A stretch of 64,000 bases of DNA from Streptosporangium saharense (GTDB taxonomy: Bacteria > Actinomycetota > Actinomycetes > Streptosporangiales > Streptosporangiaceae): the NCBI RefSeq assembly GCF_014203715.1, contig NZ_JACHJP010000001.1:722432-786431 (forward strand), read 5' to 3'. The translations under genes were made by a program, and so were the position numbers. Shown piece by piece: positions 1 through 64,000 of this stretch; positions within the stretch are counted from its first letter, which is position 1, and every line of letters begins with the position of its first letter. The notes under the pieces were generated by a model. It searched no databases and had not been told where the DNA came from. It saw nothing but the letters and a program-made list of their open reading frames with translations.

Positions 1-2
1 TC

Positions 3-899
3 GAGGAGGTGGACCTGCACTCCGACCTCAAGGACCTGTCCAAGCTGTCGGCGGCCGAGCGTCACCTGGTCAGCCGTCTGGTCGCCTTCTTCGCCACCGG
101 CGACACGATCGTGGCCAACAACCTGGTGCTCAACCTGTACCAGCACGTCAACGCCCCCGAGGCGCGGCTGTACCTGTCGCGGCAGCTCTTCGAGGAGGCC
201 GTGCACGTCCAGTTCTACCTGAACCTGCTCGACACCTACGTCCCCGACGAGCAGGAGCGGTTCGAGGCGTTCGCGGCGGTGGAGAACATCCCCTCCATCC
301 GGCGCAAGGCGGAGTTCTGCTTCCGCTGGATCGACTCCCTCGGCGAGCTGCGGGAACTGCGCAGCAGGGAGGACCGCAGGGCGTTCCTGCTCAACCTGAT
401 CTGCTTCGCGGCCTGCATCGAGGGGCTGTTCTTCTACGGCGCCTTCGCCTACGTCTACTTCCTGCGCTCCCGGGGCCTGCTCAACGGCCTGGCCTCCGGC
501 ACCAACTGGGTCTTCCGCGACGAGTCCATGCACATGGCCTTCGCCTTCGACGTCGTGGACGTCGTGCGCGAGGAGGAGCCCGACCTGTTCGACGACGAAC
601 TGGTCGCCCAGGTCAGGGAGATGCTCGCCGAGGCCGTCGACTGCGAGGCCCAGTTCGCCGAGGACCTGCTCGGCCAGGGAGTGCCCGGCATGTCGACCGC
701 CGACATGCGCTCCTACCTGGAGCACGTGGCCGACCGGCGGCTGTCCCTGCTCGGCATCGAGCCGCTCTACGGGTCGAAGAACCCGTTCGCGTTCATGGAG
801 CTGCAGGACGTGCAGGAGCTGTCGAACTTCTTCGAGCGCCGGGTCTCGGCCTACCAGGTGGGCGTGACCGGCTCGGTCAGCTTCGACGCCGACTTCTGA
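3..899 (+). CDS. nrdB: Ribonucleoside-diphosphate reductase small subunit (class Ia type), 5'-truncated
   Basis: The small subunit houses the di-iron/tyrosyl radical that activates the NrdA subunit to reduce ribonucleotides. The visible 298 residues include the EEAVHVQFY stretch (about residue 62-70), which supplies a Glu and a His ligand and, four residues after the His, a Tyr at the position of the E. coli radical Tyr122. Further ligands are seen in CIEGLFF and in RDESMH near residue 175. Having Tyr rather than Phe argues for a radical-bearing class Ia enzyme rather than class Ic. The reading frame runs off the left edge, so the true start and roughly the first 40-80 residues are missing; the GTG at 9 is internal. 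A terminator-like hairpin follows, so this is probably the last gene of an nrdAB unit. Confidence 0.93.
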   Translation, partial: EEVDLHSDLKDLSKLSAAERHLVSRLVAFFATGDTIVANNLVLNLYQHVNAPEARLYLSRQLFEEAVHVQFYLNLLDTYVPDEQERFEAFAAVENIPSIRRKAEFCFRWIDSLGELRELRSREDRRAFLLNLICFAACIEGLFFYGAFAYVYFLRSRGLLNGLASGTNWVFRDESMHMAFAFDVVDVVREEEPDLFDDELVAQVREMLAEAVDCEAQFAEDLLGQGVPGMSTADMRSYLEHVADRRLSLLGIEPLYGSKNPFAFMELQDVQELSNFFERRVSAYQVGVTGSVSFDADF

Positions 900-924
900 T
901 CCTGCACGGCGTCTGATCTTGTAC

Positions 925-950
925 GGCGCCGCCCCGGATGGGGCGGCGCC
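925..950 (+). terminator. Perfect 11-bp hairpin after nrdB
   Basis: GGCGCCGCCCC (925-935) pairs perfectly with GGGGCGGCGCC (940-950) around a GGAT loop, 26 bp after the nrdB stop. No U-tract follows; actinomycete terminators often lack one. It separates nrdB from the riboswitch-led unit. Confidence 0.7.
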
Positions 951-989
951 ATGTCGGCATATTTGCGGTATTTGGCGGATCGGCGCCTC

Positions 990-1150
990 GTGTCATGATG
1001 GCGGAAAGGCGAGCGGGGACGAGGAAGCCGGTGTGAGTCCGGCGCGGTCCCGCCACTGTGATCGGCGAGCGGATCCCCACGTGGTCACCGCCCCTGACGG
1101 GGTGGGAAGACGGGGACGAGCATCGACCCGAGAGCCAGGAGACTCACCCG
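990..1150 (+). promoter_or_regulatory. Adenosylcobalamin riboswitch
   Basis: The conserved core is recognisable: GAAGCCGGTGTGAGTCCGGC from 1024, then a GGTCCCGCCACTGTGA element ending at 1061, and the B12-box AGCCAGGAGAC at 1133-1143. These are the hallmark core segments of cobalamin riboswitches (J3/4-J6/3 region and the L5-docking B12 box). It lies in the leader of the fhuF-like/peptide/YcaO operon, so that operon should be off when cobalamin is abundant. Outer boundaries are approximate. A self-complementary CTCCCCGGGGAG at 1179-1190 downstream may belong to the expression platform. Confidence 0.92.
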
Positions 1151-1225
1151 GTCGCCTCCTCGATGAGCTGGGGCGGATCTCCCCGGGGAGGAGCGGGTCG
1201 TCATCCAGGTGCTTGCCGTCCTGAG

Positions 1226-1248
1226 GGCTCCCTTCGCGGAAGGGAGCC
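1226..1248 (+). promoter_or_regulatory. Hairpin between riboswitch and first gene
   Basis: GGCTCCCTT (1226-1234) and AAGGGAGCC (1240-1248) form a perfect 9-bp stem with a CGCGG loop. A run of five T lies about 16 bases later (1264-1268), too far for a textbook intrinsic terminator. It may be the regulated element of the riboswitch expression platform or a Rho-associated pause; which one cannot be decided by eye. Confidence 0.45.
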
Positions 1249-1346
1249 GGGGGACGAGCTGACCTTTTTCCTCGAACCAGCCGGGCGTGAGGTCCGGCCA
1301 TTTCGACATGCGTTCCTGTGATTCCGGAGAACGGAGAAACAGCGCT

Positions 1347-2039
1347 ATGGAAACACTTCGACCGGCGTCTTCAGAATCAGTTGTCACCGCCCTCGGGGAG
1401 GTGGCGAAAATCGGTTCCTTCTTCGCGATCGACATCGGTGCCGGCGGCGCAGGATGGCACGACGTGAATGCCGACTACGCGCGTGGTTTCACCGACCTGG
1501 TGGAGGCGGTCGCCGCGAGGTACGGCACCGGAGAACTGCGGATCGGCGCCTCCATCGCCCAGCTCGGACACGCCGCCAGGCTGTGGTCGCCGCTGCTGGC
1601 CACCGTGCTCGGCCATGGCCTGGTGCTCGACCTGCGCCGCCTCGAACGCGCCGACGACGGACCGAGGCTGCGCCTGCCAACGGTCTCCGGCTGGCACGCG
1701 GAGACGGAAGACCAGGTCACGGGCCTGCTGTACAACATGGTCGTGCGCGGTCACCTGGAACCGCTGGCCGCCGGACTGCGGGTCAAGGTCGCCCCCGGAC
1801 TGCTGTACGGCAACGCCGCCTCGGCGCTCGTCGAGGCGGGCCGGGCGATCGTGGCCGCCCGCCCCGAGCTGACGGCCCCGGCCACCCGGCTGGTCACCGC
1901 CCTGCTCGGCCACGGCGCCCTGACCGGGAAAGGCGTGATCACCTCACCGGCCCTGGCATTTCGCCGTACCACCTGCTGCCTTTATTACCGGGTGCCCGAC
2001 GGGGTCAAATGCGACGACTGCTCGCTGGCCGGAAAGTGA
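1347..2039 (+). CDS. FhuF-family (2Fe-2S) metal-chelate reductase-like protein
   Basis: FhuF-type proteins carry a C-terminal [2Fe-2S] cluster and reduce ferric siderophores to release the metal. The C-terminus shows the family's Cys-Cys-x10-Cys-x2-Cys arrangement (CCLYYRVPDGVKCDDC), and the preceding region has the usual alpha-helical, low-charge FhuF character; 230 aa is a normal length. ATG 1347 is chosen because ACGGAGAA lies 9 bases upstream; an in-frame GTG/ATG at 1287 has no ribosome site. It is the first gene after the cobalamin riboswitch and precedes a peptide/YcaO/MATE set. A role in reducing a cobalt (or iron) chelate formed by that system is inferred, not shown. Confidence 0.8.
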   Translation: METLRPASSESVVTALGEVAKIGSFFAIDIGAGGAGWHDVNADYARGFTDLVEAVAARYGTGELRIGASIAQLGHAARLWSPLLATVLGHGLVLDLRRLERADDGPRLRLPTVSGWHAETEDQVTGLLYNMVVRGHLEPLAAGLRVKVAPGLLYGNAASALVEAGRAIVAARPELTAPATRLVTALLGHGALTGKGVITSPALAFRRTTCCLYYRVPDGVKCDDCSLAGK

Positions 2040-2147
2040 GTTCTTGAATTTCCCCGGCCGCCATGCTTATTGTGCTTTCGCAAGGAGTTCGCAAATGCGT
2101 ATCACTTGCAGTTGGCCGGTGATGCGCGCGACCGAAGGAGGACGCAC

Positions 2148-2255
2148 ATGGCGCACCACGGTTTCGACGAACCCGAGGGCACGGAGTCGTGCCTGAAGTC
2201 CCACACCCCCGCGGTCGACGCGCCCTTCGAGTGGCGTGAGGACGACGACGAGTAA
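2148..2255 (+). CDS. 35-residue acidic peptide, candidate RiPP precursor
   Basis: A short frame with a very strong ribosome site (AAGGAGG, 2135-2141, spacing 6) and nearly all G/C third positions encodes a 35-aa peptide. It starts MAHHGFDEPEGTESCLK and ends in an acidic tail, WREDDDE. It contains one Cys, two Ser, two Thr, three His and eleven Asp/Glu. It sits directly before a TOMM-type cyclodehydratase fusion, the classical place for a precursor peptide. The residues such an enzyme could cyclise (Thr12, Ser14, Cys15, Ser18, Thr20) lie mid-peptide. His, Cys and the carboxylates could bind a metal. No known leader or core family is recognised; the precursor role is inferred from context. Confidence 0.75.
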   Translation: MAHHGFDEPEGTESCLKSHTPAVDAPFEWREDDDE

Positions 2256-2310
2256 CCCCGGGGCCGGGGTTCCCCAGGCCCCGGCCACACCCTTGACTGG
2301 AGGAGCACAG

Positions 2311-4149
2311 GTGCGACGACCCCGCGTGCTGGTCGAGGGAGCGGGCGCGCTCGCGCGGCGGACAGCCGTACTGCTCGCGGCCGTCGGCGAGGTCGTCACC
2401 GAGGGGGACGCCGACCTGGTCGTCTCGTGCGCCGTCGGGCTGCCCGACGAGCACTGGTGCGACCTCGACCTCCGGCTGGCCGAGGCGGGCGTCCCGTGGC
2501 ACCGCGCCCACACCGAGTCGGGACGGGTCCGCGTCGGGCCGTTCACCCGGGCCGGTGGGGTCACCTACCGCGACGCGCGGACCCGGCTGCTGGCCGCCAC
2601 CGGCGAGCTTCCCCCGGCCGACGACGAGGGGGAGATCCACCCCGAGGTCGTCGAGGTCGCGGCGGCGATGCTGGCCGCGGAGGTCGTGACGCACCTCACG
2701 GGCGGCGCCGTACCCGAGCACGAGCTGACGATCGAGGCGGGCCAGGCCGTCACGGTCACCGCGCGGCCGGTGCTGCCGCTGCCCGGCGGCCCGCCGACCC
2801 CCTCCAGGGAACACGAGGGGAGGGAACGGCTGCTGGTCGGCGACAGGTTCGGGCCGGTCAGGAGGGTACGGCGGGACCGGCGACGCGCGCCGGACCCACG
2901 GAACCTGGTCTCCTACTCCGCCTATCTGGCGCATCATCCCCGGCTCACGCCGTGGGTGGCCGACCCGGTGACCGGGGGAGCGACCCTGGGCGACGACGAG
3001 GCCGCCCGGTGGGCGGCGATCGGCGAGGCTGCCGAACGTTACTGCGGCAACCACGTCCCCGAGGACCTGCCCCGCGCGGCCTATCGCGACCTGGGCGACT
3101 CCGCCGTGGACCCCCGGACCTTCGCGCTGTACTCCAAGAGCCAGTACGACGCCCATGGCTTCCCGTTCACGCCGATGACGGCCGACCTGGAGATCGCCTG
3201 GACCTCCGCCGTGGACCTGGAGGACGGACGGGACGTCCTGGTGCCCGCCTCCCTGGCCTACGTCAACTACTTCCGTGGCTCTCACAGGGACGAGCCGCCG
3301 ACCAACTACCCCCTGCTGGCCGGTACGGCGGCCGCGGACTCGCCGGAGCGGGCCCGTGAGGCGGCGCTGCGGGAGGTGCTGGAACGCGACGCGGTCACCC
3401 TGTGGTGGCAGAGCGGCGCCCCCGCCTCCCCCCTCCCCGTGCCGGGTGAGGGCCCGCTGGCCGACGCGCTCCACGAGGCAGCGGAGGCGGGGCTCACGGT
3501 GTCGCTGCTGCGGGTGCCCTCGGCGTTCGACGCGATGGTGGCGGCGGTGTTCGTCGAGGACACGCGGCGGCACGTCGTGGGGTTCGGCAGCGCCTGCCGT
3601 ACCACCGCGGAGGAGGCGGCGAGCAAGGCGTTCACCGAGGCGATCGGCACCTACCAGACGGGGCTCGACCTGCTGGACGAGGAGAGCGGCTTCTGGCGCG
3701 GGGTCCGCTCCGGCACCGTCGAGCGGCGGCCGTACCTGCCCTATCGCGCCGACCGCGCCTACCTGGACGGACTGCGGCCCGGCTGGCGCGACCTCAACGA
3801 CGTGCGCGTCAACGTCCAGGTGTATCTCGACGAACGCATGCAGGACGCGGCCCTCGACCGGTTGCGCGTCCCCGTCGGCCCACCGCTGCCCGCCGAGACC
3901 GTCGGCCCGTGGCGGTCGCTGGCCGGGCGGGGGCTGCGGCCGTACGCGGTGGACCTGACGACCCGCGACGTGCGGGCGGCGGGGCTCAGCGTGGCGCGCG
4001 TCATGGTCCCCGGCCTGTACGGCAACGCCCCGGCGGCCTTCCCGTTCCTTGGCGGGACCCGGCTGCTGACCGAGCCCGTGGCCCGTGGCTGGGTGCCGGG
4101 GCCGTTGACCGAGGACGACCTGTGGCGACGGCCCCTGCCGTTCGCCTGA
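2311..4149 (+). CDS. TOMM cyclodehydratase fusion: E1-like leader-binding domain plus YcaO domain
   Basis: YcaO enzymes use ATP to phosphorylate a backbone amide, making azolines (or thioamides) in peptides. Residues 1 to about 190 resemble the E1-like partner domain: a glycine-rich beta-strand start (VLVEGAGALARRTA) and a VGPFTRAGGVTYRDARTR segment matching the usual 'GP-PG-C-C-R' region but lacking its zinc cysteines. Residues from about 210 to 612 are YcaO, with ATP-site glutamates in GEAAERYCG and LREVLERDAV. The C-terminus PLPFA is one residue off the PxPxP end typical of azoline-forming YcaOs. GTG 2311 follows GGAGGAG at 2299-2305; a GTG at 2236 overlaps the peptide gene and lacks a site. 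It should modify the peptide encoded just upstream. Confidence 0.85.
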   Translation: MRRPRVLVEGAGALARRTAVLLAAVGEVVTEGDADLVVSCAVGLPDEHWCDLDLRLAEAGVPWHRAHTESGRVRVGPFTRAGGVTYRDARTRLLAATGELPPADDEGEIHPEVVEVAAAMLAAEVVTHLTGGAVPEHELTIEAGQAVTVTARPVLPLPGGPPTPSREHEGRERLLVGDRFGPVRRVRRDRRRAPDPRNLVSYSAYLAHHPRLTPWVADPVTGGATLGDDEAARWAAIGEAAERYCGNHVPEDLPRAAYRDLGDSAVDPRTFALYSKSQYDAHGFPFTPMTADLEIAWTSAVDLEDGRDVLVPASLAYVNYFRGSHRDEPPTNYPLLAGTAAADSPERAREAALREVLERDAVTLWWQSGAPASPLPVPGEGPLADALHEAAEAGLTVSLLRVPSAFDAMVAAVFVEDTRRHVVGFGSACRTTAEEAASKAFTEAIGTYQTGLDLLDEESGFWRGVRSGTVERRPYLPYRADRAYLDGLRPGWRDLNDVRVNVQVYLDERMQDAALDRLRVPVGPPLPAETVGPWRSLAGRGLRPYAVDLTTRDVRAAGLSVARVMVPGLYGNAPAAFPFLGGTRLLTEPVARGWVPGPLTEDDLWRRPLPFA

Positions 4150-4173
4150 CCTTATTCATTCCTGGGGGAGCGT

Positions 4174-5196
4174 ATGCGGCTGGGACTGGCCATGGGGTAC
4201 GGCGGAGCGCCCATGGAGCGGGTGCTCCCGGTGATCCGGCACGCCGAGCGGATCGGCGTCGACTCGGTGTGGAGCGTCGAGGAGTACGGCCCCGACGCCG
4301 TCAGCGTGCTGGGCTACCTGGCCGCCGTGACCGAGCGGATCGAACTGGGCACCGCGATCATGCAGATCCCCGCCCGCACCCCCGCGGCCACGGCGATGGC
4401 CGCGATGACCCTCGACGTGCTGTCCAACGGGCGCTTCCAGCTCGGTCTCGGCCTGTCGGTCCCGTGGATCGTCGAGGGCTGGCACGGCCTGCCGTACGAG
4501 CGGCCACTGCGCAGGACCCGCGAGTACGTCGAGATCGTACGGCGGGCCATCGCGCACGAGGACCGCGTCCACTACGACGGGCAGATCTACACGCTTCCCT
4601 ACCGGGGGCCGGGATCGACGGGCCGGGCCAGGCCGGTCCGCTCGGAGATGACCCCGCTGCGCCCGGACATCCCCATCTACCTGGCCGCCATCGGCCCCGG
4701 CAACCTCGCTCTCACCGGGGAACTCGCCGACGGCTGGCTGTCCGGGATGTACGCCCCCGAGCACGAGGCCGCGATCCTGGCCCCGCTTGAGGAGGGTCTC
4801 GCCCGGGCCGGACGCGCCCGCGACGCCGTGAAGATCTGCCCCATCCTGTACGTCGCCCGCGCCCGCACCGTCGCCGAGGGCCGTGACAAGCTGCGGCCCC
4901 TGTACGCCCACCTGATCGGCGCGGCCTCTCCCGGCGTCCGCAACACCTACGCCGACGTCGTCGCCCAGATGGGCTACGAGGGCGCGGCGCACGACGTGCG
5001 CAAACACTTCGCCGACGGCGACAGGGCGGCGGCAGCGGCGGCGGTGCCCGACCGGCTGCTCGACGAGGTCGCGCTGCTCGGTCCCGTCGAGGCCATCGTG
5101 GACCGGCTCGCCGCCTGGCGGGAGTCCCGGGTGGACACGCTCATCCTGCTCGACCGGGACACCGAGCTGCTGGAAGCCGCGCGAGCCGCCCTGTGA
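4174..5196 (+). CDS. LLM-class (luciferase-like, F420-type) oxidoreductase
   Basis: A TIM-barrel flavin/F420-dependent oxidoreductase of 340 aa, start ATG with GGGGGAG upstream. Seen features are the N-terminal barrel strand MRLGLAMGYGG, the LGTAIMQIPARTP loop, LGLGLSVPWIVEGWHG and the DIPIYLAAIGPGNLALTGELADGWL segment typical of F420-dependent members. It lies 24 bp after the cyclodehydratase and overlaps the MATE gene by 4 bp, so it is an operon member. In azole-forming RiPP systems an FMN dehydrogenase oxidises azolines; here this protein may supply a redox tailoring step. Two other copies of this subfamily occur in the 35-59 kb island, so an unrelated role is also possible. Confidence 0.85.
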   Translation: MRLGLAMGYGGAPMERVLPVIRHAERIGVDSVWSVEEYGPDAVSVLGYLAAVTERIELGTAIMQIPARTPAATAMAAMTLDVLSNGRFQLGLGLSVPWIVEGWHGLPYERPLRRTREYVEIVRRAIAHEDRVHYDGQIYTLPYRGPGSTGRARPVRSEMTPLRPDIPIYLAAIGPGNLALTGELADGWLSGMYAPEHEAAILAPLEEGLARAGRARDAVKICPILYVARARTVAEGRDKLRPLYAHLIGAASPGVRNTYADVVAQMGYEGAAHDVRKHFADGDRAAAAAAVPDRLLDEVALLGPVEAIVDRLAAWRESRVDTLILLDRDTELLEAARAAL

Positions 5197-6491
5197 ACGA
5201 GCCGTCCATGCGGCGGCTGTGGGCGCTGGCGGTTCCGCTGCTGGTCGCGGGGCTGACGCAGATCATCGTCAACCTCGTGGACACGGTGCTGCTGGCCCGG
5301 CTGTCCACCCGGTCCCTGAGCGCCTTCGCCCTGGCCGCCCCGTTGTATCTGGTCGCGCTGGTCGTCGTCCGTGGCTGGGCGACAGCCGTACAGGTCAAGG
5401 TCGCTCGGGCGCACGGAGCCGGTGCGCCGGGGGAGGTCGTCCAGGTCGTCCGGCTCGGGCTGGTCACCTCCGCGGGCGCCGGACTCGCCATCGGTGCCGT
5501 CCTGTACGGCGTCGCCGAACCGGTGCTGACCGCGCTGGGCGCCACGGCCGAGATCATCGAACCGGGCGTCTCCTACCTGCGCGTCCTGGCGTTCGCGGTG
5601 CCGTTCGCCGCCGCGTCGTTCACGCTGCAGGGGGCCTGCGCCGGGATCGGGATCACCCGGGCGGCCATGTACCACGCGCTCCTGGTCAACGTGGTGAACC
5701 TGCCGCTGGGGCTGTTGCTGATCTTCTCCTTCGGCCTGGGCGTGACGGGCGCGGCCCTCGCCACCCTGGCCGCGACCGTGGCGGGGACGGCCTTCCTGCT
5801 GGCGTACTCCCGGACCCGGCTGCCCTCGGTGGCTCCCGTGGACACCGGCGCGGTGGTGCGCGGGCTGTGGGCCATCGGCTGGCCGGAGATGAGCGCGATG
5901 GGCGTCGGCTACGTCAACGAGGCGCTGATCGCCGGATTCGCGGCCAGGATCGGCACCCCGGAGCTGGGCGCCTACCGGATCGTGGACAACCTGCTGCTCG
6001 TCGTCTTCACCGTGATGGGCTCGGTCGCGGCCCCGATCAGCATCCTGGCGGGACACGAACTGGGGGCTGGCGACCCGGCCCGCGCCGAACGGTGGCGCCG
6101 CACCGGGCAACGGCTGCTGCTGGCCGTGTACGCGGTCCCGGCCGTCCTCGCCCTGACCCTGGGCCGTCCCCTGCTGTCCCTGGTGACCGAGGACGCCACC
6201 ATCGCCGACCTCGCCTGGCAGGCGGTGCCGCTGGCCGTACTGAGCCTGGCCCCGATGGTGCCCGCCATGTCCTACGGCTGCCTGCTGCGCGCCATGGGCG
6301 ACACCCGCTCCGTCATGATCGGCAATGTCGCCGGGGACTATCTGGTCCTCGTCCCCCTGGCGTGGTTCCTGGCCGTCCCCGGCGGGTGGGGGCTGCCGGG
6401 GATCTACGTGGCGTGGGTCGCGTTCACGGTGGTGCTGGCGATCTTCCTGGGGGCGCGTGTTCGGGTACGGCTACGCGTGGGCGTCGGGTAG
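5193..6491 (+). CDS. MATE-family multidrug/toxin efflux transporter
   Basis: A 432-aa integral membrane protein with about twelve hydrophobic helices and internal twofold repetition (helix block 1 starts MRRLWALAVPLLVAGLTQ, block 2 starts near GLWAIGWPEMSAMG). MATE proteins exchange Na+ or H+ for organic substrates. The GTG start overlaps the LLM stop (GTGA), indicating translational coupling. As the last gene of the riboswitch-led unit it is the natural exporter for the modified peptide. No ABC importer or protease is seen in the unit. Confidence 0.88.
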   Translation: MNEPSMRRLWALAVPLLVAGLTQIIVNLVDTVLLARLSTRSLSAFALAAPLYLVALVVVRGWATAVQVKVARAHGAGAPGEVVQVVRLGLVTSAGAGLAIGAVLYGVAEPVLTALGATAEIIEPGVSYLRVLAFAVPFAAASFTLQGACAGIGITRAAMYHALLVNVVNLPLGLLLIFSFGLGVTGAALATLAATVAGTAFLLAYSRTRLPSVAPVDTGAVVRGLWAIGWPEMSAMGVGYVNEALIAGFAARIGTPELGAYRIVDNLLLVVFTVMGSVAAPISILAGHELGAGDPARAERWRRTGQRLLLAVYAVPAVLALTLGRPLLSLVTEDATIADLAWQAVPLAVLSLAPMVPAMSYGCLLRAMGDTRSVMIGNVAGDYLVLVPLAWFLAVPGGWGLPGIYVAWVAFTVVLAIFLGARVRVRLRVGVG

Positions 6492-6722
6492 CCGGTCTTG
6501 TCGTGTGGCGGTCTTGCCGTACGGCGGGCTGGTGGTGCGGCGGGTTGGTTGTACGGGGGGCTTGGTCGTGAGGCGGGCTTGCCGTAGGCGGCTTTGGTAT
6601 GCGGCGGTGCGGCGGTTTGTGGTGGCGCGGGGATCTGTGGTGGCGCGGTTCTTCTTCCGATAGTGGGCCTTATGGGGAGATCTGTCCGAAAACGGCTGGG
6701 ACGGGTTTGCGATGATCAGCGG
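6492..6722. other. Gene-free G-rich low-complexity spacer
   Basis: After the MATE stop the top strand becomes strongly G/T-biased with many GGCGG, GGTGG and CTTG words (6492-6660), unlike the coding DNA around it. It contains an 18-bp-period direct repeat (see 6618-6648). No gene with plausible codon usage is seen. Several G-runs could form quadruplex-like structure on the + strand. Confidence 0.5.
6618..6648 (+). repeat. Two copies of TGTGGTGGCGCGG, 18 bp apart
   Basis: TGTGGTGGCGCGG occurs at 6618-6630 and again at 6636-6648, inside the G-rich spacer before the ion-channel gene. Function unknown; probably slippage-derived. Confidence 0.8.
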
Positions 6723-7553
6723 GTGAACTTCCATTCCCCCGGGGCCGATCAGGTGTCGATACGAGAACGTGTTCGCCGCATCCTCGAAAGTTCTCGTCTG
6801 CAGCGGACCGTGGTCGCGGTCATCGTGATCAACGCGATCACGATCGGCTGCGAGACGTCCTCCTACCTCGTCGAGCACCTCGGCGGGCTGCTCCACGTCG
6901 TCGACAGGATCGCGGTGGCGGTCTTCGCCGTGGAACTCGCCGCCCGGCTCTACGCCTACCGTGGGGACTTCTTCCGCGACCCGTGGAACTGGTTCGACAC
7001 GATCATCGTGAGCATCGCCCTGATCCCGGCCTCGGGGCCGACCTCGATCCTGCGCACGATGCGGATCCTGCGCGCGCTACGCCTGGTGTCGGCCATCTCC
7101 AGCATGCGCAACGTCATCGACGCCCTGCTGTCGGCCATTCCCGGCATGCTGTCGATCGTCGGCCTGCTCGTCCTTGTCATGTACGTCTCGGCCGTCCTGG
7201 CGACGCAGTTGTTCGGGGGAATCGCCCCGGAGTACTTCGCCGAACTGCCCACCTCACTGTTCACCCTGTTCCAGGTCATGACCGGTGAGGCGTGGCCCGA
7301 CATCGCCGAGAAGGTGATGGCGCAGCAACCGTGGGCGTGGGTGTTCTTCGTCGGCTACATCCTGATGACCACCTTCGTGGTCCTGAACCTGTTCATCGCC
7401 GTCGTGGTCAACGCGATGGACGACCAGAACACCTCGGCCGAGGAACAACGCACCGAGGACCACCTGGCCGACATCGCCGTGGAACTGGCCCGCCTCCACG
7501 CCAAAATCGACGCCCTCCAGTCCCACCAAACAGCGACCGAACCCACGACCTGA
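6723..7553 (+). CDS. Six-TM voltage-gated-type cation channel, one domain
   Basis: A single-domain ion-transport protein of about 276 aa. S1 is TVVAVIVINAITIG and S2-S3 lie around VELAARLYAY and WFDTIIVSIALIP. S4 has four arginines at every third position (RTMRILRALR). S5 ends in VLATQLFG and is followed by a pore loop FQVMTGEAWPDI and an S6, VVLNLFIAVVVNAM. A charged C-terminal helix follows (about the last 40 residues), as in NaChBac-type channels where it tetramerises. The TGEAW filter differs from the TLESW filter of bacterial Nav channels and resembles a eukaryotic Cav repeat. GTG 6723 is tentative: no good ribosome site is visible, and GTG 6753 is an alternative. Confidence 0.85.
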   Translation: MNFHSPGADQVSIRERVRRILESSRLQRTVVAVIVINAITIGCETSSYLVEHLGGLLHVVDRIAVAVFAVELAARLYAYRGDFFRDPWNWFDTIIVSIALIPASGPTSILRTMRILRALRLVSAISSMRNVIDALLSAIPGMLSIVGLLVLVMYVSAVLATQLFGGIAPEYFAELPTSLFTLFQVMTGEAWPDIAEKVMAQQPWAWVFFVGYILMTTFVVLNLFIAVVVNAMDDQNTSAEEQRTEDHLADIAVELARLHAKIDALQSHQTATEPTT

Positions 7554-7632
7554 CCGTTCCCCCGGTGTCCGCCGTGTGTCAGGGGGAGTGGGCCTCGGGG
7601 CCGGGCCGGGGTTTCGAATTCAGAGGGGCAAT

Positions 7633-8124
7633 ATGCCGGGACTGGTGTGGGACGAGGTCAGGTGTTTCTTCGACCCCGACCTGATGGGGGCACTGCCGGA
7701 GGTGTGGGTCGCGGATGCTTCCGTCGCGGACTGGCAGATGGTCCTCGACCTGATCGAGGCTCACCCCTGGGGGAGCGAGTATCTCGAAGGCGACGTCGTC
7801 ATGCCGCTGCCTTCCGCCGAGCAGGTGCTTTCCCGGCCTGAAGACGCTGAGTGTCCGACTCTCCGCGTCCGGCCCGCCCCCGACGTGCTGGCGATTTTTC
7901 GGTTCCTGTCGGATGACACGATCGACTTTGACGTCGATCTGCGGGAACTCCAGGGTCAGGAACGGCTGGACATCCTGTGCGAGTTCATCACGGCGATCGG
8001 GCGAAAGCTGGGAAAACCGGTGATGATGTCGCCGGAAGGAGACCGGGAACAGGATCACCCGGTCCTTGGGTTCGACGTCGAGGCCGATCGAATGGTGCTG
8101 TTGGCGCGACCTCTGCCCGACTGA
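7633..8124 (+). CDS. Hypothetical protein, 163 aa
   Basis: A soluble acidic protein of unrecognised family; ATG 7633 follows GAGGGG with good spacing. Its N-terminus reads MPGLVWDEVRCFFDPDLMG and it has a repeated Trp/Asp pattern (VWVADASVADWQMVLDLIE). The composition suggests a small alpha/beta protein of the immunity-protein or SMI1-like type, but no diagnostic motif is seen. It is monocistronic and converges on the secreted protein gene at 8194. Confidence 0.65.
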   Translation: MPGLVWDEVRCFFDPDLMGALPEVWVADASVADWQMVLDLIEAHPWGSEYLEGDVVMPLPSAEQVLSRPEDAECPTLRVRPAPDVLAIFRFLSDDTIDFDVDLRELQGQERLDILCEFITAIGRKLGKPVMMSPEGDREQDHPVLGFDVEADRMVLLARPLPD

Positions 8125-8156
8125 GCATCCCTCAGCGGAGAAACCGACCGCCTCGT

Positions 8157-8179
8157 TGCCGACCTTCGGAAGACCGGCA
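8157..8179. terminator. Imperfect hairpin between convergent genes
   Basis: TGCCG...CTTC pairs with GAAG...CGGCA (8157-8179) in the 69-bp gap between convergent genes ending at 8124 and 8194. Stem pairing is interrupted and there is no U-tract; a bidirectional terminator is plausible. Confidence 0.35.
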
Positions 8180-8193
8180 CGGGGCAGGGACGG

Positions 8194-8784
8194 TCAGGGC
8201 AGGCGGATGCTGGAGACGATCTTGTTGAGGTCGGGGACGAGGGGGGTGCTGGCCATCACGGTGATGACGACTCCCTTGCGTTCGACCCAGCCGACGTACT
8301 GTCCGTCGCCGAGTGCGCCGTCGCCCTCCCTGGTCAGCACCCGGTGGCCGCCGATCGTCGCGGTCTTCACGCCCGAGGTGAAGGTTCCGTAGGTCACGGG
8401 GAGGCGCTTCAGGTCCGTGAGCTTCCTGGCGCCAGGCCAGCACAGCACGCGTACCCACAGGCTCCGCTGCTTGGGGTCGGCGTTGGCCCGGTCGTCACCC
8501 CACTGGTAGCCGTAATCGGTGACGCCCTTGTGCTTACCGGCGACCACCCCGCCGTAGGTGAAGCCCCCGGGGAGGTAACCGACGCGTACGCCTCTGATGG
8601 CGGTGGCGCCCCTCGGGGGCTTGTCGACCTTGGAGTCGTAGGAGTGCTTGATCTCCGCCTTGCTCGGAGTGGGGCAGGCGGCACCGCTCGTGGTGGCCGC
8701 GTGGGCGGAGGGGACGACGAACAGCGTCGCGGCGGAGGCCACGGACAGGGCGGCGGTCGTGAGTGTCCTCGTCATTGTGTTCAT
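8194..8784 (-). CDS. Secreted hypothetical protein
   Basis: A 196-aa protein with a clear Sec signal peptide: short basic start (MNTMTRT), hydrophobic core (LSVASAATLFVVPS) and an AHA-A type cleavage site near residue 29-30. The mature part has two Cys and a beta-rich pattern (GVRVGYLPGGFTYGG, then VGWVERKGVVITVMAS near the end), suggesting an extracytoplasmic lipoprotein-like or sensor domain without the lipobox. No enzyme motif is seen. It stands alone, tail-to-tail with the upstream gene. Confidence 0.75.
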   Translation of the reverse strand: MNTMTRTLTTAALSVASAATLFVVPSAHAATTSGAACPTPSKAEIKHSYDSKVDKPPRGATAIRGVRVGYLPGGFTYGGVVAGKHKGVTDYGYQWGDDRANADPKQRSLWVRVLCWPGARKLTDLKRLPVTYGTFTSGVKTATIGGHRVLTREGDGALGDGQYVGWVERKGVVITVMASTPLVPDLNKIVSSIRLP

Positions 8785-8823
8785 GTACGGATTGGACGCG
8801 GCGGACGGGACAGAAGTTCGCCG

Positions 8824-9414
8824 TCAGCCCTGAAGAACGACGGACGCCGCGTCGCAGGGCGGACAGGCGAAGACGAACGCCTCTCCGCCGCCGAAGTTCA
8901 TCAGCCAGTTCCGGCTGTAGCCCTCCCTCATCTGCGCGACGAAGCCCATGGGGGTGCCGCAGGTGGAGCACGTGGGCGTCATGTCGGTGTCCCACCACTC
9001 CGCCTCGCCGCCCAGCCAGCCGACCACCTTGAAGTCGGCGACCTCGTCGGCAGTCTCCGGTTCGACCTCGCAGATGCCGATCTCGAAGCACTGCGACAGG
9101 ACGAACGCCTCTCCGGGGGAGGTCGCGGCCACCGTGGCGTCCGCGGCGAACAGGTAGGCGCGGTTCCCACCGGCTTCGGGGTCCCAGGCCTCGCACTGGC
9201 CGGGGTCGTTGTCGCACATGAAGAACGACAGCAGGGCTCCCGGCCGCAGGGACTCGGCGTGGTCGCCGAGGTCGTCCGCCATGAGCTGGAACAGGAACCG
9301 CAGCGGCCCGTCACACCGGGAACAGAGCGGCCAGGAGAACCCCTCCGGCGCCAGCGGCAGCCCACCGATCCGGCTCACCCGGGCCGCGACCTCAACATCC
9401 TTCACAAAAGCCAT
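8824..9414 (-). CDS. DUF1963/YwqG-like protein with Cys pairs
   Basis: The N-terminal GGLPLAPEGFSWPLC followed by CDGPLRFLFQL is the signature beginning of DUF1963 (YwqG-type) proteins of unknown function. Three CxxC pairs (CSRC, CSTC, CPPC) could hold zinc. ATG at 9414 (MAFVKDVEV) is preferred because GAGTGGA lies just before it; an upstream GTG at 9450 would add 12 residues. Length 196 aa. Its function cannot be stated. Confidence 0.65.
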   Translation of the reverse strand: MAFVKDVEVAARVSRIGGLPLAPEGFSWPLCSRCDGPLRFLFQLMADDLGDHAESLRPGALLSFFMCDNDPGQCEAWDPEAGGNRAYLFAADATVAATSPGEAFVLSQCFEIGICEVEPETADEVADFKVVGWLGGEAEWWDTDMTPTCSTCGTPMGFVAQMREGYSRNWLMNFGGGEAFVFACPPCDAASVVLQG

Positions 9415-9446
9415 AGATCCACTCACGGCCCGGCAGCCTATACCGC

Positions 9447-9965
9447 TCACCGGCCCTCGCCATCCACCCGGCCTTGGTCAGGCGGAGTACTCACCCGTCC
9501 GGAAGACCAGAGGATGTCGGCGGCTTCGCGTAGGCCCTCTGCGAGGGCGGCGACGGTGGAGACGGACAGGGCCAACGTCTCGCCTGGGCTGTCTTCTGGA
9601 AAGTCGGTGTGGCAGGGGGGCGTGGGAGGTAGCAGGGCGGACAGGGTTCGGGCCATCTCGCGGGCCTGCGCCGGCGACAGGTTCACCCAGGTGGAGGCGT
9701 CGCTGTGGCGATAGGTGACCCGCACAGCCGCCGGACCAGAGATCTGGCCGTCCGGCTCGGCGGGCTGAGCCGCCTCAACCAGGACGAGATAACCGTCGAC
9801 GGTGTCGATGAAGGCGGTCCGTCGGACGTGGTCAACGGCATGCGTCGCGTTGCACCACGGTGGACAGGGCTGACGCACGGTGACGCCGGTGGTCGTGGCG
9901 TCGTCCTGGCCGAAGCCCTCCGGCGTATCGGCCGGGGAGGCGCTGGGATTCTGGGAGTGATCCAT
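9447..9965 (-). CDS. Actinobacterial hypothetical protein with CPPWC motif
   Basis: A 172-aa acidic protein. The CPPWCNATHAVDH segment (about residues 34-46) followed by a beta-rich stretch (YLVLVEAAQPA, AVRVTYRHSDAS) and the helix LSPAQAREMARTLSALL resembles small actinobacterial proteins of the DUF6907 type, which are often multi-copy regulators or scaffold-like proteins of unknown role. The start is supported by CTGGAG upstream. Cys and His could bind a metal. Confidence 0.6.
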   Translation of the reverse strand: MDHSQNPSASPADTPEGFGQDDATTTGVTVRQPCPPWCNATHAVDHVRRTAFIDTVDGYLVLVEAAQPAEPDGQISGPAAVRVTYRHSDASTWVNLSPAQAREMARTLSALLPPTPPCHTDFPEDSPGETLALSVSTVAALAEGLREAADILWSSGRVSTPPDQGRVDGEGR

Positions 9966-10149
9966 GCGAGCTCCAGAGGGTGATTTTCGGTCGCGGGAGA
10001 GTCGAAGTTATCAAGGAGCTTGAGTTCTTCTCGCGGTCGTAGAAGAGGCGGAGCCCAAAAGGAAGCGGACCGGCGCCTCACTGGAACGAGTATCAGCTGC
10101 CAGGTACGGTCGTCTCGGAGGCGCACAGCTGACCGGATGGGGAGGCGCG

Positions 10150-10782
10150 TTGCCGTACCGAGGCCTGATCTTGGACTTCTCCGGAGTGATGACGATCCCT
10201 CTGAGGGCCCCCATCCATGCCTGGTGCACCAGCCAGGGCTTGCCCGTCGACGCCTGGGCGAACGCGCTGGGCAGTCACCCCACCGGTCGATCCCTGTATA
10301 TGGAGCTGGAACTGGGCCGCATGACCCAGGCGGAGTGGAACACGGCCACCGCCATGCTGCTGGGAGTGGATCCGGACAACCTCATGGGGCGCGTCCACGC
10401 ACAGGTGCGCGCCGAGCCGTCGATGGTCGCGCTCGCTCGCCGGGCACGTCAGGCTGGCCTCACGGTGGCGCTGCTGTCCAACTCCTATGGTCGTGATCCC
10501 TACGATCCCTACACCGCGACCGGCGTGTGGGAGCTGTTCGACCATCATGTGATCAGCGAGGTCGAAGGTGTCGCGAAGCCGGACCCGAGGATCTACGAGG
10601 CGACGTTGGAGCGAATGGGCCTGGTGGCCGACCAGTGCCTGTTCGTGGACGACACCGCGGCCAACCTCCTTCCGGCACAGATGCTGGGCATCGGCACCGT
10701 CCTGGCCGACGGACCCGACATCGCGCGGCGTGTGGCCGCCCTCCTGGATCTGCCGCCTGTCTCGTACACGGCCTGGCCGTAG
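10150..10782 (+). CDS. HAD-superfamily hydrolase-like protein
   Basis: A 210-aa Rossmann-like HAD protein. Motif I is ILDFSGVMT with nucleophile Asp9, motif II LLSNS, motif III the Lys in AKPDPRIYE and motif IV the aspartates in FVDDTAANL. The usual second aspartate of motif I (acid/base in phosphatases) is Ser11, so phosphatase activity is uncertain; HAD subfamily IA members of the 'FGGV' type share this. TTG 10150 follows GGGGAGG. The 184-bp upstream gap shows no gene. Confidence 0.8.
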   Translation: MPYRGLILDFSGVMTIPLRAPIHAWCTSQGLPVDAWANALGSHPTGRSLYMELELGRMTQAEWNTATAMLLGVDPDNLMGRVHAQVRAEPSMVALARRARQAGLTVALLSNSYGRDPYDPYTATGVWELFDHHVISEVEGVAKPDPRIYEATLERMGLVADQCLFVDDTAANLLPAQMLGIGTVLADGPDIARRVAALLDLPPVSYTAWP

Positions 10783-10913
10783 ACGCCGACACCAGAAGCT
10801 CTCCAAGCCGGTGCCGACGTCGAAGGCTTGGGACCGCTGAGCCAGCCGTACAACCGGCGTGGAAGCCTTCCCGACGTCACACCGGTCGATGGGCGGGCCA
10901 GTGATCGCGTCAT

Positions 10914-10941
10914 AATGACCAGAATGGCGTTTTTGGTCATT
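10914..10941. promoter_or_regulatory. Inverted repeat overlapping the TetR gene start
   Basis: AATGACC (10914-10920) and GGTCATT (10935-10941) are perfect complementary arms separated by 14 bp, ending 5 bp before the TetR start codon. Position and symmetry suit an autoregulatory TetR operator. Confidence 0.5.
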
Positions 10942-10945
10942 TAGG

Positions 10946-11593
10946 ATGTTGATTGTGGTTCGCCCCAGTGTTGAGACGAGTGTCATCCTTGATGCCGCTG
11001 CCCAGGTCATCGCGGAGCAGGGGTTCGGTGGGGTGCGGATGGGCGAGGTCGCCGCCCGGGCCGGAGTCGCGAAAGGTGTGCTCTACCTGCGGTTCGCCGA
11101 CAAGAACGCGTTGCTCCGCGCGGTCGTCGACCGGGAGGTCGTCCTGACGGCCCGTCGTTCGATCGAGTTGGTGGAGGCCGACGACCAGGGTGGCTCGTTC
11201 TCCCGCCTGTACGTTCACGCGGTGACCGCGCTGTACTCGCGTCCGGCGTTGCTGCGCCTGTACCAGGAGCCCTCCGCGCCGCTGCAGGAGCTGGCGCGGG
11301 ACGGTGAGCGGCTCCGGGCGCGCGAGCTGCTCGGCGCCGAGTTCATCCGTGCCCTCCAGGCGGAGGGCGTCGTGACGGCGGACCTGGACGCGGACGTCCT
11401 CGTCGCGAACCTCACCCTGTGGAACCAGGCACTCGCCGCGCAGGCGCCGACCGTCGGCGCCGACGCGCTCATCCTCGGCATGGGCGCGCTGCTGGCACGC
11501 GCCGTCGACACCGGCACCGGCGACACGACCGCGGGCAAACGCGTGTTCGTCGCCTTCGCCGAGGCGCTGATCGCCGAACGGGAGCGACGGTGA
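10946..11593 (+). CDS. TetR/AcrR-family transcriptional regulator
   Basis: The N-terminal helix-turn-helix reads ILDAAAQVIAEQGFGGVRMG then VAARAGVAKGVLYLRFADKNAL, a textbook TetR DNA-binding domain, followed by a variable helical ligand-binding domain (215 aa total). ATG 10946 has almost no leader; GTG 10955 is an alternative. It lies 52 bp upstream of an alpha/beta hydrolase gene on the same strand, which it probably controls together with itself through the palindrome at 10914-10941. Confidence 0.9.
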   Translation: MLIVVRPSVETSVILDAAAQVIAEQGFGGVRMGEVAARAGVAKGVLYLRFADKNALLRAVVDREVVLTARRSIELVEADDQGGSFSRLYVHAVTALYSRPALLRLYQEPSAPLQELARDGERLRARELLGAEFIRALQAEGVVTADLDADVLVANLTLWNQALAAQAPTVGADALILGMGALLARAVDTGTGDTTAGKRVFVAFAEALIAERERR

Positions 11594-11645
11594 CCCCGAA
11601 ACGAGGCCATGCCGTACAGACCGATCCCACAGGAGGGCACCCGCC

Positions 11646-12395
11646 TTGTACATACGAGAGACCGGTAACGCCGACGGCCCCGTTCTGCTGCTCGTCCACG
11701 GCGGCGGGGTCGCCGGGTGGATGTGGAAGGCGCAGATCGACAACTTCGGAGCGCGCTTTCGCGTTCTTGTGCCCGATCTGCCCGGTCACGACCACAGCCG
11801 CGACGTGCCCTTCACGACGAGCGCGGCGGTCGTCGCCGAGCTCGCCGCCCTCCTCAAGCGGCTTCCCGCCGGTACGGACGTCACCGTGGTGGGCTTCTCG
11901 CTCGGCGCGCAGCTCGCGCTCGAACTGGCCGCCTCCCACCCCGAGCTGGTCACCCGCGTGGTGGTCACCAGTGCGCTGACCGGGGGCATACCGCTGCCGA
12001 GCCTGAGCCACGGGCTCGTCAGGCTCACCGCGCCGCTCGCCCGGCAGACGTGGTTCGCCAAGCTCCAGGCGAAGTCGCTGTACATTCCGGACGACCTCCT
12101 CGACGACTACCTCCGCACCTCGAAGAACCTGCCCGTGGAGAGCCTGGTCGCGCTGACCAGGGAAAACGCCGACTTCCGCACACCACCGGCCTGGCCCGCG
12201 TTCCCCGGCGCCGCCCTGCTCCTGGCCGGAGCGAAGGAACCACGATCACTCCGGGAAGGGATGCGGCGGCTCGACCAGGAGCACCCGAGGAGCGAGTTGA
12301 TCATCCACGAGAACGCGGGTCACGGGCTGCCGCTGCGGTACCCCGAGTGGTTCAACACGCGCGTCGAGGACTGGATCCGCGCCGACCTCACGTGA
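11646..12395 (+). CDS. Alpha/beta-fold hydrolase
   Basis: A 249-aa alpha/beta hydrolase with HGGGVAGWMW at the oxyanion position, the nucleophile elbow GFSLG, and the catalytic His in NAGHGLPLRYP near the C-terminus. The lid region is short. Substrate unknown. The TTG start is supported by AGGAGGG upstream. The last 8 bp overlap the convergent nitrilase-like gene. Pairing with the TetR gene suggests inducible expression by the hydrolase substrate or a related compound. Confidence 0.85.
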   Translation: MYIRETGNADGPVLLLVHGGGVAGWMWKAQIDNFGARFRVLVPDLPGHDHSRDVPFTTSAAVVAELAALLKRLPAGTDVTVVGFSLGAQLALELAASHPELVTRVVVTSALTGGIPLPSLSHGLVRLTAPLARQTWFAKLQAKSLYIPDDLLDDYLRTSKNLPVESLVALTRENADFRTPPAWPAFPGAALLLAGAKEPRSLREGMRRLDQEHPRSELIIHENAGHGLPLRYPEWFNTRVEDWIRADLT

Positions 12396-13173
12396 GCCCG
12401 CCGTACAGCGTCGGCCGCCGCTCGGACAGGTAGGAGAAGGCGGACCGGGCACCCTCGACGGCGGCGGTGTCGATCGTGGCGAACACGAGGCCGGGGCCGG
12501 TGCCCGCGGACGCCAGCTCGGTGCCGTCCGGGCCGATGACGCGGCTGCGGCCGACATACTCGGTCGTTCCCTCGGCGCCGCACCGGTTGACGTAGGCGAG
12601 ATGGACCTGGTTCTCCCAGGCCCGGGTCCACATCACGTGCTCGTTGATGGCGCCATAGGGATGCATGTTTGCGGTCGGCACGAGCACCACGTGCGCTCCC
12701 GCGAGCGCCGCGACCCGCACGGGCTCGGGGAACTCCGCGTCGAAGCAGATCACGACGGCACACCGCACCCCGTGGTGGTCGAAGACGGCCGTGGGCTCCT
12801 CTCCCGCGCGGAACCGGCCGTCGATCTCGCCGAACAGGTGGGCCTTGGTGTAGTCGGCCAGCACCTCGCCGCTGTCGCCGACGACGACAGCCACGTTGCC
12901 GACACCTCCACCGGGCAGTACGGCGGGCAGACCGGCGACGACCGCGATGCCACGGGCGGCGGCGATGGTGGCGACCCGCCCGGTCAGCGGCAGGGCGGCG
13001 AGTTCGGCGACGTCCCCGACGTCGTACCCGGTCACGAACATCTCCGGGGTGACGAGCAGCTCCGCGCCCTCGGCCACCGCGGCGGCCGCTGTTGAGTCCA
13101 GCTCGGCCAGGTTGGCCTCGACGTCACGGCCGTGACCCGCGCTCTGCATGCACGCGATCCGCAGGGTGCTCAT
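12388..13173 (-). CDS. Carbon-nitrogen hydrolase (nitrilase superfamily amidase-like)
   Basis: A 261-aa member with the complete Glu-Lys-Cys triad: Glu44 in TPEMF, Lys110 in YTKAHLF and Cys143 in VICFDAEFPE. These enzymes hydrolyse amides, N-carbamoyl groups or nitriles. It is the last gene of the eight-gene minus-strand operon and overlaps the BKACE stop by 4 bp (ATGA). In that context it may remove an amide from a degradation intermediate. The exact substrate cannot be read from the sequence. Confidence 0.87.
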   Translation of the reverse strand: MSTLRIACMQSAGHGRDVEANLAELDSTAAAAVAEGAELLVTPEMFVTGYDVGDVAELAALPLTGRVATIAAARGIAVVAGLPAVLPGGGVGNVAVVVGDSGEVLADYTKAHLFGEIDGRFRAGEEPTAVFDHHGVRCAVVICFDAEFPEPVRVAALAGAHVVLVPTANMHPYGAINEHVMWTRAWENQVHLAYVNRCGAEGTTEYVGRSRVIGPDGTELASAGTGPGLVFATIDTAAVEGARSAFSYLSERRPTLYGGLT

Positions 13174-14096
13174 GACGACCGCCCCTCGGCGAGTTCCGCG
13201 CGCAGCTGTTCCGGGGTGGCGATCGGGCGCTCCAACTGGTCGGCGATCGCCACGGCCGCCGCGACGAGCTCGGCCGAGTCGGCGGCCTGCCTGCGGCGCC
13301 GTACACGCAGGTTGTCCTCGATCCCGACCCGCACGTCCATGCCGGACGCGGCGGCGACGGCGGCGAGCCGCAGCTCGGCGGGGTAACCGACCCCGGCGAC
13401 GCTGACGGCGGCCAGGTCGGGCCCGAGGATGCGGCCTGCCGCCTCACGCAGCGCGAACAGGTCGTGCGGGCTGCTGCCCACGCCGCCGAGCACGCCGAGG
13501 ACGAACTGGACGCGGACAGGGCCGGTGAGCGTGCCCTCGTCGAGCAGGAACCGGGCCATCGACAGGTGGCTCAGGTCGTACACCTCAAGCTCCGGGGTCA
13601 CCCCGAGCTCGCGGAACGTCGTGGCGAAGCGGCGCATCGTGGCGAGCGTGTTGGTGAAGACCACCGACCCGGACTGCTCCAGCACCCGCCGCTCCCAGTC
13701 GTGGGTCACCCGCGGCCACCGGGAAGGGGTCGGGAAGCCCTCGAAGTTCATCGTGCCGAGGTTGAGCGTCGCGATGTCCGGCACCACGGCCACGACGCCC
13801 TCAAGGCGCTGGTCGGGCGTCATGTCGACGGACCCGCCGGTGGTGATGTTGATGACGATGTCCGACCGCTCGCGGATACCGGCGACGATCTCCTTGAACA
13901 TCGAGGCCGATCCCGTCGGGCGGCCGTCGAGCTCCCGGGCGTGCAGGTGCACGACGGTGGCACCGGCCCGCGCGGCCGCCACGGCCGCCTCGGTGATCGC
14001 CTCCGGCCCGCACGGTACGGCGGGGCTCTGGCTGGGCAGGACGTCGCCTCCGGTGACGGCGGCGGTGAGGACGATGGGGTCGTACGGCGCGCGCAT
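13170..14096 (-). CDS. BKACE (beta-keto acid cleavage enzyme, DUF849)
   Basis: BKACE enzymes use Zn2+ to condense a beta-keto acid with acetyl-CoA, giving acetoacetate and a new acyl-CoA; known substrates include 3-keto-5-aminohexanoate and dehydrocarnitine. Seen here are the N-terminal strand PIVLTAAVTGG, the zinc site HLHAR (His50, His52) and the C-terminal GIEDN region; 308 aa is typical. ATG 14096 follows GGAAGGA. Next to an L-carnitine-dehydrogenase-like gene and a hotdog thioesterase, a dehydrocarnitine-type substrate is the most economical guess. Confidence 0.88.
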   Translation of the reverse strand: MRAPYDPIVLTAAVTGGDVLPSQSPAVPCGPEAITEAAVAAARAGATVVHLHARELDGRPTGSASMFKEIVAGIRERSDIVINITTGGSVDMTPDQRLEGVVAVVPDIATLNLGTMNFEGFPTPSRWPRVTHDWERRVLEQSGSVVFTNTLATMRRFATTFRELGVTPELEVYDLSHLSMARFLLDEGTLTGPVRVQFVLGVLGGVGSSPHDLFALREAAGRILGPDLAAVSVAGVGYPAELRLAAVAAASGMDVRVGIEDNLRVRRRRQAADSAELVAAAVAIADQLERPIATPEQLRAELAEGRSS

Positions 14097-14121
14097 AGGG
14101 CGTTCCTTCCTCGGATGTGGT

Positions 14122-16605
14122 TCAGGTGGGCAGGTAGGTGCGGTCTTCGGTCCAGCCGTCGGCGATCGCGCCTTCGGCGGCCATCGCCTCGATCTCGGCG
14201 GGCGTGAAGCCGAGTTCGGCGAGCACCTGGCGGGTGTGCGCGCCGTAGCGGGGGGCGTCGGAGGGCACCCGCACCGCCGCGTGCCGGGGCCGTACGGCCT
14301 GTGGGGCGATGAGGTCCACCTCCCGGCCGCTGGGATGCCGGTCGTGGCGGACGAACACCGCCGAGCCGCGCAACGGGACGGGTCCGGCGCTCTGCCGTAC
14401 CAGACCACGGGAGCGCAGTGCGGCGATGTGCTCGATCCGGTGCACCGCGACCCCGTGCGGGCCGAGCAGGTCGGCCCACGCCTGGACCGGGCGCTCCCGG
14501 AACCGGGCGGCGAGCAGGTCCTGCGACGCGTCCGCGTCGAGCCCGAGCGCGGGCGCCAACACGTCGGCACTCGTTTCGGACGGGCAGGCCAGGAAGAACC
14601 AGCCGTCCGAGGTCGGGTAGCACCGGTATCCCGCGTGCTCCCCGAGCACGTCCGGCCCCGAAGGTTCCCGTACGGCGTCGCGGCCCGTGCCGTCGAAGAG
14701 GAACGGGATCTGCAGCAGCTGCCCGGCGGCGGCCAGGGAGGTGCGCATCACCGGGGCGTGTTCATCGCGTCCGGCCAGCGCGGCGACGACGGCGAAGGCG
14801 CCGCAGAACCCGGCGAGGGCGTCGATCGTCCCGAGGTGCGCGTGCTCCTCGGGGGTGTCCGGGCCGCCGCCGAACCGCGTCATGATCCCGGTGCACGCCT
14901 GCACGTTGTCGTCGTAGCCCGCCGCGTGGCTGCGTGGCCCGTGACCCGGCCCGCCGTAGGCGTCCACCCGCACGAGCACGATCCCGGGGTGGATGTCCCG
15001 CAGCCGCCCCGGATCCAGGCCGAGTTCGCCGAGCTGGCGTTCGCTGCCGTTGAACGTGACGACGTCGACGGTGGGCAGCAGCCGGTCGAGCACCTCGCGA
15101 CCGGCCGGAGTGCGCAGGTCGGCCAGCACGCTGCGTTTGCCGCGCTGGGCGTGCATGCCGATGACCACGGTGTGGTACGGGTCGAAGCCCGGCGTCGGGG
15201 GGTCGATCTTGACGACCTCGGCGCCGAACCGTGCGAGGGTCGCGCCGATCATCGGCCCGGCGATGACGTTGGTGACGTCGAGGACGCGGACGCCGTCCAG
15301 CGGGAGCCCACCGGGCGCGGCCGACGGGTCTGGCGGCGGTACCGGTGGTTGCGGCGGCTCCGGCGGCAGGGCGGCGAGGATCGCGGCCCGGTCGGCGTCG
15401 AGCGCGGGGGCGGGCCTGCGCCCCGGCGGGGTGCCCTCGGCCCAGACGACGGGTCCGGGGATGGTCAGTTCGCCGTGGACCGGATCGTCGACGGTGGCGA
15501 CGAGCCCCGCCGTACGGGGATGTTCGGAACGCAGCCACTCCAGGCTGCTGCGGTGGGCGGCCCCAGGAAGGCCCGCCGCGTCGAACCGCCGCTCCCACTC
15601 CCGCGCCGGGTGCCGCAGGAAGGCGGCCGCGATCAGCTCCGACAGCCGGGCCGCCCAGCGGGCGGAGAGCGGGTAGGCCAGCAGCGTGCAGTCCGTGCCG
15701 TCGGGCCAACGGTCGGTGGACAGGTAGGGATCGACGGTCGGGATGCCCTCCGCGCGGACGGTGTCCCAGATGCCAAGCAGCCGCAGCGACCGGACCGCGT
15801 GGGTGCGGTGGGCGGGGCAGCAGTGGTAGAACAGCCGCCCGTCCTGGCAGGGGTAGCTGCGGTAGAACGGGTCGAGAAGCTCCTGCAGTTGCGCGTAGGT
15901 GAGGTCCATCGGCTCTCCCGTGGCGCGTCGGCGGGCGATCTCGTGCTCGCGCAGCGAGAGGTAACGCGGCGGGAGGTCGGAGACGGCCAGGGAGTTGAAC
16001 GCCAGCCCTTCCAGTACGGCCTCGGCGAGCGGCACCTCGAAGGCGTCGCCGTGGCCGGTGCGCCGCCTGGCGACCAGCCCGACGCCGACCGCGAGCGCGC
16101 CGAGCGCCGCGGCGTAGGCAGAGGCCAGCGGCAGCGGCGTGTAGGACGGGTTGACGCCCATGAGGATCCGGTTGAGTCCCATGTCCGTGAAGCCGCCGGT
16201 GGCCGCCAGCACGATCCCCTCCCAGGCGGGCAGGTCGCGGCGTGGGTCGTTCTCGGCGAATCCGGGCAGCGACAGGTGGATCACGCGGGGGTTGAGCGCG
16301 AGCGTGTCCTGCGGTCCGAGCCCGAACCGGGCCATGACGCCGGGACGGAAGTTCTCGACCACCACGTCGGCCCCCGCTATGAGTCGGCGGGCGGTCGCGA
16401 CGTCGGCGGGCCGGGTCAGGTCCAGCACGATGCTCTTCTTGCCCGCGTTGAGCGCGGCGGCAGCGGGGGAGGTCCATCGCGGGCCGCCCGGCGGGTCGAC
16501 GCGGATCACTTCGGCGCCCAGGTCGGCGAGCAGCAGGGCGACGGCCGGACCGGCGACGTACTGGCCGAAGTCGAGGACGCGGACGCCGTGCAGCGGCGGG
16601 TTCAT
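14122..16605 (-). CDS. Family III CoA-transferase, two-domain fusion
   Basis: At 827 aa this is about twice the usual family III (CaiB/Frc) length. Two CoA-transferase modules are visible: the first starts LHGVRVLDFGQYVAGP, the second LDGVRVLDVTNVIAGP near residue 430. Each has the following 'LGAEVIRVDPP' or 'FGAEVVKIDPP' strand. A Pro-rich linker (PPEPPQPPVPPP) joins them. Such enzymes move CoA between carboxylic acids; the fusion probably forms an intramolecular version of the interlocked dimer. CaiB, which activates carnitine/crotonobetaine, belongs to this family, which fits the operon, but the acceptor is unknown. Confidence 0.87.
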   Translation of the reverse strand: MNPPLHGVRVLDFGQYVAGPAVALLLADLGAEVIRVDPPGGPRWTSPAAAALNAGKKSIVLDLTRPADVATARRLIAGADVVVENFRPGVMARFGLGPQDTLALNPRVIHLSLPGFAENDPRRDLPAWEGIVLAATGGFTDMGLNRILMGVNPSYTPLPLASAYAAALGALAVGVGLVARRRTGHGDAFEVPLAEAVLEGLAFNSLAVSDLPPRYLSLREHEIARRRATGEPMDLTYAQLQELLDPFYRSYPCQDGRLFYHCCPAHRTHAVRSLRLLGIWDTVRAEGIPTVDPYLSTDRWPDGTDCTLLAYPLSARWAARLSELIAAAFLRHPAREWERRFDAAGLPGAAHRSSLEWLRSEHPRTAGLVATVDDPVHGELTIPGPVVWAEGTPPGRRPAPALDADRAAILAALPPEPPQPPVPPPDPSAAPGGLPLDGVRVLDVTNVIAGPMIGATLARFGAEVVKIDPPTPGFDPYHTVVIGMHAQRGKRSVLADLRTPAGREVLDRLLPTVDVVTFNGSERQLGELGLDPGRLRDIHPGIVLVRVDAYGGPGHGPRSHAAGYDDNVQACTGIMTRFGGGPDTPEEHAHLGTIDALAGFCGAFAVVAALAGRDEHAPVMRTSLAAAGQLLQIPFLFDGTGRDAVREPSGPDVLGEHAGYRCYPTSDGWFFLACPSETSADVLAPALGLDADASQDLLAARFRERPVQAWADLLGPHGVAVHRIEHIAALRSRGLVRQSAGPVPLRGSAVFVRHDRHPSGREVDLIAPQAVRPRHAAVRVPSDAPRYGAHTRQVLAELGFTPAEIEAMAAEGAIADGWTEDRTYLPT

Positions 16606-16734
16606 ACGCGGCTCCTTGGGGTGGGACCGGTTCGTGGGTCGCGGGGACGGGACTCTTCCCGGTGGCGACGACGAGGTGGGGCCGGACCTTCCGGGCGATC
16701 GTCGGACGGGCCTCGCACGCCGTCAGGGGAGGCT

Positions 16735-16758
16735 GCGGACCCGGACCCGGACCCGGAC
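16735..16758. repeat. Hexamer tandem repeat (CCGGAC)
   Basis: Three perfect CCGGAC units (16741-16758) are preceded by one GCGGAC unit, in the 175-bp spacer between the amidase and CoA-transferase genes. Probably replication slippage; no other feature is seen in that spacer. Confidence 0.8.
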
Positions 16759-16780
16759 GCGTGGGCGAGGACGTGTGCCC

Positions 16781-18202
16781 TCATGTCATGACCTCCGGCC
16801 AGCGCGGCCGCCGCTCGACCGCAGCCCCGACCAGGAACGGCGTGGTGTCGTCGAACGGCCGCCCGACGATCTGCACCCCGGTGGGCACCCCGTTGCCGGC
16901 GATTCCGGACGGTACGGCCAGCACGGGGCAGCGGTTCATGATGTTGAACGGGAGCGCGAGCAACGACTCCAGGTAGTGCCCGAGCCGTTCCCCGTCGATC
17001 TCCGGGCCGTGGTCGAGGTAGTCCTCGCCCGCCACCAGCCCGCTGGTGGCCGCGGTCGGGCAGACGAGCGCGTCGAACCGCTCGAACAGTTCGCCGACGG
17101 GCCGGTAGAGGTCGGACTCGATCGCGAGTCCGTCGAGCACCCCGGCGTCGGCGGCGTTCTCGGCCGCCCACCGCGCGAACGCCCGCGCGTACGGGGTGAG
17201 GTGGGCGCCGGGCGCGCGGTCCTCGGCCGCGACGGCGGCACCGAACCCGTGGTGGAAGTGGATGGCCGCCGCGCGCAGCACCCGTGCCCGCGGCACCAGG
17301 AGCCCGACCTCCTCGACGTGGGCCCCGGCCGCGCGCAGCCGCTCGCCGTACTCCCTGGTGTTGCGGCGGACCACCGGGTCGACCACCCAGTCACCGAGGT
17401 CCTCGGACAGGGCGATCCGCGTCCCGCGCAGGTCGCGGCCGAGCTCGGCGGGGCCGGGCAGCACGTGACGGGGCCGCAGCGAGCCGACGTCCCCCGGGTG
17501 GGGTCCTGCCACGACGTTCTGCGTCAGCGCGACGTCGGCGACGGTACGGCCCAGCACACCGGAGTGCACGTAGGTGTCGAGGTGGTAGGGCGGGTCCACC
17601 GGCACCCGGCCGTGCGGCGGCTTGAACCCGACCACCCCGCTGAACGAGGCGGGCACCCGGATCGATCCCGCGGTGTCCGACCCCGTCGCCAGCACCGTGG
17701 ACCCCGCGGCGAGCGCGGCGCCCGAGCCGCCGGAGGAGCCGCCGGGGGAGAACTCGGGGTTCCACGGGTTGCGGGTGACGCCCCAGAGCGCCGAGTGGGT
17801 GAACGCGGCGGAGGCGAACTCCGAGGCCGTGCTCCTGGCGTGGACGATCACACCGGCGTCGAGGAGGCGCTGGACGAAGACCGAGGTGTGCTCGGCGACG
17901 GTGTCGCGGTGGCGCAGCGACCCCTGGGTCCAGGGCTGTCCCGCGACCGGTTCGTCCTCCTTGACGACGGTGGGCAACCCCTCCAGCGGTCGCGGCGGCT
18001 CGCCCTGGCCCGCGTAGCGGCGTTCGGCCAGTTTGGCCTGCCGCAGCGCCTCGTCGAAGAAGCGGTGGCACAGCGCGTTGACGACCGGCTCGGTCCGTTC
18101 CGCGCGGGCGATCACCGCCTCGGTCAGCTCGACCGGGGACAACCGCCGGGCGCGGAAGGCGCGCAGCGCGTCCGTCGCCGACAGGTGGTGCAGCTCGTCC
18201 AT
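16781..18202 (-). CDS. Amidase-signature (AS) family amidase
   Basis: A 473-aa amidase with the Ser-Ser-Lys machinery: Lys81 in LPTVVKED, Ser156 in the PGGSSGGSGAALAAG signature and nucleophile Ser180 in GSDTAGSIRVPA. AS enzymes hydrolyse primary or N-substituted amides. It lies 37 bp after the OCD-like gene within the carnitine-type operon, where it might act on an amide form of the substrate. A 175-bp gap to the next gene contains only the hexamer repeat, so an internal promoter is possible. Confidence 0.88.
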   Translation of the reverse strand: MDELHHLSATDALRAFRARRLSPVELTEAVIARAERTEPVVNALCHRFFDEALRQAKLAERRYAGQGEPPRPLEGLPTVVKEDEPVAGQPWTQGSLRHRDTVAEHTSVFVQRLLDAGVIVHARSTASEFASAAFTHSALWGVTRNPWNPEFSPGGSSGGSGAALAAGSTVLATGSDTAGSIRVPASFSGVVGFKPPHGRVPVDPPYHLDTYVHSGVLGRTVADVALTQNVVAGPHPGDVGSLRPRHVLPGPAELGRDLRGTRIALSEDLGDWVVDPVVRRNTREYGERLRAAGAHVEEVGLLVPRARVLRAAAIHFHHGFGAAVAAEDRAPGAHLTPYARAFARWAAENAADAGVLDGLAIESDLYRPVGELFERFDALVCPTAATSGLVAGEDYLDHGPEIDGERLGHYLESLLALPFNIMNRCPVLAVPSGIAGNGVPTGVQIVGRPFDDTTPFLVGAAVERRPRWPEVMT

Positions 18203-18239
18203 CGGGTCCTTCGCTCTCGTCGTGGTCGGCGCGCCCGGA

Positions 18240-19196
18240 TCACCAGGCGATCTCCTGCCCGGCCCCCAGCGCCTCGGCGCGTTCGATGACGTGCCACGCG
18301 GCGGCGGCGTCCTGCACGCCGAGGCCGACGCTCAGGTAGGTCACCAGGTCGTCCGGGCGCCGTCGCGCGGTCGCGCGTCCGCCCAGCACCTCGCCGAGCG
18401 CCAGCAGTTCCATCGGCCGTCCGGCGACCACCGGCCCGGCGTGGGCGCGGGCGGTCGGCACGTGGTCGACGACGACCGCGGCGCTGGCCTCAAGCAGGTC
18501 CGTGCCGACCTCAAGGCGGTGCTCCTCGAAGGAGCCGATGCTCACCACGGTGGCGCCGGGGCGCAGCAGTCCGGGCGGGAGGATCGGCTCGGTGGCGAGC
18601 GTCGCGCAGACCACGACGTCGGCCTCGGCCACCGCGTGGGCCACGTCGGCGACGGCGCGCACGGGATACCCGTCCGCGGCCAGCTCTCGGGCCGTCCGCT
18701 CGCGTTCCGCGAGGTCCGGGGACCACATGGTCACCTCCCGCAGCGGGAGCACCCGGGAGATCGAGCGGACGTGGGCGCGTCCCTGGGTGCCCGCACCGAG
18801 CACCGCGAGCCGGGCCGCGCCGGGCCGGGCGAGCTCCGCGACCGCCACCGCGCTCGCCGCCGACGTCCGCAGCGTGGTGACGGCGCCGCCGTCCAGCACC
18901 GCGACGGGCGCCCCGGTCTCCGGATGCAGCGCCACCAGCACGGCGTGGATCGAGGGCAGGCCCAGCGCGTGGTTGCCGGGGTTGACGCTGCCGAACTTCG
19001 ACACCGGTCCGGTCGCCGCGTCCAGGCGGGCGGCGTAACAGAAGACGGTGGAGCGCGCGCCGTACGGGCCGCCGCCGATCTTGTCAGGCTGCCAGGCCTC
19101 GCCGGTGGCCAGCGCCGTGAACGCCGTCCGCTGGGTCGCGATCGCCGCGTCCAGGTCGAGCAGGGCGTGCACGTCGGCCGCGGTGAGCAGTCTCAT
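18240..19196 (-). CDS. Ornithine cyclodeaminase/mu-crystallin family protein
   Basis: A 318-aa NAD(P)-binding protein. It has the N-terminal LLTAADVHALLDLDAAI helix, a middle AVLGAGTQGRAHV dinucleotide-binding loop, and VSIGSFEEHRLEV typical of the family. Members include ornithine cyclodeaminase, alanine dehydrogenase and ketimine reductases. The start ATG overlaps the thioesterase stop by 4 bp. In this operon an imine/amine redox or cyclising role is inferred; canonical carnitine pathways do not need such an enzyme, so the true substrate may be a relative of carnitine. Confidence 0.83.
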   Translation of the reverse strand: MRLLTAADVHALLDLDAAIATQRTAFTALATGEAWQPDKIGGGPYGARSTVFCYAARLDAATGPVSKFGSVNPGNHALGLPSIHAVLVALHPETGAPVAVLDGGAVTTLRTSAASAVAVAELARPGAARLAVLGAGTQGRAHVRSISRVLPLREVTMWSPDLAERERTARELAADGYPVRAVADVAHAVAEADVVVCATLATEPILPPGLLRPGATVVSIGSFEEHRLEVGTDLLEASAAVVVDHVPTARAHAGPVVAGRPMELLALGEVLGGRATARRRPDDLVTYLSVGLGVQDAAAAWHVIERAEALGAGQEIAW

Positions 19197-19636
19197 CGCC
19201 GCCACACCCGGCCCGCGGCCTGGGGAACCGGCCGGAGCCGTACCTCGGCGGCGGCACGCACCGCGTCGGGGAAGGGACAGGAGGTGCCGCTGGGGATGTC
19301 GACGTGGACGCCGAGCACCTCCGCCGTGGCCCGCGACCGGCCGTCCGCGGCCATCTCGTGCCACAGCAGCAGCCGCTTCGCGTCCACCCCGATCACCGTG
19401 GTGCGCACCTCAAGCCGTTCGCCCGGCAGCACCTGGTCGAGATAGCGCAGGTGGGCCTCGACCGTGAACAGCGAGCGCCCTGTCTCGGTGCGGTAGGCCG
19501 GAGCCATCCCCACGTGCGCCATCGCGTGTTCGGTCGCCTCTCCGAACACCAGCACGTAGTACGCCTCGCTGAGGTGCCCGTTGGCGTCGATCCACTCGTC
19601 CCTGACGGGCCGGTGCAGCGGCGGGACGGCGTTCAC
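19193..19636 (-). CDS. Hotdog-fold acyl-CoA thioesterase
   Basis: A 147-aa 4HBT-type thioesterase: PVRDEWIDANGHLSEAYYV is the family's active-site strand/helix (Asp-x-x-Gly/Asn-His pattern), followed by VEAHLRYLDQVLPGERL. GTG 19636 follows GGGAGGTGGGGG and overlaps the dehydrogenase stop. In carnitine-degrading bacteria the equivalent gene, sometimes fused to carnitine dehydrogenase, hydrolyses betainyl-CoA to glycine betaine; the adjacency here is the same. Confidence 0.83.
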   Translation of the reverse strand: MNAVPPLHRPVRDEWIDANGHLSEAYYVLVFGEATEHAMAHVGMAPAYRTETGRSLFTVEAHLRYLDQVLPGERLEVRTTVIGVDAKRLLLWHEMAADGRSRATAEVLGVHVDIPSGTSCPFPDAVRAAAEVRLRPVPQAAGRVWRR

Positions 19637-20592
19637 GCCCCCACCTCCCGCAGCGCCCGCAGGACCGCGATCAGCCGCCGGTCCCGTTCGGTGATCAGGT
19701 CCGCGGTGGACCGGCCCTCGGTGACCTGGGCCGCTCCCGTCACCAGCGCCTCCCGCAGGCTGCCGGTGAGCGCCGGGCTCGCCAGCCGGGTCCACGGATA
19801 CTCCAGCGCCGGACCGAAGTGGTCGAGCGCGTGCGCCATGCCGCCCTCGCCACCGGCCAGGTGGAAGGTGGTGCACGGCCCGTGGAACGGCCAGCGTAGT
19901 CCGGGCCCCGCGGTCACGGCGGTCTCGATCTGGGCGACGGTGGCCTCGCCCGCGTCGAGCATGTGCAGCGCCTCCCGCCACAGCGCCTCCTGCAGGCGGT
20001 TGGCGATGAACCCGGGCACCTCGCGGTCCATCACGATCACGGTCTTGCCGGTCAGCGTGTAGAACTCCTCGGCCCAGGTGACCGCGGCCCGGTGCGTGCG
20101 TTCCCCGCCGACGACCTCGACCAGCGGCACCAGGTAGGGCGGGTTGAACGGATGCCCGACGACAAGCCGTTCCGGGTGTACGGCGGAAGCCTGCATGTCG
20201 GTCATCCGGTATCCGGACGTGGACGAGCCGATCACGATGCCGGGGGGCGCCGCGGCGTCGATGCGGGCGAGAAGGCCGGACTTCAGCCCGAGGTCCTCCG
20301 GCGCGCTCTCCTGCACGAACTCGGCGTCGGCGACGGCCTCCTCAAGGGTGGCCGCGACCGTGAGGTTGTCGCGGGTGGCGCCGTCCGCGAGCCCGAGGGT
20401 CTCCAGCGCGGGCCACGCGGCGTCGACGAGCCTGCGCAGCCGGTCCCCGGCGTCGGGCGCGGGGTCCCACGCGGTGACCCGGCGGCCACGGGCCAGGAAG
20501 TGCGCCACCCAGCCGCCGCCGATGACACCGGCTCCCACACAGGCGATCCGGTCGACGGCGCCAGGCGCGACGGATGGTTGCCACATGCTCAT
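19633..20592 (-). CDS. L-carnitine dehydrogenase-like 3-hydroxyacyl dehydrogenase
   Basis: A 319-aa NAD+-dependent dehydrogenase with an N-terminal Rossmann loop (GAGVIGGGWVAHFL), the FVQESAPE and HPFNPPYLVPLVEVVGGERT motifs, the family EVPGFIANRLQEALWREALH helix and GLRWPFHGP. These segments match what I recall of Pseudomonas carnitine dehydrogenase better than fatty-acid HADs. It would oxidise a 3-hydroxy acid to the 3-keto acid used by BKACE. The start is ambiguous (GTG 20595, ATG 20592, ATG 20586); the last has the best spacing to GAGG. It overlaps the permease stop. Confidence 0.82.
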   Translation of the reverse strand: MSMWQPSVAPGAVDRIACVGAGVIGGGWVAHFLARGRRVTAWDPAPDAGDRLRRLVDAAWPALETLGLADGATRDNLTVAATLEEAVADAEFVQESAPEDLGLKSGLLARIDAAAPPGIVIGSSTSGYRMTDMQASAVHPERLVVGHPFNPPYLVPLVEVVGGERTHRAAVTWAEEFYTLTGKTVIVMDREVPGFIANRLQEALWREALHMLDAGEATVAQIETAVTAGPGLRWPFHGPCTTFHLAGGEGGMAHALDHFGPALEYPWTRLASPALTGSLREALVTGAAQVTEGRSTADLITERDRRLIAVLRALREVGA

Positions 20593-22010
20593 CACCTCGG
20601 GTTCTCAGGGGTCGGGGTCCGCTCGCCGAGACGGCGAACGGCGTAGAGGGTCATGGCCAGGGCCAGCACGCCGAACCCGATCAGCTCGTCACGCCAGCTT
20701 CCGTAGCCGGTCAGCTCCGGATTGAGTACGGCGACCACCAGCAGCAGCAGGTTGATCCCGGCGAGGGCGGCGGAGACCGCCACCCAGGACCGGTGCAGCC
20801 GGAAGGTCCGGTCGGGGGTCGTGTTCGCCCGCCGCAGCACCACGTAGCCGGAGAGCGCGATGACGACGGAGATCATGTAGCCGACGTTCGAGGCGAACAC
20901 GACGCCCAGCAGGTTGCCGATGAACACGACCAGGCCGATGTTGACCAGCAGCCCGACGGTCATGGCACGGGCGGGCATCCCCGCGGAGTTGAGGACGCCG
21001 AGGCCGCGGACGGTCAGCCCCTCGACCGCCATGCCGTGCAGGGCACGCCCGCTGTCGGCGGTCGCCACCGACATGAGGTTGAGCATGGCCAGGCACAGCA
21101 CGACCACGGCGAGCCAGCCGGCACCGCCGAACAGGTTCTCGAACATCACGACGGTGAATCCGAGAGGCTCGGTCGCGATGGCAGCCTCGCCCGTCGTGCC
21201 CGCGGCGAGGATCGGCATCAGCACGAACACGCCCAGCGCGGCGACGCCCGACGAGACGAGCGCCCGGGGGGCGTCCGAGCGCGGGTCGCGGTACTCCGGG
21301 GTGAACGTGGCGGCGACCTCGGTGCCGTAGACGGTCCAGCCCATGAGGAACAGCCACACGCACGCGACCACGAACGACGACTGCCCGTCGCCGCCGAGAC
21401 CCCAGGACAGCCGGTCCAGGCGCAGGTTCCCGGTGAGGAGCGCCGTCGCGGCGGCCACCGCGAGCACCACCAGCACCAGGACGTTGACGATCGTGCTCAG
21501 CCGTACGGCGGGCCGGATCCCTGCGGTGTTGAGCAGCCACACCAGCACCAGCGCGGCCACCGCGACGGTGTGCGCGCTGCCCAGATGCAGGGGACCGACC
21601 CGCAGGATCCCGGTCTCCGGGAGCCACTGCGCCCTGATCAGCTCGCCGATCACGAGCGCGTTCCCGGCCAGGCCGAACGACCATCCGATCCAGTAGCCCG
21701 CCGAGGCGAGGGCTCCGAGCGGGCGGCTGCGGCCTTTCCAGGCGGCCGAGGCGTAGAGCGCGATGCCGCCGGGTTTGTCCGGGAACATCGCCGCCATCTC
21801 GGCGTACACGAAGTTCTGGCCGATCGCGAGCAGCCCCGACACGGCGAGCAGCGCGACGGCCGCCCACGCGCCGAGCGCGCCGGTCCAGTAACCGACCAGT
21901 GCGAAGGCGCTGGCGGGCAGCGCGATCGCCAGCGAGAACGCGTCCCGCCAGGTCATCACGCGATGGAACCGCTGAGAAGGGTTTTCAAGATGGGTGGGGG
22001 GTTTGGACAT
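20592..22010 (-). CDS. APC-superfamily amino acid/amine permease
   Basis: A 472-aa membrane protein with about twelve hydrophobic helices, the APC-style first helix (WRDAFSLAIALPASAFALVGYW) and a PDKPGGIALYAS consensus in helix 3. ATG 22010 follows AAGGAG. It is the first gene of the minus-strand operon and overlaps the dehydrogenase gene, so it probably imports the pathway substrate, which would be a zwitterionic amino acid-like compound. Confidence 0.87.
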   Translation of the reverse strand: MSKPPTHLENPSQRFHRVMTWRDAFSLAIALPASAFALVGYWTGALGAWAAVALLAVSGLLAIGQNFVYAEMAAMFPDKPGGIALYASAAWKGRSRPLGALASAGYWIGWSFGLAGNALVIGELIRAQWLPETGILRVGPLHLGSAHTVAVAALVLVWLLNTAGIRPAVRLSTIVNVLVLVVLAVAAATALLTGNLRLDRLSWGLGGDGQSSFVVACVWLFLMGWTVYGTEVAATFTPEYRDPRSDAPRALVSSGVAALGVFVLMPILAAGTTGEAAIATEPLGFTVVMFENLFGGAGWLAVVVLCLAMLNLMSVATADSGRALHGMAVEGLTVRGLGVLNSAGMPARAMTVGLLVNIGLVVFIGNLLGVVFASNVGYMISVVIALSGYVVLRRANTTPDRTFRLHRSWVAVSAALAGINLLLLVVAVLNPELTGYGSWRDELIGFGVLALAMTLYAVRRLGERTPTPENPR

Positions 22011-22109
22011 GGCGGTCTCCTTCCGTCGCCATTGCCCAGAAGGCGATCACTCCGGTCAGCGCCTGGGCGGTGACGGAGAATCAGCCGCACAGAAGAGGTG
22101 CTGCGGCAT

Positions 22110-22139
22110 GGATAAATCGTCATCTCCTGTTTGGGATAA
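22110..22139. promoter_or_regulatory. Direct repeats GGATAA in divergent LysR/permease promoter region
   Basis: GGATAAATC (22110-22118) and GGATAAGTC (22134-22142) recur 24 bp apart in the 177-bp region between the permease and LysR starts, in otherwise AT-richer DNA. Spacing of just over two helical turns suits a LysR-type binding region. Candidate only. Confidence 0.35.
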
Positions 22140-22187
22140 GTCAATTCTCGGATTTTGTTGCTGACCCATAAGTGTTAGCTTCTACCT

Positions 22188-23072
22188 GTGACGCTGGATG
22201 ATCTGCGGGTGTTCGTTGAGGTCTGTGAGCGGGGCAGTTTCACCGCGGTGGCGCGGGCCCTGTCGTGCAGTCAGTCGGCGGTGAGTCAGCACGTGCGTCG
22301 CCTGGAGCGGGAGTTCGGCCTGAGCCTTCTCGAACGGCGTCCGCGTGGCGTGCTGCCCACGTCGGCCGGGCGGTTGCTGCGTGACGCGGCCGTCGCCGGG
22401 GTGGGTCAGATCGACGCGGCGGCGCTGCGACTGCGCGCGCTGGCGGCCGGTGGGGCGGGTGAGGTGCGGGTCAGCTCGGGAGCCGCGACCGTCCGGCACT
22501 TCATGCCCGAGGCGATCCTGGAGCTGCGCCGTCGCTACCCCGGCGTGCAGCTGACCCTGCGCACGCAGCCGACCACCCGGGCGTGCCTCACCGACCTGGC
22601 CGCGAACCGCGCCGACATCGCCCTGATCTCCATCAGCGGGCCGATCCCCGACGTCGAGCTGCGTCCCCTGGTCGAGCTGCGGTGGTCGCTGGCGGTCAAC
22701 CGCGACGACCCGATGGCGGCGCGGGAGAGCCTGGACGTGGCAGAGCTCGCCGGCATACCGAACATCGTGCTGCCGGTGTCGTCGAGCTCCCGGGGGCGGC
22801 TCGAAGCGGTGCTCGGCGAGGGCGTACTCCCGTCCCAGGCCGTCTCGGACTGGGACACCGCGCTGTTGCTCGCCGAACTGGGGGTGAGCCGGGCCGTCGT
22901 GGCGACCGTCCCCAACTGGGCGCCGTCGGTCCACCCCGACCTCCGGCTGGTGCCGATCCCGGAGCTGCCCGGCCCGACCGCGGGCTGGGCGGCACGCTCA
23001 TGGGCCGACCTTGAGCCGCCCGTCATCGAGTTCGCCGACCTGGTCGCCCACCAGATGCGCGGCTCGAAATGA
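22188..23072 (+). CDS. LysR-family regulator of the carnitine-type operon
   Basis: A 294-aa LysR protein: winged helix-turn-helix LDDLRVFVEVCERGSFTAVA / ALSCSQSAVSQHVRRLE at the N-terminus and a periplasmic-binding-like effector domain. The GTG start has no visible ribosome site, suggesting leaderless translation. It is transcribed away from the eight-gene catabolic operon, the usual LysR geometry, so it very likely controls that operon in response to the substrate. Confidence 0.9.
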   Translation: MTLDDLRVFVEVCERGSFTAVARALSCSQSAVSQHVRRLEREFGLSLLERRPRGVLPTSAGRLLRDAAVAGVGQIDAAALRLRALAAGGAGEVRVSSGAATVRHFMPEAILELRRRYPGVQLTLRTQPTTRACLTDLAANRADIALISISGPIPDVELRPLVELRWSLAVNRDDPMAARESLDVAELAGIPNIVLPVSSSSRGRLEAVLGEGVLPSQAVSDWDTALLLAELGVSRAVVATVPNWAPSVHPDLRLVPIPELPGPTAGWAARSWADLEPPVIEFADLVAHQMRGSK

Positions 23073-23088
23073 CAGGGCGGTAGTCAGG

Positions 23089-23682
23089 TCAGGGGTTCGG
23101 CGGGCGCCACATCGGGAACATCGGCGGGCCGCCGGGCATGAGGATCGGGTCGCCGAGGTCCTGGTAGCCGTGGCGCAGGTAGAGCCTGCGGCTGTCGGTG
23201 CTGCTGGCCTCCAGGTACGCGGGGACGCCCGCCTCGTCGAGCCCGCGGTGATACCCCTCAAGCAGCCGGGTCCCGGTCTTCCGCCTCTGGTGGCCGGGGA
23301 GCACGGCGAGGAACGCCAGGTAGTGGTGCGGGGCGTGGGGGTGGCGCCTGTCCATCTCCTCGCCCATCTGCCCGATGCGCTCCGTGTGGGGACCGGCGAT
23401 GGCCTCCACCCGGGCGTCCCGGTCGGGGATCTCGGGAAGCGGCTCCGTGCCCTTGTGGAACCACACGGCGACGGCGGACATGTCGGCCGTCGCGTGGACC
23501 TCGCCGTGGACGAGGGCGCTCTCGGTGACCATGGAGAAGAAGGGGGGCATCACCCGGCGGCGGTCGTCCTCCGACGGGATCATCCAGGCCGAGATCTCCT
23601 GCGTGTGGAAGGAGGTCGCGATGATCGCGCCGACGGTCTCGGCGGCTCCGGGGACGTTCTGGACACGAATGATCTCTGTCAC
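23089..23682 (-). CDS. GNAT-family N-acetyltransferase
   Basis: A 197-aa GNAT domain: HYLAFLAVLPGHQRRKTGTR carries the acetyl-CoA loop (Q/R-x-x-G/K pattern) and PAYLEASSTDSRRLYLRHGY the C-terminal motif B. GTG 23682 follows GGGAGG and overlaps the permease stop, so translation is coupled. The acceptor is unknown; an amine brought in by the upstream permease is an attractive but unproven idea. Confidence 0.85.
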   Translation of the reverse strand: MTEIIRVQNVPGAAETVGAIIATSFHTQEISAWMIPSEDDRRRVMPPFFSMVTESALVHGEVHATADMSAVAVWFHKGTEPLPEIPDRDARVEAIAGPHTERIGQMGEEMDRRHPHAPHHYLAFLAVLPGHQRRKTGTRLLEGYHRGLDEAGVPAYLEASSTDSRRLYLRHGYQDLGDPILMPGGPPMFPMWRPPNP

Positions 23683-25151
23683 TGGGGCCCTCCCACGGCC
23701 GCCTGGGCACCACGCCCGATGTTCGCGTACACCTTCGGCCGGTTGGCCCGCAGGGCGAGCCCCCACATGACGCCGAGTCCCATGGCGACGAAGTAGACCG
23801 CGGGCATGATCCAGCGCAGCGGGGAGTCGGAGGCCACGCCGAGCACGGTGTCGAAATTGATCATGACGAGCGTGATGACCACGACCAGCAGGACCGAGGA
23901 GATGGCCGGGGCGATCCTGGTCCGCCAGGCGTTCTCCGCGTTGGGGTTCTTGGCGAAGAAGACCAGCACGGAGACCGAGGTCGCCGCCAGCATCATGAGC
24001 AGTCCCAGGCCGCCGAACGATCCGACGGTGAAGAACAGCTGGACGACCGGATCCAGGCCGAAGACCGCGTACACGATGATCGTGATCAGCCCGATGACGC
24101 TCTGCGCCAGCGAGCCGTTGATCGGGGCGCCGGTCCAGGGGGAGGTGCGGCCGAAGGTCTCGGGCAGCACCCTCTCCCTGCCGAGGGCGAAGACGTAGCG
24201 GGAGATCGTGTTGTGGAAGGCGATCAGCGCGGCGAAGAGGCTCGTCACGAAGAGGAGGGAGCCGATGGTGGCGATGGTCGCCCCCAGGTGCTGCCCGGCC
24301 AGGTTGAACAGGAGGTTCGAACTCTGCTCGCGCGAGGTTTCGACGATCTTGTCCGAGCCGATCGGCACGGTCATCGCCCAGGAGGACAGGGCGTAGAGCC
24401 CGGAGATGACGGCGAGCGCGACGTAGGTCGCGATGGGCACCGTACGCCGAGGATCCTTGGTCTCCTCGGAGAACACCACCGACGACTCGAAGCCCGCGAA
24501 GGACGCGATGCAGATCGCGACCACCGCGCCGACCCCGGGGACGAAGAGGTTCGACGGGTCGAAGACGTCGAGGCTGTAGCCCGAGGCCGCCGGGTTGACC
24601 AGGTCCGCGATGTCGAACACGATGACGACGGCTATCTCCGTCAGCAGCAGGACCGACAGGACCTTTCCGTTCACGTCGACCCGCATGAGACCGAGCGCCC
24701 CGGTCAGCACCCAGGCGACCAGCCCGATGACCCACCAGGGCGGGGAGCTTCCGAACCAGTCGGTGATCGGCTGTTGGGCGGCCGCGCCGATCATGCCGTA
24801 GAGCCCCACCTGGAGCGCGTTGTAGGCCAGCAACGCGACCCACGCGGTCGCCACCCCCACCGGCCTGCCAAGTCCTTTCGCGGTGTACGCGTAGAACGCC
24901 CCGGCGTTGACGACGTAACGGGCCATCGTCACGTAGCCGACGGCGAACAGGCCCAGGATGGCTCCGAGCAGGATGAAGGCGAGCGGCACGCCGGACACGC
25001 CGGTCGCGGCGTAGGCGGAGGTCACCGAGCCACCGATGACGGTCAGTGGCGCCGCCGCCGAGATGACGAAGAACACCACCGACGGCACGCCGAGGCGGTC
25101 CTGGGCGAGCGCCGCGGAGACGGCGCTGGCCCTTCGTTCTGTCACGGACAT
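23679..25151 (-). CDS. APC-superfamily amino acid permease
   Basis: A 490-aa protein with roughly twelve membrane helices and an APC fingerprint (FVISAAAPLTVIGGSVTSAY in helix 1, GFESSVVFSEETKDPRRTVP in the conserved helix 6-7 loop). ATG 25151 with AAGGAT upstream is chosen over an upstream in-frame start at 25205 that would overlap the GPP34 gene. It forms a tight unit with the GPP34 gene 28 bp upstream and the GNAT gene downstream. Confidence 0.87.
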   Translation of the reverse strand: MSVTERRASAVSAALAQDRLGVPSVVFFVISAAAPLTVIGGSVTSAYAATGVSGVPLAFILLGAILGLFAVGYVTMARYVVNAGAFYAYTAKGLGRPVGVATAWVALLAYNALQVGLYGMIGAAAQQPITDWFGSSPPWWVIGLVAWVLTGALGLMRVDVNGKVLSVLLLTEIAVVIVFDIADLVNPAASGYSLDVFDPSNLFVPGVGAVVAICIASFAGFESSVVFSEETKDPRRTVPIATYVALAVISGLYALSSWAMTVPIGSDKIVETSREQSSNLLFNLAGQHLGATIATIGSLLFVTSLFAALIAFHNTISRYVFALGRERVLPETFGRTSPWTGAPINGSLAQSVIGLITIIVYAVFGLDPVVQLFFTVGSFGGLGLLMMLAATSVSVLVFFAKNPNAENAWRTRIAPAISSVLLVVVITLVMINFDTVLGVASDSPLRWIMPAVYFVAMGLGVMWGLALRANRPKVYANIGRGAQAAVGGPQ

Positions 25152-25179
25152 GGGGATCCTTGGAATGAGGGAGGGAGGT

Positions 25180-25815
25180 TCACCGGCGGCTGATGATGGA
25201 GTCACCCACGGCAGCCTCGGTCTGGGCGATCAGTTCCCGGAGCGGCGCCGGGAGGGCGGCGATCGAGTCGGCGAAGTACTTCGGGCTCTGCTCCCACAGG
25301 ACGAGCCGGTTGCCGCCGGTCGCGACGAGCAGCCCCAGCAGGACACTGTCCTGGACGTTGAGCCGCTCACCGCGCTGGATCGCCAGGTTGACGCGTCCAC
25401 CGGGCCACGCCGCGACGTTCACGTCGGCCGGTGCCTGCCTCCGCGACAGGCGTCCACCGGGCGGGCGCAGCAGGCCCTCGGCGGTCATCCGGGCCGCCAC
25501 GTCGGCGAGAGCCGTACGGGCGAAGAACTGCAGCCAGGTGTGGAAGCGGTGCGAGGGTTCGGCGATGATGTGGCCCAGGGCGGTTCTGACGAGCGCGTCC
25601 TCCGGCGGCGTCGTGTCGAGAACGACGAGCCGTATCTGCCCCGCTGCCAATCCCACGGTCGTCCGCCCGGTGAGCATCAGCTCTCCCAGGATGGCGGCGG
25701 CAAGCCCCAGACCGGCCAGACGGGCATGAAGCCGTATCCGACCTGTCGAGTTGTCATGCATGACAAAGAACAGGTCGTTGGCCAATCGGGTTCTTGAAGG
25801 ATTAACTCCAACCAC
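25180..25815 (-). CDS. GPP34 (GOLPH3/VPS74-like) family protein
   Basis: LANDLFFVMHDNSTGRIRLH followed by LAGLGLAAAILGELMLTGR is the characteristic GPP34 start; the rest is helical with QRGERLNVQDSVLLGLLVATGG. Eukaryotic members bind PI4P and sort glycosyltransferases; the many actinobacterial paralogues have no settled role. A perfect TATAAT lies at 25852-25857 (minus strand), so transcription should start near 25845. That excludes the longer ATG start at 25875; GTG 25815 is the best remaining start, although TTG 25785 cannot be ruled out. Confidence 0.75.
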   Translation of the reverse strand: MVGVNPSRTRLANDLFFVMHDNSTGRIRLHARLAGLGLAAAILGELMLTGRTTVGLAAGQIRLVVLDTTPPEDALVRTALGHIIAEPSHRFHTWLQFFARTALADVAARMTAEGLLRPPGGRLSRRQAPADVNVAAWPGGRVNLAIQRGERLNVQDSVLLGLLVATGGNRLVLWEQSPKYFADSIAALPAPLRELIAQTEAAVGDSIISRR

Positions 25816-26279
25816 GAACGGCGATCGTATAGCTAAATCATTAAATTTGTCATTATATGGATGGAGATCCGTCATCCGACACAGGCCAGGCGAGACCTGA
25901 GAAAACGGACAGGTAGTCAACAACCTGGAGCCCTGTCGCGGGTATCTCGAAAATATGGGCGAATATCGAAATTTCCTATTTTTGGCCAGTCGTGGGCGGG
26001 TGCCGGGAGGGGCGCCGGAGCCGGAACGACCCCGGTCAGGCGGCTTCCTGAAGCGTGATCCCGCGGCCCCCGATGAGCCTCCACGGGATTTTAATACGGG
26101 GATTTTCGGCAGTTTGGGACTGGCGTAATGCCGCGTGGCCGAGGGCGTGACGACCGTCGCCGCGTCCTTCGTGAGGGGAACGGTCAGCCTGGGAATTCTC
26201 TGCCGCGCATGCCCCCTGAACTGGAGAGACGCCTTTCCGCCGGGACTGAAGGAACAAGGCCTGACCGTGGGAGGACGGT
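25816..26279. other. Gene-free AT-richer intergenic region
   Basis: This 464-bp stretch between the GPP34 and PASTA genes is the most AT-rich part of the window (for example around 25830-25860 and 25950-25990). It holds the minus-strand TATAAT (25852-25857) for GPP34. No convincing gene or structured RNA is seen; the + strand side presumably contains the promoter of the PASTA gene. Confidence 0.5.
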
Positions 26280-26612
26280 ATGACGCCATCCGGCGCGAGG
26301 TGGAGCGGTGAGTCCGAGGTGCCCGAGCTCGTTGGACTGACCGTCCGTGAGGCCAGGAACGTCGGGCACCAGGCGGGTTTCGTGGTCACCGCCGCTGATG
26401 TGGACGGACCGCCCCTGGGCGAGCTGACCTGGCCCGGAATCTGGGTCGTCACGGGCCAGGCCCCGTCCCCTGGAACACGTCTGCGTCGCTGGGAAAACGT
26501 GGTGATCGAATTCGAGAAGCGGTCAGGTGACGGGTCAGGCGGAGTTCGCGAGCCACGGCGGCCACTGCCCGATCCTGGAATGTTCGGCGTGGAGCTTGAC
26601 CCAACCGAATAG
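26280..26612 (+). CDS. Small PASTA-domain protein
   Basis: A 110-aa cytoplasmic-looking protein with one PASTA-type repeat: VPELVGLTVREARNVGHQAG followed by GQAPSPGTRLRRWENVVIEF. PASTA repeats usually sit on Ser/Thr kinases or PBPs and bind peptidoglycan, but this protein has no signal peptide or membrane helix; free-standing single PASTA proteins are common in actinomycetes. ATG 26280 follows GGGAGG. Confidence 0.75.
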   Translation: MTPSGARWSGESEVPELVGLTVREARNVGHQAGFVVTAADVDGPPLGELTWPGIWVVTGQAPSPGTRLRRWENVVIEFEKRSGDGSGGVREPRRPLPDPGMFGVELDPTE

Positions 26613-26625
26613 GCGGATTCCGGAT

Positions 26626-28059
26626 CTACCGGAGGTAGGCGCGGGCGAAGTTCGCCGAGGCCATCCGTTCCGCCTGGGTGAACCACCCGTGAACGGCCTC
26701 CGGCGGCAGTGAGGGAAGCGCCGACGCGGCCTGCCGCAGCCGGTCGAGCGCGGCGTTGGCGCGACGCCGTACGGCGTCGAGATCGACCCCGGTGAGCCTG
26801 CCGTACAGCTTGCGGATCTGACCGGCGACGAGCACGGTGGAGACGTCCGCGGCCGTGGACTGGAGCACGACGGAGCCGGTCGGATGGCTGGAGCGGACGA
26901 GGTCCATGCGCGGGGACACGACGATGAGGTCGGCCTGCTTGCCGGGGGTGAGAGAGCCGGTGAGTTCGCCGAGGCCGAGGGCGTCCGCGCCGTTGCGGGT
27001 GGCCCAGGCGAGCGCGTCGCGCACACCGAGGCCGACGCGGACGGGCATGGTGCCGGTGCGGTGCACGGCGTCGTGGTCGAGGCAGCGCTGGAACTGCAGG
27101 CCGAGCCGCATCTGGGAGAACAGGTCGCCGGAGCCGACGCAGACGATGTCGGTGCTGATCGCGGGGGCGAGGCCGTGGTCGAGGGCGGCGCGGAAGGGCG
27201 GGTGGCCCATGCCCATCTGCATCTCGGTCTCTGGGGCGATGGTGACCTTGCCGCCGGTCTCGGCGAGAAGCCTCCACTCCTGGTCGGTCAGGGCCGGGCA
27301 GTGGATGTGCAGGTGGCCGGGCAGCAGCAGGTCGTGGTCGTGCAGTTCGCGCAGGCCACGCAGCAGGATGGAGCCGGTGGCGGCGCCGGTGTGGGAGGCG
27401 CCGAGGACGCCCAGGTCGCGGGCGGTGCGGATCTCCTCCGCGGTCTGCTCGAAGGGCAGGATGCCGAAGTCGCTGTAGAGCAGCCCCATCCGGCCCAGGC
27501 CGTCGGCGGCGAAGTGCTCCGCGCGCACCCGGCGGGCGTCACGCAACCGGTCGGCATGGCCGTCGAAGGCGGGAGGCTGGAAATCGAAGGCCTGCATGCC
27601 GTACGCGTAGACGAACCGGATCCCGGACGCCTTCAGCGATTCGACGGCCGCGTCGGCGTGCGCGGGGCTGTTCACGCAGTCGCAGCAGTCGAGGATGGTC
27701 GTGACCCCGGCGTCGAGTGCCTCCAGGGCGCCCACCTGCGCGGCGGCGCCGAGATCGTCGGCGGTGACGAGCGAGCCGATGCCGTAGAAGGTGGAGGCGA
27801 GGAACTCCAGGAGTGACTGGTCGGCCGACTGGCCGCGCAGCAGCGCCATCCAGGTGTGCCGGTGGCTGTCGATCATGCCGGGCAGGACGAAGCCGCCCGC
27901 GGCGTCGACGCGCTTGGCGTCTACGTGATCGAACTCCTCTGCCGTGCGGCCGACCGCGGCGATCCGGTCGCCCTCGATGAGGACGGCTCCGCCGGGCAGC
28001 TCGCCCAGGTCGTCGTCCATGGTGATCACATGGCCGCCGGAAATCAGTGTGCGGTTCAT
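26626..28059 (-). CDS. Amidohydrolase (deaminase/chlorohydrolase type)
   Basis: A 477-aa metal-dependent amidohydrolase. It has an N-terminal beta-sandwich segment (LISGGHVITMDDDLGELPGG), the metal-binding HxH in MIDSHRH, GHLHIHCP with further histidines, and the late aspartate in ISTDIVC. The layout matches the ATZ/TRZ and SAH/guanine deaminase group rather than ureases. ATG 28059 has GGGAG upstream. It lies downstream of the GntR gene on the same strand with a 192-bp gap, so GntR control is likely. Confidence 0.87.
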   Translation of the reverse strand: MNRTLISGGHVITMDDDLGELPGGAVLIEGDRIAAVGRTAEEFDHVDAKRVDAAGGFVLPGMIDSHRHTWMALLRGQSADQSLLEFLASTFYGIGSLVTADDLGAAAQVGALEALDAGVTTILDCCDCVNSPAHADAAVESLKASGIRFVYAYGMQAFDFQPPAFDGHADRLRDARRVRAEHFAADGLGRMGLLYSDFGILPFEQTAEEIRTARDLGVLGASHTGAATGSILLRGLRELHDHDLLLPGHLHIHCPALTDQEWRLLAETGGKVTIAPETEMQMGMGHPPFRAALDHGLAPAISTDIVCVGSGDLFSQMRLGLQFQRCLDHDAVHRTGTMPVRVGLGVRDALAWATRNGADALGLGELTGSLTPGKQADLIVVSPRMDLVRSSHPTGSVVLQSTAADVSTVLVAGQIRKLYGRLTGVDLDAVRRRANAALDRLRQAASALPSLPPEAVHGWFTQAERMASANFARAYLR

Positions 28060-28251
28060 CGTGTACGGCTCCCGCGGGCTCGAACGGGTCGGGTGGTGAT
28101 CCGATGCTGGCGGCGGGGGAGCGGGGCGCGCCAATGCCGCTTGGGCCGTGAGGTATGCCGATCCTGAGGTATCTCGTCCTGGTTATGGCTCGCGACCGAA
28201 AACGTATTGGACAGCGCCGGAGGGGCGACACAGGATGACGGCAGAGGTATC

Positions 28252-29106
28252 CTAAAGTGGATCCAATTTCCGACCTCGGTGGGAGTGGACATGGGCGGAC
28301 GTCACGTCCACGACGTAGTCCGTGGTCACCGGCTCGTAACCGGGCAGCTCCACGGCCCAGGTGACCTCGACCGGTGGCGCGAGCGTGCCGTCCGCCGACA
28401 GGGGCACGGTGATCCCCAGCCCCGTCGCGGCGTCGACCAGCGGCCCGAAACGGTGCCAGGGGTCGGCGTCGGTGATCAGCCCGATCGCGGAGCTGAGCAC
28501 GTGCAACTCCTGCACCCGCCGCGCCCGCGCGCCGTCCCGGTCCCGCATCGCCTCCAGGAGGGCCCGGTCGAGCTCGACGGCGAAGGCCGGGATGCGGCGG
28601 CCGCGGTAGTAGAAGCGCTGCAGCCGCGACAGCCGCCGGTAAAGGTCCTGGGCGATCTTGGACAAAGTAGGCCCGAAGGTCGCCTCGTGCAGGCCGTGGA
28701 AGGCGGCGTGATCACGGTGGAAGTCGCGCGCCTCCTGCGGCCGGCCGCGCATCAGCGCCGAAAGCTCGGCCATCCGGGCCAGCGACTCCTCGGAGATCTC
28801 CCTGGTCGCCCTGGGCACCATCGGCGCGTGCAGCATGAGCAGCGCGGCGTAGAGCTCCTCGGCTTCGTCGAGGTCGAGCCCGGCGACGGTGATGCCGTGG
28901 TTGGCCCGGGAGAGCACGAACCCCTCGGCCTCCAGCATCCGCAGCGCCTCGCGCAGCGGGGTGCGGCCGACGCCGAGCCGCTCGCCGAGCTCGCGCTGGG
29001 TGAGCCGCTGACCGGGCAGGATGCGTCCGCTGAGGATCAGCTCCCTGAGCTCCTCGTGCACCCGCGCGACCGCGTCGCCCGATCGCGACCTGTCATTTGT
29101 ATCCAC
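28252..29106 (-). CDS. GntR-family (FCD type) regulator
   Basis: An N-terminal winged helix (LRELILSGRILPGQRLTQRE, then LGERLGVGRTPLREALRMLE) is followed by an FCD helical effector domain with the metal-site histidines (DFHRDHAAFH). It is 284 aa because of a 50-residue beta-rich C-terminal tail (VEVTWAVELPGYEPVTTDYV) not usual for the family. GTG 29106 lies inside an ATCCA/TGGAT inverted repeat. It probably controls itself and the amidohydrolase. Confidence 0.88.
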   Translation of the reverse strand: MDTNDRSRSGDAVARVHEELRELILSGRILPGQRLTQRELGERLGVGRTPLREALRMLEAEGFVLSRANHGITVAGLDLDEAEELYAALLMLHAPMVPRATREISEESLARMAELSALMRGRPQEARDFHRDHAAFHGLHEATFGPTLSKIAQDLYRRLSRLQRFYYRGRRIPAFAVELDRALLEAMRDRDGARARRVQELHVLSSAIGLITDADPWHRFGPLVDAATGLGITVPLSADGTLAPPVEVTWAVELPGYEPVTTDYVVDVTSAHVHSHRGRKLDPL

Positions 29107-30149
29107 CTTTGGATCATATCTACGAACCAGAGAGAACCAGTGAGGAGCAGGAGATCGACCTACTCAACGGACGGCTGAAGCTCCGTCACCTCATCGTGGT
29201 GGTGGCCGTCGCCGAGCAGGGCAGTGTGGTGCGGGCCGCCCAGCACCTGCGCCTGGCCCAGCCCGCCGTGACCCGCTGCCTGCGCGAGCTCGAACGCATC
29301 CTGGACGTGGAGCTGTTCGTCCGAGGGCCGCGCGGGGTGAGCCCCACCTTCTACGGCGAGGCGTTCCTGGAACACGCGCGGGCCGCGCTGGCCGAGCTGC
29401 GGCGGGCGGGGGAGAGGATCACCGACCTCGCGGACGGACGCCTGGGCACGGTCAGGGTCGGCACCCTGCTGGCGGGCTCCAGCCAGCTCCTGCCCCGGGC
29501 GATCGCCGACCTCAAACGGGCGCACCCGGGCGTCACCGTGCTGGTTTCCGAGGCGACCTTCGACAAACAGGTGCTGCGGCTGCTCGCCGGGGAGCTCGAC
29601 CTGATCGTGGGCAGGCTCACCCCGCTCGGCGACCTGGGCGGGCTGCGGCAGATCCACCTCTACAGCGAGGCGATGCGGCTGGTCGCCCGCCGCGACCACC
29701 CCGTGCGCGGGCGGACAGGACTGGGGCTGGGCGACCTGGTCGGCTACCCGTGGATCCTGCCGCTGGCACAGACCGCCCTGCGCCAGGAGGTGGAGCGGGC
29801 CTTCCGCGCCGAGGGCCTCGACCTTCCCGAGGACGTTGTCGAGTGCACCTCGATCCTCACCGTGCGCACCCTCGTGCGGGAGACCGACATGATCGCCGTG
29901 CTGCCGGAGCTGATCGCCGCCGCAGACGGCGACCTCGCGCCGCTCGCCGTACCCCTGGAGGGCATCAGGCGGGCGGTGGGGGTCACCGTCCCGCAGGAGC
30001 GGTCACCGACGCCCGCGGCCGGGCTGCTGCTCGGCTACCTGCGCGAACGCGCCGCCGCGCTGGAACTGCCGGGCGGCGATCAGAACAGGTTCAGCAGGGC
30101 ACGGGTGAGCGCGGAGTCCGTGTCGGCGAGGTCCAGGATGACGTCGTAG
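29097..30149 (+). CDS. LysR-family regulator
   Basis: A LysR protein with LKLRHLIVVVAVAEQGSVVR / AAQHLRLAQPAVTRCLRELE as the DNA-binding domain and a full effector domain (GTVRVGTLLAGSSQLLPRAI onwards). The start is unclear: the frame is open from TTG 29097, TTG 29109 is next, and a good AGGAGCAGGAG at 29143-29153 is followed only by non-standard codons. Its last 70 bp overlap the convergent arylformamidase-like gene. It is the nearest regulator to the quinolone-type cluster and may control it. Confidence 0.82.
   Translation: MYPPLDHIYEPERTSEEQEIDLLNGRLKLRHLIVVVAVAEQGSVVRAAQHLRLAQPAVTRCLRELERILDVELFVRGPRGVSPTFYGEAFLEHARAALAELRRAGERITDLADGRLGTVRVGTLLAGSSQLLPRAIADLKRAHPGVTVLVSEATFDKQVLRLLAGELDLIVGRLTPLGDLGGLRQIHLYSEAMRLVARRDHPVRGRTGLGLGDLVGYPWILPLAQTALRQEVERAFRAEGLDLPEDVVECTSILTVRTLVRETDMIAVLPELIAAADGDLAPLAVPLEGIRRAVGVTVPQERSPTPAAGLLLGYLRERAAALELPGGDQNRFSRARVSAESVSARSRMTS
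29101..29114. promoter_or_regulatory. Inverted repeat ATCCACCTTTGGAT at divergent regulator start
   Basis: ATCCA and TGGAT arms with a 4-bp centre overlap the GntR start codon and lie upstream of the LysR coding region. A similar TGGATCCA occurs at 28258-28265, at the end of the GntR gene upstream of the amidohydrolase. Candidate GntR operator. Confidence 0.35.
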
Positions 30150-30892
30150 TGGTGCCGTCCGGGCACGGTCAGCAGCTCGGACGGCCACCGCGCGTGGAAG
30201 CGCGCCGCCTGGTCGAGGAACCCCGCGCCGTCGTGCTCGGCCACCACGACGTGGGCGGGACAGCCGGGCTCCACCGGACGCAGCAGCGGGCTGAGCGCGG
30301 CGGCACGGGCCTCGTCGAGACCGAGCCACTCGTTGACGTAGGTGCGGACGAGCGGACGCAGATCGAACAGGCCGCTGACCGGGAGCACCGCGCGGACTGC
30401 CGACGGCGGCAGGCCGAGCGGCTCCTGCCAGCCGCCGACCGCGGTCATGGCCGCCAGGTGCCCGCCCGCCGAGCTGCCGCCCACGACGATCCTGGCCGGG
30501 TCGAGCCCGTGCTCGGGGCCGTGGCGGTGGATCCAGGCGACCGCCGTACGCACCTGGCGGACGATCTCCTCAAGACTCGCGCGGGGCGCGAGCGTGTAGT
30601 CGGGAACCACCGTGGCGATACCGTGGTCGGCGAGCGCGCGGGCCATGAAGGCGGAGTCGTGCCGCGAGAGCATCCGCCAGTAGCCCCCGTGCAGGAAGAC
30701 GAAGACCGGCCGCGGCCGCGCACCGGTGCCCCAGACGTCGAGCACCTCTCCCGAGTCGTCGTACGGCAGGCCCGCACGGCCGGGCAGCCCGGCCACGGCG
30801 GCGACCGACTCGGCCCGGTAGCGCTCCATCATCCGGGCGAACTCCACCTCGCCCACCGTGGCCCGAACGTCGTACCCCGCGTCAGGGGTCAC
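30080..30892 (-). CDS. Alpha/beta hydrolase of arylformamidase (kynurenine formamidase) type
   Basis: The oxyanion motif is HGGYWR (His68-Arg73), characteristic of arylformamidases; the nucleophile elbow is GSSAG with Ser141; the C-terminal His is in GRHHYD. Length 270 aa. Arylformamidase-like hydrolases cleave N-formyl- or N-acyl-anthranilates/kynurenines. GTG 30892 overlaps the stop of the Hod-like gene by 4 bp, so the two are co-translated. Hod makes an N-acyl anthranilate, so this enzyme is well placed to release anthranilate and the fatty or acetic acid. The role is inferred from motif plus context. Confidence 0.8.
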   Translation of the reverse strand: MTPDAGYDVRATVGEVEFARMMERYRAESVAAVAGLPGRAGLPYDDSGEVLDVWGTGARPRPVFVFLHGGYWRMLSRHDSAFMARALADHGIATVVPDYTLAPRASLEEIVRQVRTAVAWIHRHGPEHGLDPARIVVGGSSAGGHLAAMTAVGGWQEPLGLPPSAVRAVLPVSGLFDLRPLVRTYVNEWLGLDEARAAALSPLLRPVEPGCPAHVVVAEHDGAGFLDQAARFHARWPSELLTVPGRHHYDVILDLADTDSALTRALLNLF

Positions 30893-31680
30893 CGTACGAA
30901 CTCCGCGAGATGCCAGGCCAGGGCCGCCGGTGACTCCAGGGTCGGGAAATGGGTGCGCCCGCCGAGCCACTGGGCGCGGTACCAGGGGTGTTCGGCACCG
31001 AAGGCGAGCTGGGCCAGGTGGTAGGCGTCCTCGGCAGGCTGCGAGTACAGGTGCATGATCGGCCGCGGCTCCCCGAGCGCGGCCATCCGGGCCAGCGGCG
31101 AGCCCCAGCGCGCGTAGGCCGCCTCGATCACCCGGCAGGAGCGGGCCCACATCTCGAAGCCGAAGGAGCCCATGTCCCGGCTCAGGTGCTCGGCCACCGG
31201 CGGGCAGTCGGCGCCGTCCAGCCACGTGTCGAACAGCCGCTGCCGCCCCACGGCCCACAGCTCGGGGTCCTGCCCGGCCCGCAGGTCGGCGAGGAAGGCG
31301 TCGGGCGCCTCCAACTGCAGCCAGTCGATGACCGCCACCCGCGGTACCCGGGCACTCCCCAGCCGGTCGGCGAGTTCCAGCGCCGCCCAGCCGCCGTGCG
31401 AGGTGGAGACCGGCACCACCCGGTCCACGTCGAGCGCGTCGAGCAGCGCGACCAGGTCCTCGGCCTGCTCGGCGTAGCCGAAGTCGGCGACGGAGGAACG
31501 GTCGGCCCCGTGGCCCCGCCAGTCCGCCCTGATCACCCGGTGCGCGTCGGCCAGCAGCGGCACCAGCGGGTCGAACAGGCGGTGGTCCTGGCACCAACCG
31601 CTGAGCAGAAGCAACGTCGGCCCGGTGGAACCGGTGACATCGTGGTCAAGGGCATGCCCGTGCAGAGTCAGGGTCTTCAC
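30889..31680 (-). CDS. Hod/Qdo-like cofactor-free 2,4-dioxygenase (alpha/beta fold)
   Basis: The 263-aa protein matches my recollection of 1H-3-hydroxy-4-oxoquinaldine 2,4-dioxygenase along its length: SGWCQDHRLFDPLVP, ADWRGHG, VADFGYAEQ, PVSTSHGGW, VIDWLQLEAPD, FDTWLDG, GSFGFEMWARS and GGRTHFPTLE. The triad Ser94, Asp119 and His244 is intact, as are Trp29 and Trp153. Two active-site histidines of Hod (after Gly-Trp-Cys and before the Ser) are Gln31 and Thr93 here, hinting at a different ring substituent. Hod-type enzymes cleave 3-hydroxy-4-quinolones with O2, releasing CO and an N-acyl anthranilate, with no cofactor. Confidence 0.8.
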   Translation of the reverse strand: MKTLTLHGHALDHDVTGSTGPTLLLLSGWCQDHRLFDPLVPLLADAHRVIRADWRGHGADRSSVADFGYAEQAEDLVALLDALDVDRVVPVSTSHGGWAALELADRLGSARVPRVAVIDWLQLEAPDAFLADLRAGQDPELWAVGRQRLFDTWLDGADCPPVAEHLSRDMGSFGFEMWARSCRVIEAAYARWGSPLARMAALGEPRPIMHLYSQPAEDAYHLAQLAFGAEHPWYRAQWLGGRTHFPTLESPAALAWHLAEFVR

Positions 31681-31710
31681 GCCCCCAGCGTCCTGTACGG
31701 CGTGCCCCCA

Positions 31711-31795
31711 CCGCCAATGCCGTTTCTGGCCGCCGCCATACCCTGTCTGACCATTGCATTCTTGGCATATGTCCCGAGCGAACCGGTATTGGCGG
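31711..31795. promoter_or_regulatory. Long inverted repeat in divergent promoter of quinolone-type cluster
   Basis: CCGCCAATGCCG (31711-31722) and CGGTATTGGCGG (31784-31795) are complementary at 11 of 12 positions, about 73 bp centre to centre, within the 175-bp gap between the Hod-like and monooxygenase genes. A regulator binding both arms could control both directions. Confidence 0.4.
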
Positions 31796-31855
31796 CCCCG
31801 CCCCGGCGGCTGAAGGATTCTGGCCACCGTCCCTCCGACACAGGAGCCCAGCCAG

Positions 31856-33019
31856 ATGAGCGAACACGTGTTGACCGCGATCCGCGACCTGCTGCCCGTC
31901 CTCAGAGAACGCGCGCAGGCGACCGAGGACGCCCGCGTGGTCCCCACGGAGTCGATCAAGGAGCTGCGCGAGGCGGGCTTCTTCCGTCTGCTGCAGCCCA
32001 CGCGCTTCGGCGGGCACGAGGCCGACCCGGTGACCTTCTACACCGCCGTGCGCCTGATCTCCAGCGCCTGCGGCTCCACCGGCTGGGTCTCCTCGGTGCT
32101 CGGCGCCCACGCGTGGCACGTCGCGACCTTCCCGGCCGAGGCCCAGGAGGAGCTCTGGGGACAGGACCCCGCAGCCCTGGTCTCCTCCGCGTACGCGCCC
32201 GTCGGCCGGGCCACCGCCGTCGACGGCGGCTACCGCCTGTCGGGCACGTGGAACTTCTCCTCGGGGGTGAACCACGCCTCCGCCGCCATCCTCGGGGCCC
32301 TGATCATGGGCGAGGACGGCAGGCCCGCCGACTGGGTGGCCTTCCTGGTGCCACGCGAGGACTACGCCGTCCACGACGTCTGGCGCACCGTGGGCCTGCG
32401 CGGCACGGGCAGCAACGACGTGGTGGTCGAGGACGCCTTCGTCCCCGCGCACCGCGTGCTCAGCTTCGCCGACTCCTTCCGCTGCGTCTGCCCGGGGCAG
32501 GAGGTGAACCCGGGCCCGCTGTACCGCATCCCGCTCTACTCGCTGATGACCACCACGATCGCCACCCCGCTGGTCGGCATGGCCACCGGCGCCTACGAGG
32601 CGCACGTGGCGCACCAGCGGCGGCGCGTGCGGGTGTTCGCGGGGGAGAAGGTGAAGGACGATCCGTTCGCGAAGGTCCGCGTCGCCCGCGCGGCCAGCGA
32701 GGTGGACGCCGCCTGGCTGCAGCTCACCCGCAACATCACCGAGATCTACGACACCGCACGGCGCGGCGAGCCGATCCCCACCGCGCTGCGGCTGCGGCTG
32801 CGCCGCGACCAGGTGCGGGCCTCGGAGCGGTGCATCGCGGCCGTTGACCAGCTCTTCGAGAACTCCGGGGCGGGCGCGCTCGCCGAGGGCACCCCGATCC
32901 AGCGGTTCTGGCGCGACGCGCACGCGGCGCGGGTGCACGTCGCCAACGACCCTGAGGCGGCGCTCAAGCTCTTCGGCGACGGGGAGTTCGGCGAGGACGT
33001 CACGGTGGGCATGTTGTGA
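31856..33019 (+). CDS. Flavin-dependent monooxygenase, acyl-CoA dehydrogenase fold (HsaA type)
   Basis: A 387-aa oxygenase component of a two-component aromatic hydroxylase. It has ELREAGFFRLLQPTRFGGHE at the start, the middle domain SGTWNFSSGVNHASAAILGA and TVGLRGTGSNDVVVEDAFVP, and a four-helix C-terminal domain. This layout is that of HsaA-type FMN monooxygenases rather than true acyl-CoA dehydrogenases; no catalytic Glu/Asp base of the latter is seen. It overlaps its reductase gene by 4 bp. Divergent to the Hod-like gene, it could hydroxylate C-3 of a 4-quinolone, giving the Hod substrate. Confidence 0.83.
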   Translation: MSEHVLTAIRDLLPVLRERAQATEDARVVPTESIKELREAGFFRLLQPTRFGGHEADPVTFYTAVRLISSACGSTGWVSSVLGAHAWHVATFPAEAQEELWGQDPAALVSSAYAPVGRATAVDGGYRLSGTWNFSSGVNHASAAILGALIMGEDGRPADWVAFLVPREDYAVHDVWRTVGLRGTGSNDVVVEDAFVPAHRVLSFADSFRCVCPGQEVNPGPLYRIPLYSLMTTTIATPLVGMATGAYEAHVAHQRRRVRVFAGEKVKDDPFAKVRVARAASEVDAAWLQLTRNITEIYDTARRGEPIPTALRLRLRRDQVRASERCIAAVDQLFENSGAGALAEGTPIQRFWRDAHAARVHVANDPEAALKLFGDGEFGEDVTVGML

Positions 33020-33549
33020 ACCCCTCGCTCTTCCGGCAGGTCCTGGGCCACTTCTGCACGGGCGTGGCGGTCGTCGCGACCATGCGGGACGAGCGGCCGG
33101 TTGGCTTCGCCTGCCAGTCCTTCGCCGCGCTCTCGCTCGATCCGCCGCTCGTGCTGTTCTGCCCGGCCAGGTCGTCCGGCACCTGGCCGGCCATCGAGAA
33201 CTCGGGCCGCTTCGCCGTCAGCGTGCTGGCCCACGACCAGCGCGAGACCAGCACGCTGTTCGGGCGGGGCGGCGCGGACCGGTTCTCCAGCACGCCCTGG
33301 CGGCTCTCGCCCAACGGCTCGCCGCTGCTGGAAGGGGCACTGGCCTGGGTGGACTGCTCACTGGAGACCGTGCACGAGGCGGGCGACCACCACATCGCCG
33401 TGGGCCGCGTCCACGACCTGGGCACCGGCCCGGCCGAACGCCCCCTGCTGTTCTACCGAGGCGGCTACACCGTCACCGAACCCCCGGCCGCACCCGCCCC
33501 CGCCCAGGAGACCTTCCTCACCTGGGCCAGGCCGGGGGACTGGTGCTGA
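33016..33549 (+). CDS. Flavin reductase (HsaB/HpaC type)
   Basis: A 177-aa flavin reductase-like domain: FRQVLGHFCTGVAVVATMRD, GFACQSFAALSLDPPLVLFC and SGRFAVSVLAHDQRETSTLF are the standard FMN-binding stretches. It supplies reduced flavin to the monooxygenase encoded just before it; GTG 33016 overlaps that stop codon (GTGA). A Pro-rich tail of about 20 residues follows the domain. Confidence 0.9.
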   Translation: MNPSLFRQVLGHFCTGVAVVATMRDERPVGFACQSFAALSLDPPLVLFCPARSSGTWPAIENSGRFAVSVLAHDQRETSTLFGRGGADRFSSTPWRLSPNGSPLLEGALAWVDCSLETVHEAGDHHIAVGRVHDLGTGPAERPLLFYRGGYTVTEPPAAPAPAQETFLTWARPGDWC

Positions 33550-33715
33550 ACCACCGCCGAAACCCCGGCCAAGCTGTTCGGCGGAATGCGGTCACAACCG
33601 GGGGCGCGCCACCGGCACGGTGACATCGATCTGGGGTGGCGTTCTCACGAGGGCGGACCACATACGGTGGTGACGGCCGGATGACGTGCCGGGCTCCGGT
33701 TCCCAGGAGGAAGAC

Positions 33716-34135
33716 ATGCGGCGGCGACTCAACCTGATCCTGCTCGGCGTGCGCGACGTCGCCGCCTCGGTCGCGTTCTACGAGGCGCTGGGCTGGCGGA
33801 GGTCCACGGCGGGTTCGGACGAGTTCGCGCTGTTCGAACTGGGTGGGGTCGCGGTCGCCTTCCAGTCCCGGACGGCCTTCGCCGCCGACGCCGGTCTCCC
33901 CGACAGGGAACCGGGCGGCTTCTCCGGCTTCGCCCTGGCGTACGTGGCCCGCAGCGCCGAGGAGGTGTACCAGGTCATGTCCAGGGCCGCCGACCTGGGC
34001 GCCACCGTCACCCGCCCGGCAGGCCCGAATCCCTGGGGACACAGCGGCTACTTCACCGACCCCGACGGCCACCTGTTCGAAGTCCTCTACGAAGACGGCT
34101 GGATCTTCGACGACCACGACGACCTGGTGCTCTGA
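33716..34135 (+). CDS. VOC-superfamily (glyoxalase-like) protein
   Basis: A 139-aa vicinal-oxygen-chelate protein with two beta-alpha-beta-beta-beta modules: LNLILLGVRDVAASVAFYEA, and later SGYFTDPDGHLFEVLYEDGW, which holds the metal-site Glu. ATG 33716 follows CAGGAGG. Members include glyoxalases, extradiol dioxygenases and antibiotic-binding proteins; its 166-bp separation from the flavin reductase makes membership of that operon uncertain. Confidence 0.83.
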   Translation: MRRRLNLILLGVRDVAASVAFYEALGWRRSTAGSDEFALFELGGVAVAFQSRTAFAADAGLPDREPGGFSGFALAYVARSAEEVYQVMSRAADLGATVTRPAGPNPWGHSGYFTDPDGHLFEVLYEDGWIFDDHDDLVL

Positions 34136-34159
34136 GCGGTTTCGTCTCCAGACGGTGAG

Positions 34160-34729
34160 TCACCAGCCGCCCCACCCTCTGCAGCCCCACCACGGGCCGG
34201 TCAGATGCCTGAGCCCGTACTCGTAGTCCTCGGCGCGGGGCTGTCCGTGAGGCGCCCATACGAAACATCTCGATGGTGCGATGAACCAGTCGCCGATCCG
34301 CAGTTCGACGCCGATGGGGGCACTCTTATCCTCACCGACGATCTCGCCGCATACCGAGAAGAGCCCTGTCCATGCGCAGTCGTCCTGTGCGCCGCTGCGC
34401 AGGACATCCTGGGCGAAGCCCTCCATGCTGGCCTGGGAAAGCGCGAAGCGCGCCTTGAATGGGAGATCGACATCGACGGCGAGCCACAACCCCCCGATGA
34501 TCGCGGGTAACGCGAGCCAGCCGAGAAGGCGGTGCCGTACCGCCGCGGCGTCTCGTATCAGTGCCACCGTGAGGCGGACGATCCAGTACAACACCAGTGG
34601 CGCGAGGGCGAAGATCACCACCAACAAGGATTCGGTGTAGCTGAAGGGGACGCTCACCCACAAGGCGATGACGAGGACGGTGATCACGATGGCGGCGTGA
34701 TAGCCCCGTCCCGGGGGCTTGTTGACCAC
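34160..34729 (-). CDS. Hypothetical membrane protein
   Basis: A 189-aa protein with three N-terminal hydrophobic segments (AAIVITVLVIALWVSVPFSY; LLVVIFALAPLVLYWIVRLT; LLGWLALPAIIGGLWLAV). The remaining half is soluble, contains several Cys (DDCAWTGLFSVCGEIVG) and Trp-rich ends. The start lies near 34729 with GGTGACG before it rather than a strong ribosome site. No family is recognised. Confidence 0.65.
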   Translation of the reverse strand: MVNKPPGRGYHAAIVITVLVIALWVSVPFSYTESLLVVIFALAPLVLYWIVRLTVALIRDAAAVRHRLLGWLALPAIIGGLWLAVDVDLPFKARFALSQASMEGFAQDVLRSGAQDDCAWTGLFSVCGEIVGEDKSAPIGVELRIGDWFIAPSRCFVWAPHGQPRAEDYEYGLRHLTGPWWGCRGWGGW

Positions 34730-35046
34730 GGCGTCACCATAGCGCCGGGGCCGCTCACCGCCGACAACCGGACGCGCACCGCGGAATCCGGACTGTCAGG
34801 TCCGACCCGCGCGTGGAACTCCGGGACGGCGCCGTGGAGAGGGCCGCGTTCCGGCCAGCCGTACGGCCTCAGCCTCCGAAGCGCGCGACCCGGACCAGGC
34901 GGCGCAGCCGTACAGCATGCCGATCTTTGGTCACGCCCGATCGTCCGGCAGCCTCTCGTCGCGATCCCGTGGGCTCGTCGGCCAGCGCGACGGGCTGAAC
35001 CAGTGAGCTGTACGGCCCGGCGCCCGTGGGCCTCCTTGTCGAGACG
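34730..35046. other. Intergenic region, no supported gene
   Basis: GC-rich DNA between the membrane protein and the first island operon. Short frames exist on both strands but have poor ribosome sites and mixed third-position usage. A minus-strand ADEPTG word near 34980 looks like an ABC Walker-B remnant but has no supporting motifs. It marks the boundary of the 35-59 kb island. Confidence 0.4.
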
Positions 35047-35075
35047 TTGACATCTGATATATTAGAGTTTACGTT
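35047..35075 (+). promoter_or_regulatory. Promoter with overlapping island operator (site 1)
   Basis: TTGACATCTGATATATTA (35047-35064) matches the island consensus at 16 of 18 positions. Its TTGACA can serve as -35 with TACGTT (35070-35075) as -10 at 17-bp spacing. A start near 35082 would leave a short leader containing AAGGAG (35084-35089) before the ATG at 35100. The operator fills the spacer, the expected layout for repression. Confidence 0.7.
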
Positions 35076-35099
35076 GCACATGCAAGGAGAGGGGCTGGC

Positions 35100-36605
35100 A
35101 TGGGTCAGAGTCGAGTTGTCGTCATCGGCGGCGGTAACGCCGGCTTGTGTAGCGCGTTGGCCGCCCTTGAGGGTGGGGCCGAGGTGACACTGCTCGAAGC
35201 CGCCCCGGAGCCCGAGCGCGGTGGGAACTCCGGATTCACTGCGGGGGCCATGCGCTTCGCCTACGACGGCAGGGAGGACATCGTCCAGCTCGTCCCCGAC
35301 CTGTCAGAGGATCAGCTCGCGAGGACCGACTTCGGCAGTTACCCGAAGGAGCAGTTCTTCGACGACATGGCCCGGGTCACGCAGTACCGCTGCGACCCCG
35401 ACCTGGTCGATCTGCTCGTGACGCGCAGCTTCGACACGTTGAAGTGGATGCGCGAAAAGGGCGTACGGTTCCTGCCGATCTACGGCAGACAGGCGTTCCA
35501 GGTGGACGGGAAGTTCACCTTCTGGGGGGGCCTGACGCTGGAGACCAACGGGGGCGGCCCCGGGCTCGTCGACTCGCTGTTCAACGCGTTCGAGTCGGCG
35601 GGCGGCAAGGTGTTCTACGGCCACCGCGCCGTCGGCCTCACCGAGGACGGCGGCAAGGTGACCGGCGTCGTGGTCCGCACCGGCGGGGAGATCCGGACGA
35701 TCTCCGCCGACGCCGTCGTGCTGGCCTGCGGCGGATTCCAGGCCAACGCGGAGTGGCGCACCCGCTACCTGGGGCCGGGATGGGAGTTCGCCAAGGTCCG
35801 CGGCACCCAGTTCGACGTGGGCGACGGGCACCGCATGGCGCTGGAGATCGGCGCCATGTCGTGGGGCAACTGGTCGGGCTGCCACGCGGTGGGCTGGGAC
35901 AGCAACGCGCCCGCGTTCGGCGACCGCGTGGTCGGCGACGGGTTCCAGAAGCACAGCTACCCCTTCGGGATCATCGTCAACAGCCGCGGCGAGCGGTTCG
36001 TCGACGAGGGCGCGGACTTCCGGAACTACACCTACGCGAAGTACGGCCAGGAGGTGCTGCGGCAGCCGGGACAGGTCGCCTGGCAGGTCTTCGACAGCAA
36101 GGTGACCCACCTGCTGCGCGACGAGTACCGGATCCGGCAGGTCACGAAGATCGTGGCACCGACCCTGGAGGAACTCGTCCGGCGGATGGACGGCATCGAC
36201 GCCGGGCAGTTCCTGCGGACGGTCCACGAGTACAACGAGGCGGTCGACCAGTCGGTCCCGTTCAACCCCAACGTCAAGGACGGGCGGAGCACCTCGGGGC
36301 TGCCGGTGCCGAAGTCGAACTGGGCCAACACCCTCGACTCGCCACCGTACGAGGCCTACGCGGTGACGTGCGGAATCACGTTCACCTTCGGCGGCCTGAA
36401 GATCGACACCTCGGCGCGCGTGATCGACGTCACCGGCGAGCCCATTCCCGGCCTGTACGCGTGCGGGGAGATCGTCGGCGGGCTCTTCTACTTCAACTAC
36501 CCGGGGGGCAGCGGCCTCACGGCGGGTTCGGTGTTCGGGCGGATCGCAGGGTCGGCGGCCTCGGCCGCGGTCGGCCGCTCCGCCGCGTCGTCGGTGAGCG
36601 CGTGA
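35100..36605 (+). CDS. FAD-dependent dehydrogenase, tricarballylate dehydrogenase (TcuA)-like
   Basis: A 501-aa flavoprotein of the succinate dehydrogenase/fumarate reductase family. FAD-binding VVIGGGNAGLCSALAALEGG is followed by GGNSGFTAGAMRFAY; a C-terminal SGLTAGSVFGRIAG closes the FAD site. The NAGLCSALAA and NSxFTAGAMRF wording resembles TcuA, which oxidises tricarballylate to cis-aconitate; other members dehydrogenate steroids or acyl chains. It is first in a run of + strand genes, under operator site 1, and is followed directly by the SDR gene. Confidence 0.8.
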   Translation: MGQSRVVVIGGGNAGLCSALAALEGGAEVTLLEAAPEPERGGNSGFTAGAMRFAYDGREDIVQLVPDLSEDQLARTDFGSYPKEQFFDDMARVTQYRCDPDLVDLLVTRSFDTLKWMREKGVRFLPIYGRQAFQVDGKFTFWGGLTLETNGGGPGLVDSLFNAFESAGGKVFYGHRAVGLTEDGGKVTGVVVRTGGEIRTISADAVVLACGGFQANAEWRTRYLGPGWEFAKVRGTQFDVGDGHRMALEIGAMSWGNWSGCHAVGWDSNAPAFGDRVVGDGFQKHSYPFGIIVNSRGERFVDEGADFRNYTYAKYGQEVLRQPGQVAWQVFDSKVTHLLRDEYRIRQVTKIVAPTLEELVRRMDGIDAGQFLRTVHEYNEAVDQSVPFNPNVKDGRSTSGLPVPKSNWANTLDSPPYEAYAVTCGITFTFGGLKIDTSARVIDVTGEPIPGLYACGEIVGGLFYFNYPGGSGLTAGSVFGRIAGSAASAAVGRSAASSVSA

Positions 36606-36606
36606 G

Positions 36607-37545
36607 GTGGCCGTGCTCGGCGGAGTGATCGTTACCGGTGCGGGCGGGGGCATCGGCGCCGCGGTGGCCGAGTGCCTCGCCGCCGCGGGCTACGGCGTCG
36701 TCGTGAGCGACCTGGGGGTGTCCGTCGACGGTCACGACCCGGACCGGCAGGTGGCGGAGTCCGTGGTCGAGGCGATCCGGGCCCGGGGCGGCCGCGCCAT
36801 GGCCCACCAGCACGACGTCGTCTCGTTCGACGCGGCGGCCGATCTGGTACGGCGCGCGGTCGAGGAGTACGGCTCGCTCGACGGCCTCGTCACCTGCCAC
36901 GGCATCCTGCGCGAGCGCATGATCTTCAACATGACCGAGGACGAGTGGGACTCGGTCATCGCCGTGCACCTCAAGGGCACGTTCAACTGCGTGCGCTTCG
37001 CCACGGAGCAGATGCGCCGCCAGCGCGGCGGAAGCATCGTGGTGCTGAGCTCGGCGGCGGGTCTGGAGGGCAGCCCCGCGCAGGCCAACTACGCGGCGGC
37101 CAAGGCGGGCATCGTGGGCCTCGCCCAGAGCACGGCGCTGGCGATGGGACGCTACGGCGTCAACGTCAACTGCGTCGTCCCCTCCGCGGCGACACGTATG
37201 ACCTCGCGGCTCACCGGACGAATGCAGGCCAGCAGGCCCGACGCCGAGCGGCAGGGTCCCGAACTGGTCGCCGCGCTCATCCACGCGCTGCTCGATCCGG
37301 CCAACCGCCACATCACCGGACAGACCTTCACGGCGGCAGGCCGCAGGCTCGCCCGGTGGGCGCCTTTCGAGGAACAGGAGAGCGTGCGCCTCGCCGACGA
37401 GTTCACCTACTCCGACGTGACCGGCGCGGTCCGGCAGCGGCTGGGAGCCACGCCGCTCCGCCGGTTCGCGGCGCTCGGGCTGCCGACACCGGCCGCGCCC
37501 GACCACCAGACCACGGACATCCTCGAAGTGGGAGACGGAACATGA
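36607..37545 (+). CDS. Short-chain dehydrogenase/reductase
   Basis: Classical SDR features are the cofactor loop VTGAGGGIGAAVAE, CHG in place of the usual NAG after the fourth strand, the active-site serines in VLSSAAGLEG and the YxxxK pair in ANYAAAKAG. At 312 aa it has about 60 extra C-terminal residues, as in SDRs of the hydroxyacyl-CoA dehydrogenase (HSD17B4-like) group. GTG 36607 follows the previous stop by one base; GTG 36613 is an alternative. It likely oxidises a 3-hydroxyacyl-CoA or alcohol intermediate. Confidence 0.85.
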   Translation: MAVLGGVIVTGAGGGIGAAVAECLAAAGYGVVVSDLGVSVDGHDPDRQVAESVVEAIRARGGRAMAHQHDVVSFDAAADLVRRAVEEYGSLDGLVTCHGILRERMIFNMTEDEWDSVIAVHLKGTFNCVRFATEQMRRQRGGSIVVLSSAAGLEGSPAQANYAAAKAGIVGLAQSTALAMGRYGVNVNCVVPSAATRMTSRLTGRMQASRPDAERQGPELVAALIHALLDPANRHITGQTFTAAGRRLARWAPFEEQESVRLADEFTYSDVTGAVRQRLGATPLRRFAALGLPTPAAPDHQTTDILEVGDGT

Positions 37546-37613
37546 ACGCCCGGCCGACAGTGCGCTCCTCGCACGATCAAGCCGCCACGCGCGCCGAGGG
37601 GATGTCGCGGTGA
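37542..37613 (+). CDS. 23-codon ORF bridging SDR and lyase genes
   Basis: ATG 37542 overlaps the SDR stop (ATGA) and the frame ends at a TGA that overlaps the GTG start of the next gene (GTGA). The 23-residue product (MNARPTVRSSHDQAATRAEG...) has no recognised motif. It may only carry terminating ribosomes across the 65-bp gap. Confidence 0.35.
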   Translation: MNARPTVRSSHDQAATRAEGMSR

Positions 37614-38395
37614 GCGGGCGCAGCGTGCCGTTGGAGATCGGCACCGCCGTGGGAGCGGCGGACGAGCACCACGTGCGGGTGCGCGGACTGGACCTCGTCG
37701 ACGACCTGATCGGCGAGCTGACCTACACCGAGGTCGCGCTGCTCGCGGTGACCGGCCGCAGGCCGACCCCCGCCGAGACCAAGGTTGTCGACGCGGTGCT
37801 GGTGAGCCTGCTCGACCACGGGCTGACGCCCAGCGCGCTCGCCGCGCGGCTGACGTTCTGGTCGGCTCCCGAGGCGATCCAGGGAGCCGTCGCGGCCGGT
37901 CTGCTCGGCGCGGGAAGCGTGCTGCTCGGTTCGATGGAGGGCTGCGGGCGCCTGCTCACAGATATCGCTGACCAGGTCGCCTCCGGTGCCGAGGCCCGTG
38001 ACGCGGTGGACACGCGGCTGCGCGCCATCGTGGACGTGGGCGGGCGGATCCCCGGTCTCGGTCACAGCCTGCACCGCGACGGTGACCCGCGCGCCGGGAA
38101 GCTGCTCGCCGTCGCCCGCGGCCAGAAGGTCGCGGCGCGGCACGTCGAGCACCTCGAACTCGTCGTCGAGCGGGCCGCCGCCCTCACCGGCAAGGCACTC
38201 CCGCTCAACGCGACGGGCGCCGCCGCCGCACTGCTGCTCGAAGTGGGCGTGCCCTGGCGGCTGCACCGCGGCTTCGCCCTGATGAGCCGTACGGCAGGCC
38301 TGGTCGCGCACGTCGGTGAGGAGCTCGAATCGCCCATCGCCCCCGCGGTGCGCGCCGCGCTGCGAGCCGCCAGCCGCATCGAACCGGAGGTGTGA
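37610..38395 (+). CDS. Citrate synthase-fold lyase (citryl-CoA lyase-like)
   Basis: The GLGHSLHRDGDPRA motif holds the catalytic His of citrate synthases, and YTEVALLAVTGRRPTPAE corresponds to their N-terminal helices. The chain is only 261 aa, which matches the small citryl-CoA lyase group rather than full citrate synthase (about 370-430 aa). It would cleave (or form) a carbon-carbon bond in a citryl-CoA-like thioester. Set between an SDR and a MaoC dehydratase, it suggests a retro-Claisen or aldol step. The GTG start has GAGGGG upstream. Confidence 0.78.
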   Translation: MSGRSVPLEIGTAVGAADEHHVRVRGLDLVDDLIGELTYTEVALLAVTGRRPTPAETKVVDAVLVSLLDHGLTPSALAARLTFWSAPEAIQGAVAAGLLGAGSVLLGSMEGCGRLLTDIADQVASGAEARDAVDTRLRAIVDVGGRIPGLGHSLHRDGDPRAGKLLAVARGQKVAARHVEHLELVVERAAALTGKALPLNATGAAAALLLEVGVPWRLHRGFALMSRTAGLVAHVGEELESPIAPAVRAALRAASRIEPEV

Positions 38396-38398
38396 GCG

Positions 38399-39262
38399 GT
38401 GTCGGATGCCGTGGAGCCGGAACCGGGGTGGGAGATCTTCGTCTGCGACGAGTGGCGGGCGCGGGTGCTGCAGGAGATCACGGGCCTGGACGGCCCGCCG
38501 TACGCCGACGGACATGTGCCCTGTCCCGCGCTGCTGCCCCCGACGTTCCTGGTGGCGCATCGGACCGACCCGGACGCCATGGGTGTTCCCGACGCGCCGG
38601 TACGGCTCAACGCCGGCAACTGGTGCAGGTGGGAGGCGCCCGTGATGCCGGGTGAGGTCCTGGAGCGGCGCACGGTGATCGAGTCGGTCACCACGAAGCC
38701 GGGCCGGGACAGCGACCTGACGTTCTACCAGCTCGCGACGACCTACCGGCGCCGCATGACGCACGACGTGGTGGCGCGCACGTCCACGACGACGATCCGC
38801 ACGGGTGCCCGGCAGGGAGGCGGAGGTTCCGGGCGGCACACGGAACCGCCCGCCGACGCCGTACCGGTCATCGAGGTCACCCCGAGCAGCCGCGAGGTCG
38901 TGCGGTACGCCGCGGCCACCGACGACTTCTACGAGGTGCACTACGACCAGGCGTTCGCGCGGGCGAGGGGTCTGCCGGGGACGATCACCCACGGCCTGCT
39001 CAAACTCGCCTACCTGGCGCGGGCCGCCGTGGAGTGGGGCGGCGACGGGACGTTCGTGCGGGAGCTGAGCGCCTCCTACCGAGGGATGGACCGGGTCGGC
39101 GCGCCGTTCCGCGTGCTCGCCAGGGCGGACGACGGCGCGGGGGACGGGCCGTCGCGTCGTCTCACGCTGTACGGCGTCTCCGCCGACGGCGTGGTCAGCA
39201 CCGTCGGCCGTGCGGTGATCGAGAAGAGCGAAGGAGAGAACGGGCAGTGGCTGAGCGACTGA
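38399..39262 (+). CDS. MaoC-like enoyl-CoA hydratase, double hotdog
   Basis: A 287-aa protein with an N-terminal FAS1-like dehydratase half (CPALLPPTFLVAHR and WEAPVMPGEVLERR) and a C-terminal MaoC half whose hydratase motif is YAAATDDFYEVHYDQAFARA then GLPGTITHGLLKLAY (catalytic Asp and His). It hydrates or dehydrates an acyl-CoA. GTG 38399 follows CCGGAGG. Its last 16 bp overlap the phosphotriesterase-like gene, a geometry repeated at 47842. Confidence 0.83.
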   Translation: MSDAVEPEPGWEIFVCDEWRARVLQEITGLDGPPYADGHVPCPALLPPTFLVAHRTDPDAMGVPDAPVRLNAGNWCRWEAPVMPGEVLERRTVIESVTTKPGRDSDLTFYQLATTYRRRMTHDVVARTSTTTIRTGARQGGGGSGRHTEPPADAVPVIEVTPSSREVVRYAAATDDFYEVHYDQAFARARGLPGTITHGLLKLAYLARAAVEWGGDGTFVRELSASYRGMDRVGAPFRVLARADDGAGDGPSRRLTLYGVSADGVVSTVGRAVIEKSEGENGQWLSD

Positions 39263-40182
39263 CGGTGCAGACGGTACGCGGACCGGTCCCGGTGTCCGAA
39301 CTCGGGCGTGTGCTGCCGCACGAGCACGTGGCGTGCGACCTGTTCCGGGTGACACGGCAGATGGGTCTCGCCGCGTTGAACGACCCGGACGAGGCGGTCA
39401 GGGACCTGAAGGTCTTCAAGGAACTCGGCGGCGGCTCCGTCGTGGAGGCCACCAGCGGCGGGCTCGGCCGTAAGCCCGGCGTGCTCCGGTCGGTGTCCGA
39501 GCGCGCCGACGTGCACATCGTCATGGGCTGCGGGTGGTACCGGGAGCCCTACTACGAAGAGGACATGAACAAGCTGAGCACGGCCGAGCTGACCGACCGC
39601 CTGCTGATCGACATCTTCGAGGGTGAGGGTGGCGTGCGGCCGGGGGTGATCGGTGAGATCGGCGCCGACCGCGAGTGGGTGTCCGGGGTCGAGGAGCGGG
39701 TGCTGCGCGCCGCCGCCCGCGCCCAGCAGGAGACCGGGCTCGGGCTGATCCTGCACGCGGTCAAGAGCGAGGTCGGCGCCTGGCAGCTCGACGTGCTTGA
39801 GGACGAGGGCTGTGACCTGAGCCGGGTCGCGGTCGGCCACTGTGACACCTATCCGGACGTCGACTACCACGAGCGGCTGGCTGAGCGCGGCGCGATGGTG
39901 ATGTACGACGGCAACGGCCCGGGTGACCCGCTGCTCCAGGAGCAGCGGGTCGCGAACGCGGTCGAGCTGATCCGCCGTGGATGGGCCAGGAGCCTGCTGC
40001 TGTCCCACGACGTCTGCGTGCTGGGGATGCGCGAGCGCCGCGGTGGACCGGGCTACTCATACGTGCTGCGGCAGGTCGGTCCCGACCTGGTCGCGGCCGG
40101 GGTTCCCGAGGAGGTCGTGGAGACGATCTTCCGCGAGAACCCGTTGCAACTGCTCGCCGGGCACCGCCCGAGCGGCAACTGA
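39247..40182 (+). CDS. Phosphotriesterase-related metal-dependent hydrolase, copy 1
   Basis: A 311-aa amidohydrolase-fold protein of the PTE/lactonase-like family. Metal ligands are HxH in LPHEHVACD, Glu in GVIGEIGAD (in place of the carbamoylated Lys of PTE), the His in LILHAVKSE and in VGHCD, and Asp in LSHDVC. Such proteins often hydrolyse lactones or phosphotriesters. GTG 39247 with GAAGGAG upstream is chosen; it overlaps the MaoC gene by 16 bp. Closely related to the copy at 47842-48768. Confidence 0.82.
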   Translation: MAERLTVQTVRGPVPVSELGRVLPHEHVACDLFRVTRQMGLAALNDPDEAVRDLKVFKELGGGSVVEATSGGLGRKPGVLRSVSERADVHIVMGCGWYREPYYEEDMNKLSTAELTDRLLIDIFEGEGGVRPGVIGEIGADREWVSGVEERVLRAAARAQQETGLGLILHAVKSEVGAWQLDVLEDEGCDLSRVAVGHCDTYPDVDYHERLAERGAMVMYDGNGPGDPLLQEQRVANAVELIRRGWARSLLLSHDVCVLGMRERRGGPGYSYVLRQVGPDLVAAGVPEEVVETIFRENPLQLLAGHRPSGN

Positions 40183-40278
40183 GGCACGCCTTTTCCGCCG
40201 GCTCGAACGTTCGGGGACGACCGCTGCCGGATGCATTGGCGCCTGTTCTGTCAAGTTCCGAGAAAGTGTGAGGATGCG

Positions 40279-41253
40279 ATGAACGACAGGACCGGTCGAA
40301 CGATCGATCGACGGCGAGTTCTCGCCGGGGTAGCGGGAGCGAGCGTCGTCGCGTTCGCCCCTTCGGCGGCGTTCGCGGAGGAGCGAGCGCACGGCCAGCA
40401 GCGGCGCGGACGCGAGAACGTTCTGCCCGCGCAGACGTCGTGGGACCCGGTGCCCGCGATGACCGGCAGGAAGCAGGTGCAGATCCCCGACGTGAAGCTG
40501 GCGGTCTGGGACACCGGCAACGGACGCAGGGGCCCGGGCAGGGGCCAGACCGTGGTGCTCATGCACCCGCACACCGGCAACGGCGGCTCGTGGGGCTACC
40601 AGCAGGCCGTGTTCGCCGCCGAGGGCTACCGGGTGATCAGCTACTCGCGGCGAGGATATTACGGCTCTGAGGCCGGTCCCGCGGAGCGGCCCGGCACGGT
40701 CGTCGGGGACCTGCTGGCGCTGATGGACGCGCTCGGCGTCGGCAAGTTCCACCTGGTCGGCCTGGCCGCGGGCGCGTTCGCGGCGTTCGACGCCGGTCTG
40801 TCGGCCCCGAACCGGCTGCTGAGCTGCACGGTGGGCTCGACGCTGGCGGGAATCCAGGAGGCGTCGTGGAACGAGGGCACCACGGCGATCCTGCCGGAGG
40901 GCTGGTTCGCGCTGCCCGAGACGTTCCGTGAGCTCGGCCCGTCCTACCGGGCCGCGAAGCCGCAGGCGATGGCGACGTGGATCGAGCAGGTGAAGCTGCC
41001 GGTCACGACCGTGACGCAGCCCCCGCAGAACACGCTGCTGTGGCCGCAGATCGAGTCGATCAGGACGCCGATGCTCCTGCTCACCGGCGACTGCGACCTG
41101 TACCTCCCGCCGACGCGCCTGCGCGAGATGGCGGGCCACGTCAGGAACGCCGAGGTGGCGATCTTCAGCGAGGCGGGGCACGCCCCGCACTGGGAGTCCT
41201 ACCGCGAGTTCAACAAGACGGTGCTCTCCTTCCTCGGCAAGCACCGGCGGTAG
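40279..41253 (+). CDS. Tat-exported alpha/beta-fold protein lacking the serine nucleophile
   Basis: A twin-arginine signal (IDRRRVLAGVAGASVVAFAP, cleavage after AFA near residue 33) precedes an alpha/beta hydrolase domain. The nucleophile elbow is GLAAG at 161-165, with Ala163 where Ser/Cys/Asp should be. The acid (TGDCDLYLPP) and His (SEAGHAPHWE) positions are kept. It may therefore be a non-hydrolytic lyase or binding protein, or an inactive relative. ATG 40279 follows GTGAGGA. It is 96 bp after the phosphotriesterase gene and 3 bp before the crotonase gene. Confidence 0.82.
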   Translation: MNDRTGRTIDRRRVLAGVAGASVVAFAPSAAFAEERAHGQQRRGRENVLPAQTSWDPVPAMTGRKQVQIPDVKLAVWDTGNGRRGPGRGQTVVLMHPHTGNGGSWGYQQAVFAAEGYRVISYSRRGYYGSEAGPAERPGTVVGDLLALMDALGVGKFHLVGLAAGAFAAFDAGLSAPNRLLSCTVGSTLAGIQEASWNEGTTAILPEGWFALPETFRELGPSYRAAKPQAMATWIEQVKLPVTTVTQPPQNTLLWPQIESIRTPMLLLTGDCDLYLPPTRLREMAGHVRNAEVAIFSEAGHAPHWESYREFNKTVLSFLGKHRR

Positions 41254-41256
41254 ACC

Positions 41257-42054
41257 GTGGGAACAGCAGGCACCGGGGCCCAGGAGCCCGTGGATCTGAG
41301 AATCGCGGGTCATGTCGCGACCGTGACGCTCGACCGGCCCGACGTGCTCAACGCGGTCAGCACGCCGATGTACCGGTGCCTGCTCGCGGTCTTCGCGGAG
41401 ATCGAGAACGAGGCGGACATCCGGTGCGTCGTGGTGCGAGGGCGAGGCAGGGCCTTCAGCGTCGGCGCGGACCGGACGGAACGCGCCGGGATGACGGACG
41501 ACGACCTGCGAGGCAGGCGCAGGCTCGTCCCCCGGGTGTTCTCGGCGATGTACCACTGCTCGCGCCCCGTGATCGCGCAGGTGCACGGCTACGCGCTGGG
41601 CGGCGGTCTCGAACTGGCGCTGAGCTGCGATCTCGTGGTCGCCGCGGAGGACGCCGTCATGGGGCTCGTCGAGACGACCCTCGGCAGCATGCCCGCGGGC
41701 GGTGGCACACAACTGCTCCCGCGGCTCGTGGGCATCCCCAGGGCGAAGGAACTGATCTTCACCGGCCGCCGGTTCACCGGCGCCGAGGCCCGGCAGTGGG
41801 GGCTGGTGAATCACGCGGTGCCCGCCGCCGATCTCGAAACCACGGTGGGCGCGCTCGCCGCCGAGATCAGTGCGGCGGCGCCGCTGGCGGTCGCGCAGGC
41901 CAAGCGCGCCATCGCCCTTTCCACCCAGGTGGAGATCGACAGCGGGGTCGAACTGGAGGCCGAGCTGTACGAGCGGCTCCTCACGAGCACCGACCGGCTC
42001 GAAGGGCTGGCCGCGGCGCGCGAGGGGCGCCCGGCACGCTTCCAGGGCCAATGA
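41257..42054 (+). CDS. Enoyl-CoA hydratase/isomerase (crotonase), copy 1
   Basis: A 265-aa crotonase: oxyanion loops RGRGRAFSVGAD and HGYALGGGLELALSCD, then GLVETTLGSMPAGGGTQLLP. Both catalytic glutamates of classical enoyl-CoA hydratase (Glu144 in GGGxELA and Glu164 in the later loop) are present, so a true hydratase is likely. It is the only one of the three island crotonases with both. GTG 41257 comes right after the preceding stop. Confidence 0.87.
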   Translation: MGTAGTGAQEPVDLRIAGHVATVTLDRPDVLNAVSTPMYRCLLAVFAEIENEADIRCVVVRGRGRAFSVGADRTERAGMTDDDLRGRRRLVPRVFSAMYHCSRPVIAQVHGYALGGGLELALSCDLVVAAEDAVMGLVETTLGSMPAGGGTQLLPRLVGIPRAKELIFTGRRFTGAEARQWGLVNHAVPAADLETTVGALAAEISAAAPLAVAQAKRAIALSTQVEIDSGVELEAELYERLLTSTDRLEGLAAAREGRPARFQGQ

Positions 42055-42076
42055 CCAGCGAAGAAAGGAATGCACG

Positions 42077-43141
42077 GTGATCGAAAGGTTGGGATGCGCC
42101 ATCGGCGGGCTGGCCGACCCGGAACACCCCGGGGACGTCGCCTCGATGGTGCGGGCACTCGAAGGCGCGGGCTACGAGTCGGCGTGGTCCTACGAGGCGT
42201 TCGGCGCCGACTGCTTCACGCCGCTGGCCTGGTGGGGCTCGCACACGCGCACGATGCGGCTCGGCACCGACATCGCCCAGATGGCGGCGCGCCCTCCGAC
42301 GGGGATGGCGATGGCCGCGATGAGCCTCGACCAGCTTTCCGAGGGGCGGGCCGTGATCGGCCTCGGACTCTCCGGCCCGCAGGTCGTCGAGGGGTGGTAC
42401 GGCATGCCCTTCGAACGCCCGCTTGGCTGGACCCGGGAGTACGTCGCGATCATGCGCGCGACCATCGCCGGGGAGCGCGTCGCATATGAGGGCAAGACGT
42501 ACCGGCTGCCCGCGGAGGGAGGGTCGGGGATGGGCCGCCCGATCCGCTCCACGCTCCGCGGCGGCCGTACCGACATCCCGATCTGCCTGGGCGCGGAGGG
42601 GCCGAAGAACATCTCGCTGTCGGCCGAGATCGCCGACGGCTGGCTGCCGACGAACTTCTCGCCCAGCGCGGACGACTGGTACCGGGAGCGGCTGGAGTTG
42701 GGCTTCGCCCGCAGACCCGGTGGCCGCCCGGAGAACTTCGAGATCGCGCCCGCGGTCTCGGTGGCGTTCGGCCCGGACCTGGAGTCCGCCGCCGACCGGA
42801 TCCGCCCGTTCATCGCCTACCAGATCGGGGCGAACGGGGCGGCGAACATGAACTTCCACCTCAACGCCATCGCGCGGCTCGGGTTCGAGGAGCCCTGCCG
42901 CGAGATCCAGGCCAAGTTCCTCGAACGGGACCGCGAAGGCATGGTGGCCGCCGTACCGACCGAGATGATCGAGGCGGTCGCGCTGGTCGGGCCACCGGAG
43001 AAGATCCGGGCCGACCTGGAGACGAAGTGGAACAGGTGCGTCGCGACGAGCCTGATCGCCAGGGCGCGCTTCGACGACCTGCTGCAGTTGGCCGAGGTGT
43101 TCCGCACAACCACGGGCGCCGCGCGACAGCAGCCCGCCTGA
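42077..43141 (+). CDS. LLM-class F420-type oxidoreductase, copy 1
   Basis: A 354-aa luciferase-like TIM-barrel protein: ERLGCAIGGLADPEHPGDVA at the start, LGTDIAQMAARPPTGMAMAA, LGLSGPQVVEGWYGMPFERP and DIPICLGAEGPKNISLSAEI. It shares long stretches with the copy at 52221-53279. It may use F420 or FMN for a redox or oxygenation step on the pathway intermediate. GTG 42077 follows AGAAAGGA. It lies between crotonase and aldehyde dehydrogenase genes. Confidence 0.87.
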   Translation: MIERLGCAIGGLADPEHPGDVASMVRALEGAGYESAWSYEAFGADCFTPLAWWGSHTRTMRLGTDIAQMAARPPTGMAMAAMSLDQLSEGRAVIGLGLSGPQVVEGWYGMPFERPLGWTREYVAIMRATIAGERVAYEGKTYRLPAEGGSGMGRPIRSTLRGGRTDIPICLGAEGPKNISLSAEIADGWLPTNFSPSADDWYRERLELGFARRPGGRPENFEIAPAVSVAFGPDLESAADRIRPFIAYQIGANGAANMNFHLNAIARLGFEEPCREIQAKFLERDREGMVAAVPTEMIEAVALVGPPEKIRADLETKWNRCVATSLIARARFDDLLQLAEVFRTTTGAARQQPA

Positions 43142-43177
43142 TTCGTACGACCGGTTCGGTCGGTGAGGAGTTCGCAA

Positions 43178-44605
43178 GTGGTGACTAGGTACGAACACTG
43201 GATCAACGGCAAGCCGACGCCGTCGTCGGGCGGGGAGTGGCTCACGTCGACCAGGCCCGGCACGGACGAGGCCGTGTGCGAGATCCCGTTGGGTACCCGG
43301 GAGGACGCCGACCAGGCGGTGGCCGTCGCGAACGCCGCCTTCGCCGGGTGGGCGGCGGAGAAACCGATCCGCAGGGGCCGGGTCCTGATGAAGATCGCGG
43401 CGGGGCTGCGGCGCGAGCGGCAACGGCTCGCCGAGCTTGAGGCCGCCGAGACCGGCAAGCCGCTGCGGCAGGCGGACGTCGAGATCAGGGGCGCGGCGGC
43501 GTTCTTCGAGTTCTACGCGGGCCTGGTCAACGTGCCCTCGGGAGAGATCATCGACCTCGGCGACGGCTACCACGGGTACACGCGGCACGAGCCGTTCGGC
43601 GTGGTCGGGGTCATCACCCCGTGGAACGTCCCGCTCAACCAGGCGGCCAGGGCGGTGGCACCGGCGCTGGCGGTCGGCAACGCCGTGGTCTGCAAGCCGT
43701 CGGAGTTCACCTCGTCGACCACGCTTGAGCTCGGGCGGATCGCCGCGGAGGCCGGGCTGCCGCCGGGCGTGCTCAACGTGGTGACCGGTATGGGCGACGT
43801 TGTGGGCAGCGCGATCGTCGAGCACCCGCATGTCCGGAAGGTCGCGTTCACCGGTTCGGTGCGCGCCGGTCGCATCGTCGGCAGGACCGCCGCCGAGAAG
43901 ATCATCCCTGTCACGCTCGAACTGGGCGGGAAGTCGCCGAACATCGTGTTCGCCGACGCCGACCTCGACGCCGCCGTCGCCGGTGCGGCGAGGGCGTTCG
44001 TCGGGAACGCCGGGCAGGTCTGCTCGAACGGCACCCGGCTGCTGCTGGCCCGCGAGATCCACGACGCGTTCGTGGCGCGGCTGGTCGAACGGGTGCGGAC
44101 GGTGAAACCGGGTGAGGACTACGGGTCGCAGACGACGAAGGACCAGTTCGAGAAGGTGCTGTCCTACTTCGACGTCGCACGCGAGGAGGGCGCCACGCTG
44201 GTCACCGGCGGGCGGTCCATCGGCGACGGGTGGTTGATCGAACCGACGATCTACACCGGCGTGACGAACGAGATGCGGATCGCCCGCGAGGAGATCTTCG
44301 GTCCGGTCCTGGTGGTCATCCCGTTCGACGACGAGGACGACGCCGTCGCCAAAGCCAACGACTCCGACTACGGTCTCGCGGCGGGCCTGTGGACGGCGGA
44401 CCTCGGGCGGGCCCACCGCGTCGCGGCCGCCCTGCAGGTGGGACAGGTCTACGTCAACGAGTGGACGGCCGGACTGATCGAGGGCCCGTTCGGCGGCCAC
44501 AAGAACAGCGGTCACGGCCGGGAGAAGGGCGTCGAGGCGCTCCGGCACTACACCCACGCGAAGTTCGTGTCGGTCCGGATCGGCAAGAGCGCGAGTGGTG
44601 GCTGA
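43178..44605 (+). CDS. NAD(P)-dependent aldehyde dehydrogenase
   Basis: A 475-aa ALDH with VVGVITPWNVPLNQAARAVA, the cofactor loop FTGSVRAGR, the general-base Glu in LELGGKSPN and the nucleophile in GNAGQVCSNGTR; EEIFGPVLVVIPF completes the set. It resembles betaine-aldehyde-type dehydrogenases. GTG 43178 has GAGGAG upstream at the right distance. It is the last + strand gene before the regulator pair and converges on GntR copy 1. Confidence 0.92.
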   Translation: MVTRYEHWINGKPTPSSGGEWLTSTRPGTDEAVCEIPLGTREDADQAVAVANAAFAGWAAEKPIRRGRVLMKIAAGLRRERQRLAELEAAETGKPLRQADVEIRGAAAFFEFYAGLVNVPSGEIIDLGDGYHGYTRHEPFGVVGVITPWNVPLNQAARAVAPALAVGNAVVCKPSEFTSSTTLELGRIAAEAGLPPGVLNVVTGMGDVVGSAIVEHPHVRKVAFTGSVRAGRIVGRTAAEKIIPVTLELGGKSPNIVFADADLDAAVAGAARAFVGNAGQVCSNGTRLLLAREIHDAFVARLVERVRTVKPGEDYGSQTTKDQFEKVLSYFDVAREEGATLVTGGRSIGDGWLIEPTIYTGVTNEMRIAREEIFGPVLVVIPFDDEDDAVAKANDSDYGLAAGLWTADLGRAHRVAAALQVGQVYVNEWTAGLIEGPFGGHKNSGHGREKGVEALRHYTHAKFVSVRIGKSASGG

Positions 44606-44642
44606 GCACGACCACCACCCGTGAGATGTACGGCAGGCCGGC

Positions 44643-45407
44643 CTACGTCGAGGCCGAGGACGAGCGCTTCCTGGGTCCGCGCGTCGACCGGGACGTTCCG
44701 CGCCGGCCCGCCGCCAGTTGGGTGACCGACGGCGTGTCGCTGTCGGTCACCGGCATCAGCGCCTCGACCTTCGCGGTCGAACGCGCCATGTGAGCCTGCA
44801 TCGCGTTGTACGCCGCCTGCGGGTCGCCGACGGCGATGGCCTCGGCGACCGCGCGGTGTCCCACGACGGACTCGGCGAGACCGCCGGGCTGGCTGAGGCT
44901 GCGGAACCGCAGCAGGCGCACGCGGCCGTCGAGAACACCGAGCGCGTCGCGTAACCCGCCGCTCCCGGCCATCGCCAGCATCTTCTCGTGTCTTTCCTCG
45001 ATCAGGCGGACGTACGCGGGGATGTCCCCGGCCTCGGCCACCCGCTCCAGGTCGGTCACCGACCGCAGCAGGGCACTCCGCTGGTCCACGGTGCCGCGTA
45101 CGGCGGCCCAGGCGGCCATCATGGGTTCCAGCGCGGTCTTGATCTGGTAGACGTCGGTGATCTCCTGCGGGCTGATCTCCCGGACGAAGACGCCGACGCG
45201 CGGGGTGATGGTGACGAGACCCTCCACGCTCAACTGCTGCAGAGCGTCACGCACCGGTGTCCGGGACACGCCGAACCGCTCAGCGAGTTCGTCGGTCGAG
45301 ATCCGCTCACCGGAGGCCATCGTGCCGTTGTAGATCAGCGCACGGATCTCCTCGGCGACCACGTCTTTGGCCGAGAGAATCCGGACCTGGGAATCCAACG
45401 ATCTCAC
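44643..45407 (-). CDS. GntR/FCD regulator, copy 1
   Basis: The winged helix (GERISTDELAERFGVSRTPV / RDALQQLSVEGLVTITPRVG) is followed by an FCD domain with the metal-site region EERHEKML; 254 aa. DNA 45090-45315 inside this gene is identical to 45642-45867 of copy 2 on the other strand, whereas the effector halves have diverged. GTG 45407 follows TGGAG. The pair probably recognises the same operator but different or modified effectors. Transcribed toward the aldehyde dehydrogenase gene. Confidence 0.93.
   Translation of the reverse strand: MRSLDSQVRILSAKDVVAEEIRALIYNGTMASGERISTDELAERFGVSRTPVRDALQQLSVEGLVTITPRVGVFVREISPQEITDVYQIKTALEPMMAAWAAVRGTVDQRSALLRSVTDLERVAEAGDIPAYVRLIEERHEKMLAMAGSGGLRDALGVLDGRVRLLRFRSLSQPGGLAESVVGHRAVAEAIAVGDPQAAYNAMQAHMARSTAKVEALMPVTDSDTPSVTQLAAGRRGTSRSTRGPRKRSSSAST
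45090..45315 (-). repeat. 226-bp perfect inverted repeat, left arm
   Basis: The reverse complement of this segment matches 45642-45867 base for base in my line-by-line comparison. It covers most of the DNA-binding domain and the start of the FCD domain of GntR copy 1. Identity falls off sharply on both sides. Confidence 0.93.
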
Positions 45408-45552
45408 CTACTCCATTAGCGCTGATGTGCGGACCCTGAAGCCAATCGTAGCCGCCCGAAGGGGTCGGCCAGTGGGCATTGCGCGCCATCATCGATCAGC
45501 TCTGGAATGCTGATCCTTGACATGTAGTACATCAGCGCTCACACTTGAGCCT
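45408..45552. promoter_or_regulatory. Divergent control region of the two GntR genes
   Basis: This 145-bp gap holds operator site 2 (45517-45534) and an inverted 11-mer: AGCGCTGATGT at 45418-45428 and ACATCAGCGCT at 45529-45539. Each copy lies close to one gene start, so both genes may be autoregulated from here. Confidence 0.6.
45517..45534 (+). promoter_or_regulatory. Island operator site 2
   Basis: TTGACATGTAGTACATCA matches the consensus TTGACATGTGATATATCA at 15 of 18 positions and contains a perfect ATGTA-G-TACAT palindrome. It ends 18 bp before the GTG of GntR copy 2, so binding there would block that gene. Confidence 0.65.
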
Positions 45553-46281
45553 GTGCGCACTTCCCTGAGACTCCGTGTTCTTTCGGCGAAGGACGTCGTC
45601 ATCGAGGAGATCCGTGCGCTGATCCACAACGGCACGGTCGTCTCCGGTGAGCGGATCTCGACCGACGAACTCGCTGAGCGGTTCGGCGTGTCCCGGACAC
45701 CGGTGCGTGACGCTCTGCAGCAGTTGAGCGTGGAGGGTCTCGTCACCATCACCCCGCGCGTCGGCGTCTTCGTCCGGGAGATCAGCCCGCAGGAGATCAC
45801 CGACGTCTACCAGATCAAGACCGCGCTGGAACCCATGATGGCCGCCTGGGCCGCCGTACGCGGCACCCGGGAACAACGTGCCGCCTTCCGCGGGACCTTC
45901 GACGAGCTCGAACGGCTGGCGCTCTCCAACGACGTCCAGGAATACGTGAGGGCGCTGGAGGAACGCCGCGAGGCCCTGCTCACGATGGCCAGGAGCGACG
46001 GGTTGCGGGACTCGTTCGCGGTGCTCGACGGGCGGGTGCGCCTGCTGCGGTTCCGCAACCTCAGCCAGCCCGGCAGGCTCGCCGAGTCCGCGGCCCAGCA
46101 CCGTTCCATCGCGGAGGCGGTCGAGGCCGGCGACCCCGACGCCGCCTACATCGCCATGCGGGACCACATGCTGGACGCCACCGCACGGGTGCGCCTTCTC
46201 GTGGTGACGCCGCAGTCGAACGGCGATCCGGCACACACCGCCCATTCAAAGTTGTCGAAACGCACGGAAGGTGACCGATGA
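45553..46281 (+). CDS. GntR/FCD regulator, copy 2
   Basis: A 242-aa paralogue of the regulator encoded divergently at 44643-45407, with an identical winged-helix sequence and a diverged FCD domain (REQRAAFRGTFDELERLALS compared with VDQRSALLRSVTDLERVAEA in copy 1). GTG 45553 is chosen because alignment with copy 1 starts there; the upstream TTG lies inside the operator. Its stop overlaps the ATG of the CoA-transferase alpha gene (ATGA), tying its expression to the catabolic genes downstream. Confidence 0.92.
   Translation: MRTSLRLRVLSAKDVVIEEIRALIHNGTVVSGERISTDELAERFGVSRTPVRDALQQLSVEGLVTITPRVGVFVREISPQEITDVYQIKTALEPMMAAWAAVRGTREQRAAFRGTFDELERLALSNDVQEYVRALEERREALLTMARSDGLRDSFAVLDGRVRLLRFRNLSQPGRLAESAAQHRSIAEAVEAGDPDAAYIAMRDHMLDATARVRLLVVTPQSNGDPAHTAHSKLSKRTEGDR
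45642..45867 (+). repeat. 226-bp perfect inverted repeat, right arm
   Basis: This is the partner of 45090-45315. The arms are separated by 326 bp containing both gene starts. The outer flanks of the two genes still encode similar protein but with many nucleotide differences. Confidence 0.93.
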
Positions 46282-47033
46282 TCAACAAGGTCGTGGAGTC
46301 GGCGGCCGAGGCCGTCGCCGACATCGAGAGCGGCGCAATGATCGCCTTCGGCGGCTTCGTCGGTGTGCCCGGTGTCCCGAGCACGCTGATCAAGGCCATC
46401 GCCGAACGCGGACTGCGCGACCTGACGATCATCGCGTGCGAGTCCGGCAGAGGCCGTGCCGGCGCGCAGTCGTACGGGGTCAGGGGCGGCGACCAGCCGT
46501 ACATCCCGGAGCCTGAGGACGGGGTCTATCCCGTCGGCTACCTCGCCGAGCTCGGCCAGGTGCGCAAGGCGATCACCACTTTCTCCTCGCTCAACAGCCC
46601 GAACTTCGACGGGCCGTTGGAGGCGGGCGTACGGCGGGGCGACGTGGAGATCGAGCTGATCGGGCAGGGCAGCCTGTGTGAGCGGCTGCGCTGCGGGCGC
46701 GCTGGTCTCGGCGGCGTCTACACCCCGGTCGGCGTGGGCACGAAGATCGGCGCGGGCAAGGACATCCGTCACTTCGACGGGGTGCCGCACGTCCTTGAGA
46801 CGGCGCTGCGCCCCGACTTCTCCATCATCTCCGCGTACCAGGCCGACCGGTTCGGCAACCTCGTCTACCGGCACGGCGCCAGGACGACGAACCCCGTCGT
46901 GGCGGGCAGCGGCAACGTGACGATCGTGGAGGTCGAGGAGGTCGTCGACTATCTGGACCCGCAGCACATCGTCACCCCCAGTCCGTACGTGGACCGGATC
47001 GTCCTGAGCGACAGGCGCCTCATGGTGAGGTGA
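46278..47033 (+). CDS. 3-oxoacid/glutaconate-type CoA-transferase, alpha subunit
   Basis: A 251-aa family I CoA-transferase subunit: VADIESGAMIAFGGFVGVPG with the GGF oxyanion glycines, GQGSLCERLRCGRAGLGGVY and TPVGVGTK typical of the alpha chain. It pairs with the beta subunit just downstream to move CoA from succinyl- or acetyl-CoA to a pathway acid. ATG 46278 overlaps the GntR copy 2 stop. Confidence 0.9.
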   Translation: MINKVVESAAEAVADIESGAMIAFGGFVGVPGVPSTLIKAIAERGLRDLTIIACESGRGRAGAQSYGVRGGDQPYIPEPEDGVYPVGYLAELGQVRKAITTFSSLNSPNFDGPLEAGVRRGDVEIELIGQGSLCERLRCGRAGLGGVYTPVGVGTKIGAGKDIRHFDGVPHVLETALRPDFSIISAYQADRFGNLVYRHGARTTNPVVAGSGNVTIVEVEEVVDYLDPQHIVTPSPYVDRIVLSDRRLMVR

Positions 47034-47140
47034 CCGGCGCTCCAGCGAGTTCCAGGACCGAGGCGGTCGGGCGGCCTCGGGTGAACCCATCCTCGGGAAA
47101 GGAGTTCGGGGGACACTGGGCCCGAACCCCCGGCCAGGCT

Positions 47141-47857
47141 ATGACGCCAGCTCAACACCCCTCCGCGCCATCCCTGTCCAGGGTCGGAATCGCGCGACGC
47201 ATCTCACAGGACTTCCGTGAGGGAGACGTCATCAACCTGGGCGTCGGTGTGCCCATGCTGTGCAGTCTCTTCATCGAGGATGAGGAGGACATCTTCCTGC
47301 ACAGCGAGCACGGCGTCCTCGGGCACGGCAGGCAGGCCCGCACCCAGGACGAGGTGGACCCGTCCCTGGCCACGGCGGGCAGGCAGCCGATCATCCCCCG
47401 TCCCGGGATGGTCGTCATGGACCACGCCGAATCCTTCGCCCTGATCAGGGGCGGTCACCTCGACGCGACCATCCTGGGAGCGTTCCAGGTGAGCGTGCAG
47501 GGCGACCTCGCCAACTTCTGGCTGCCAGGGGCGGTGGCGGGAGCGATCGGCGGCGCCCAGGACCTCGCGTTCTGCGCCCGTCGGGTTGTCGTCGCCATGC
47601 AGCTGCTGCCGCGCCCGCGGCGGTTCGTCAACCGGCTCGACCTGGAGATGACCGCGCCTCGGTGCGTCGACAGGCTGGTCACCGACATCGGCGTGATCGA
47701 CCTGGAGGACGGCCAAGCGATCGTCCGCGAGCTCGTGCCCGGTTGGAGCCTTGAGGACGCCCAGCGGCTCACCGAGGTCGAACTCGTGGCCGCGCCGGAG
47801 GGCGTCGCCGAGGTGACGCTCAAGAGCGACAGGGATGACCTGTGGAACGCGGCGTAG
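47141..47857 (+). CDS. 3-oxoacid/glutaconate-type CoA-transferase, beta subunit
   Basis: The beta subunit carries the catalytic Glu in HSEHGVLGHG (usual form SENG) and the LGVGVPMLCSLFI and GGAQDLAFCARR segments. The frame is open from a GTG at 47030 that overlaps the alpha stop, but the 37 codons before ATG 47141 have poor third-position bias, so 47141 is preferred; an intermediate start cannot be excluded. Its end overlaps the second phosphotriesterase-like gene by 16 bp. Confidence 0.85.
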   Translation: MTPAQHPSAPSLSRVGIARRISQDFREGDVINLGVGVPMLCSLFIEDEEDIFLHSEHGVLGHGRQARTQDEVDPSLATAGRQPIIPRPGMVVMDHAESFALIRGGHLDATILGAFQVSVQGDLANFWLPGAVAGAIGGAQDLAFCARRVVVAMQLLPRPRRFVNRLDLEMTAPRCVDRLVTDIGVIDLEDGQAIVRELVPGWSLEDAQRLTEVELVAAPEGVAEVTLKSDRDDLWNAA

Positions 47858-48768
47858 CGGGTCAGACCGTCGAGACCGTGCGCGGCCCGGTCCCGGCGTC
47901 GGAACTGGGGCGGATCCTGCCGCACGAACACGTGGTCTGCGACCTCATCAAGGACCGGCCCCGGCCCGACCCCACCCTGGACGAGTCCGAGGACGCCGTG
48001 CCCGACCTCAGGGAGTTCGCGGCGGCGGGCGGCGGCACGATCATCGACTGCACGAACAACGGCCTGGGGAGGAACCCGGGGCTGCTGCGTTCGGTGTCCG
48101 AGCAGACCGGCGTGCACATCGTGATGGGCTGCGGCTGGTACCGCGAGTCCTTCTACGAGGAGGACATGAACAGGGTCAGCGTCGCGGAGCTGACCGAGAT
48201 CCTCCTTGAGGACATCAGAACCGGGGTGCACGGTATCCGGCCGGGCGTGATCGGGGAGATCGGGGCCGACCACGGCTACCTGTCCGCGGCCGAGGAGCGG
48301 GTGCTGCGCGCCGCGGCCAGGGCCCAGAAGGAGACCGGTCTCGGGCTCGTCCTGCACGCGGTGAAGAGCGACGTCGGCAGGTGGCAGCTCGACGTGCTGG
48401 ATGAGGAGGGCTGCGACCTGCGGCGGGTCGCCGTGGCCCACTGCGACATGTATCCCTACCTCGACTACCACGAGCTGCTCGCGAGCCGCGGCGCGCTGGT
48501 GAGCTACGACCGCAACGGCCCCCGCAATCCGCACCAGCAGGAACGGCGCGTCCGCAACATGGTGGAGTTCATCCGCCGGGGTTGGGCGTCGCACCTGCTG
48601 ATCTCCCACGACGTGTGCATTCCCGGGGATCGCGGCAGCGCGGGCGGACCCGGATACGCGTACGTGCTGAAGCAGGTCGTGCCCGACCTGCTGAAGGCCG
48701 GGGTCCCCGACGAGGTCGTCGAATCCATCATGGTGGACAACCCCCTGCGCCTTCTCGTCGGCTCCTGA
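47842..48768 (+). CDS. Phosphotriesterase-related metal-dependent hydrolase, copy 2
   Basis: A 308-aa paralogue of the protein at 39247-40182, with the same ligands (LPHEHVVCD, GVIGEIGAD, LVLHAVKSD, VAHCD, ISHDVC) and the shared core HIVMGCGWYRE. The N-terminal region after the HxH differs (IKDRPRPDPTLDESEDAVPD), which should reshape the substrate pocket. GTG 47842 lies within the end of the CoA-transferase beta gene. Confidence 0.82.
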   Translation: MERGVAGQTVETVRGPVPASELGRILPHEHVVCDLIKDRPRPDPTLDESEDAVPDLREFAAAGGGTIIDCTNNGLGRNPGLLRSVSEQTGVHIVMGCGWYRESFYEEDMNRVSVAELTEILLEDIRTGVHGIRPGVIGEIGADHGYLSAAEERVLRAAARAQKETGLGLVLHAVKSDVGRWQLDVLDEEGCDLRRVAVAHCDMYPYLDYHELLASRGALVSYDRNGPRNPHQQERRVRNMVEFIRRGWASHLLISHDVCIPGDRGSAGGPGYAYVLKQVVPDLLKAGVPDEVVESIMVDNPLRLLVGS

Positions 48769-48834
48769 CCACCCCGATCCATCCGATTCCCGCCATGTTC
48801 CATCGACTGTTCCATCGACGTCAGGAGAAAGCGA

Positions 48835-49593
48835 GTGACTGACAACGCCGAGGTGGTGCTGTGCCGTACCGACGGAAGGGTGCGTGTCATCACCCTCAAC
48901 CGTCCCCGGGTCCGTAACGCGCTGAACAGCGAGCTGCTGCGGCTCTTCCACCGGGCGGTTGACGACGCCGTCGCCGATCCGGACGTGGGCGCGATCGTCA
49001 TCACCGGCAACGGTCCCGCGTTCTCGGCGGGGGCCGACCTCAAGGAGGCCGGGACGAGTCCCCGGCCGGACGATCTGTGGGACCGGTACGCGCAGGCTGT
49101 CGACAACGACCGGATCTACGAGCGGTTGTCGCGGGTGCCGAAGCCGGTGATCGCCGCGGTCAACGGCTTCGCCGTGGGCGGCGGCTGTGCGCTCGCGGTG
49201 TCGTGCGACGTCGTTCTCGCGGCCGACACGGCGCGGTTCAGCTATCCCGAGACCAACCACGGGATCGCCGCGGTCACGGTGGCGGTCGGCCTGAGCAGGG
49301 TGGTCGGGCGCCTCCAGGCCCTCGACCTGCTGCTGTCCGGCCGGTTCGTCGACGCGGCCGAGGCCCACGCGATGGGCATGGTCACCCGGATCGTTCCCGC
49401 CGCCGACCTGATGACCGAGGCCGTCGGCTACGCGCAGGCCCTGGCGGAGAAGTCGCCGACCGCGATCCGCCTCACCAAGCGGGTCTTCCGGGCCGTCCAG
49501 GAGCTCGACTACGACCACGCCTTCGAGTACGCCCGCGACGTCAGTCTGATGACCCGCGAGGCGATGACCGGCGGTCGCGGGGCGCCGGAATGA
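48835..49593 (+). CDS. Crotonase-family protein, copy 2 (one catalytic Glu replaced)
   Basis: A 252-aa crotonase with TGNGPAFSAGADLKEAG and NGFAVGGGCALAVSCD oxyanion loops. The position of hydratase Glu144 is Ala (GGGCALA), while the second Glu is kept (YPETNHG). This pattern is found in isomerases, dehalogenases or lyases rather than hydratases. GTG 48835 follows CAGGAGAAA. It sits 66 bp after the phosphotriesterase-like gene. Confidence 0.85.
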   Translation: MTDNAEVVLCRTDGRVRVITLNRPRVRNALNSELLRLFHRAVDDAVADPDVGAIVITGNGPAFSAGADLKEAGTSPRPDDLWDRYAQAVDNDRIYERLSRVPKPVIAAVNGFAVGGGCALAVSCDVVLAADTARFSYPETNHGIAAVTVAVGLSRVVGRLQALDLLLSGRFVDAAEAHAMGMVTRIVPAADLMTEAVGYAQALAEKSPTAIRLTKRVFRAVQELDYDHAFEYARDVSLMTREAMTGGRGAPE

Positions 49594-49602
49594 CCGTTGC
49601 GT

Positions 49603-49638
49603 ATGTGATATTTCAGGTGTAACATCCAAAGCTATACT
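49603..49638 (+). promoter_or_regulatory. Island operator site 4 with -10 of the importer operon
   Basis: ATGTGATATTTCA (49603-49615) matches 12 of 13 core positions of the consensus, and TATACT (49633-49638) is a good -10. No clear -35 is present. A start near 49645 would give a leader of about 125 bases before the substrate-binding-protein gene. Confidence 0.6.
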
Positions 49639-49769
49639 GCAAGAGAAATCCAGCCCAGCGCGGTTTCTATCACTCGGGGACGGGATCGCCGCCGTCTCGG
49701 CACGACCCCCATCAATAAATTCCTTGGACTTTCGGAATCGGGTCAGTGCCCGGGACATGGAAGTGAACG

Positions 49770-51407
49770 ATGAAGGTAAGCGGGATTCAAACCCGTGTTG
49801 TCGCCCCCGCCGCGCTCCTCGCGGTGCTGGCGGCCACCAGTTGTGGTGGCAACGCTCCGACGACGAACGAACGGCCGACCATCCGATGGGGTGTGGCCAC
49901 CGAGGGCATCACGTCGATGGACCCGGTCCGCGCCGTACAGCCGGTCGACCGCACTCTGTCGATGATGCTGTTCGACGGCCTCGTGCGTTACCAGCCGGGC
50001 GACGCGACGGCGCCGTTCGAGCCGGGGATCGCGAAGGAGATTCCCCAGCCCACGACGCAGGACGGCAAGCAGGTCTGGACGATCGCGCTCCGCGCGGGCG
50101 TGAAGTGCCCCGCCGGGCAGAAGACCCCGGCCTACGACCTGACGTCCGACGACGTGGTGTTCTCGCTGAAGCGGGCGGCCAACCCCGAGACGTCGACGTT
50201 CGCCTCGGTTTTCACCGCCTATGACACGGTCGAGGCGGTGGACGCCGGCACCGTGAAGGTGACGATGAAGCAGCCGGTCTCGCCCGCCGCGTTCCTGCCG
50301 ACGATCTCGAACTGGCAGGGCGGGCTCGTGGTGTGCAAGAAGGCGGTTGAGGCCGAGGGCGAGGACTTCGGCAAGCATCCGGTGGGGCCGGGGCCGTTCA
50401 AGTTCGAGAACTGGACGCCGGGCCAGCGCATCACGTTGCTGGCCAACGATGACTACTACCTGGGCAAGCCGCTGTCCGCCGGGTGGGACATCCGGTTCAT
50501 GCCGGACGACACGGCTAGGCAGGCCGCCCTGTTCGGCGGCGACCTCGACGTCGCGCCGCCCACCGCGACCGGCGACAAGGGCCTTGAGGCCATCGACTCC
50601 CGCAAGGGGTTCAAGGTCGTCGAGGCCCCGCTCTTCGGCACCTGGTACCTGCTGTTCAACACGAAGGTCGGCCCCACCGCCAACCCGGAGGTACGCAAGG
50701 CGCTGGCCTACGCGGTGAACCGCGACGACTACGTGGCCCTGACCGGGAAGCGGACGGCGAAGCCCACGCTCAGCGTGTGGGGGGCCCAGCTACCCGGCGG
50801 AATCCCCGACGACCACGTGCAGCAGGCCGGTCTTGCCTACGAGTTCGACGTGGCGAAGGCCCGTCAGATGCTCGCGGCCGCGGGATACCCCAACGGCTTC
50901 GACGTCACCGTCACCGCGCCCAGCAACGCGACAACCTTCCAGGTCCTCCAGGCCCAGATGAAGGAGATCGGCGTCAACGTCAAGATCAAGACCGTGGACG
51001 TGCCCACCTGGCAGACGGCCATCATGACCGGCCAGGAGCCGCTCATGCTCACCCTCATCTCCTACCGGCCCACGCCGCAGATCCCGTACACGGACTTCTT
51101 CTATGGGCCCTCGGCCGTACGGGGCGGCAAGCACCCGGCGCAGAACTTCGGTGGATACGACGGGGCCGACGCCCTGATCGAGAAGGCGTCCAAGACGTCC
51201 GACTCCGCGGAGCAGGCGCGGCTGTGGCAGGAGATCAACGACAAGATCCTCGACGACGCCGCGGCGAAGCCGCTCTTCGTGGCCTACCAGGCGTACGGCG
51301 CGGTCTGCGGGTTCACCATGGGTGGCGTCGAACCGCCGACCACGATTCCCGGTAACTGGCAGCCGAGCTACAAGGCCACCGTCGATACCCGAGCGAACGA
51401 CTGCTGA
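49770..51407 (+). CDS. ABC importer substrate-binding lipoprotein (family 5, peptide type)
   Basis: A 545-aa extracytoplasmic binding protein with a lipoprotein signal (hydrophobic ALLAVLAATSC, lipid Cys25). The SBP_bac_5 core includes YDLTSDDVVFSLKRAANPET, HPVGPGPFKFENWTPGQRIT and NPEVRKALAYAVNRDDY. It feeds the two permeases and two ATPases encoded at 53279-57358. Two metabolic genes are inserted between it and the permeases, suggesting that the pathway and importer evolved as one unit. The ligand could be a peptide-like or other medium-sized polar molecule. Confidence 0.92.
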   Translation: MKVSGIQTRVVAPAALLAVLAATSCGGNAPTTNERPTIRWGVATEGITSMDPVRAVQPVDRTLSMMLFDGLVRYQPGDATAPFEPGIAKEIPQPTTQDGKQVWTIALRAGVKCPAGQKTPAYDLTSDDVVFSLKRAANPETSTFASVFTAYDTVEAVDAGTVKVTMKQPVSPAAFLPTISNWQGGLVVCKKAVEAEGEDFGKHPVGPGPFKFENWTPGQRITLLANDDYYLGKPLSAGWDIRFMPDDTARQAALFGGDLDVAPPTATGDKGLEAIDSRKGFKVVEAPLFGTWYLLFNTKVGPTANPEVRKALAYAVNRDDYVALTGKRTAKPTLSVWGAQLPGGIPDDHVQQAGLAYEFDVAKARQMLAAAGYPNGFDVTVTAPSNATTFQVLQAQMKEIGVNVKIKTVDVPTWQTAIMTGQEPLMLTLISYRPTPQIPYTDFFYGPSAVRGGKHPAQNFGGYDGADALIEKASKTSDSAEQARLWQEINDKILDDAAAKPLFVAYQAYGAVCGFTMGGVEPPTTIPGNWQPSYKATVDTRANDC

Positions 51408-51437
51408 TCCCGTGCTGTGCGGAAGAGAGGTGCTGTA

Positions 51438-52181
51438 GTGGCCGAGGTCGAGTTCCAGGTCGTGACCGATGGCGTCGGCGTCATCACGCTGAATCGGCCG
51501 GAGAAGCTCAACGCGTTCAACTTCGAGATGCACCGGCTGCTGGCGGAGGTGCTCACCGGCGACGAACTGCAGGACTGCCGCGCGGTCGTGCTGCGGGCCG
51601 AGGGCCGGGCCTTCTGCGGCGGCACCGACCTCAGCGAGCTGGGCAACCAGCTCGGACAGAGCCGGACGCCCTCGTTCGAGGTGTCCACCGGCACCGAGAT
51701 GGCGCACAACTTCCGCTACGCACGGCCCGTGATCATCGCGGCGGTCCAGGGCTACGCGCTGGGCCTCGGGACGCTGGTGGTCAACCTCACCGACCTCGTG
51801 ATCGCGAGCGAGGACGCCGTGTTCGGGCACCCGGAGGTCACACACGGCCTCGTCCAGGGCAACGGCATCCCTCGGCTCCGCGAGGTCGTCGGCACCCGGG
51901 CGGCGATGTCGATGCTCGTCACCGGCCGTCGCGTACCGGCGGACGAGGCCCTGCGGATCGGCATCGTGAACGAGGTCGTGCCCGCCGACCAGCTCGGCGA
52001 ACGGGCCATGGAGGTGGCACGGCAGATCGCGGCGAACCCGCCCTACGCCGTGCACATGGCGAAGCGCTTCTTCTACGAGTCGGCCGACATGCCGTACGGC
52101 GCCGCCGTCCAGGCCGGTTACCGGGTCATGCGCACCGCGCAGCTCGCGAGGCGGGAGAACGGGGCGAACTTCCAATGGTGA
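51438..52181 (+). CDS. Crotonase-family protein, copy 3 (one catalytic Glu replaced)
   Basis: A 247-aa crotonase: RPEKLNAFNFEMHRLLAEVL, GRAFCGGTDLSELG, and GYALGLGTLVVNLTD, where hydratase Glu144 is absent; Glu164 is retained in GHPEVTHGL. GTG 51438 with GAAGAGAGG upstream is preferred to GTG 51417. It differs from copies 1 and 2 throughout, so it probably does a distinct reaction. Confidence 0.85.
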   Translation: MAEVEFQVVTDGVGVITLNRPEKLNAFNFEMHRLLAEVLTGDELQDCRAVVLRAEGRAFCGGTDLSELGNQLGQSRTPSFEVSTGTEMAHNFRYARPVIIAAVQGYALGLGTLVVNLTDLVIASEDAVFGHPEVTHGLVQGNGIPRLREVVGTRAAMSMLVTGRRVPADEALRIGIVNEVVPADQLGERAMEVARQIAANPPYAVHMAKRFFYESADMPYGAAVQAGYRVMRTAQLARRENGANFQW

Positions 52182-52220
52182 CCACGCCGCGGGCCGCGGT
52201 CGGGCCGGGAGGAGCGCCAG

Positions 52221-53279
52221 GTGATCGATAGGCTCGCCTGCTCGATCTACACGCTGGGTGCCGAGGCCGCCGAGGTGGCCGAGGCCGCGGGCTACGAGTC
52301 GGGATGGACGTCGGAGTCGTACGGCACCGACTCCTTCACCCCCCTGGCCTGGTGGGGCGCCAAGACCAAAACGATGCGCCTCGGCACCGGCGTCGCGCAG
52401 ATGGCGGCCCGCGCCCCGACCGCGACCGCGATGGCCGCCATGACGCTGGACAAGCTCTCCGGCGGGCGCGTGGTCGTCGGCCTCGGGCTCTCCGGCCCAC
52501 AGGTGGTCGAGGGGTGGTACGGCATGCCCTTCGAACGGCCGCTCCAGTGGACCCGCGAGTACGTCAAGATCATGCGCGACACGTTCGCCCGGGAGCGGGT
52601 CGCCCACCAGGGCGAGGTCTACCGGCTCCCGGTGAACGGCGGGACCGGGCTGGGGCGCTCGATCCGCACGGGCATCCGGGACGCCCGCACCGACATCCCC
52701 ATCTACCTGGGCGCCGAGGGGCCGAAGAACATCTCGCTGGCCGCCGAGATCGCCGACGGCTGGCTGCCGACGAACTTCTCCCCGGAGTTCGACAACTGGT
52801 ACCGGGAACGCCTCGACCTCGGTTTCCGCAGCAGGCCAGGGGGACGCCCCGAGAACTTCGAGGTGGCTCCCGGCGTGTTCGTCGCGTTCGGGCCCGACGT
52901 CGAGACGGCCGCCGACGAGCTCCGGCCCGGCATCGCCTTCCAGGTCGCGGCCAACGGCGCCGAAGGTATGAACTTCCACTACAACTCCATCGCCAGGCTC
53001 GGCTTCGAGGAGCCGTGCAGGGAGATCATCGAGCGGTTCAAGGCCCGTGACCGCGAGGGCATGGCGGCAGCCGTACCCACGGAGATGGTCGAGGCGATCG
53101 CGCTGGTCGGTCCGCCGGAGAAGGTCCAGCGGGACCTTGAGACACGGTGGCACGACTGCGTCGCCACGACGCTCATCGCGCGGACCTCCGTACAGAACCT
53201 TCCCGTGCTCGCCCACGTGTTCGCCGCGTCGCGAGCCGCCCGCGGCGCGCCCGTGGCCTCACGAGCGGAGAACGGCTGA
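52221..53279 (+). CDS. LLM-class F420-type oxidoreductase, copy 2
   Basis: A 352-aa paralogue of the protein at 42077-43141. They share LSGPQVVEGWYGMPFERPL, GAEGPKNISLAAEIADGWLP (Ala replaced by Ser in copy 1) and a C-terminal VPTEMVEAIALVGPPEKVQR-type end (also slightly changed in copy 1). The N-terminus is shorter by six residues. GTG 52221 follows GGGAGGAGC. The stop overlaps the ATG of the first permease (TGATG), coupling it to the importer. Confidence 0.87.
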   Translation: MIDRLACSIYTLGAEAAEVAEAAGYESGWTSESYGTDSFTPLAWWGAKTKTMRLGTGVAQMAARAPTATAMAAMTLDKLSGGRVVVGLGLSGPQVVEGWYGMPFERPLQWTREYVKIMRDTFARERVAHQGEVYRLPVNGGTGLGRSIRTGIRDARTDIPIYLGAEGPKNISLAAEIADGWLPTNFSPEFDNWYRERLDLGFRSRPGGRPENFEVAPGVFVAFGPDVETAADELRPGIAFQVAANGAEGMNFHYNSIARLGFEEPCREIIERFKARDREGMAAAVPTEMVEAIALVGPPEKVQRDLETRWHDCVATTLIARTSVQNLPVLAHVFAASRAARGAPVASRAENG

Positions 53280-54217
53280 TGGCACGCTACTTCCTGAAGC
53301 TGTTCGGGCGGCTGCTGCTGACCCTGGCGGTGGTCTCCACCGCCGTCTTCTTCCTGATCCGGCTCACCCCCGGCGGTCCCGCCGTGGCGATGCTGGGCCA
53401 GGACGCGTCCCCGGACGCGGTGGCGCGGCTCAACGAGAAGCTCGGGCTCACCGACCCGGTGTTCCTGCAGTACTGGAAGTTCCTGACGCAGCTCGCCCAG
53501 GGCGACCTGGGCGAGTCGCTCACCAACGGCCTGTCGGTGAGCGGGACGATCCTGAGCGTGCTCCCGCACACGCTCGAACTCGCCATCGCGGCGCTCATCA
53601 TCGGCAAGCTCGTCGGGATCACCCTCGGCATCGTGGAAGCGGTGTGGAAGGACAGGTCGCCCGACGTCATCGGACGGATCATGTCGCTGGTCGGGCTGTC
53701 CTTCCCGAGCTTCTTCGTCGCCGTGCTGCTGGTCCTGTTCATCGCGCTGCCGCTCGGGCTGCCGACCAACGGGGTCGCCCCCTTCGTGGAGCTCGGCTCG
53801 AACCTGCAACGTCTCCTGCTGCCCGCGCTGGCCATGGGGATCGTGAGCGCCGCCTACACCTCCCGGGTCACCCGCTCGCTCATGGTCGAGATCATCGGGG
53901 AGAACCACGTCCGTACGGCACGGGCGAAGGGGGTGCGGGAGGGCCGCGTCCTGGTGCGCCACGTGCTCCAGCCCGGTTCGCTGCCGCTCGTCCCGATCGC
54001 CGGTATCTCGTTCATCACCCTGGTGGGGGACGCGGTGCTCATCGAGACGGTGTTCGCCCGACCGGGGCTGGGCAGCCTGATGGTCAACGCCATGCAGGCA
54101 CGTGACTACACGACCGTGCAGGGCTGCATCATCGTGGTCACCACGGTGATCGTCCTCGTGAACGCGGCCGTCGACGCCTTCTACCACGTCCTCGACCCCC
54201 GAACCAAGACGGCGTGA
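53279..54217 (+). CDS. ABC importer permease (DppB/OppB type)
   Basis: A 312-aa permease with the OppB-type first helix (FGRLLLTLAVVSTAVFFLIR LTPG), six membrane segments and the EAA loop carrying ARAKGVREGRVLVRHVLQPG. It forms one half of the membrane channel. Confidence 0.92.
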   Translation: MARYFLKLFGRLLLTLAVVSTAVFFLIRLTPGGPAVAMLGQDASPDAVARLNEKLGLTDPVFLQYWKFLTQLAQGDLGESLTNGLSVSGTILSVLPHTLELAIAALIIGKLVGITLGIVEAVWKDRSPDVIGRIMSLVGLSFPSFFVAVLLVLFIALPLGLPTNGVAPFVELGSNLQRLLLPALAMGIVSAAYTSRVTRSLMVEIIGENHVRTARAKGVREGRVLVRHVLQPGSLPLVPIAGISFITLVGDAVLIETVFARPGLGSLMVNAMQARDYTTVQGCIIVVTTVIVLVNAAVDAFYHVLDPRTKTA

Positions 54218-54296
54218 GGTGCTCCATGAATCCGCTCTGTATTCACAGCCCTCGGCGCCCGAGTGACGTCGAAACGACACGGATGCCGGTGCGAAC

Positions 54297-55208
54297 ATGA
54301 CGACGAACGACCCGGGAGCGGTGGTGACCGCCGCCGTCCCCCCGCCGGGCAGGGGCGCCTCACGAGATGTCGTGAGGCCCCGGAGGCGGATACTGCGACG
54401 GCTCAATCCGCTGCTGGTCATCGGCGGGCTGATAATCGCCTTTCTGGTGTTCGTCGCGCTCTTTCCGACCCTGTTCACCTCCCAGGACCCGGCGCACCAG
54501 GATCTGGCGGCCCAGCTGGAGTCGCCGAGCGCCGAACACTGGCTCGGTCGTGACCAGTTCGGCCGGGACATCTACACGCGGCTGATCCACGGCACCCAGG
54601 CCTCGATGGTCATCGGGGTGTCGTCGGTGCTGCTGGGGATGGCCGTGGGCATCCCGGTCGGGATGATCGCCGGTTACTTCCGGGGCAGGACCGAGCGCGT
54701 GATCATGTGGGTCGTCGACGTGCTGATGGCCTTCCCCGGGCTCATCCTGGCCCTGCTCTTCGTCGCCCTGTTCGGGCAGAGCATCTGGAACATCACACTG
54801 GCCATCGTGATCGGGATCGTCCCGGTGTTCGCCCGGCTCGCGCACGGCCCCGCCCTGGCGTTCCGGGAGCGGGAGTTCGTGAAGAGCAGCATCGTGTTCG
54901 GCGCGCGGGCGCCGTGGATCCTGTACAAGCACATCTGGCCCAACCTGCGCAGCGAGATGGTGGTCATCGCCAGCATGACCGCGGCCGTGACGATCCGGAT
55001 CGAGGCGGGCTTGAGCTTCCTCGGCCTCGGCCTGCCGCCACCCACGGCCACGTGGGGTGGAATGCTCCGCGACGGCACCACCTACCTGCAGACAGACCCC
55101 CTGTTCTCGCTGGTGCCCGGATTGGCGATCTTCGTCGCCGCCCTGGGCTTCAACCTCCTCGGTGACGGACTGCGGGATGCCCTGGATCCCCGGACCGCGA
55201 ACAGTTGA
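54297..55208 (+). CDS. ABC importer permease (DppC/OppC type)
   Basis: A 303-aa permease with the OppC-type SAEHWLGRDQFGRDIYTRLI periplasmic segment and an EAA loop (FVKSSIVFGARAPWILYKHI). A 79-bp gap precedes it and no clear ribosome site is seen before ATG 54297. It completes the heterodimeric channel. Confidence 0.91.
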   Translation: MTTNDPGAVVTAAVPPPGRGASRDVVRPRRRILRRLNPLLVIGGLIIAFLVFVALFPTLFTSQDPAHQDLAAQLESPSAEHWLGRDQFGRDIYTRLIHGTQASMVIGVSSVLLGMAVGIPVGMIAGYFRGRTERVIMWVVDVLMAFPGLILALLFVALFGQSIWNITLAIVIGIVPVFARLAHGPALAFREREFVKSSIVFGARAPWILYKHIWPNLRSEMVVIASMTAAVTIRIEAGLSFLGLGLPPPTATWGGMLRDGTTYLQTDPLFSLVPGLAIFVAALGFNLLGDGLRDALDPRTANS

Positions 55209-55242
55209 CCTGCCGGAGACCGGCCGACCCGAAGGCGTGTCG

Positions 55243-56301
55243 ATGACCGACGTGACCGAAACCGAAATCCACGGACGTCCGCAGACCCCGGCGTCGGACG
55301 GATGCCTGTCCGTGCGGAACCTGACGACGGTGTTCACCACCAGGCGCGGGACCGTCGCGGCGGTGACCGATGTGAGCTTCGACCTGCGCGCGGGGGAGAC
55401 CCTGGGGATCGTCGGCGAGTCCGGATCGGGCAAGAGCGTGACCGCGATGTCGGCCCTCGGGCTGATCCCGCAGCCCCCGGGCAAGGTCGTGTCCGGCGAG
55501 ATCTGGGTGGACGGGAAGAACCTGCTGGCGCTCGACCGCCGCAGCCTGCGGGCGGCGAGCGGGTCGGACGTGGCGATGATCTTCCAGGACCCGATGACCT
55601 CGCTCAACCCCGTCCACCGGATCGGAGCGCAGATCGCCGAGGGGATCCTGACCCATCAGCGCAGGCCGTCGAAGGCCGACAGGGAGGCGGCCCGGCGCCG
55701 GGCCGTCGAACTGCTCGCGGCCGTCGGGGTGCCCGCGCCGGAGCGGCGCGCCCAGCAGTATCCACACGAGCTGTCCGGCGGCATGCGGCAGCGGGTGATG
55801 ATCGCCATGGCGATGAGCTGCGACCCGAAGGTGCTCATCGCCGACGAGCCGACCACCGCGCTCGACGCCACGATCCAGGCGCAGATCATGCGGCTGCTGC
55901 GCGAGGTGCAGCAGCGCACCAACGTCGGGATCATGCTGATCACCCACGACATCGGCCTGGTGGCGCAGAACGTCGACCGTGTCCTGGTCATGTACGCGGG
56001 GCGGGTGGTCGAGATGGGCACCGTCGAGGAGGTGCTCGAGAACCCCAAGCACCCCTACACCGTCGGCCTGCTCCGGTGCACGCCGAGCCGGTTGCCTTCG
56101 GACTCGGTCCGGCGGCGGCTCACGCCGATCCCCGGCCTTCCGCCCAACCCGACGGACCTGCCCCCCGGATGCTCCTTCGCGCCCAGGTGCGGTCTTCGCG
56201 GCGACCGGGAGCTGTGTCTCCTGGAACAGCCGGAGCTGCGCCCGGCGCCGACGGACGACCACCGGTCCGCATGCCACTTCCTTGAAGAGGTCACTCCCTG
56301 A
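55243..56301 (+). CDS. ABC importer ATPase (DppD/OppD type)
   Basis: A 352-aa ATPase: Walker A GESGSGKS, signature LSGGMRQR, Walker B VLIADEPTTALD and switch ITHD. The C-terminal oligopeptide-transport extension contains HPYTVGLLR and CSFAPRC, the Cys motif of OppD/DppD that may hold an iron-sulfur cluster. ATG 55243 has GAAGG at 7-base spacing. Confidence 0.93.
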   Translation: MTDVTETEIHGRPQTPASDGCLSVRNLTTVFTTRRGTVAAVTDVSFDLRAGETLGIVGESGSGKSVTAMSALGLIPQPPGKVVSGEIWVDGKNLLALDRRSLRAASGSDVAMIFQDPMTSLNPVHRIGAQIAEGILTHQRRPSKADREAARRRAVELLAAVGVPAPERRAQQYPHELSGGMRQRVMIAMAMSCDPKVLIADEPTTALDATIQAQIMRLLREVQQRTNVGIMLITHDIGLVAQNVDRVLVMYAGRVVEMGTVEEVLENPKHPYTVGLLRCTPSRLPSDSVRRRLTPIPGLPPNPTDLPPGCSFAPRCGLRGDRELCLLEQPELRPAPTDDHRSACHFLEEVTP

Positions 56302-56344
56302 GCGTGTCCCTACGCTCGTGCTCGACGGTGAGGAGCCGGAACTC

Positions 56345-57358
56345 ATGTTCCACAGCACACAGCAAGACGTGATGGACCCCGCGGAACCGGTCGGCGAGGA
56401 GCTGCTGCGGATCGAGGGACTCAAGATCCACTTTCCGCTCGGCAGGCGCAGACACGGCCAGTACGCCGAGACGGTGTACGCCGTCGACGGGGTGGACTTC
56501 GCACTGCACAAGGGCCAGACCGTCTCGCTCGTCGGGGAGTCGGGGTGCGGCAAGTCGACGGTCGCGCGGTCGCTCGTCGGGCTGGTCCGCCCGACCGCCG
56601 GGTCCATCCGCTACAAGGGCATGGACCTGAGGACCGCGAGCCGGAGCCAGATGCGGATGCTGCGGCGGGAGGTGCAGATCGTCTTCCAGGACCCGTTCGC
56701 CTCGGTCAACCCGCGGATGCGGGTGCGGGACATCATCGAGGAGCCCCTCCGCGTGCAGGGGCTTCCCCGGGACAGGTATGTGGCCGAGGAACTCCTGGAG
56801 ATGGTCGGCCTCCAGCCCGTGTACGCGAACCGGTTCCCGCACGAGTTCTCCGGCGGGCAGATGCAGCGCATCGGCATCGCGCGCGCTCTCGCGCTGAAGC
56901 CCCGGGTGCTGGTGCTCGACGAGCCGATCTCCGCGCTCGACGTGTCGATCCAGGCCCAGATCATCAACCTGCTGATGGACCTGCAGGACGAGCTTGGCCT
57001 GGCCTACCTGCTCATCGCGCACGACGTGGCCGTCGTTCGCGCCGTCAGCCACCGCGTGCTGGTGATGTACCTGGGCAGGATCGTCGAGGCCGGTCCTGAG
57101 GTGCTGTCCGACCCCGGGCACCCGTACACGCAGGCGCTGCTGAGCGCCATCCCCTCGGCCGAGGTCGGCTCCCGCGGCTCCAGGAAAGAGATCATCCTTG
57201 AGGGCGACGTCCCCAGCCCGACCGATCCGCCGAGTGGCTGCCGCTTCCGCACCCGGTGCTGGAAGGCCGCCGACGTGTGCGCGGAGGAGGAGCCCGGTCT
57301 GCTCGACCGCACCGGGCACGGCGCGCTCAACGCCTGCCACTTCCCCGCCCACGAGTAA
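56345..57358 (+). CDS. ABC importer ATPase (DppF/OppF type)
   Basis: A 337-aa ATPase: Walker A GESGCGKS, signature FSGGQMQR, Walker B VLVLDEPISALD, switch IAHD, and the C-terminal HPYTQALLSAIP and CRFRTRC motifs. ATG 56345 follows GAGGAG. It is the last gene before a strong bidirectional terminator, so the importer operon ends here. Confidence 0.93.
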   Translation: MFHSTQQDVMDPAEPVGEELLRIEGLKIHFPLGRRRHGQYAETVYAVDGVDFALHKGQTVSLVGESGCGKSTVARSLVGLVRPTAGSIRYKGMDLRTASRSQMRMLRREVQIVFQDPFASVNPRMRVRDIIEEPLRVQGLPRDRYVAEELLEMVGLQPVYANRFPHEFSGGQMQRIGIARALALKPRVLVLDEPISALDVSIQAQIINLLMDLQDELGLAYLLIAHDVAVVRAVSHRVLVMYLGRIVEAGPEVLSDPGHPYTQALLSAIPSAEVGSRGSRKEIILEGDVPSPTDPPSGCRFRTRCWKAADVCAEEEPGLLDRTGHGALNACHFPAHE

Positions 57359-57369
57359 CGCGCGACATG

Positions 57370-57409
57370 AAAAGGCCCGGAGGCCGCTGTGGCGGCTTCC
57401 GGGCCTTTT
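57370..57409. terminator. Bidirectional intrinsic terminator
   Basis: AAAAGGCCCGGAgGCCGC (57370-57387) pairs with GGCGGCtTCCGGGCCTTTT (57391-57409). The A-run on one side and T-run on the other make it functional in both directions, between the + strand ATPase gene and the minus-strand cupin gene. Confidence 0.92.
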
Positions 57410-57422
57410 CCCGCGTCGGAGG

Positions 57423-57788
57423 TCAGAGGCGGTAGATGTGGTACACCTTCTGGAAGGTCTCGTGGACGGTCCAGGTGCCGTTCCAGCCGACGGGGAACAC
57501 CGCGCTCGACCCGGGTGTGAGCTTGACGGGTTCGCCGCCGTCCTCCTGCACGGTCATGGTGCCGGACAGCACGTAGATGGACTCCTCCCGGTTAGGGTAC
57601 TCCCAGCGGGACGACCCGGGCGCGCACTCCCAGGTGCCGATGATGAACTTCTTGTCCTCGCTCATGTGCAGGACGCGGTTGCGGGTGAGAATCTCGGCGG
57701 GCTCGATGGGCGTGGCGCTCGGCGGCACGAGCGGCCGCTGCTTCGCATCGCTCAGGTCGAGATCTTCGGGGCGAAAGTTCATCGTCAT
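57423..57788 (-). CDS. Small cupin-domain protein
   Basis: A 121-aa single cupin: GTWECAPGSSRWEYPNREES then YVLSGTMTVQEDGGEPVKLT and GSSAVFPVGWNGTWTVHE. The first cupin motif lacks the usual HxH and has a Glu-rich version, as in the DUF861/ureidoglycine-aminohydrolase-like group, so metal binding is uncertain. ATG 57788 follows GAGGAGCG. It has its own promoter under operator site 3. Confidence 0.82.
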   Translation of the reverse strand: MTMNFRPEDLDLSDAKQRPLVPPSATPIEPAEILTRNRVLHMSEDKKFIIGTWECAPGSSRWEYPNREESIYVLSGTMTVQEDGGEPVKLTPGSSAVFPVGWNGTWTVHETFQKVYHIYRL

Positions 57789-57844
57789 GGATCGCTCCTC
57801 ACTTCGTCTGGATCGTAACGGCGCTGCGTGAAGTCTTCTTTTAA

Positions 57845-57872
57845 ATTCTATCCTTGATATATCACATGTCAA
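57845..57872 (-). promoter_or_regulatory. Cupin promoter with island operator (site 3, best consensus)
   Basis: On the minus strand TTGACATGTGATATATCA spans 57872-57855. TTGACA can act as -35 and TAGAAT (57850-57845) as -10 at 16-bp spacing, about 55 bp before the cupin start. The operator contains the perfect palindrome TGATATATCA. Confidence 0.7.
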
Positions 57873-57888
57873 ATCTGGTGCATGTTCA

Positions 57889-58914
57889 TCAGCCGTGCGC
57901 TCCGCCGGCCGGCCGGCCGTACCCGACCTGAGGGGTGGTCGCGTGGGGCAGGCCGAGGACGCGTTCGAGCCAGGAGCCGCGGGCGGCCTTCGACGCCCGG
58001 CTGACCGTGGCGCCGGGAGCCTGCTCCGTGAAGCCGTGGAACGCCCCCGCCCAGATGTGCAGCTCGGCCTGGCCGCCGACCGCCCAGATGCGCGTCGCGT
58101 AGTCGACGGCCTCGTCGCGGAACACCTCGCAGGCGCCCGCGTCGATGTAGGCGGGCGGGAGCCCGGACAGGTCGGTCGCCCGCGACGGCGCGGCGTACGG
58201 GGACACCTCGGGGCCGCCCGCGTCCTCACCCAGCAGGAAACGCCAGCCCCAGAGGTTGCTGTCGCGGTCCCACCAGCCGATCCCGTCGTACTGGTGACTT
58301 GACGCCGTGGTGTTCCTGTCGTCGATCATCGGGCAGTACAGCCCCTGCCCGGCGATGGCGGGCCCACCCCGGTCGCGCGCGAGCAGCGACACGCCCGCGG
58401 CGAGGCCGCCGCCCGCGCTGCGCCCCATCACGACGATCCGCCCCGGGTCGAAGCCCAGCTCGTCGGCGTGCTCGGAGACCCAGACGAGGCCCGCGTAGCA
58501 GTCCTCGACCGGCGCGGGATGCGGATGCTCGGGCGCGAGCCGGTACTCGACGGAGACCGCGACGAGCCCGTAGACGTCGACGAGCTCCACGAAGCTCTCC
58601 ATGGACCAGAACCGGTTGCCCATGCACATCCCGCCGCCGTGGATGTTGTACAGCGCGGCCGGAGTCCTGACCCCGCCCTTCGGGCGCAGGATGGAGATGG
58701 TGAGGTCCGGGGCTCCGGCCGGGCCCGGGATCACCCGGTCCTCGAACTCCACAGGACGGCCGCCGATGATCTCCTCGACGGGCCTGGTCATCAACCCGCC
58801 GCCGTCGCGTTGCGCACGTACGGTCTCCGGGCCGAGCGGCGGACTCCCACCGATGTGGAGCGCCTGGTAGGCGGGCAGCAGGTCGGGATCGAACGGGACG
58901 GGTGCCACGGTCAT
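57889..58914 (-). CDS. Alpha/beta hydrolase of the hormone-sensitive lipase family
   Basis: A 341-aa esterase: HGGGMCMGN oxyanion motif, nucleophile GRSAGGG, VEYRLAPEHPHPAPVEDCYA typical of HSL-type carboxylesterases, and catalytic His in WAGAFHGF. ATG 58914 with AAGGAG at 9 bases is chosen over an upstream TTG at 58932. Operator site 5 lies about 80-95 bp upstream. It could open an ester or lactone of the island's substrate. Confidence 0.88.
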   Translation of the reverse strand: MTVAPVPFDPDLLPAYQALHIGGSPPLGPETVRAQRDGGGLMTRPVEEIIGGRPVEFEDRVIPGPAGAPDLTISILRPKGGVRTPAALYNIHGGGMCMGNRFWSMESFVELVDVYGLVAVSVEYRLAPEHPHPAPVEDCYAGLVWVSEHADELGFDPGRIVVMGRSAGGGLAAGVSLLARDRGGPAIAGQGLYCPMIDDRNTTASSHQYDGIGWWDRDSNLWGWRFLLGEDAGGPEVSPYAAPSRATDLSGLPPAYIDAGACEVFRDEAVDYATRIWAVGGQAELHIWAGAFHGFTEQAPGATVSRASKAARGSWLERVLGLPHATTPQVGYGRPAGGAHG

Positions 58915-58995
58915 CGGTGGCCACTCCTTCAAGTCTCAGACAGGGGACACGGCCGTACGGCTTCCGCCGAACAAGTCGGCCTCTTCACATACTAG

Positions 58996-59008
58996 ATGTG
59001 ATGTATCA
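58996..59008 (+). promoter_or_regulatory. Island operator site 5
   Basis: ATGTGATGTATCA matches 12 of 13 core positions of the consensus, in the AT-rich gap upstream of the minus-strand esterase gene. It is read here on the + strand, opposite to that gene; the site is near-palindromic, so orientation may not matter. Confidence 0.5.
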
Positions 59009-59075
59009 ATTCCTCTATTATGAGAAACGGGCACCCGGGCCGGACGGCATATGCCATCCGGCCCGGGAACCGGGT

Positions 59076-59900
59076 CTAACGCGCCGGGTCGAACTCGGCG
59101 GGATAGACCGTCGTGCTGATCAGCCTGCCGAACCCGTCGAGCGTGAAGTGGGCGAGAACCTCACGGGACTCGTCGAGCCCGAACAGCACGCCCCGCGAAC
59201 GGATGCTGCGGATGTCACGGTGGTCGGCGACCGTCACCGCCGCGCAGGGAAGCGCCTTCTCCCGCCAGGCGAACAGGAAGATGCCGGGGCGAAGTTCGTA
59301 GGCGGTGCACTCGTCGGTGTCCGCGAGCCCTTCCTCCAAACCGGCCAGGCACTGCCAGGCGTACTGCCGCGGCCCGAGATAGATGTGCTCGTACACGCGG
59401 TCGTGGCCGTACTCCCACAGCACACGCAGACCGGTGAGCGCGGTGGACGGCGCGGGCGGAAGCATGGTCGACTCGATGCCCTCGATCCGCGCCGTCGCGA
59501 AGCTCTGCCGTACCCGAGGCCGGCCAGGTGAGGGATCGCCGATCGACGTGATCGCCGACAGCGCGTGCCCGCTCGTGAAGTCGAGCACGAGGCTCACGGA
59601 CTCCGCCGGTGTCTGCGTGTGGTGGAACTGTACGTAGAAGAGATCGTCCGCGATCCGGAACGCCTCGTAGCGGCCCTTTCCCGAGGCCGGGACGTCGTCC
59701 CCGCGCCCCGGGCTGCGCGTCCACGTGACGGTGTCCGTGCCGAAGCGGTGCGTGGTGCGGGTGCCGTGGTCGTCGTAGAGCACGACCACGCGGCCGACGA
59801 GGGCGGACGGCGGATCGGTTCTGGTGAGGCCGATGTCCGTGGCCCCGAGAAGTCCGTGGATGGGTCGACGGATCGAGGCTTCGGAAAGATCGCTAATCAT
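59076..59900 (-). CDS. MoaF-like protein
   Basis: A 274-aa protein whose C-terminal half (RVYEHIYLGPRQYAWQCLAG, then TAYELRPGIFLFAWREKALP) matches the MoaF C-terminal lipocalin-like domain; the N-terminal half has the related GRVVVLYDDHGTRTTHRFGT and FYVQFHHTQTPAESVSLVLD strands. MoaF was named from a Klebsiella molybdenum-cofactor operon, but its function is unsettled and family members occur in catabolic clusters. ATG 59900 follows GAGGAG. Confidence 0.78.
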   Translation of the reverse strand: MISDLSEASIRRPIHGLLGATDIGLTRTDPPSALVGRVVVLYDDHGTRTTHRFGTDTVTWTRSPGRGDDVPASGKGRYEAFRIADDLFYVQFHHTQTPAESVSLVLDFTSGHALSAITSIGDPSPGRPRVRQSFATARIEGIESTMLPPAPSTALTGLRVLWEYGHDRVYEHIYLGPRQYAWQCLAGLEEGLADTDECTAYELRPGIFLFAWREKALPCAAVTVADHRDIRSIRSRGVLFGLDESREVLAHFTLDGFGRLISTTVYPAEFDPAR

Positions 59901-60147
59901 GGTTCTCCTCACCGGAGGAAGACGAGGCGAGGGCGGGCGAGGAGGCGGCGCCCGTGACTCCCGCTCGGCTCATCAAGCTCGGTTTCGCCCGCGGCGGCGG
60001 ACTCTGGTTTGGCAGTGAGCGCGCGGCTGTACGCCGATCGTCAGGGGTGACGCTGGTTACGTGGAGCGGGATGAACGAGGTGAAGACGGCGTGGTGGAAC
60101 TCGGCTGGGTTGGGGCCGAGCCGCGTCTCTTGAACGGCGTCGTTCAA
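59893..60147 (-). CDS. Small ORF with strong ribosome site, possible remnant
   Basis: TTG 60147 has GGGAGG 6 bases upstream and the 84-codon frame ends by overlapping the MoaF-like start. The first 36 residues (MNDAVQETRLGPNPAEFHHA VFTS...) have good third-position bias; the rest is Ser/Pro/Ala-rich with poorer bias. It may be a genuine small coupled gene or a truncated remnant. No family recognised. Confidence 0.4.
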   Translation of the reverse strand: MNDAVQETRLGPNPAEFHHAVFTSFIPLHVTSVTPDDRRTAARSLPNQSPPPRAKPSLMSRAGVTGAASSPALASSSSGEENHD

Positions 60148-60180
60148 GACTTACCTCCCTTGCCTCAAGGGCAAAGCTTG

Positions 60181-60198
60181 CCGATCCCATATCGGATC
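60181..60198. promoter_or_regulatory. Overlapping palindromes upstream of the small ORF/MoaF-like unit
   Basis: CCGAT-CCCAT-ATCGG (60181-60195) and GATCC-CATATC-GGATC (60183-60198) overlap. A minus-strand TTGACA lies at 60220-60215. A regulator site for the unit is possible; no matching second copy was seen. Confidence 0.35.
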
Positions 60199-60277
60199 TC
60201 GCCAGGTCCGGTGCTGTCAAGGTGCCTGAAGCCGGACGTCTGATGATCGACGACAGGCTCCAGGCGCCCAGGTGGCG

Positions 60278-61231
60278 CTACCGAGGCGGGCAAAGCCGCT
60301 CACGGGCGCCGATGTACTCCGCGACGATCCGCTCGACGATCTCGGCCGCCGGGAGCACCGAGTGGACGAGTCCGGCTGACTGGCCCGCCTCGGCCTTGCC
60401 CCAGGTGACGTCGCCGTACAGCGCGGCGTCCCTCAGTGTCGAGGACTGGAACGCCTTGCGGCGCACGTCGAGGTCCGCGTTGGACTCCTCAAGCTCGGTC
60501 ATGCGGGCGGTGAACTCGTTCGCGAGCGCGCGGGTGACGCCCAGCTCGCGTCCGACGGCGCGGGTGCCGTCGACGGTCGCCGCGAGGACGGCGGCCTTGT
60601 AGTTCGGGTGGACGGTCGCCTCGTGGCTGGCGAGGAACCGGGTGCCGAACTGCGCGGCGTCGGCCCCCAGGGCGATCATCGCGGCGAGGCCCGCGCCGTC
60701 GGCGACACCACCGGAGGCGATGACGGGGATGCCGGGGACCGCGGTGACGACGGCGCGCACGAGGACCTGCGTGGTGACCATGGCGGGCGGCGGGTGGCCG
60801 CCCGCCTCCGCACCGACGACGATGAGCCCGTCGACGCCCGCCGCCGCGGCCTTGCGGGCGTGCTCGGTGCTGGCGACGACGTGCAGGCACGTGGTGCCGA
60901 CGTCGCGGAAGCGATCGAGGTAACGCTGCGTCCCGCCCTGGGCCGCGATCAGGACCGGCGGTCTGCGCTGGAGGAGGAGGTCGATCACCTCGTCGGCGCC
61001 CCGCCGGTAGAGGGGAAGGTTGACGGCCCACGGCCGGTCGGTCCCGGCCTCCATCTCGTCGAGCGTGCGCGTGAGGTCGGCGATCCGCATCGGGCCCGCG
61101 GCGACGACGCCGAGCCCACCGGCCCGGCTCACGGCGAGCGGCAGGGCGGAGCAGGACGAGGCCCAGGACATGCCGCCCTGGATGATCGGCAGGTCGATCC
61201 CGAGCAGGCGGGTGACCGAGGTGGAGATCAC
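60278..61231 (-). CDS. Nitronate monooxygenase-like (2-nitropropane dioxygenase) flavoprotein
   Basis: A 317-aa FMN TIM-barrel enzyme: LPIIQGGMSWASSCSALPLA, AAGVDGLIVVGAEAGGHPPP, IPVIASGGVADGAGLAAMIA and LGADAAQFGTRFLASHEATV form the FMN and phosphate sites. The catalytic His of class I NMOs would lie in GAEAGGH. Some relatives are enoyl reductases rather than nitronate oxidases, which suits a CoA context. The GTG start overlaps the acyl-CoA synthetase stop by 4 bp. Confidence 0.85.
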   Translation of the reverse strand: MISTSVTRLLGIDLPIIQGGMSWASSCSALPLAVSRAGGLGVVAAGPMRIADLTRTLDEMEAGTDRPWAVNLPLYRRGADEVIDLLLQRRPPVLIAAQGGTQRYLDRFRDVGTTCLHVVASTEHARKAAAAGVDGLIVVGAEAGGHPPPAMVTTQVLVRAVVTAVPGIPVIASGGVADGAGLAAMIALGADAAQFGTRFLASHEATVHPNYKAAVLAATVDGTRAVGRELGVTRALANEFTARMTELEESNADLDVRRKAFQSSTLRDAALYGDVTWGKAEAGQSAGLVHSVLPAAEIVERIVAEYIGARERLCPPR

Positions 61232-62856
61232 GCGTCCACCTCGCTGCGGTCCCGCTCAAGCAGCCCGCGCGCGTGGGCCGCGAGCTGGTTCTTCTGCACC
61301 TTCGAGCTCGCGGTCATCCCGATGTTCTCGAACCCGTCCACGATGCGGAGGTAGCGGGGGACCTTGAACCCGGCGAGCTGGGTGCGGGACCAGCCGAGCA
61401 GCTCCTCCTCCGAGGCGTCCCCGGACTCGGTGAGCACGACGAACGCGAAGGGAACCTCGATCAACCGCTCGTCGGGGACCCCGACCACGGCGGCCTGGTG
61501 GACGCTGGGATGGCGGTGCAGGGCGTCCTCGACGTCGGCGGGGGCGACGTTCTCCCCGCCGACCCTGATGATGTCCTTCGTGCGGCCGACGAAGTGCAGG
61601 CGCCCGGCCGCGTCGAGGACGCCGATGTCGCCGGTGAACAGCCAGCCGTCGGCGTCGATGGTGGCGGCGGTCTGCTCGGGGTCGTCGAGGTAGCCCCGCA
61701 TGACGTTCCAGCCGCGGACGAGGATCGAGCCCGGTTCGCCGGGGGCGCAGTCACCACTGTCGTCGAGGGCGCGGATCCGGACCTCGACCCCCGGCTGGAC
61801 ACGCATCGCCCCGGAGGCCCGTACTGCCTCGTCCTCCCACCAGGCGGACAACGCCACATTGGGGGAGGCCTCGGACAGGCCGTAGGCGGCGACGCACTCG
61901 GTGGCGCCGAGCTCGTCGATCACGCGCCGGATCACGGTGGGGGAGGCCGCGACCCAGGCTCCCCGCAGGTGCAGCGTCCGCCGGGCGCGGTCGGGGTGGT
62001 TGAGCAGCATCAGCGCGATGGTGTCGTTGCCGGAGAAGTGCGTGCACCGTTCCACCTCGAACAGGCGCAGCGCCTCGGCGGGCTCGAAGCGGGCCATGGT
62101 CACCAGCGTGGTGGCGTGCTGGATCGACGCGAGCACCGAGAGCGTGCTCCCCGCGACGTGGAAGAACGGCCGGGCGCTGTGGTAACGATCTCCCGGACGC
62201 AGGCCGAGCCGTACCCCGGCGAAGAAGGCGTCGGCGCACATGCTGCGATGGGTCAGCAGCACGCCCTTCGGCCGCGAGGTGGTGCCGGACGTGTACTGGA
62301 CCAGCAGGACGTCGTCCGGATCGGCGGCGGGCGGTACGGTGCCCACATCGCTCCCCGCGTCGACGAAGTCCGGCCACGCGGTCGCCCACCCGGGGACGTT
62401 GTCGCCGAGCACAACAACCGACGTGAGGTCGGGCAGGTTCTGGCAGGTCGGGGTCCCGTCGTGACCGATGCCGAGCTCGCCCAGCATGGTGATGAAGTCA
62501 ACGCGCAGGACCCGGTCCGCCACGAACAGGGTGGAGATGCGGGCGTGACGCAGCGTGTACTCGACCTCGCCTGCGGTGAACCGGGTGTTCACCGGGACGG
62601 TGACGGCCCCGACGCTTCCGAGGGCGACGAACAGGGCGACCCAGCGCGGCTCGTTGCCGAGGCAGACGCCGACCCGGTCACCGTGCCCGATGCCGGCGGC
62701 GGTGAGGGCCGCGCGGATGCGGGCGACCTCCCCGGCCAGCTCGGCGTAGGTGATCCGGTCATCGGGGGTGACCACCGCCTCGACGTCGGGAGCGAGCAGC
62801 GCGGCGCGGTCCAGCGCCTCGTGTGGGGTGAGGGGACACGCCGTTCTGAGGTCCAT
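61228..62856 (-). CDS. AMP-forming acyl-CoA synthetase
   Basis: A 542-aa ANL-superfamily ligase: P-loop YTSGTTSRPKGV, YGLSEASP, the TGD adenine/ribose motif (GWLFTGDIG), hinge GRTKDIIRVGGENV and the catalytic Lys near SSKVQKNQL. It activates a carboxylic acid to its CoA thioester. ATG 62856 follows GGAGAAAG. A MarR-type palindrome lies about 130-145 bp upstream. It is co-translated with the nitronate monooxygenase-like gene. Confidence 0.92.
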   Translation of the reverse strand: MDLRTACPLTPHEALDRAALLAPDVEAVVTPDDRITYAELAGEVARIRAALTAAGIGHGDRVGVCLGNEPRWVALFVALGSVGAVTVPVNTRFTAGEVEYTLRHARISTLFVADRVLRVDFITMLGELGIGHDGTPTCQNLPDLTSVVVLGDNVPGWATAWPDFVDAGSDVGTVPPAADPDDVLLVQYTSGTTSRPKGVLLTHRSMCADAFFAGVRLGLRPGDRYHSARPFFHVAGSTLSVLASIQHATTLVTMARFEPAEALRLFEVERCTHFSGNDTIALMLLNHPDRARRTLHLRGAWVAASPTVIRRVIDELGATECVAAYGLSEASPNVALSAWWEDEAVRASGAMRVQPGVEVRIRALDDSGDCAPGEPGSILVRGWNVMRGYLDDPEQTAATIDADGWLFTGDIGVLDAAGRLHFVGRTKDIIRVGGENVAPADVEDALHRHPSVHQAAVVGVPDERLIEVPFAFVVLTESGDASEEELLGWSRTQLAGFKVPRYLRIVDGFENIGMTASSKVQKNQLAAHARGLLERDRSEVDA

Positions 62857-62981
62857 CAAGCTTTCTCCGTCCCGGATCCGGTGCGCCGGACCTGTGGTCC
62901 GCCCGGGGCGACGTACGCGCAGACAGTGATCGCGTCGGTCATCGAGCCACCTCCTCGTGCTGGCTCTAGGAGTACGCAAAT

Positions 62982-63000
62982 CTGTTGATGTTGTCAACAG
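62982..63000. promoter_or_regulatory. MarR-type palindrome A
   Basis: CTGTTGA-TGTTG-TCAACAG is a perfect 7-bp-arm inverted repeat, located just past the MarR stop and upstream of the acyl-CoA synthetase gene. A related element is found upstream of the MarR gene (63516-63531). Confidence 0.6.
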
Positions 63001-63001
63001 T

Positions 63002-63487
63002 CTAGGGACTGTTTGTGTGGTCACGTTCCTGGCGCTCGATGTCCAGTGCGAGGTCGGCGAGCTTGTCGAGCGCGCCCACCAGCACCTTTCGCTCCTCCGG
63101 GGACAGGACGGCGAGGAACGTCGCGTCGCGCTCGTTCGCCGCGTGGATGAGGCCGCGGTAGACCTCGACACCCGTCTCGGTCAGCGCCAGCTGGGACGTC
63201 CGCCCCGACCCCGCGGTCCTGTTGACCAGGCCCCGCTCCGTTAGCTTGGTCACGATGCGGCTCATCTGCGCTTTGTCGAGCCCCGCGCGCCGGGCCAGCC
63301 GGTTCAGGGTGAGCGTCGGATCGGACGCGATCAGGGCGATCGCCCGCCACTCGCCAAGGGTGACGTCGAACTCGCGGCGGTAGCGCAGGGCCGCGCTACG
63401 GGAGAGGGCCGCCGATGTGCGTGACAGGCGATAAGACAGCAACTCGGCGATGGGGACGAGATTCCTGACGTTCGCGCGCTCGGGCAT
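63002..63487 (-). CDS. MarR-family regulator
   Basis: A 161-aa winged-helix protein: LGEWRAIALIASDPTLTLNR / LARRAGLDKAQMSRIVTKLT is the recognition region and LVNRTAGSGRTSQLALTETG the wing. The usual effector is an aromatic or CoA-linked acid. ATG 63487 has a weak ribosome site. Similar palindromes flank the gene, suggesting autoregulation, control of the acyl-CoA synthetase unit, and perhaps of the divergent dehalogenase. Confidence 0.9.
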   Translation of the reverse strand: MPERANVRNLVPIAELLSYRLSRTSAALSRSAALRYRREFDVTLGEWRAIALIASDPTLTLNRLARRAGLDKAQMSRIVTKLTERGLVNRTAGSGRTSQLALTETGVEVYRGLIHAANERDATFLAVLSPEERKVLVGALDKLADLALDIERQERDHTNSP

Positions 63488-63515
63488 GCAGCGATCGTAG
63501 TAGCCAGGAAGGCTG

Positions 63516-63531
63516 TGTTGCATCATCAACA
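63516..63531. promoter_or_regulatory. MarR-type palindrome B
   Basis: TGTTG (63516-63520) and CAACA (63527-63531) flank CATCAT. Read on the minus strand, GTTGATGATGCAAC resembles palindrome A (GTTGATGTTGTCAAC). It lies 29 bp upstream of the MarR start and in the divergent region shared with the dehalogenase gene. Confidence 0.5.
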
Positions 63532-63575
63532 ACCAGCGAGCTCATGACGATCATCACGCCCGCGGCCCGGGCTGA

Positions 63576-64000
<425 letters not shown>

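Follow-up and report, generated by a model that had tools for sequence, protein, structure and literature searches.

What does a RiPP operon do behind a cobalamin riboswitch? This question is raised by a locus of Streptosporangium saharense, a soil actinobacterium, in the window analysed here (the whole stretch of 64 kb). The initial annotation proposed that, when B12 is short, the cell makes and exports a modified peptide that scavenges cobalt, and that a FhuF-type reductase releases the metal. In our literature search, neither a cobalt metallophore nor a cobalamin-riboswitch-controlled RiPP was found to be described. From sequence comparisons, we consider it probable (roughly 60%) that the operon encodes a RiPP metallophore, which would serve cobalt in the family of the S. 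saharense operon (class 1) and nickel in a cousin family (class 2), FhuF freeing the cobalt.

Gene content of the S. saharense operon

The gene set first described, namely a cobalamin riboswitch, a FhuF-like protein, a 35-aa peptide, YcaO, an F420-type oxidoreductase and a MATE exporter, was borne out (Table 1). The covariance search with the Rfam cobalamin model gave a match over the full model (1-189; gathering 31.5 bits, E 2.2e-21), which is the sole Rfam match over gathering within the window. A hairpin near 1226-1248 is strong, yet the z value for 1166-1290 was 0.41 against shuffled sequences, and no expression platform was distinguished in this segment. In the S. saharense genome, cobalamin riboswitches are also located 5' of a second FhuF-like gene, cobN and cbtBA.

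Table 1. Features of the operon, with positions in the window
Feature	Position	Strand	Remark
Cobalamin riboswitch aptamer (RF00174)	965..1165	+	91.5 bits, whole model
FhuF-like protein, C-terminal [2Fe-2S] motif CC-x10-C-x2-C; putative metal-complex reductase	1347..2039	+	
Promoter-like TTGAAT-N18-TATTGT 5' of the peptide gene	2044..2073	+	consensus match only
Nur-box-like operator TCGCAAGGAGTTCGCAA	2078..2094	+	7/8 fixed positions of TTGC-N9-GCAA
Second, degenerate Nur-like box ATGCGTATCACTTGCAG	2095..2111	+	6/8; 17 bp after the first
Precursor peptide, 35 aa, core KSHTPAVDAPFEWR	2148..2255	+	
YcaO enzyme (SagD family), extra N-terminal part found in some relatives only	2311..4149	+	
LLM-class F420-dependent oxidoreductase (Rv3520c subfamily)	4174..5196	+	TIGR03559
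MATE family exporter	5193..6491	+	TIGR00797

The FhuF-like protein matched PF11575 (FhuF_C) with 31.6 bits (cut-off 20.5). The full-length FhuF models were below cut-off, including the equivalog TIGR03951 (21.4 bits, cut-off 63.85), and the C-terminal motif alone matches. The protein has the C-terminal [2Fe-2S] motif in common with the FhuF-type siderophore reductases, but solved FhuF matches it at E 0.1 only and its gene is linked to a cobalamin riboswitch. The LLM oxidoreductase and the MATE exporter scored 339 bits (cut-off 335) and 188 bits (cut-off 147), respectively. A protease gene was not seen among those of the operon.

YcaO belongs to the SagD family, with 244.5 bits against TIGR03604 (cut-off 219.25); this match and that of PF02624 begin only at residue 228. 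The preceding part had been called E1-like. What supports this label is a tblastn similarity with a protein that the cousin clusters encode separately; that protein itself scored 33.7 and 33.6 against TIGR03882, just under the cut-off of 36.9. A single structural model of YcaO that included the N-terminal part had a mean pLDDT of 42.2 and was not usable. Since nine of the 13 class-1 YcaO proteins measured have the short form, an E1-like fusion as an essential element of the system was ruled out.

The genes had been described as closely spaced from the peptide onward. As a correction to that description, FhuF and the peptide are separated by a gap of 108 bp, which contains the promoter-like sequence and the Nur-box-like operator.

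Two classes of related clusters

The search for the gene set in actinomycetes found the same set in 14 loci from seven genera (class 1), Actinomadura contributing four named loci, and the linkage of riboswitch, FhuF, peptide, YcaO, LLM and MATE is conserved across them. Because the set recurs in this way, the operon is more than a chance arrangement; the class-1 operon is a real conserved system. The order is riboswitch, substrate-binding protein (SBP), FecCD permease, ATPase, FhuF, peptide, YcaO, LLM and MATE. The riboswitch is 5' of the cluster in 12/14 loci and FhuF is directly 5' of the peptide in 12/14; L054 and L055 have neither 5' of the cluster.

The core of the peptide, KSHTPAVD[AS]PFEWR, hardly varies, with a pN/pS of 0.13 over 13 class-1 sequences. 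Substitutions within HTPAVDxPFEW were seen only in L189 and L199, both of which are loci without YcaO. The cysteine, which the initial annotation had counted among the features of the peptide, is replaced by glycine in 8/13 intact class-1 peptides. As it is not conserved, we rejected a Cys-based chelator. Across the taxonomic class, the peptide profile gave one match, S. saharense itself, in 394 genomes; the two Streptomyces members came from a separate scan of genome contigs.

Class 2 comprises eight loci with a related peptide and Nur-like boxes, without a riboswitch over the cluster, and no FhuF was found in these eight. A homologous importer is inside the clusters (complete in 5/8), behind Nur-like boxes and with no riboswitch over it. 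Homologous YcaO loci devoid of both peptide and riboswitch had been named as evidence that would speak against the proposal: class 2 is devoid of the riboswitch, but it keeps a related peptide.

Import, control and proposed role

A complete FecB/FecCD/FecE-type importer was found in 9/14 class-1 clusters. Since scavenging needs a metal-chelate-type importer, this finding supports the scavenging idea. S. saharense has an orthologous importer (74/85/81% identical) on another contig, directly under its own cobalamin riboswitch. Among 345 genomes of the order, the class-1 SBP was present in 50, class-1/2 peptide matches in 21 and both in 18 (hypergeometric 3.8e-14, kinship ignored). When the 13 genomes having both at one place were removed, the SBP was present in 5/8 of the remaining peptide genomes (P 6e-4, kinship ignored). 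Of the 50 genomes, 35 have the importer but no class-1 peptide gene, so its cargo may be something else there, or foreign complexes may be used.

We chose 18 importer loci from the 50 SBP matches. All 18 are under a cobalamin riboswitch and 13 have FhuF (two partial), and neither a peptide match nor an exact Nur-like box was found in any of them. As the exact box is missing, the riboswitch alone may govern import at these loci. They favour corrinoid salvage, in which the importer would carry cobalamin or cobinamide, FhuF would reduce the corrinoid cobalt, and the RiPP would be a corrinoid-binding helper or an unrelated passenger; BtuC is also among the best models for the permease (below cut-off). 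However, salvage is unlikely, because the SBP was not recognised by the BtuF model (56.5, cut-off 234) and scored 117 against the siderophore SBP EitA and 190 against TIGR03868, all below cut-off. Furthermore, the homologous class-2 importer stands behind Nur-like boxes rather than a riboswitch, and the S. saharense genome has another BtuF-like SBP (81.6 against the BtuF model, likewise below cut-off) and cobalamin-synthesis genes such as cobN. CbtAB is also encoded there, and its presence and that of this SBP were weighed against the metallophore reading. The F420-0 transporter models (TIGR03868/03869/03873) gave the best names for the importer, yet all were under cut-off, and this identity was rejected.

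Control by the riboswitch alone, as first supposed, is not borne out, given the internal Nur-box-like and promoter-like sites and the 2/14 loci without a riboswitch. A promoter-like TTG[AC]NN-N16..19-TANNNT was found in 19/22 class-1/2 upstream regions and in 3.5% of shuffles; a stricter promoter scan of 850-2350 detected none. The published Nur box is tTGCaa-N5-ttGCAA, and Nur is described as nickel-specific (PMC3919588). We counted this specificity, which is for nickel and not for cobalt sensing, against the cobalt reading. Within 140 bp 5' of the peptide, a Nur-like box matching at least 7/8 positions is present in 12/15 class-1 regions (seven exact) and in 8/8 class-2 regions (all exact), as compared with 6/303 control start sites (none exact). 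The box of the window matches 7/8 fixed positions and is not exact, 7/8 boxes are found at 0.26 per kb in these loci, and four further 7/8 boxes lie elsewhere in the window; the box aligned with it is exact in L051. The best box 5' of the peptide is only 6/8 in L053, L189 and L199.

In the S. saharense genome, the best solved relative of a Fur-family protein is 3eyy (187 bits, next 83), which is Nur (PMC7055735), and an exact Nur-like box is located 93 bp upstream of sodF. The box spacing is that of the Nur regulon of Streptomyces coelicolor (nikABCDE, sodF), and, as in that regulon, sodF or nik genes are beside several clusters; the accessible text of these two reports does not describe a RiPP cluster as a Nur target (PMC3919588, PMC7055735). 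sodF adjoins 5/8 class-2, 3/17 class-1-type and 0/27 tandem-YcaO loci (see below), and NikABC genes neighbour two class-2 loci.

The boxes in both classes and these neighbours would also fit a nickelophore in class 1 as well as class 2, in which case the riboswitch would reflect cross-talk between the supply of nickel and that of cobalt. L054 fits in the same way: it has a class-1 peptide, an importer about as far from the class-1 importer as the class-2 importers are, a box just 5' of the SBP, and sodF nearby. However, a nickel-only role leaves unexplained the cobalamin riboswitch in 12/14 class-1 clusters and over all the chosen importers, and the presence of FhuF in class 1 but not in class 2. 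We consider it quite unlikely.

From the cobalt-scavenging proposal, our preferred reading, a RiPP metallophore, retains the conserved linkage and gains the importer, whereas sole riboswitch control, the Cys chelator and the essential fusion are given up. YcaO and the F420 enzyme would modify the fixed KSHTPAVDxPFEW core, and MATE would export the modified peptide. The peptide would bind Co(II), which may turn into Co(III), or Ni(II), and the importer would return the metal-peptide complex to the cell, where FhuF would reduce inert Co(III) and so supply B12 synthesis with free cobalt. When B12 is low, the importer and FhuF would be raised through the riboswitch, and the biosynthetic genes by read-through; when nickel or cobalt is low, the Nur-like operator would let the internal promoter raise peptide, YcaO, LLM and MATE. 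As Ni(II) does not have to be reduced for its release, class 2, where we found Nur-like boxes and an importer of its own but no FhuF, would serve nickel. If the metallophore reading is true, B12 makers would have an additional route of cobalt acquisition, with a public-good and receiver-only ecology resembling that of siderophores, and confirmation would open a new metal-capture route to study.

Relation to known peptide systems

Methanobactin, a RiPP chalkophore, is a metallophore of ribosomal origin whose exporter is of the MATE family. As far as we know, it involves no YcaO and another metal, and the MATE protein here scored 38.5 against MbnM, the NCBIfam model of the methanobactin exporter (cut-off 285).

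The nearest characterised YcaO and FecBCDE family is that of streptamidine (ami), an actinobacterial YcaO RiPP whose clusters encode, as here, a flavin-dependent dehydrogenase and a FecBCDE-type importer, together with two ABC transporters, apparently like class 2 (PMC8442711). The importer is in the cluster in nine of the class-1 loci and elsewhere in the genome in S. saharense. Class 1 is a new variant of these streptamidine-like YcaO RiPPs. It differs in having MATE and FhuF, and in its riboswitch and Nur box, neither of which is mentioned for the streptamidine family in the accessible text of that paper (PMC8442711). Streptamidine precursors carry an ALV motif (PMC8442711), and, judged by this motif, none of the 22 class-1/2 peptides is of that type. 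The ami cluster also has amiB and the hydrolase gene amiC (PMC8442711), neither of which was seen in the window operon; the stretch from the peptide to MATE leaves no space for them, and they could lie elsewhere.

Metal import has already been proposed for the streptamidine family (PMC8442711). Against a metallophore, streptamidine showed no binding of Fe, Co, Cu, Mg, Mn, Ni or Zn, and its mutant did not display a phenotype of metal starvation; the paper states that the widespread streptamidine-like RiPPs have an unknown role (PMC8442711). The regulatory evidence points to metals and strains with which this role can be tested. The streptamidine authors suggested signalling or development after no metal binding was seen (PMC8442711), but a signalling or antagonistic RiPP, for which B12 or metal shortage is merely a cue, is very unlikely here, since a weapon would not be expected to come with a dedicated importer and reductase, the importer is kept in loci with decayed biosynthesis (L189, L197 and L209), and the core has hardly changed instead of diversifying.

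Tandem-YcaO clusters (L033, L062-L076, L079-L082, L084, L085, L087, L088, L090-L092) presumably correspond to the 'motif B' subset in the streptamidine paper (PMC8442711). They share with our clusters a related YcaO (up to 48% identical) and a TIGR03882-like protein, and most have FecCD, ATPase and SBP genes, as in class 1; they differ in their two YcaO genes, a repeated ALV core and a CocE/NonD hydrolase. No riboswitch was found in six loci tested (L033, L034, L035, L062, L064 and L067). Zur-box-like operators matching at least 8/10 positions were found for 8/10 tandem-YcaO precursors, and Nur-like boxes for none. Tentatively, these clusters and ours may form an actinobacterial superfamily of gene-encoded, YcaO-made metallophores, each branch under the sensor of its own metal: tandem-YcaO under Zur-like control for zinc, class 2 under Nur for nickel, and class 1 under riboswitch and Nur for cobalt, with FhuF only where release needs reduction. 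On this tentative reading, no dedicated cobaltophore before class 1 and no ribosomal nickelophore before class 2 would be known to us. The end of the tandem-YcaO precursors, HTPF.W, can be aligned with HTPAVD..F.W.

Conservation of the cluster and of its precursor peptide

Class 1 (clusters like that of the window) was sought by a YcaO search of 60 relatives and by a single scan covering 84,980 species genomes, which gave 230 stretches from 122 relatives, the best 80 of which were used. With one locus obtained from searches of the order (L200, genome G261), the set comprised the window, L032, L051 (same genome as L031), L052-L061 and L200. The initial annotation had suggested checking actinomycete genomes for conservation of the gene set; the same cluster recurs in at least 14 loci of seven genera, including Streptosporangium, Spongiactinospora, Actinomadura, Streptomyces, Nonomuraea and Acrocarpospora. 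A same-strand riboswitch ahead of the cluster and FhuF ahead of the peptide were each detected in 12 of the 14 loci. The exceptions were L054 and L055, where no riboswitch was found ahead of the cluster even at E up to 1. The YcaO has the long form in 4 of 13 loci (L200 is outside this count). A complete SBP-permease-ATPase (FecB/FecCD/FecE-type) importer lies within nine of the 14 clusters (L032, L052, L055-L061); L051 has the SBP only, L200 an ATPase fragment and L054 a distant importer, and no importer genes were found in the clusters of the window and L053.

Features of the window and of related loci (positions in the window unless prefixed)
Feature	Position	Remark
Window	G000:C1:722432-786431	forward
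nrdB gene	9-899	window begins within it
Cobalamin riboswitch	965-1165	
FhuF-like gene	1347-2039	
Precursor peptide	2148-2255	
YcaO	2311-4149	
LLM	4174-5196	
MATE	5193-6491	
Ion-channel protein	6594-7553	PF00520, 147 bits
Other cobalamin riboswitch	G000:C1:719587-719792	L039:7588-7793
Riboswitch of second FhuF-like gene	G000:C2:917723-917871	45.9 bits
Second FhuF-like gene	L203:8888-9691	
Riboswitch before aldehyde dehydrogenase	G000:C2:910886-911064	L203:2887-3065; 87.7 bits
Peptide remnant	L060:9890-9951	Acrocarpospora phusangensis
Zur-like palindromes	L033:6091-6282	tandem-YcaO cluster of the window genome
Zur-like palindromes		precursor upstream regions of L063-L065, L067, L069, L070, L076, L079, L091

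The ion-channel gene just 3' of MATE is outside the operon. Upstream of nrdB, an 884-aa ORF, taken for nrdA, follows another cobalamin riboswitch; this riboswitch before the presumed nrdAB is 3.6 kb upstream of that of the operon.

The peptide is intact in 13 of the 14 loci. L060 has only its last codons, start and core being lost, and retains the remainder of the cluster. All 12 peptides of the alignment share K17-S-H-T-P-A-V-D24 and P26-F-E-W-R30 without change; the L200 peptide has R in place of K. Over 16 codons of 13 sequences (L199 excluded), pS was 0.35 and pN 0.045; codons differ and residues stay constant. Substitutions within HTPAVDxPFEW were confined to two loci without a YcaO match in the 19 kb fetched, L199 (HM instead of HT) and L189 (HTLAVDAPFEG), and in the remnant locus L197 HTPAVDSPFEW is still legible. 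The peptide had been described as a short Cys/His peptide: the His held, within the invariant HTPAVD, but Gly takes the place of the Cys in 8 of 13 class-1 peptides. Since the core is near-constant, the Cys is not conserved and changes occur only without YcaO, the sequences point to one fixed product, modified at Ser, His, Thr, Asp or Trp and not at Cys. The peptide profile matched 1 of 394 genomes sampled from the class and, counting class 2 and decayed copies, 21 of the 345 genomes of the order; such per-genome counts ignore kinship.

Distribution of the importer

In the window genome, the orthologous importer is on contig 9, directly after its own riboswitch. Thus, the system consists there of two units under the same sensor. 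Riboswitch-led importers elsewhere in the genome were also found for L053 (G325, importer locus L224) and L054 (G332, L223). The class-1 SBP was closer to siderophore-type models than to BtuF models, every score being below cut-off; its top solved relatives were periplasmic binding proteins without a specific name (165 bits), with BtuF far lower (40 bits).

SBP matches (E up to 1e-110) were obtained in 50 of 345 genomes, and 18 of the 50 were chosen and their importer loci fetched. A cobalamin riboswitch lies immediately upstream of the importer in all 18 and FhuF is present in 13 (two partial); no peptide match was found in the 18, and L209 carries YcaO remnants. The class-1 peptide gene occurs in 15 of the 50 genomes, including truncated or decayed copies in G063, G013, G062 and G330, and is absent from 35, three of which have a class-2 peptide. 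This fits receiver-only strains, by analogy with siderophores: two loci have an importer but broken or undetected peptide, YcaO, LLM and MATE genes, namely L189, which also retains FhuF, and L197, whose contig ends 2 kb beyond. In L199, the importer is decaying as well. A corrinoid importer would fit this distribution too.

Two of the 18 importer loci, L212 and L220, retain riboswitch, importer, FhuF and also MATE, without peptide, YcaO or LLM matches. MATE may recycle the imported carrier in these loci.

Nur-box-like elements and class 2

Alignment of upstream regions revealed tandem palindromes, TTGC-N9-GCAA, before the peptide, often repeated after 17 bp. They match the Nur (nickel repressor) box, given as tTGCaa-N5-ttGCAA in PMC3919588, and would provide a second control besides the riboswitch. 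With 7 or more of the 8 fixed positions required within 140 bp before the peptide, a box was found in 12 of 15 class-1 regions (L060, lacking a peptide start, and L197 left out). Seven were exact; that of the window has 7/8, and those of L053, L199 and L189 have 6/8. The background across these loci is 0.07 exact boxes per kb and 0.26 at 7/8 or better. Of 303 GGAG-ATG sites taken as a control from 26 tandem-YcaO loci, 6 had a box at 7/8 or better and none an exact one. Over entire loci, exact boxes numbered 16 in 17 class-1-type, 21 in eight class-2 and 1 in 27 tandem-YcaO loci. Exact boxes overlap the riboswitch 5' end in L053, L056 and L058; none was found at the remaining 13 riboswitch starts examined. 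In 19 of the 22 regions, a promoter-like match (TTG[AC]..TANNNT) lies ahead of the boxes, against 3.5% of shuffled sequences. Boxes and promoters alike are recognised here by sequence. Among the proteins of the window genome is a Fur-family member whose closest relative is Nur (3eyy, 187 bits; the next scores 83), and the genome has an exact box upstream of sodF.

Class 2, a cousin family of eight loci in eight genomes (L190-L196, L198), has an exact box in all eight regions. Its peptide, MAH..FE......C(V/I)R(A/S)HTPAVD..F.W.ED, is related to that of class 1. YcaO and LLM matches are present (in L192 the YcaO in two pieces only), and a complete SBP-permease-ATPase lies downstream in five loci, with parts in L191, L192 and L198. 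Six loci have additional ABC ATPase matches, taken for putative exporters. Neither FhuF nor a riboswitch over the cluster was found in the eight loci. The initial annotation had treated homologous YcaO loci without peptide and riboswitch as decisive against it; class 2 does lack the riboswitch over its clusters, yet keeps a related peptide. The sodF product is encoded in five class-2 loci and NikABC in two. SodF occurs in 3 of 17 class-1-type loci (L054, L057, L197), two of which also have Nik genes (NikA/B in L057, NikC in L197). The window and L032 contain weak Nik-like genes (25-37%); the 27 tandem-YcaO loci had no SodF and one weak NikA-like match. In L198, the class-2 peptide is beside, and divergent from, a riboswitch-led class-1-type SBP. 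G062 and G063 carry class-1-type loci besides class 2; in G063, the genome of L060, the class-2 peptide is on a different contig.

Metal, known relatives and other riboswitches

Every step that we propose beyond gene expression is one we infer. Being inert, Co(III) complexes require reduction, which Ni(II) does not; the restriction of FhuF to the riboswitch class and its absence from class 2 would therefore suit cobalt. Because the genome has CbtAB, the RiPP would serve as a scarcity system.

Streptamidine clusters have YcaO, FecBCDE and a dehydrogenase in common with this system (PMC8442711). Their authors proposed metal import but found neither metal binding nor a mutant phenotype, which is the strongest result against the metallophore reading. 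In the tandem-YcaO (streptamidine motif-B-like) cluster of the window genome and nine relatives, the precursor is preceded by Zur-like palindromes. The full TGANAANNNTTNTCA consensus (PMC5472717) was matched in 4 of 10 precursor regions, at least 9/10 positions in 6 and at least 8/10 in 8; matches of 9/10 or more have a background frequency of 0.05 per kb. These palindromes suggest a zinc role for this branch. A literature search, with most subscription papers and bioRxiv outside its scope, found no cobalamin riboswitch paired with YcaO and no cobalt metallophore. Papers pairing a cobalamin riboswitch with a RiPP had other subjects by title, and those naming streptamidine were, judging by titles and the opening of the abstracts, the original study and strain or genome reports.

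Other cobalamin riboswitches of the window genome stand ahead of cobN, cbtBA and the second FhuF-like gene (Pfam); after cbtBA come proteins that by eye resemble a chelatase, CobO and CobB. Another is immediately followed by genes for an aldehyde dehydrogenase (by eye, methylmalonate-semialdehyde dehydrogenase) and an acyl-CoA dehydrogenase-like protein, an unexpected riboswitch target.
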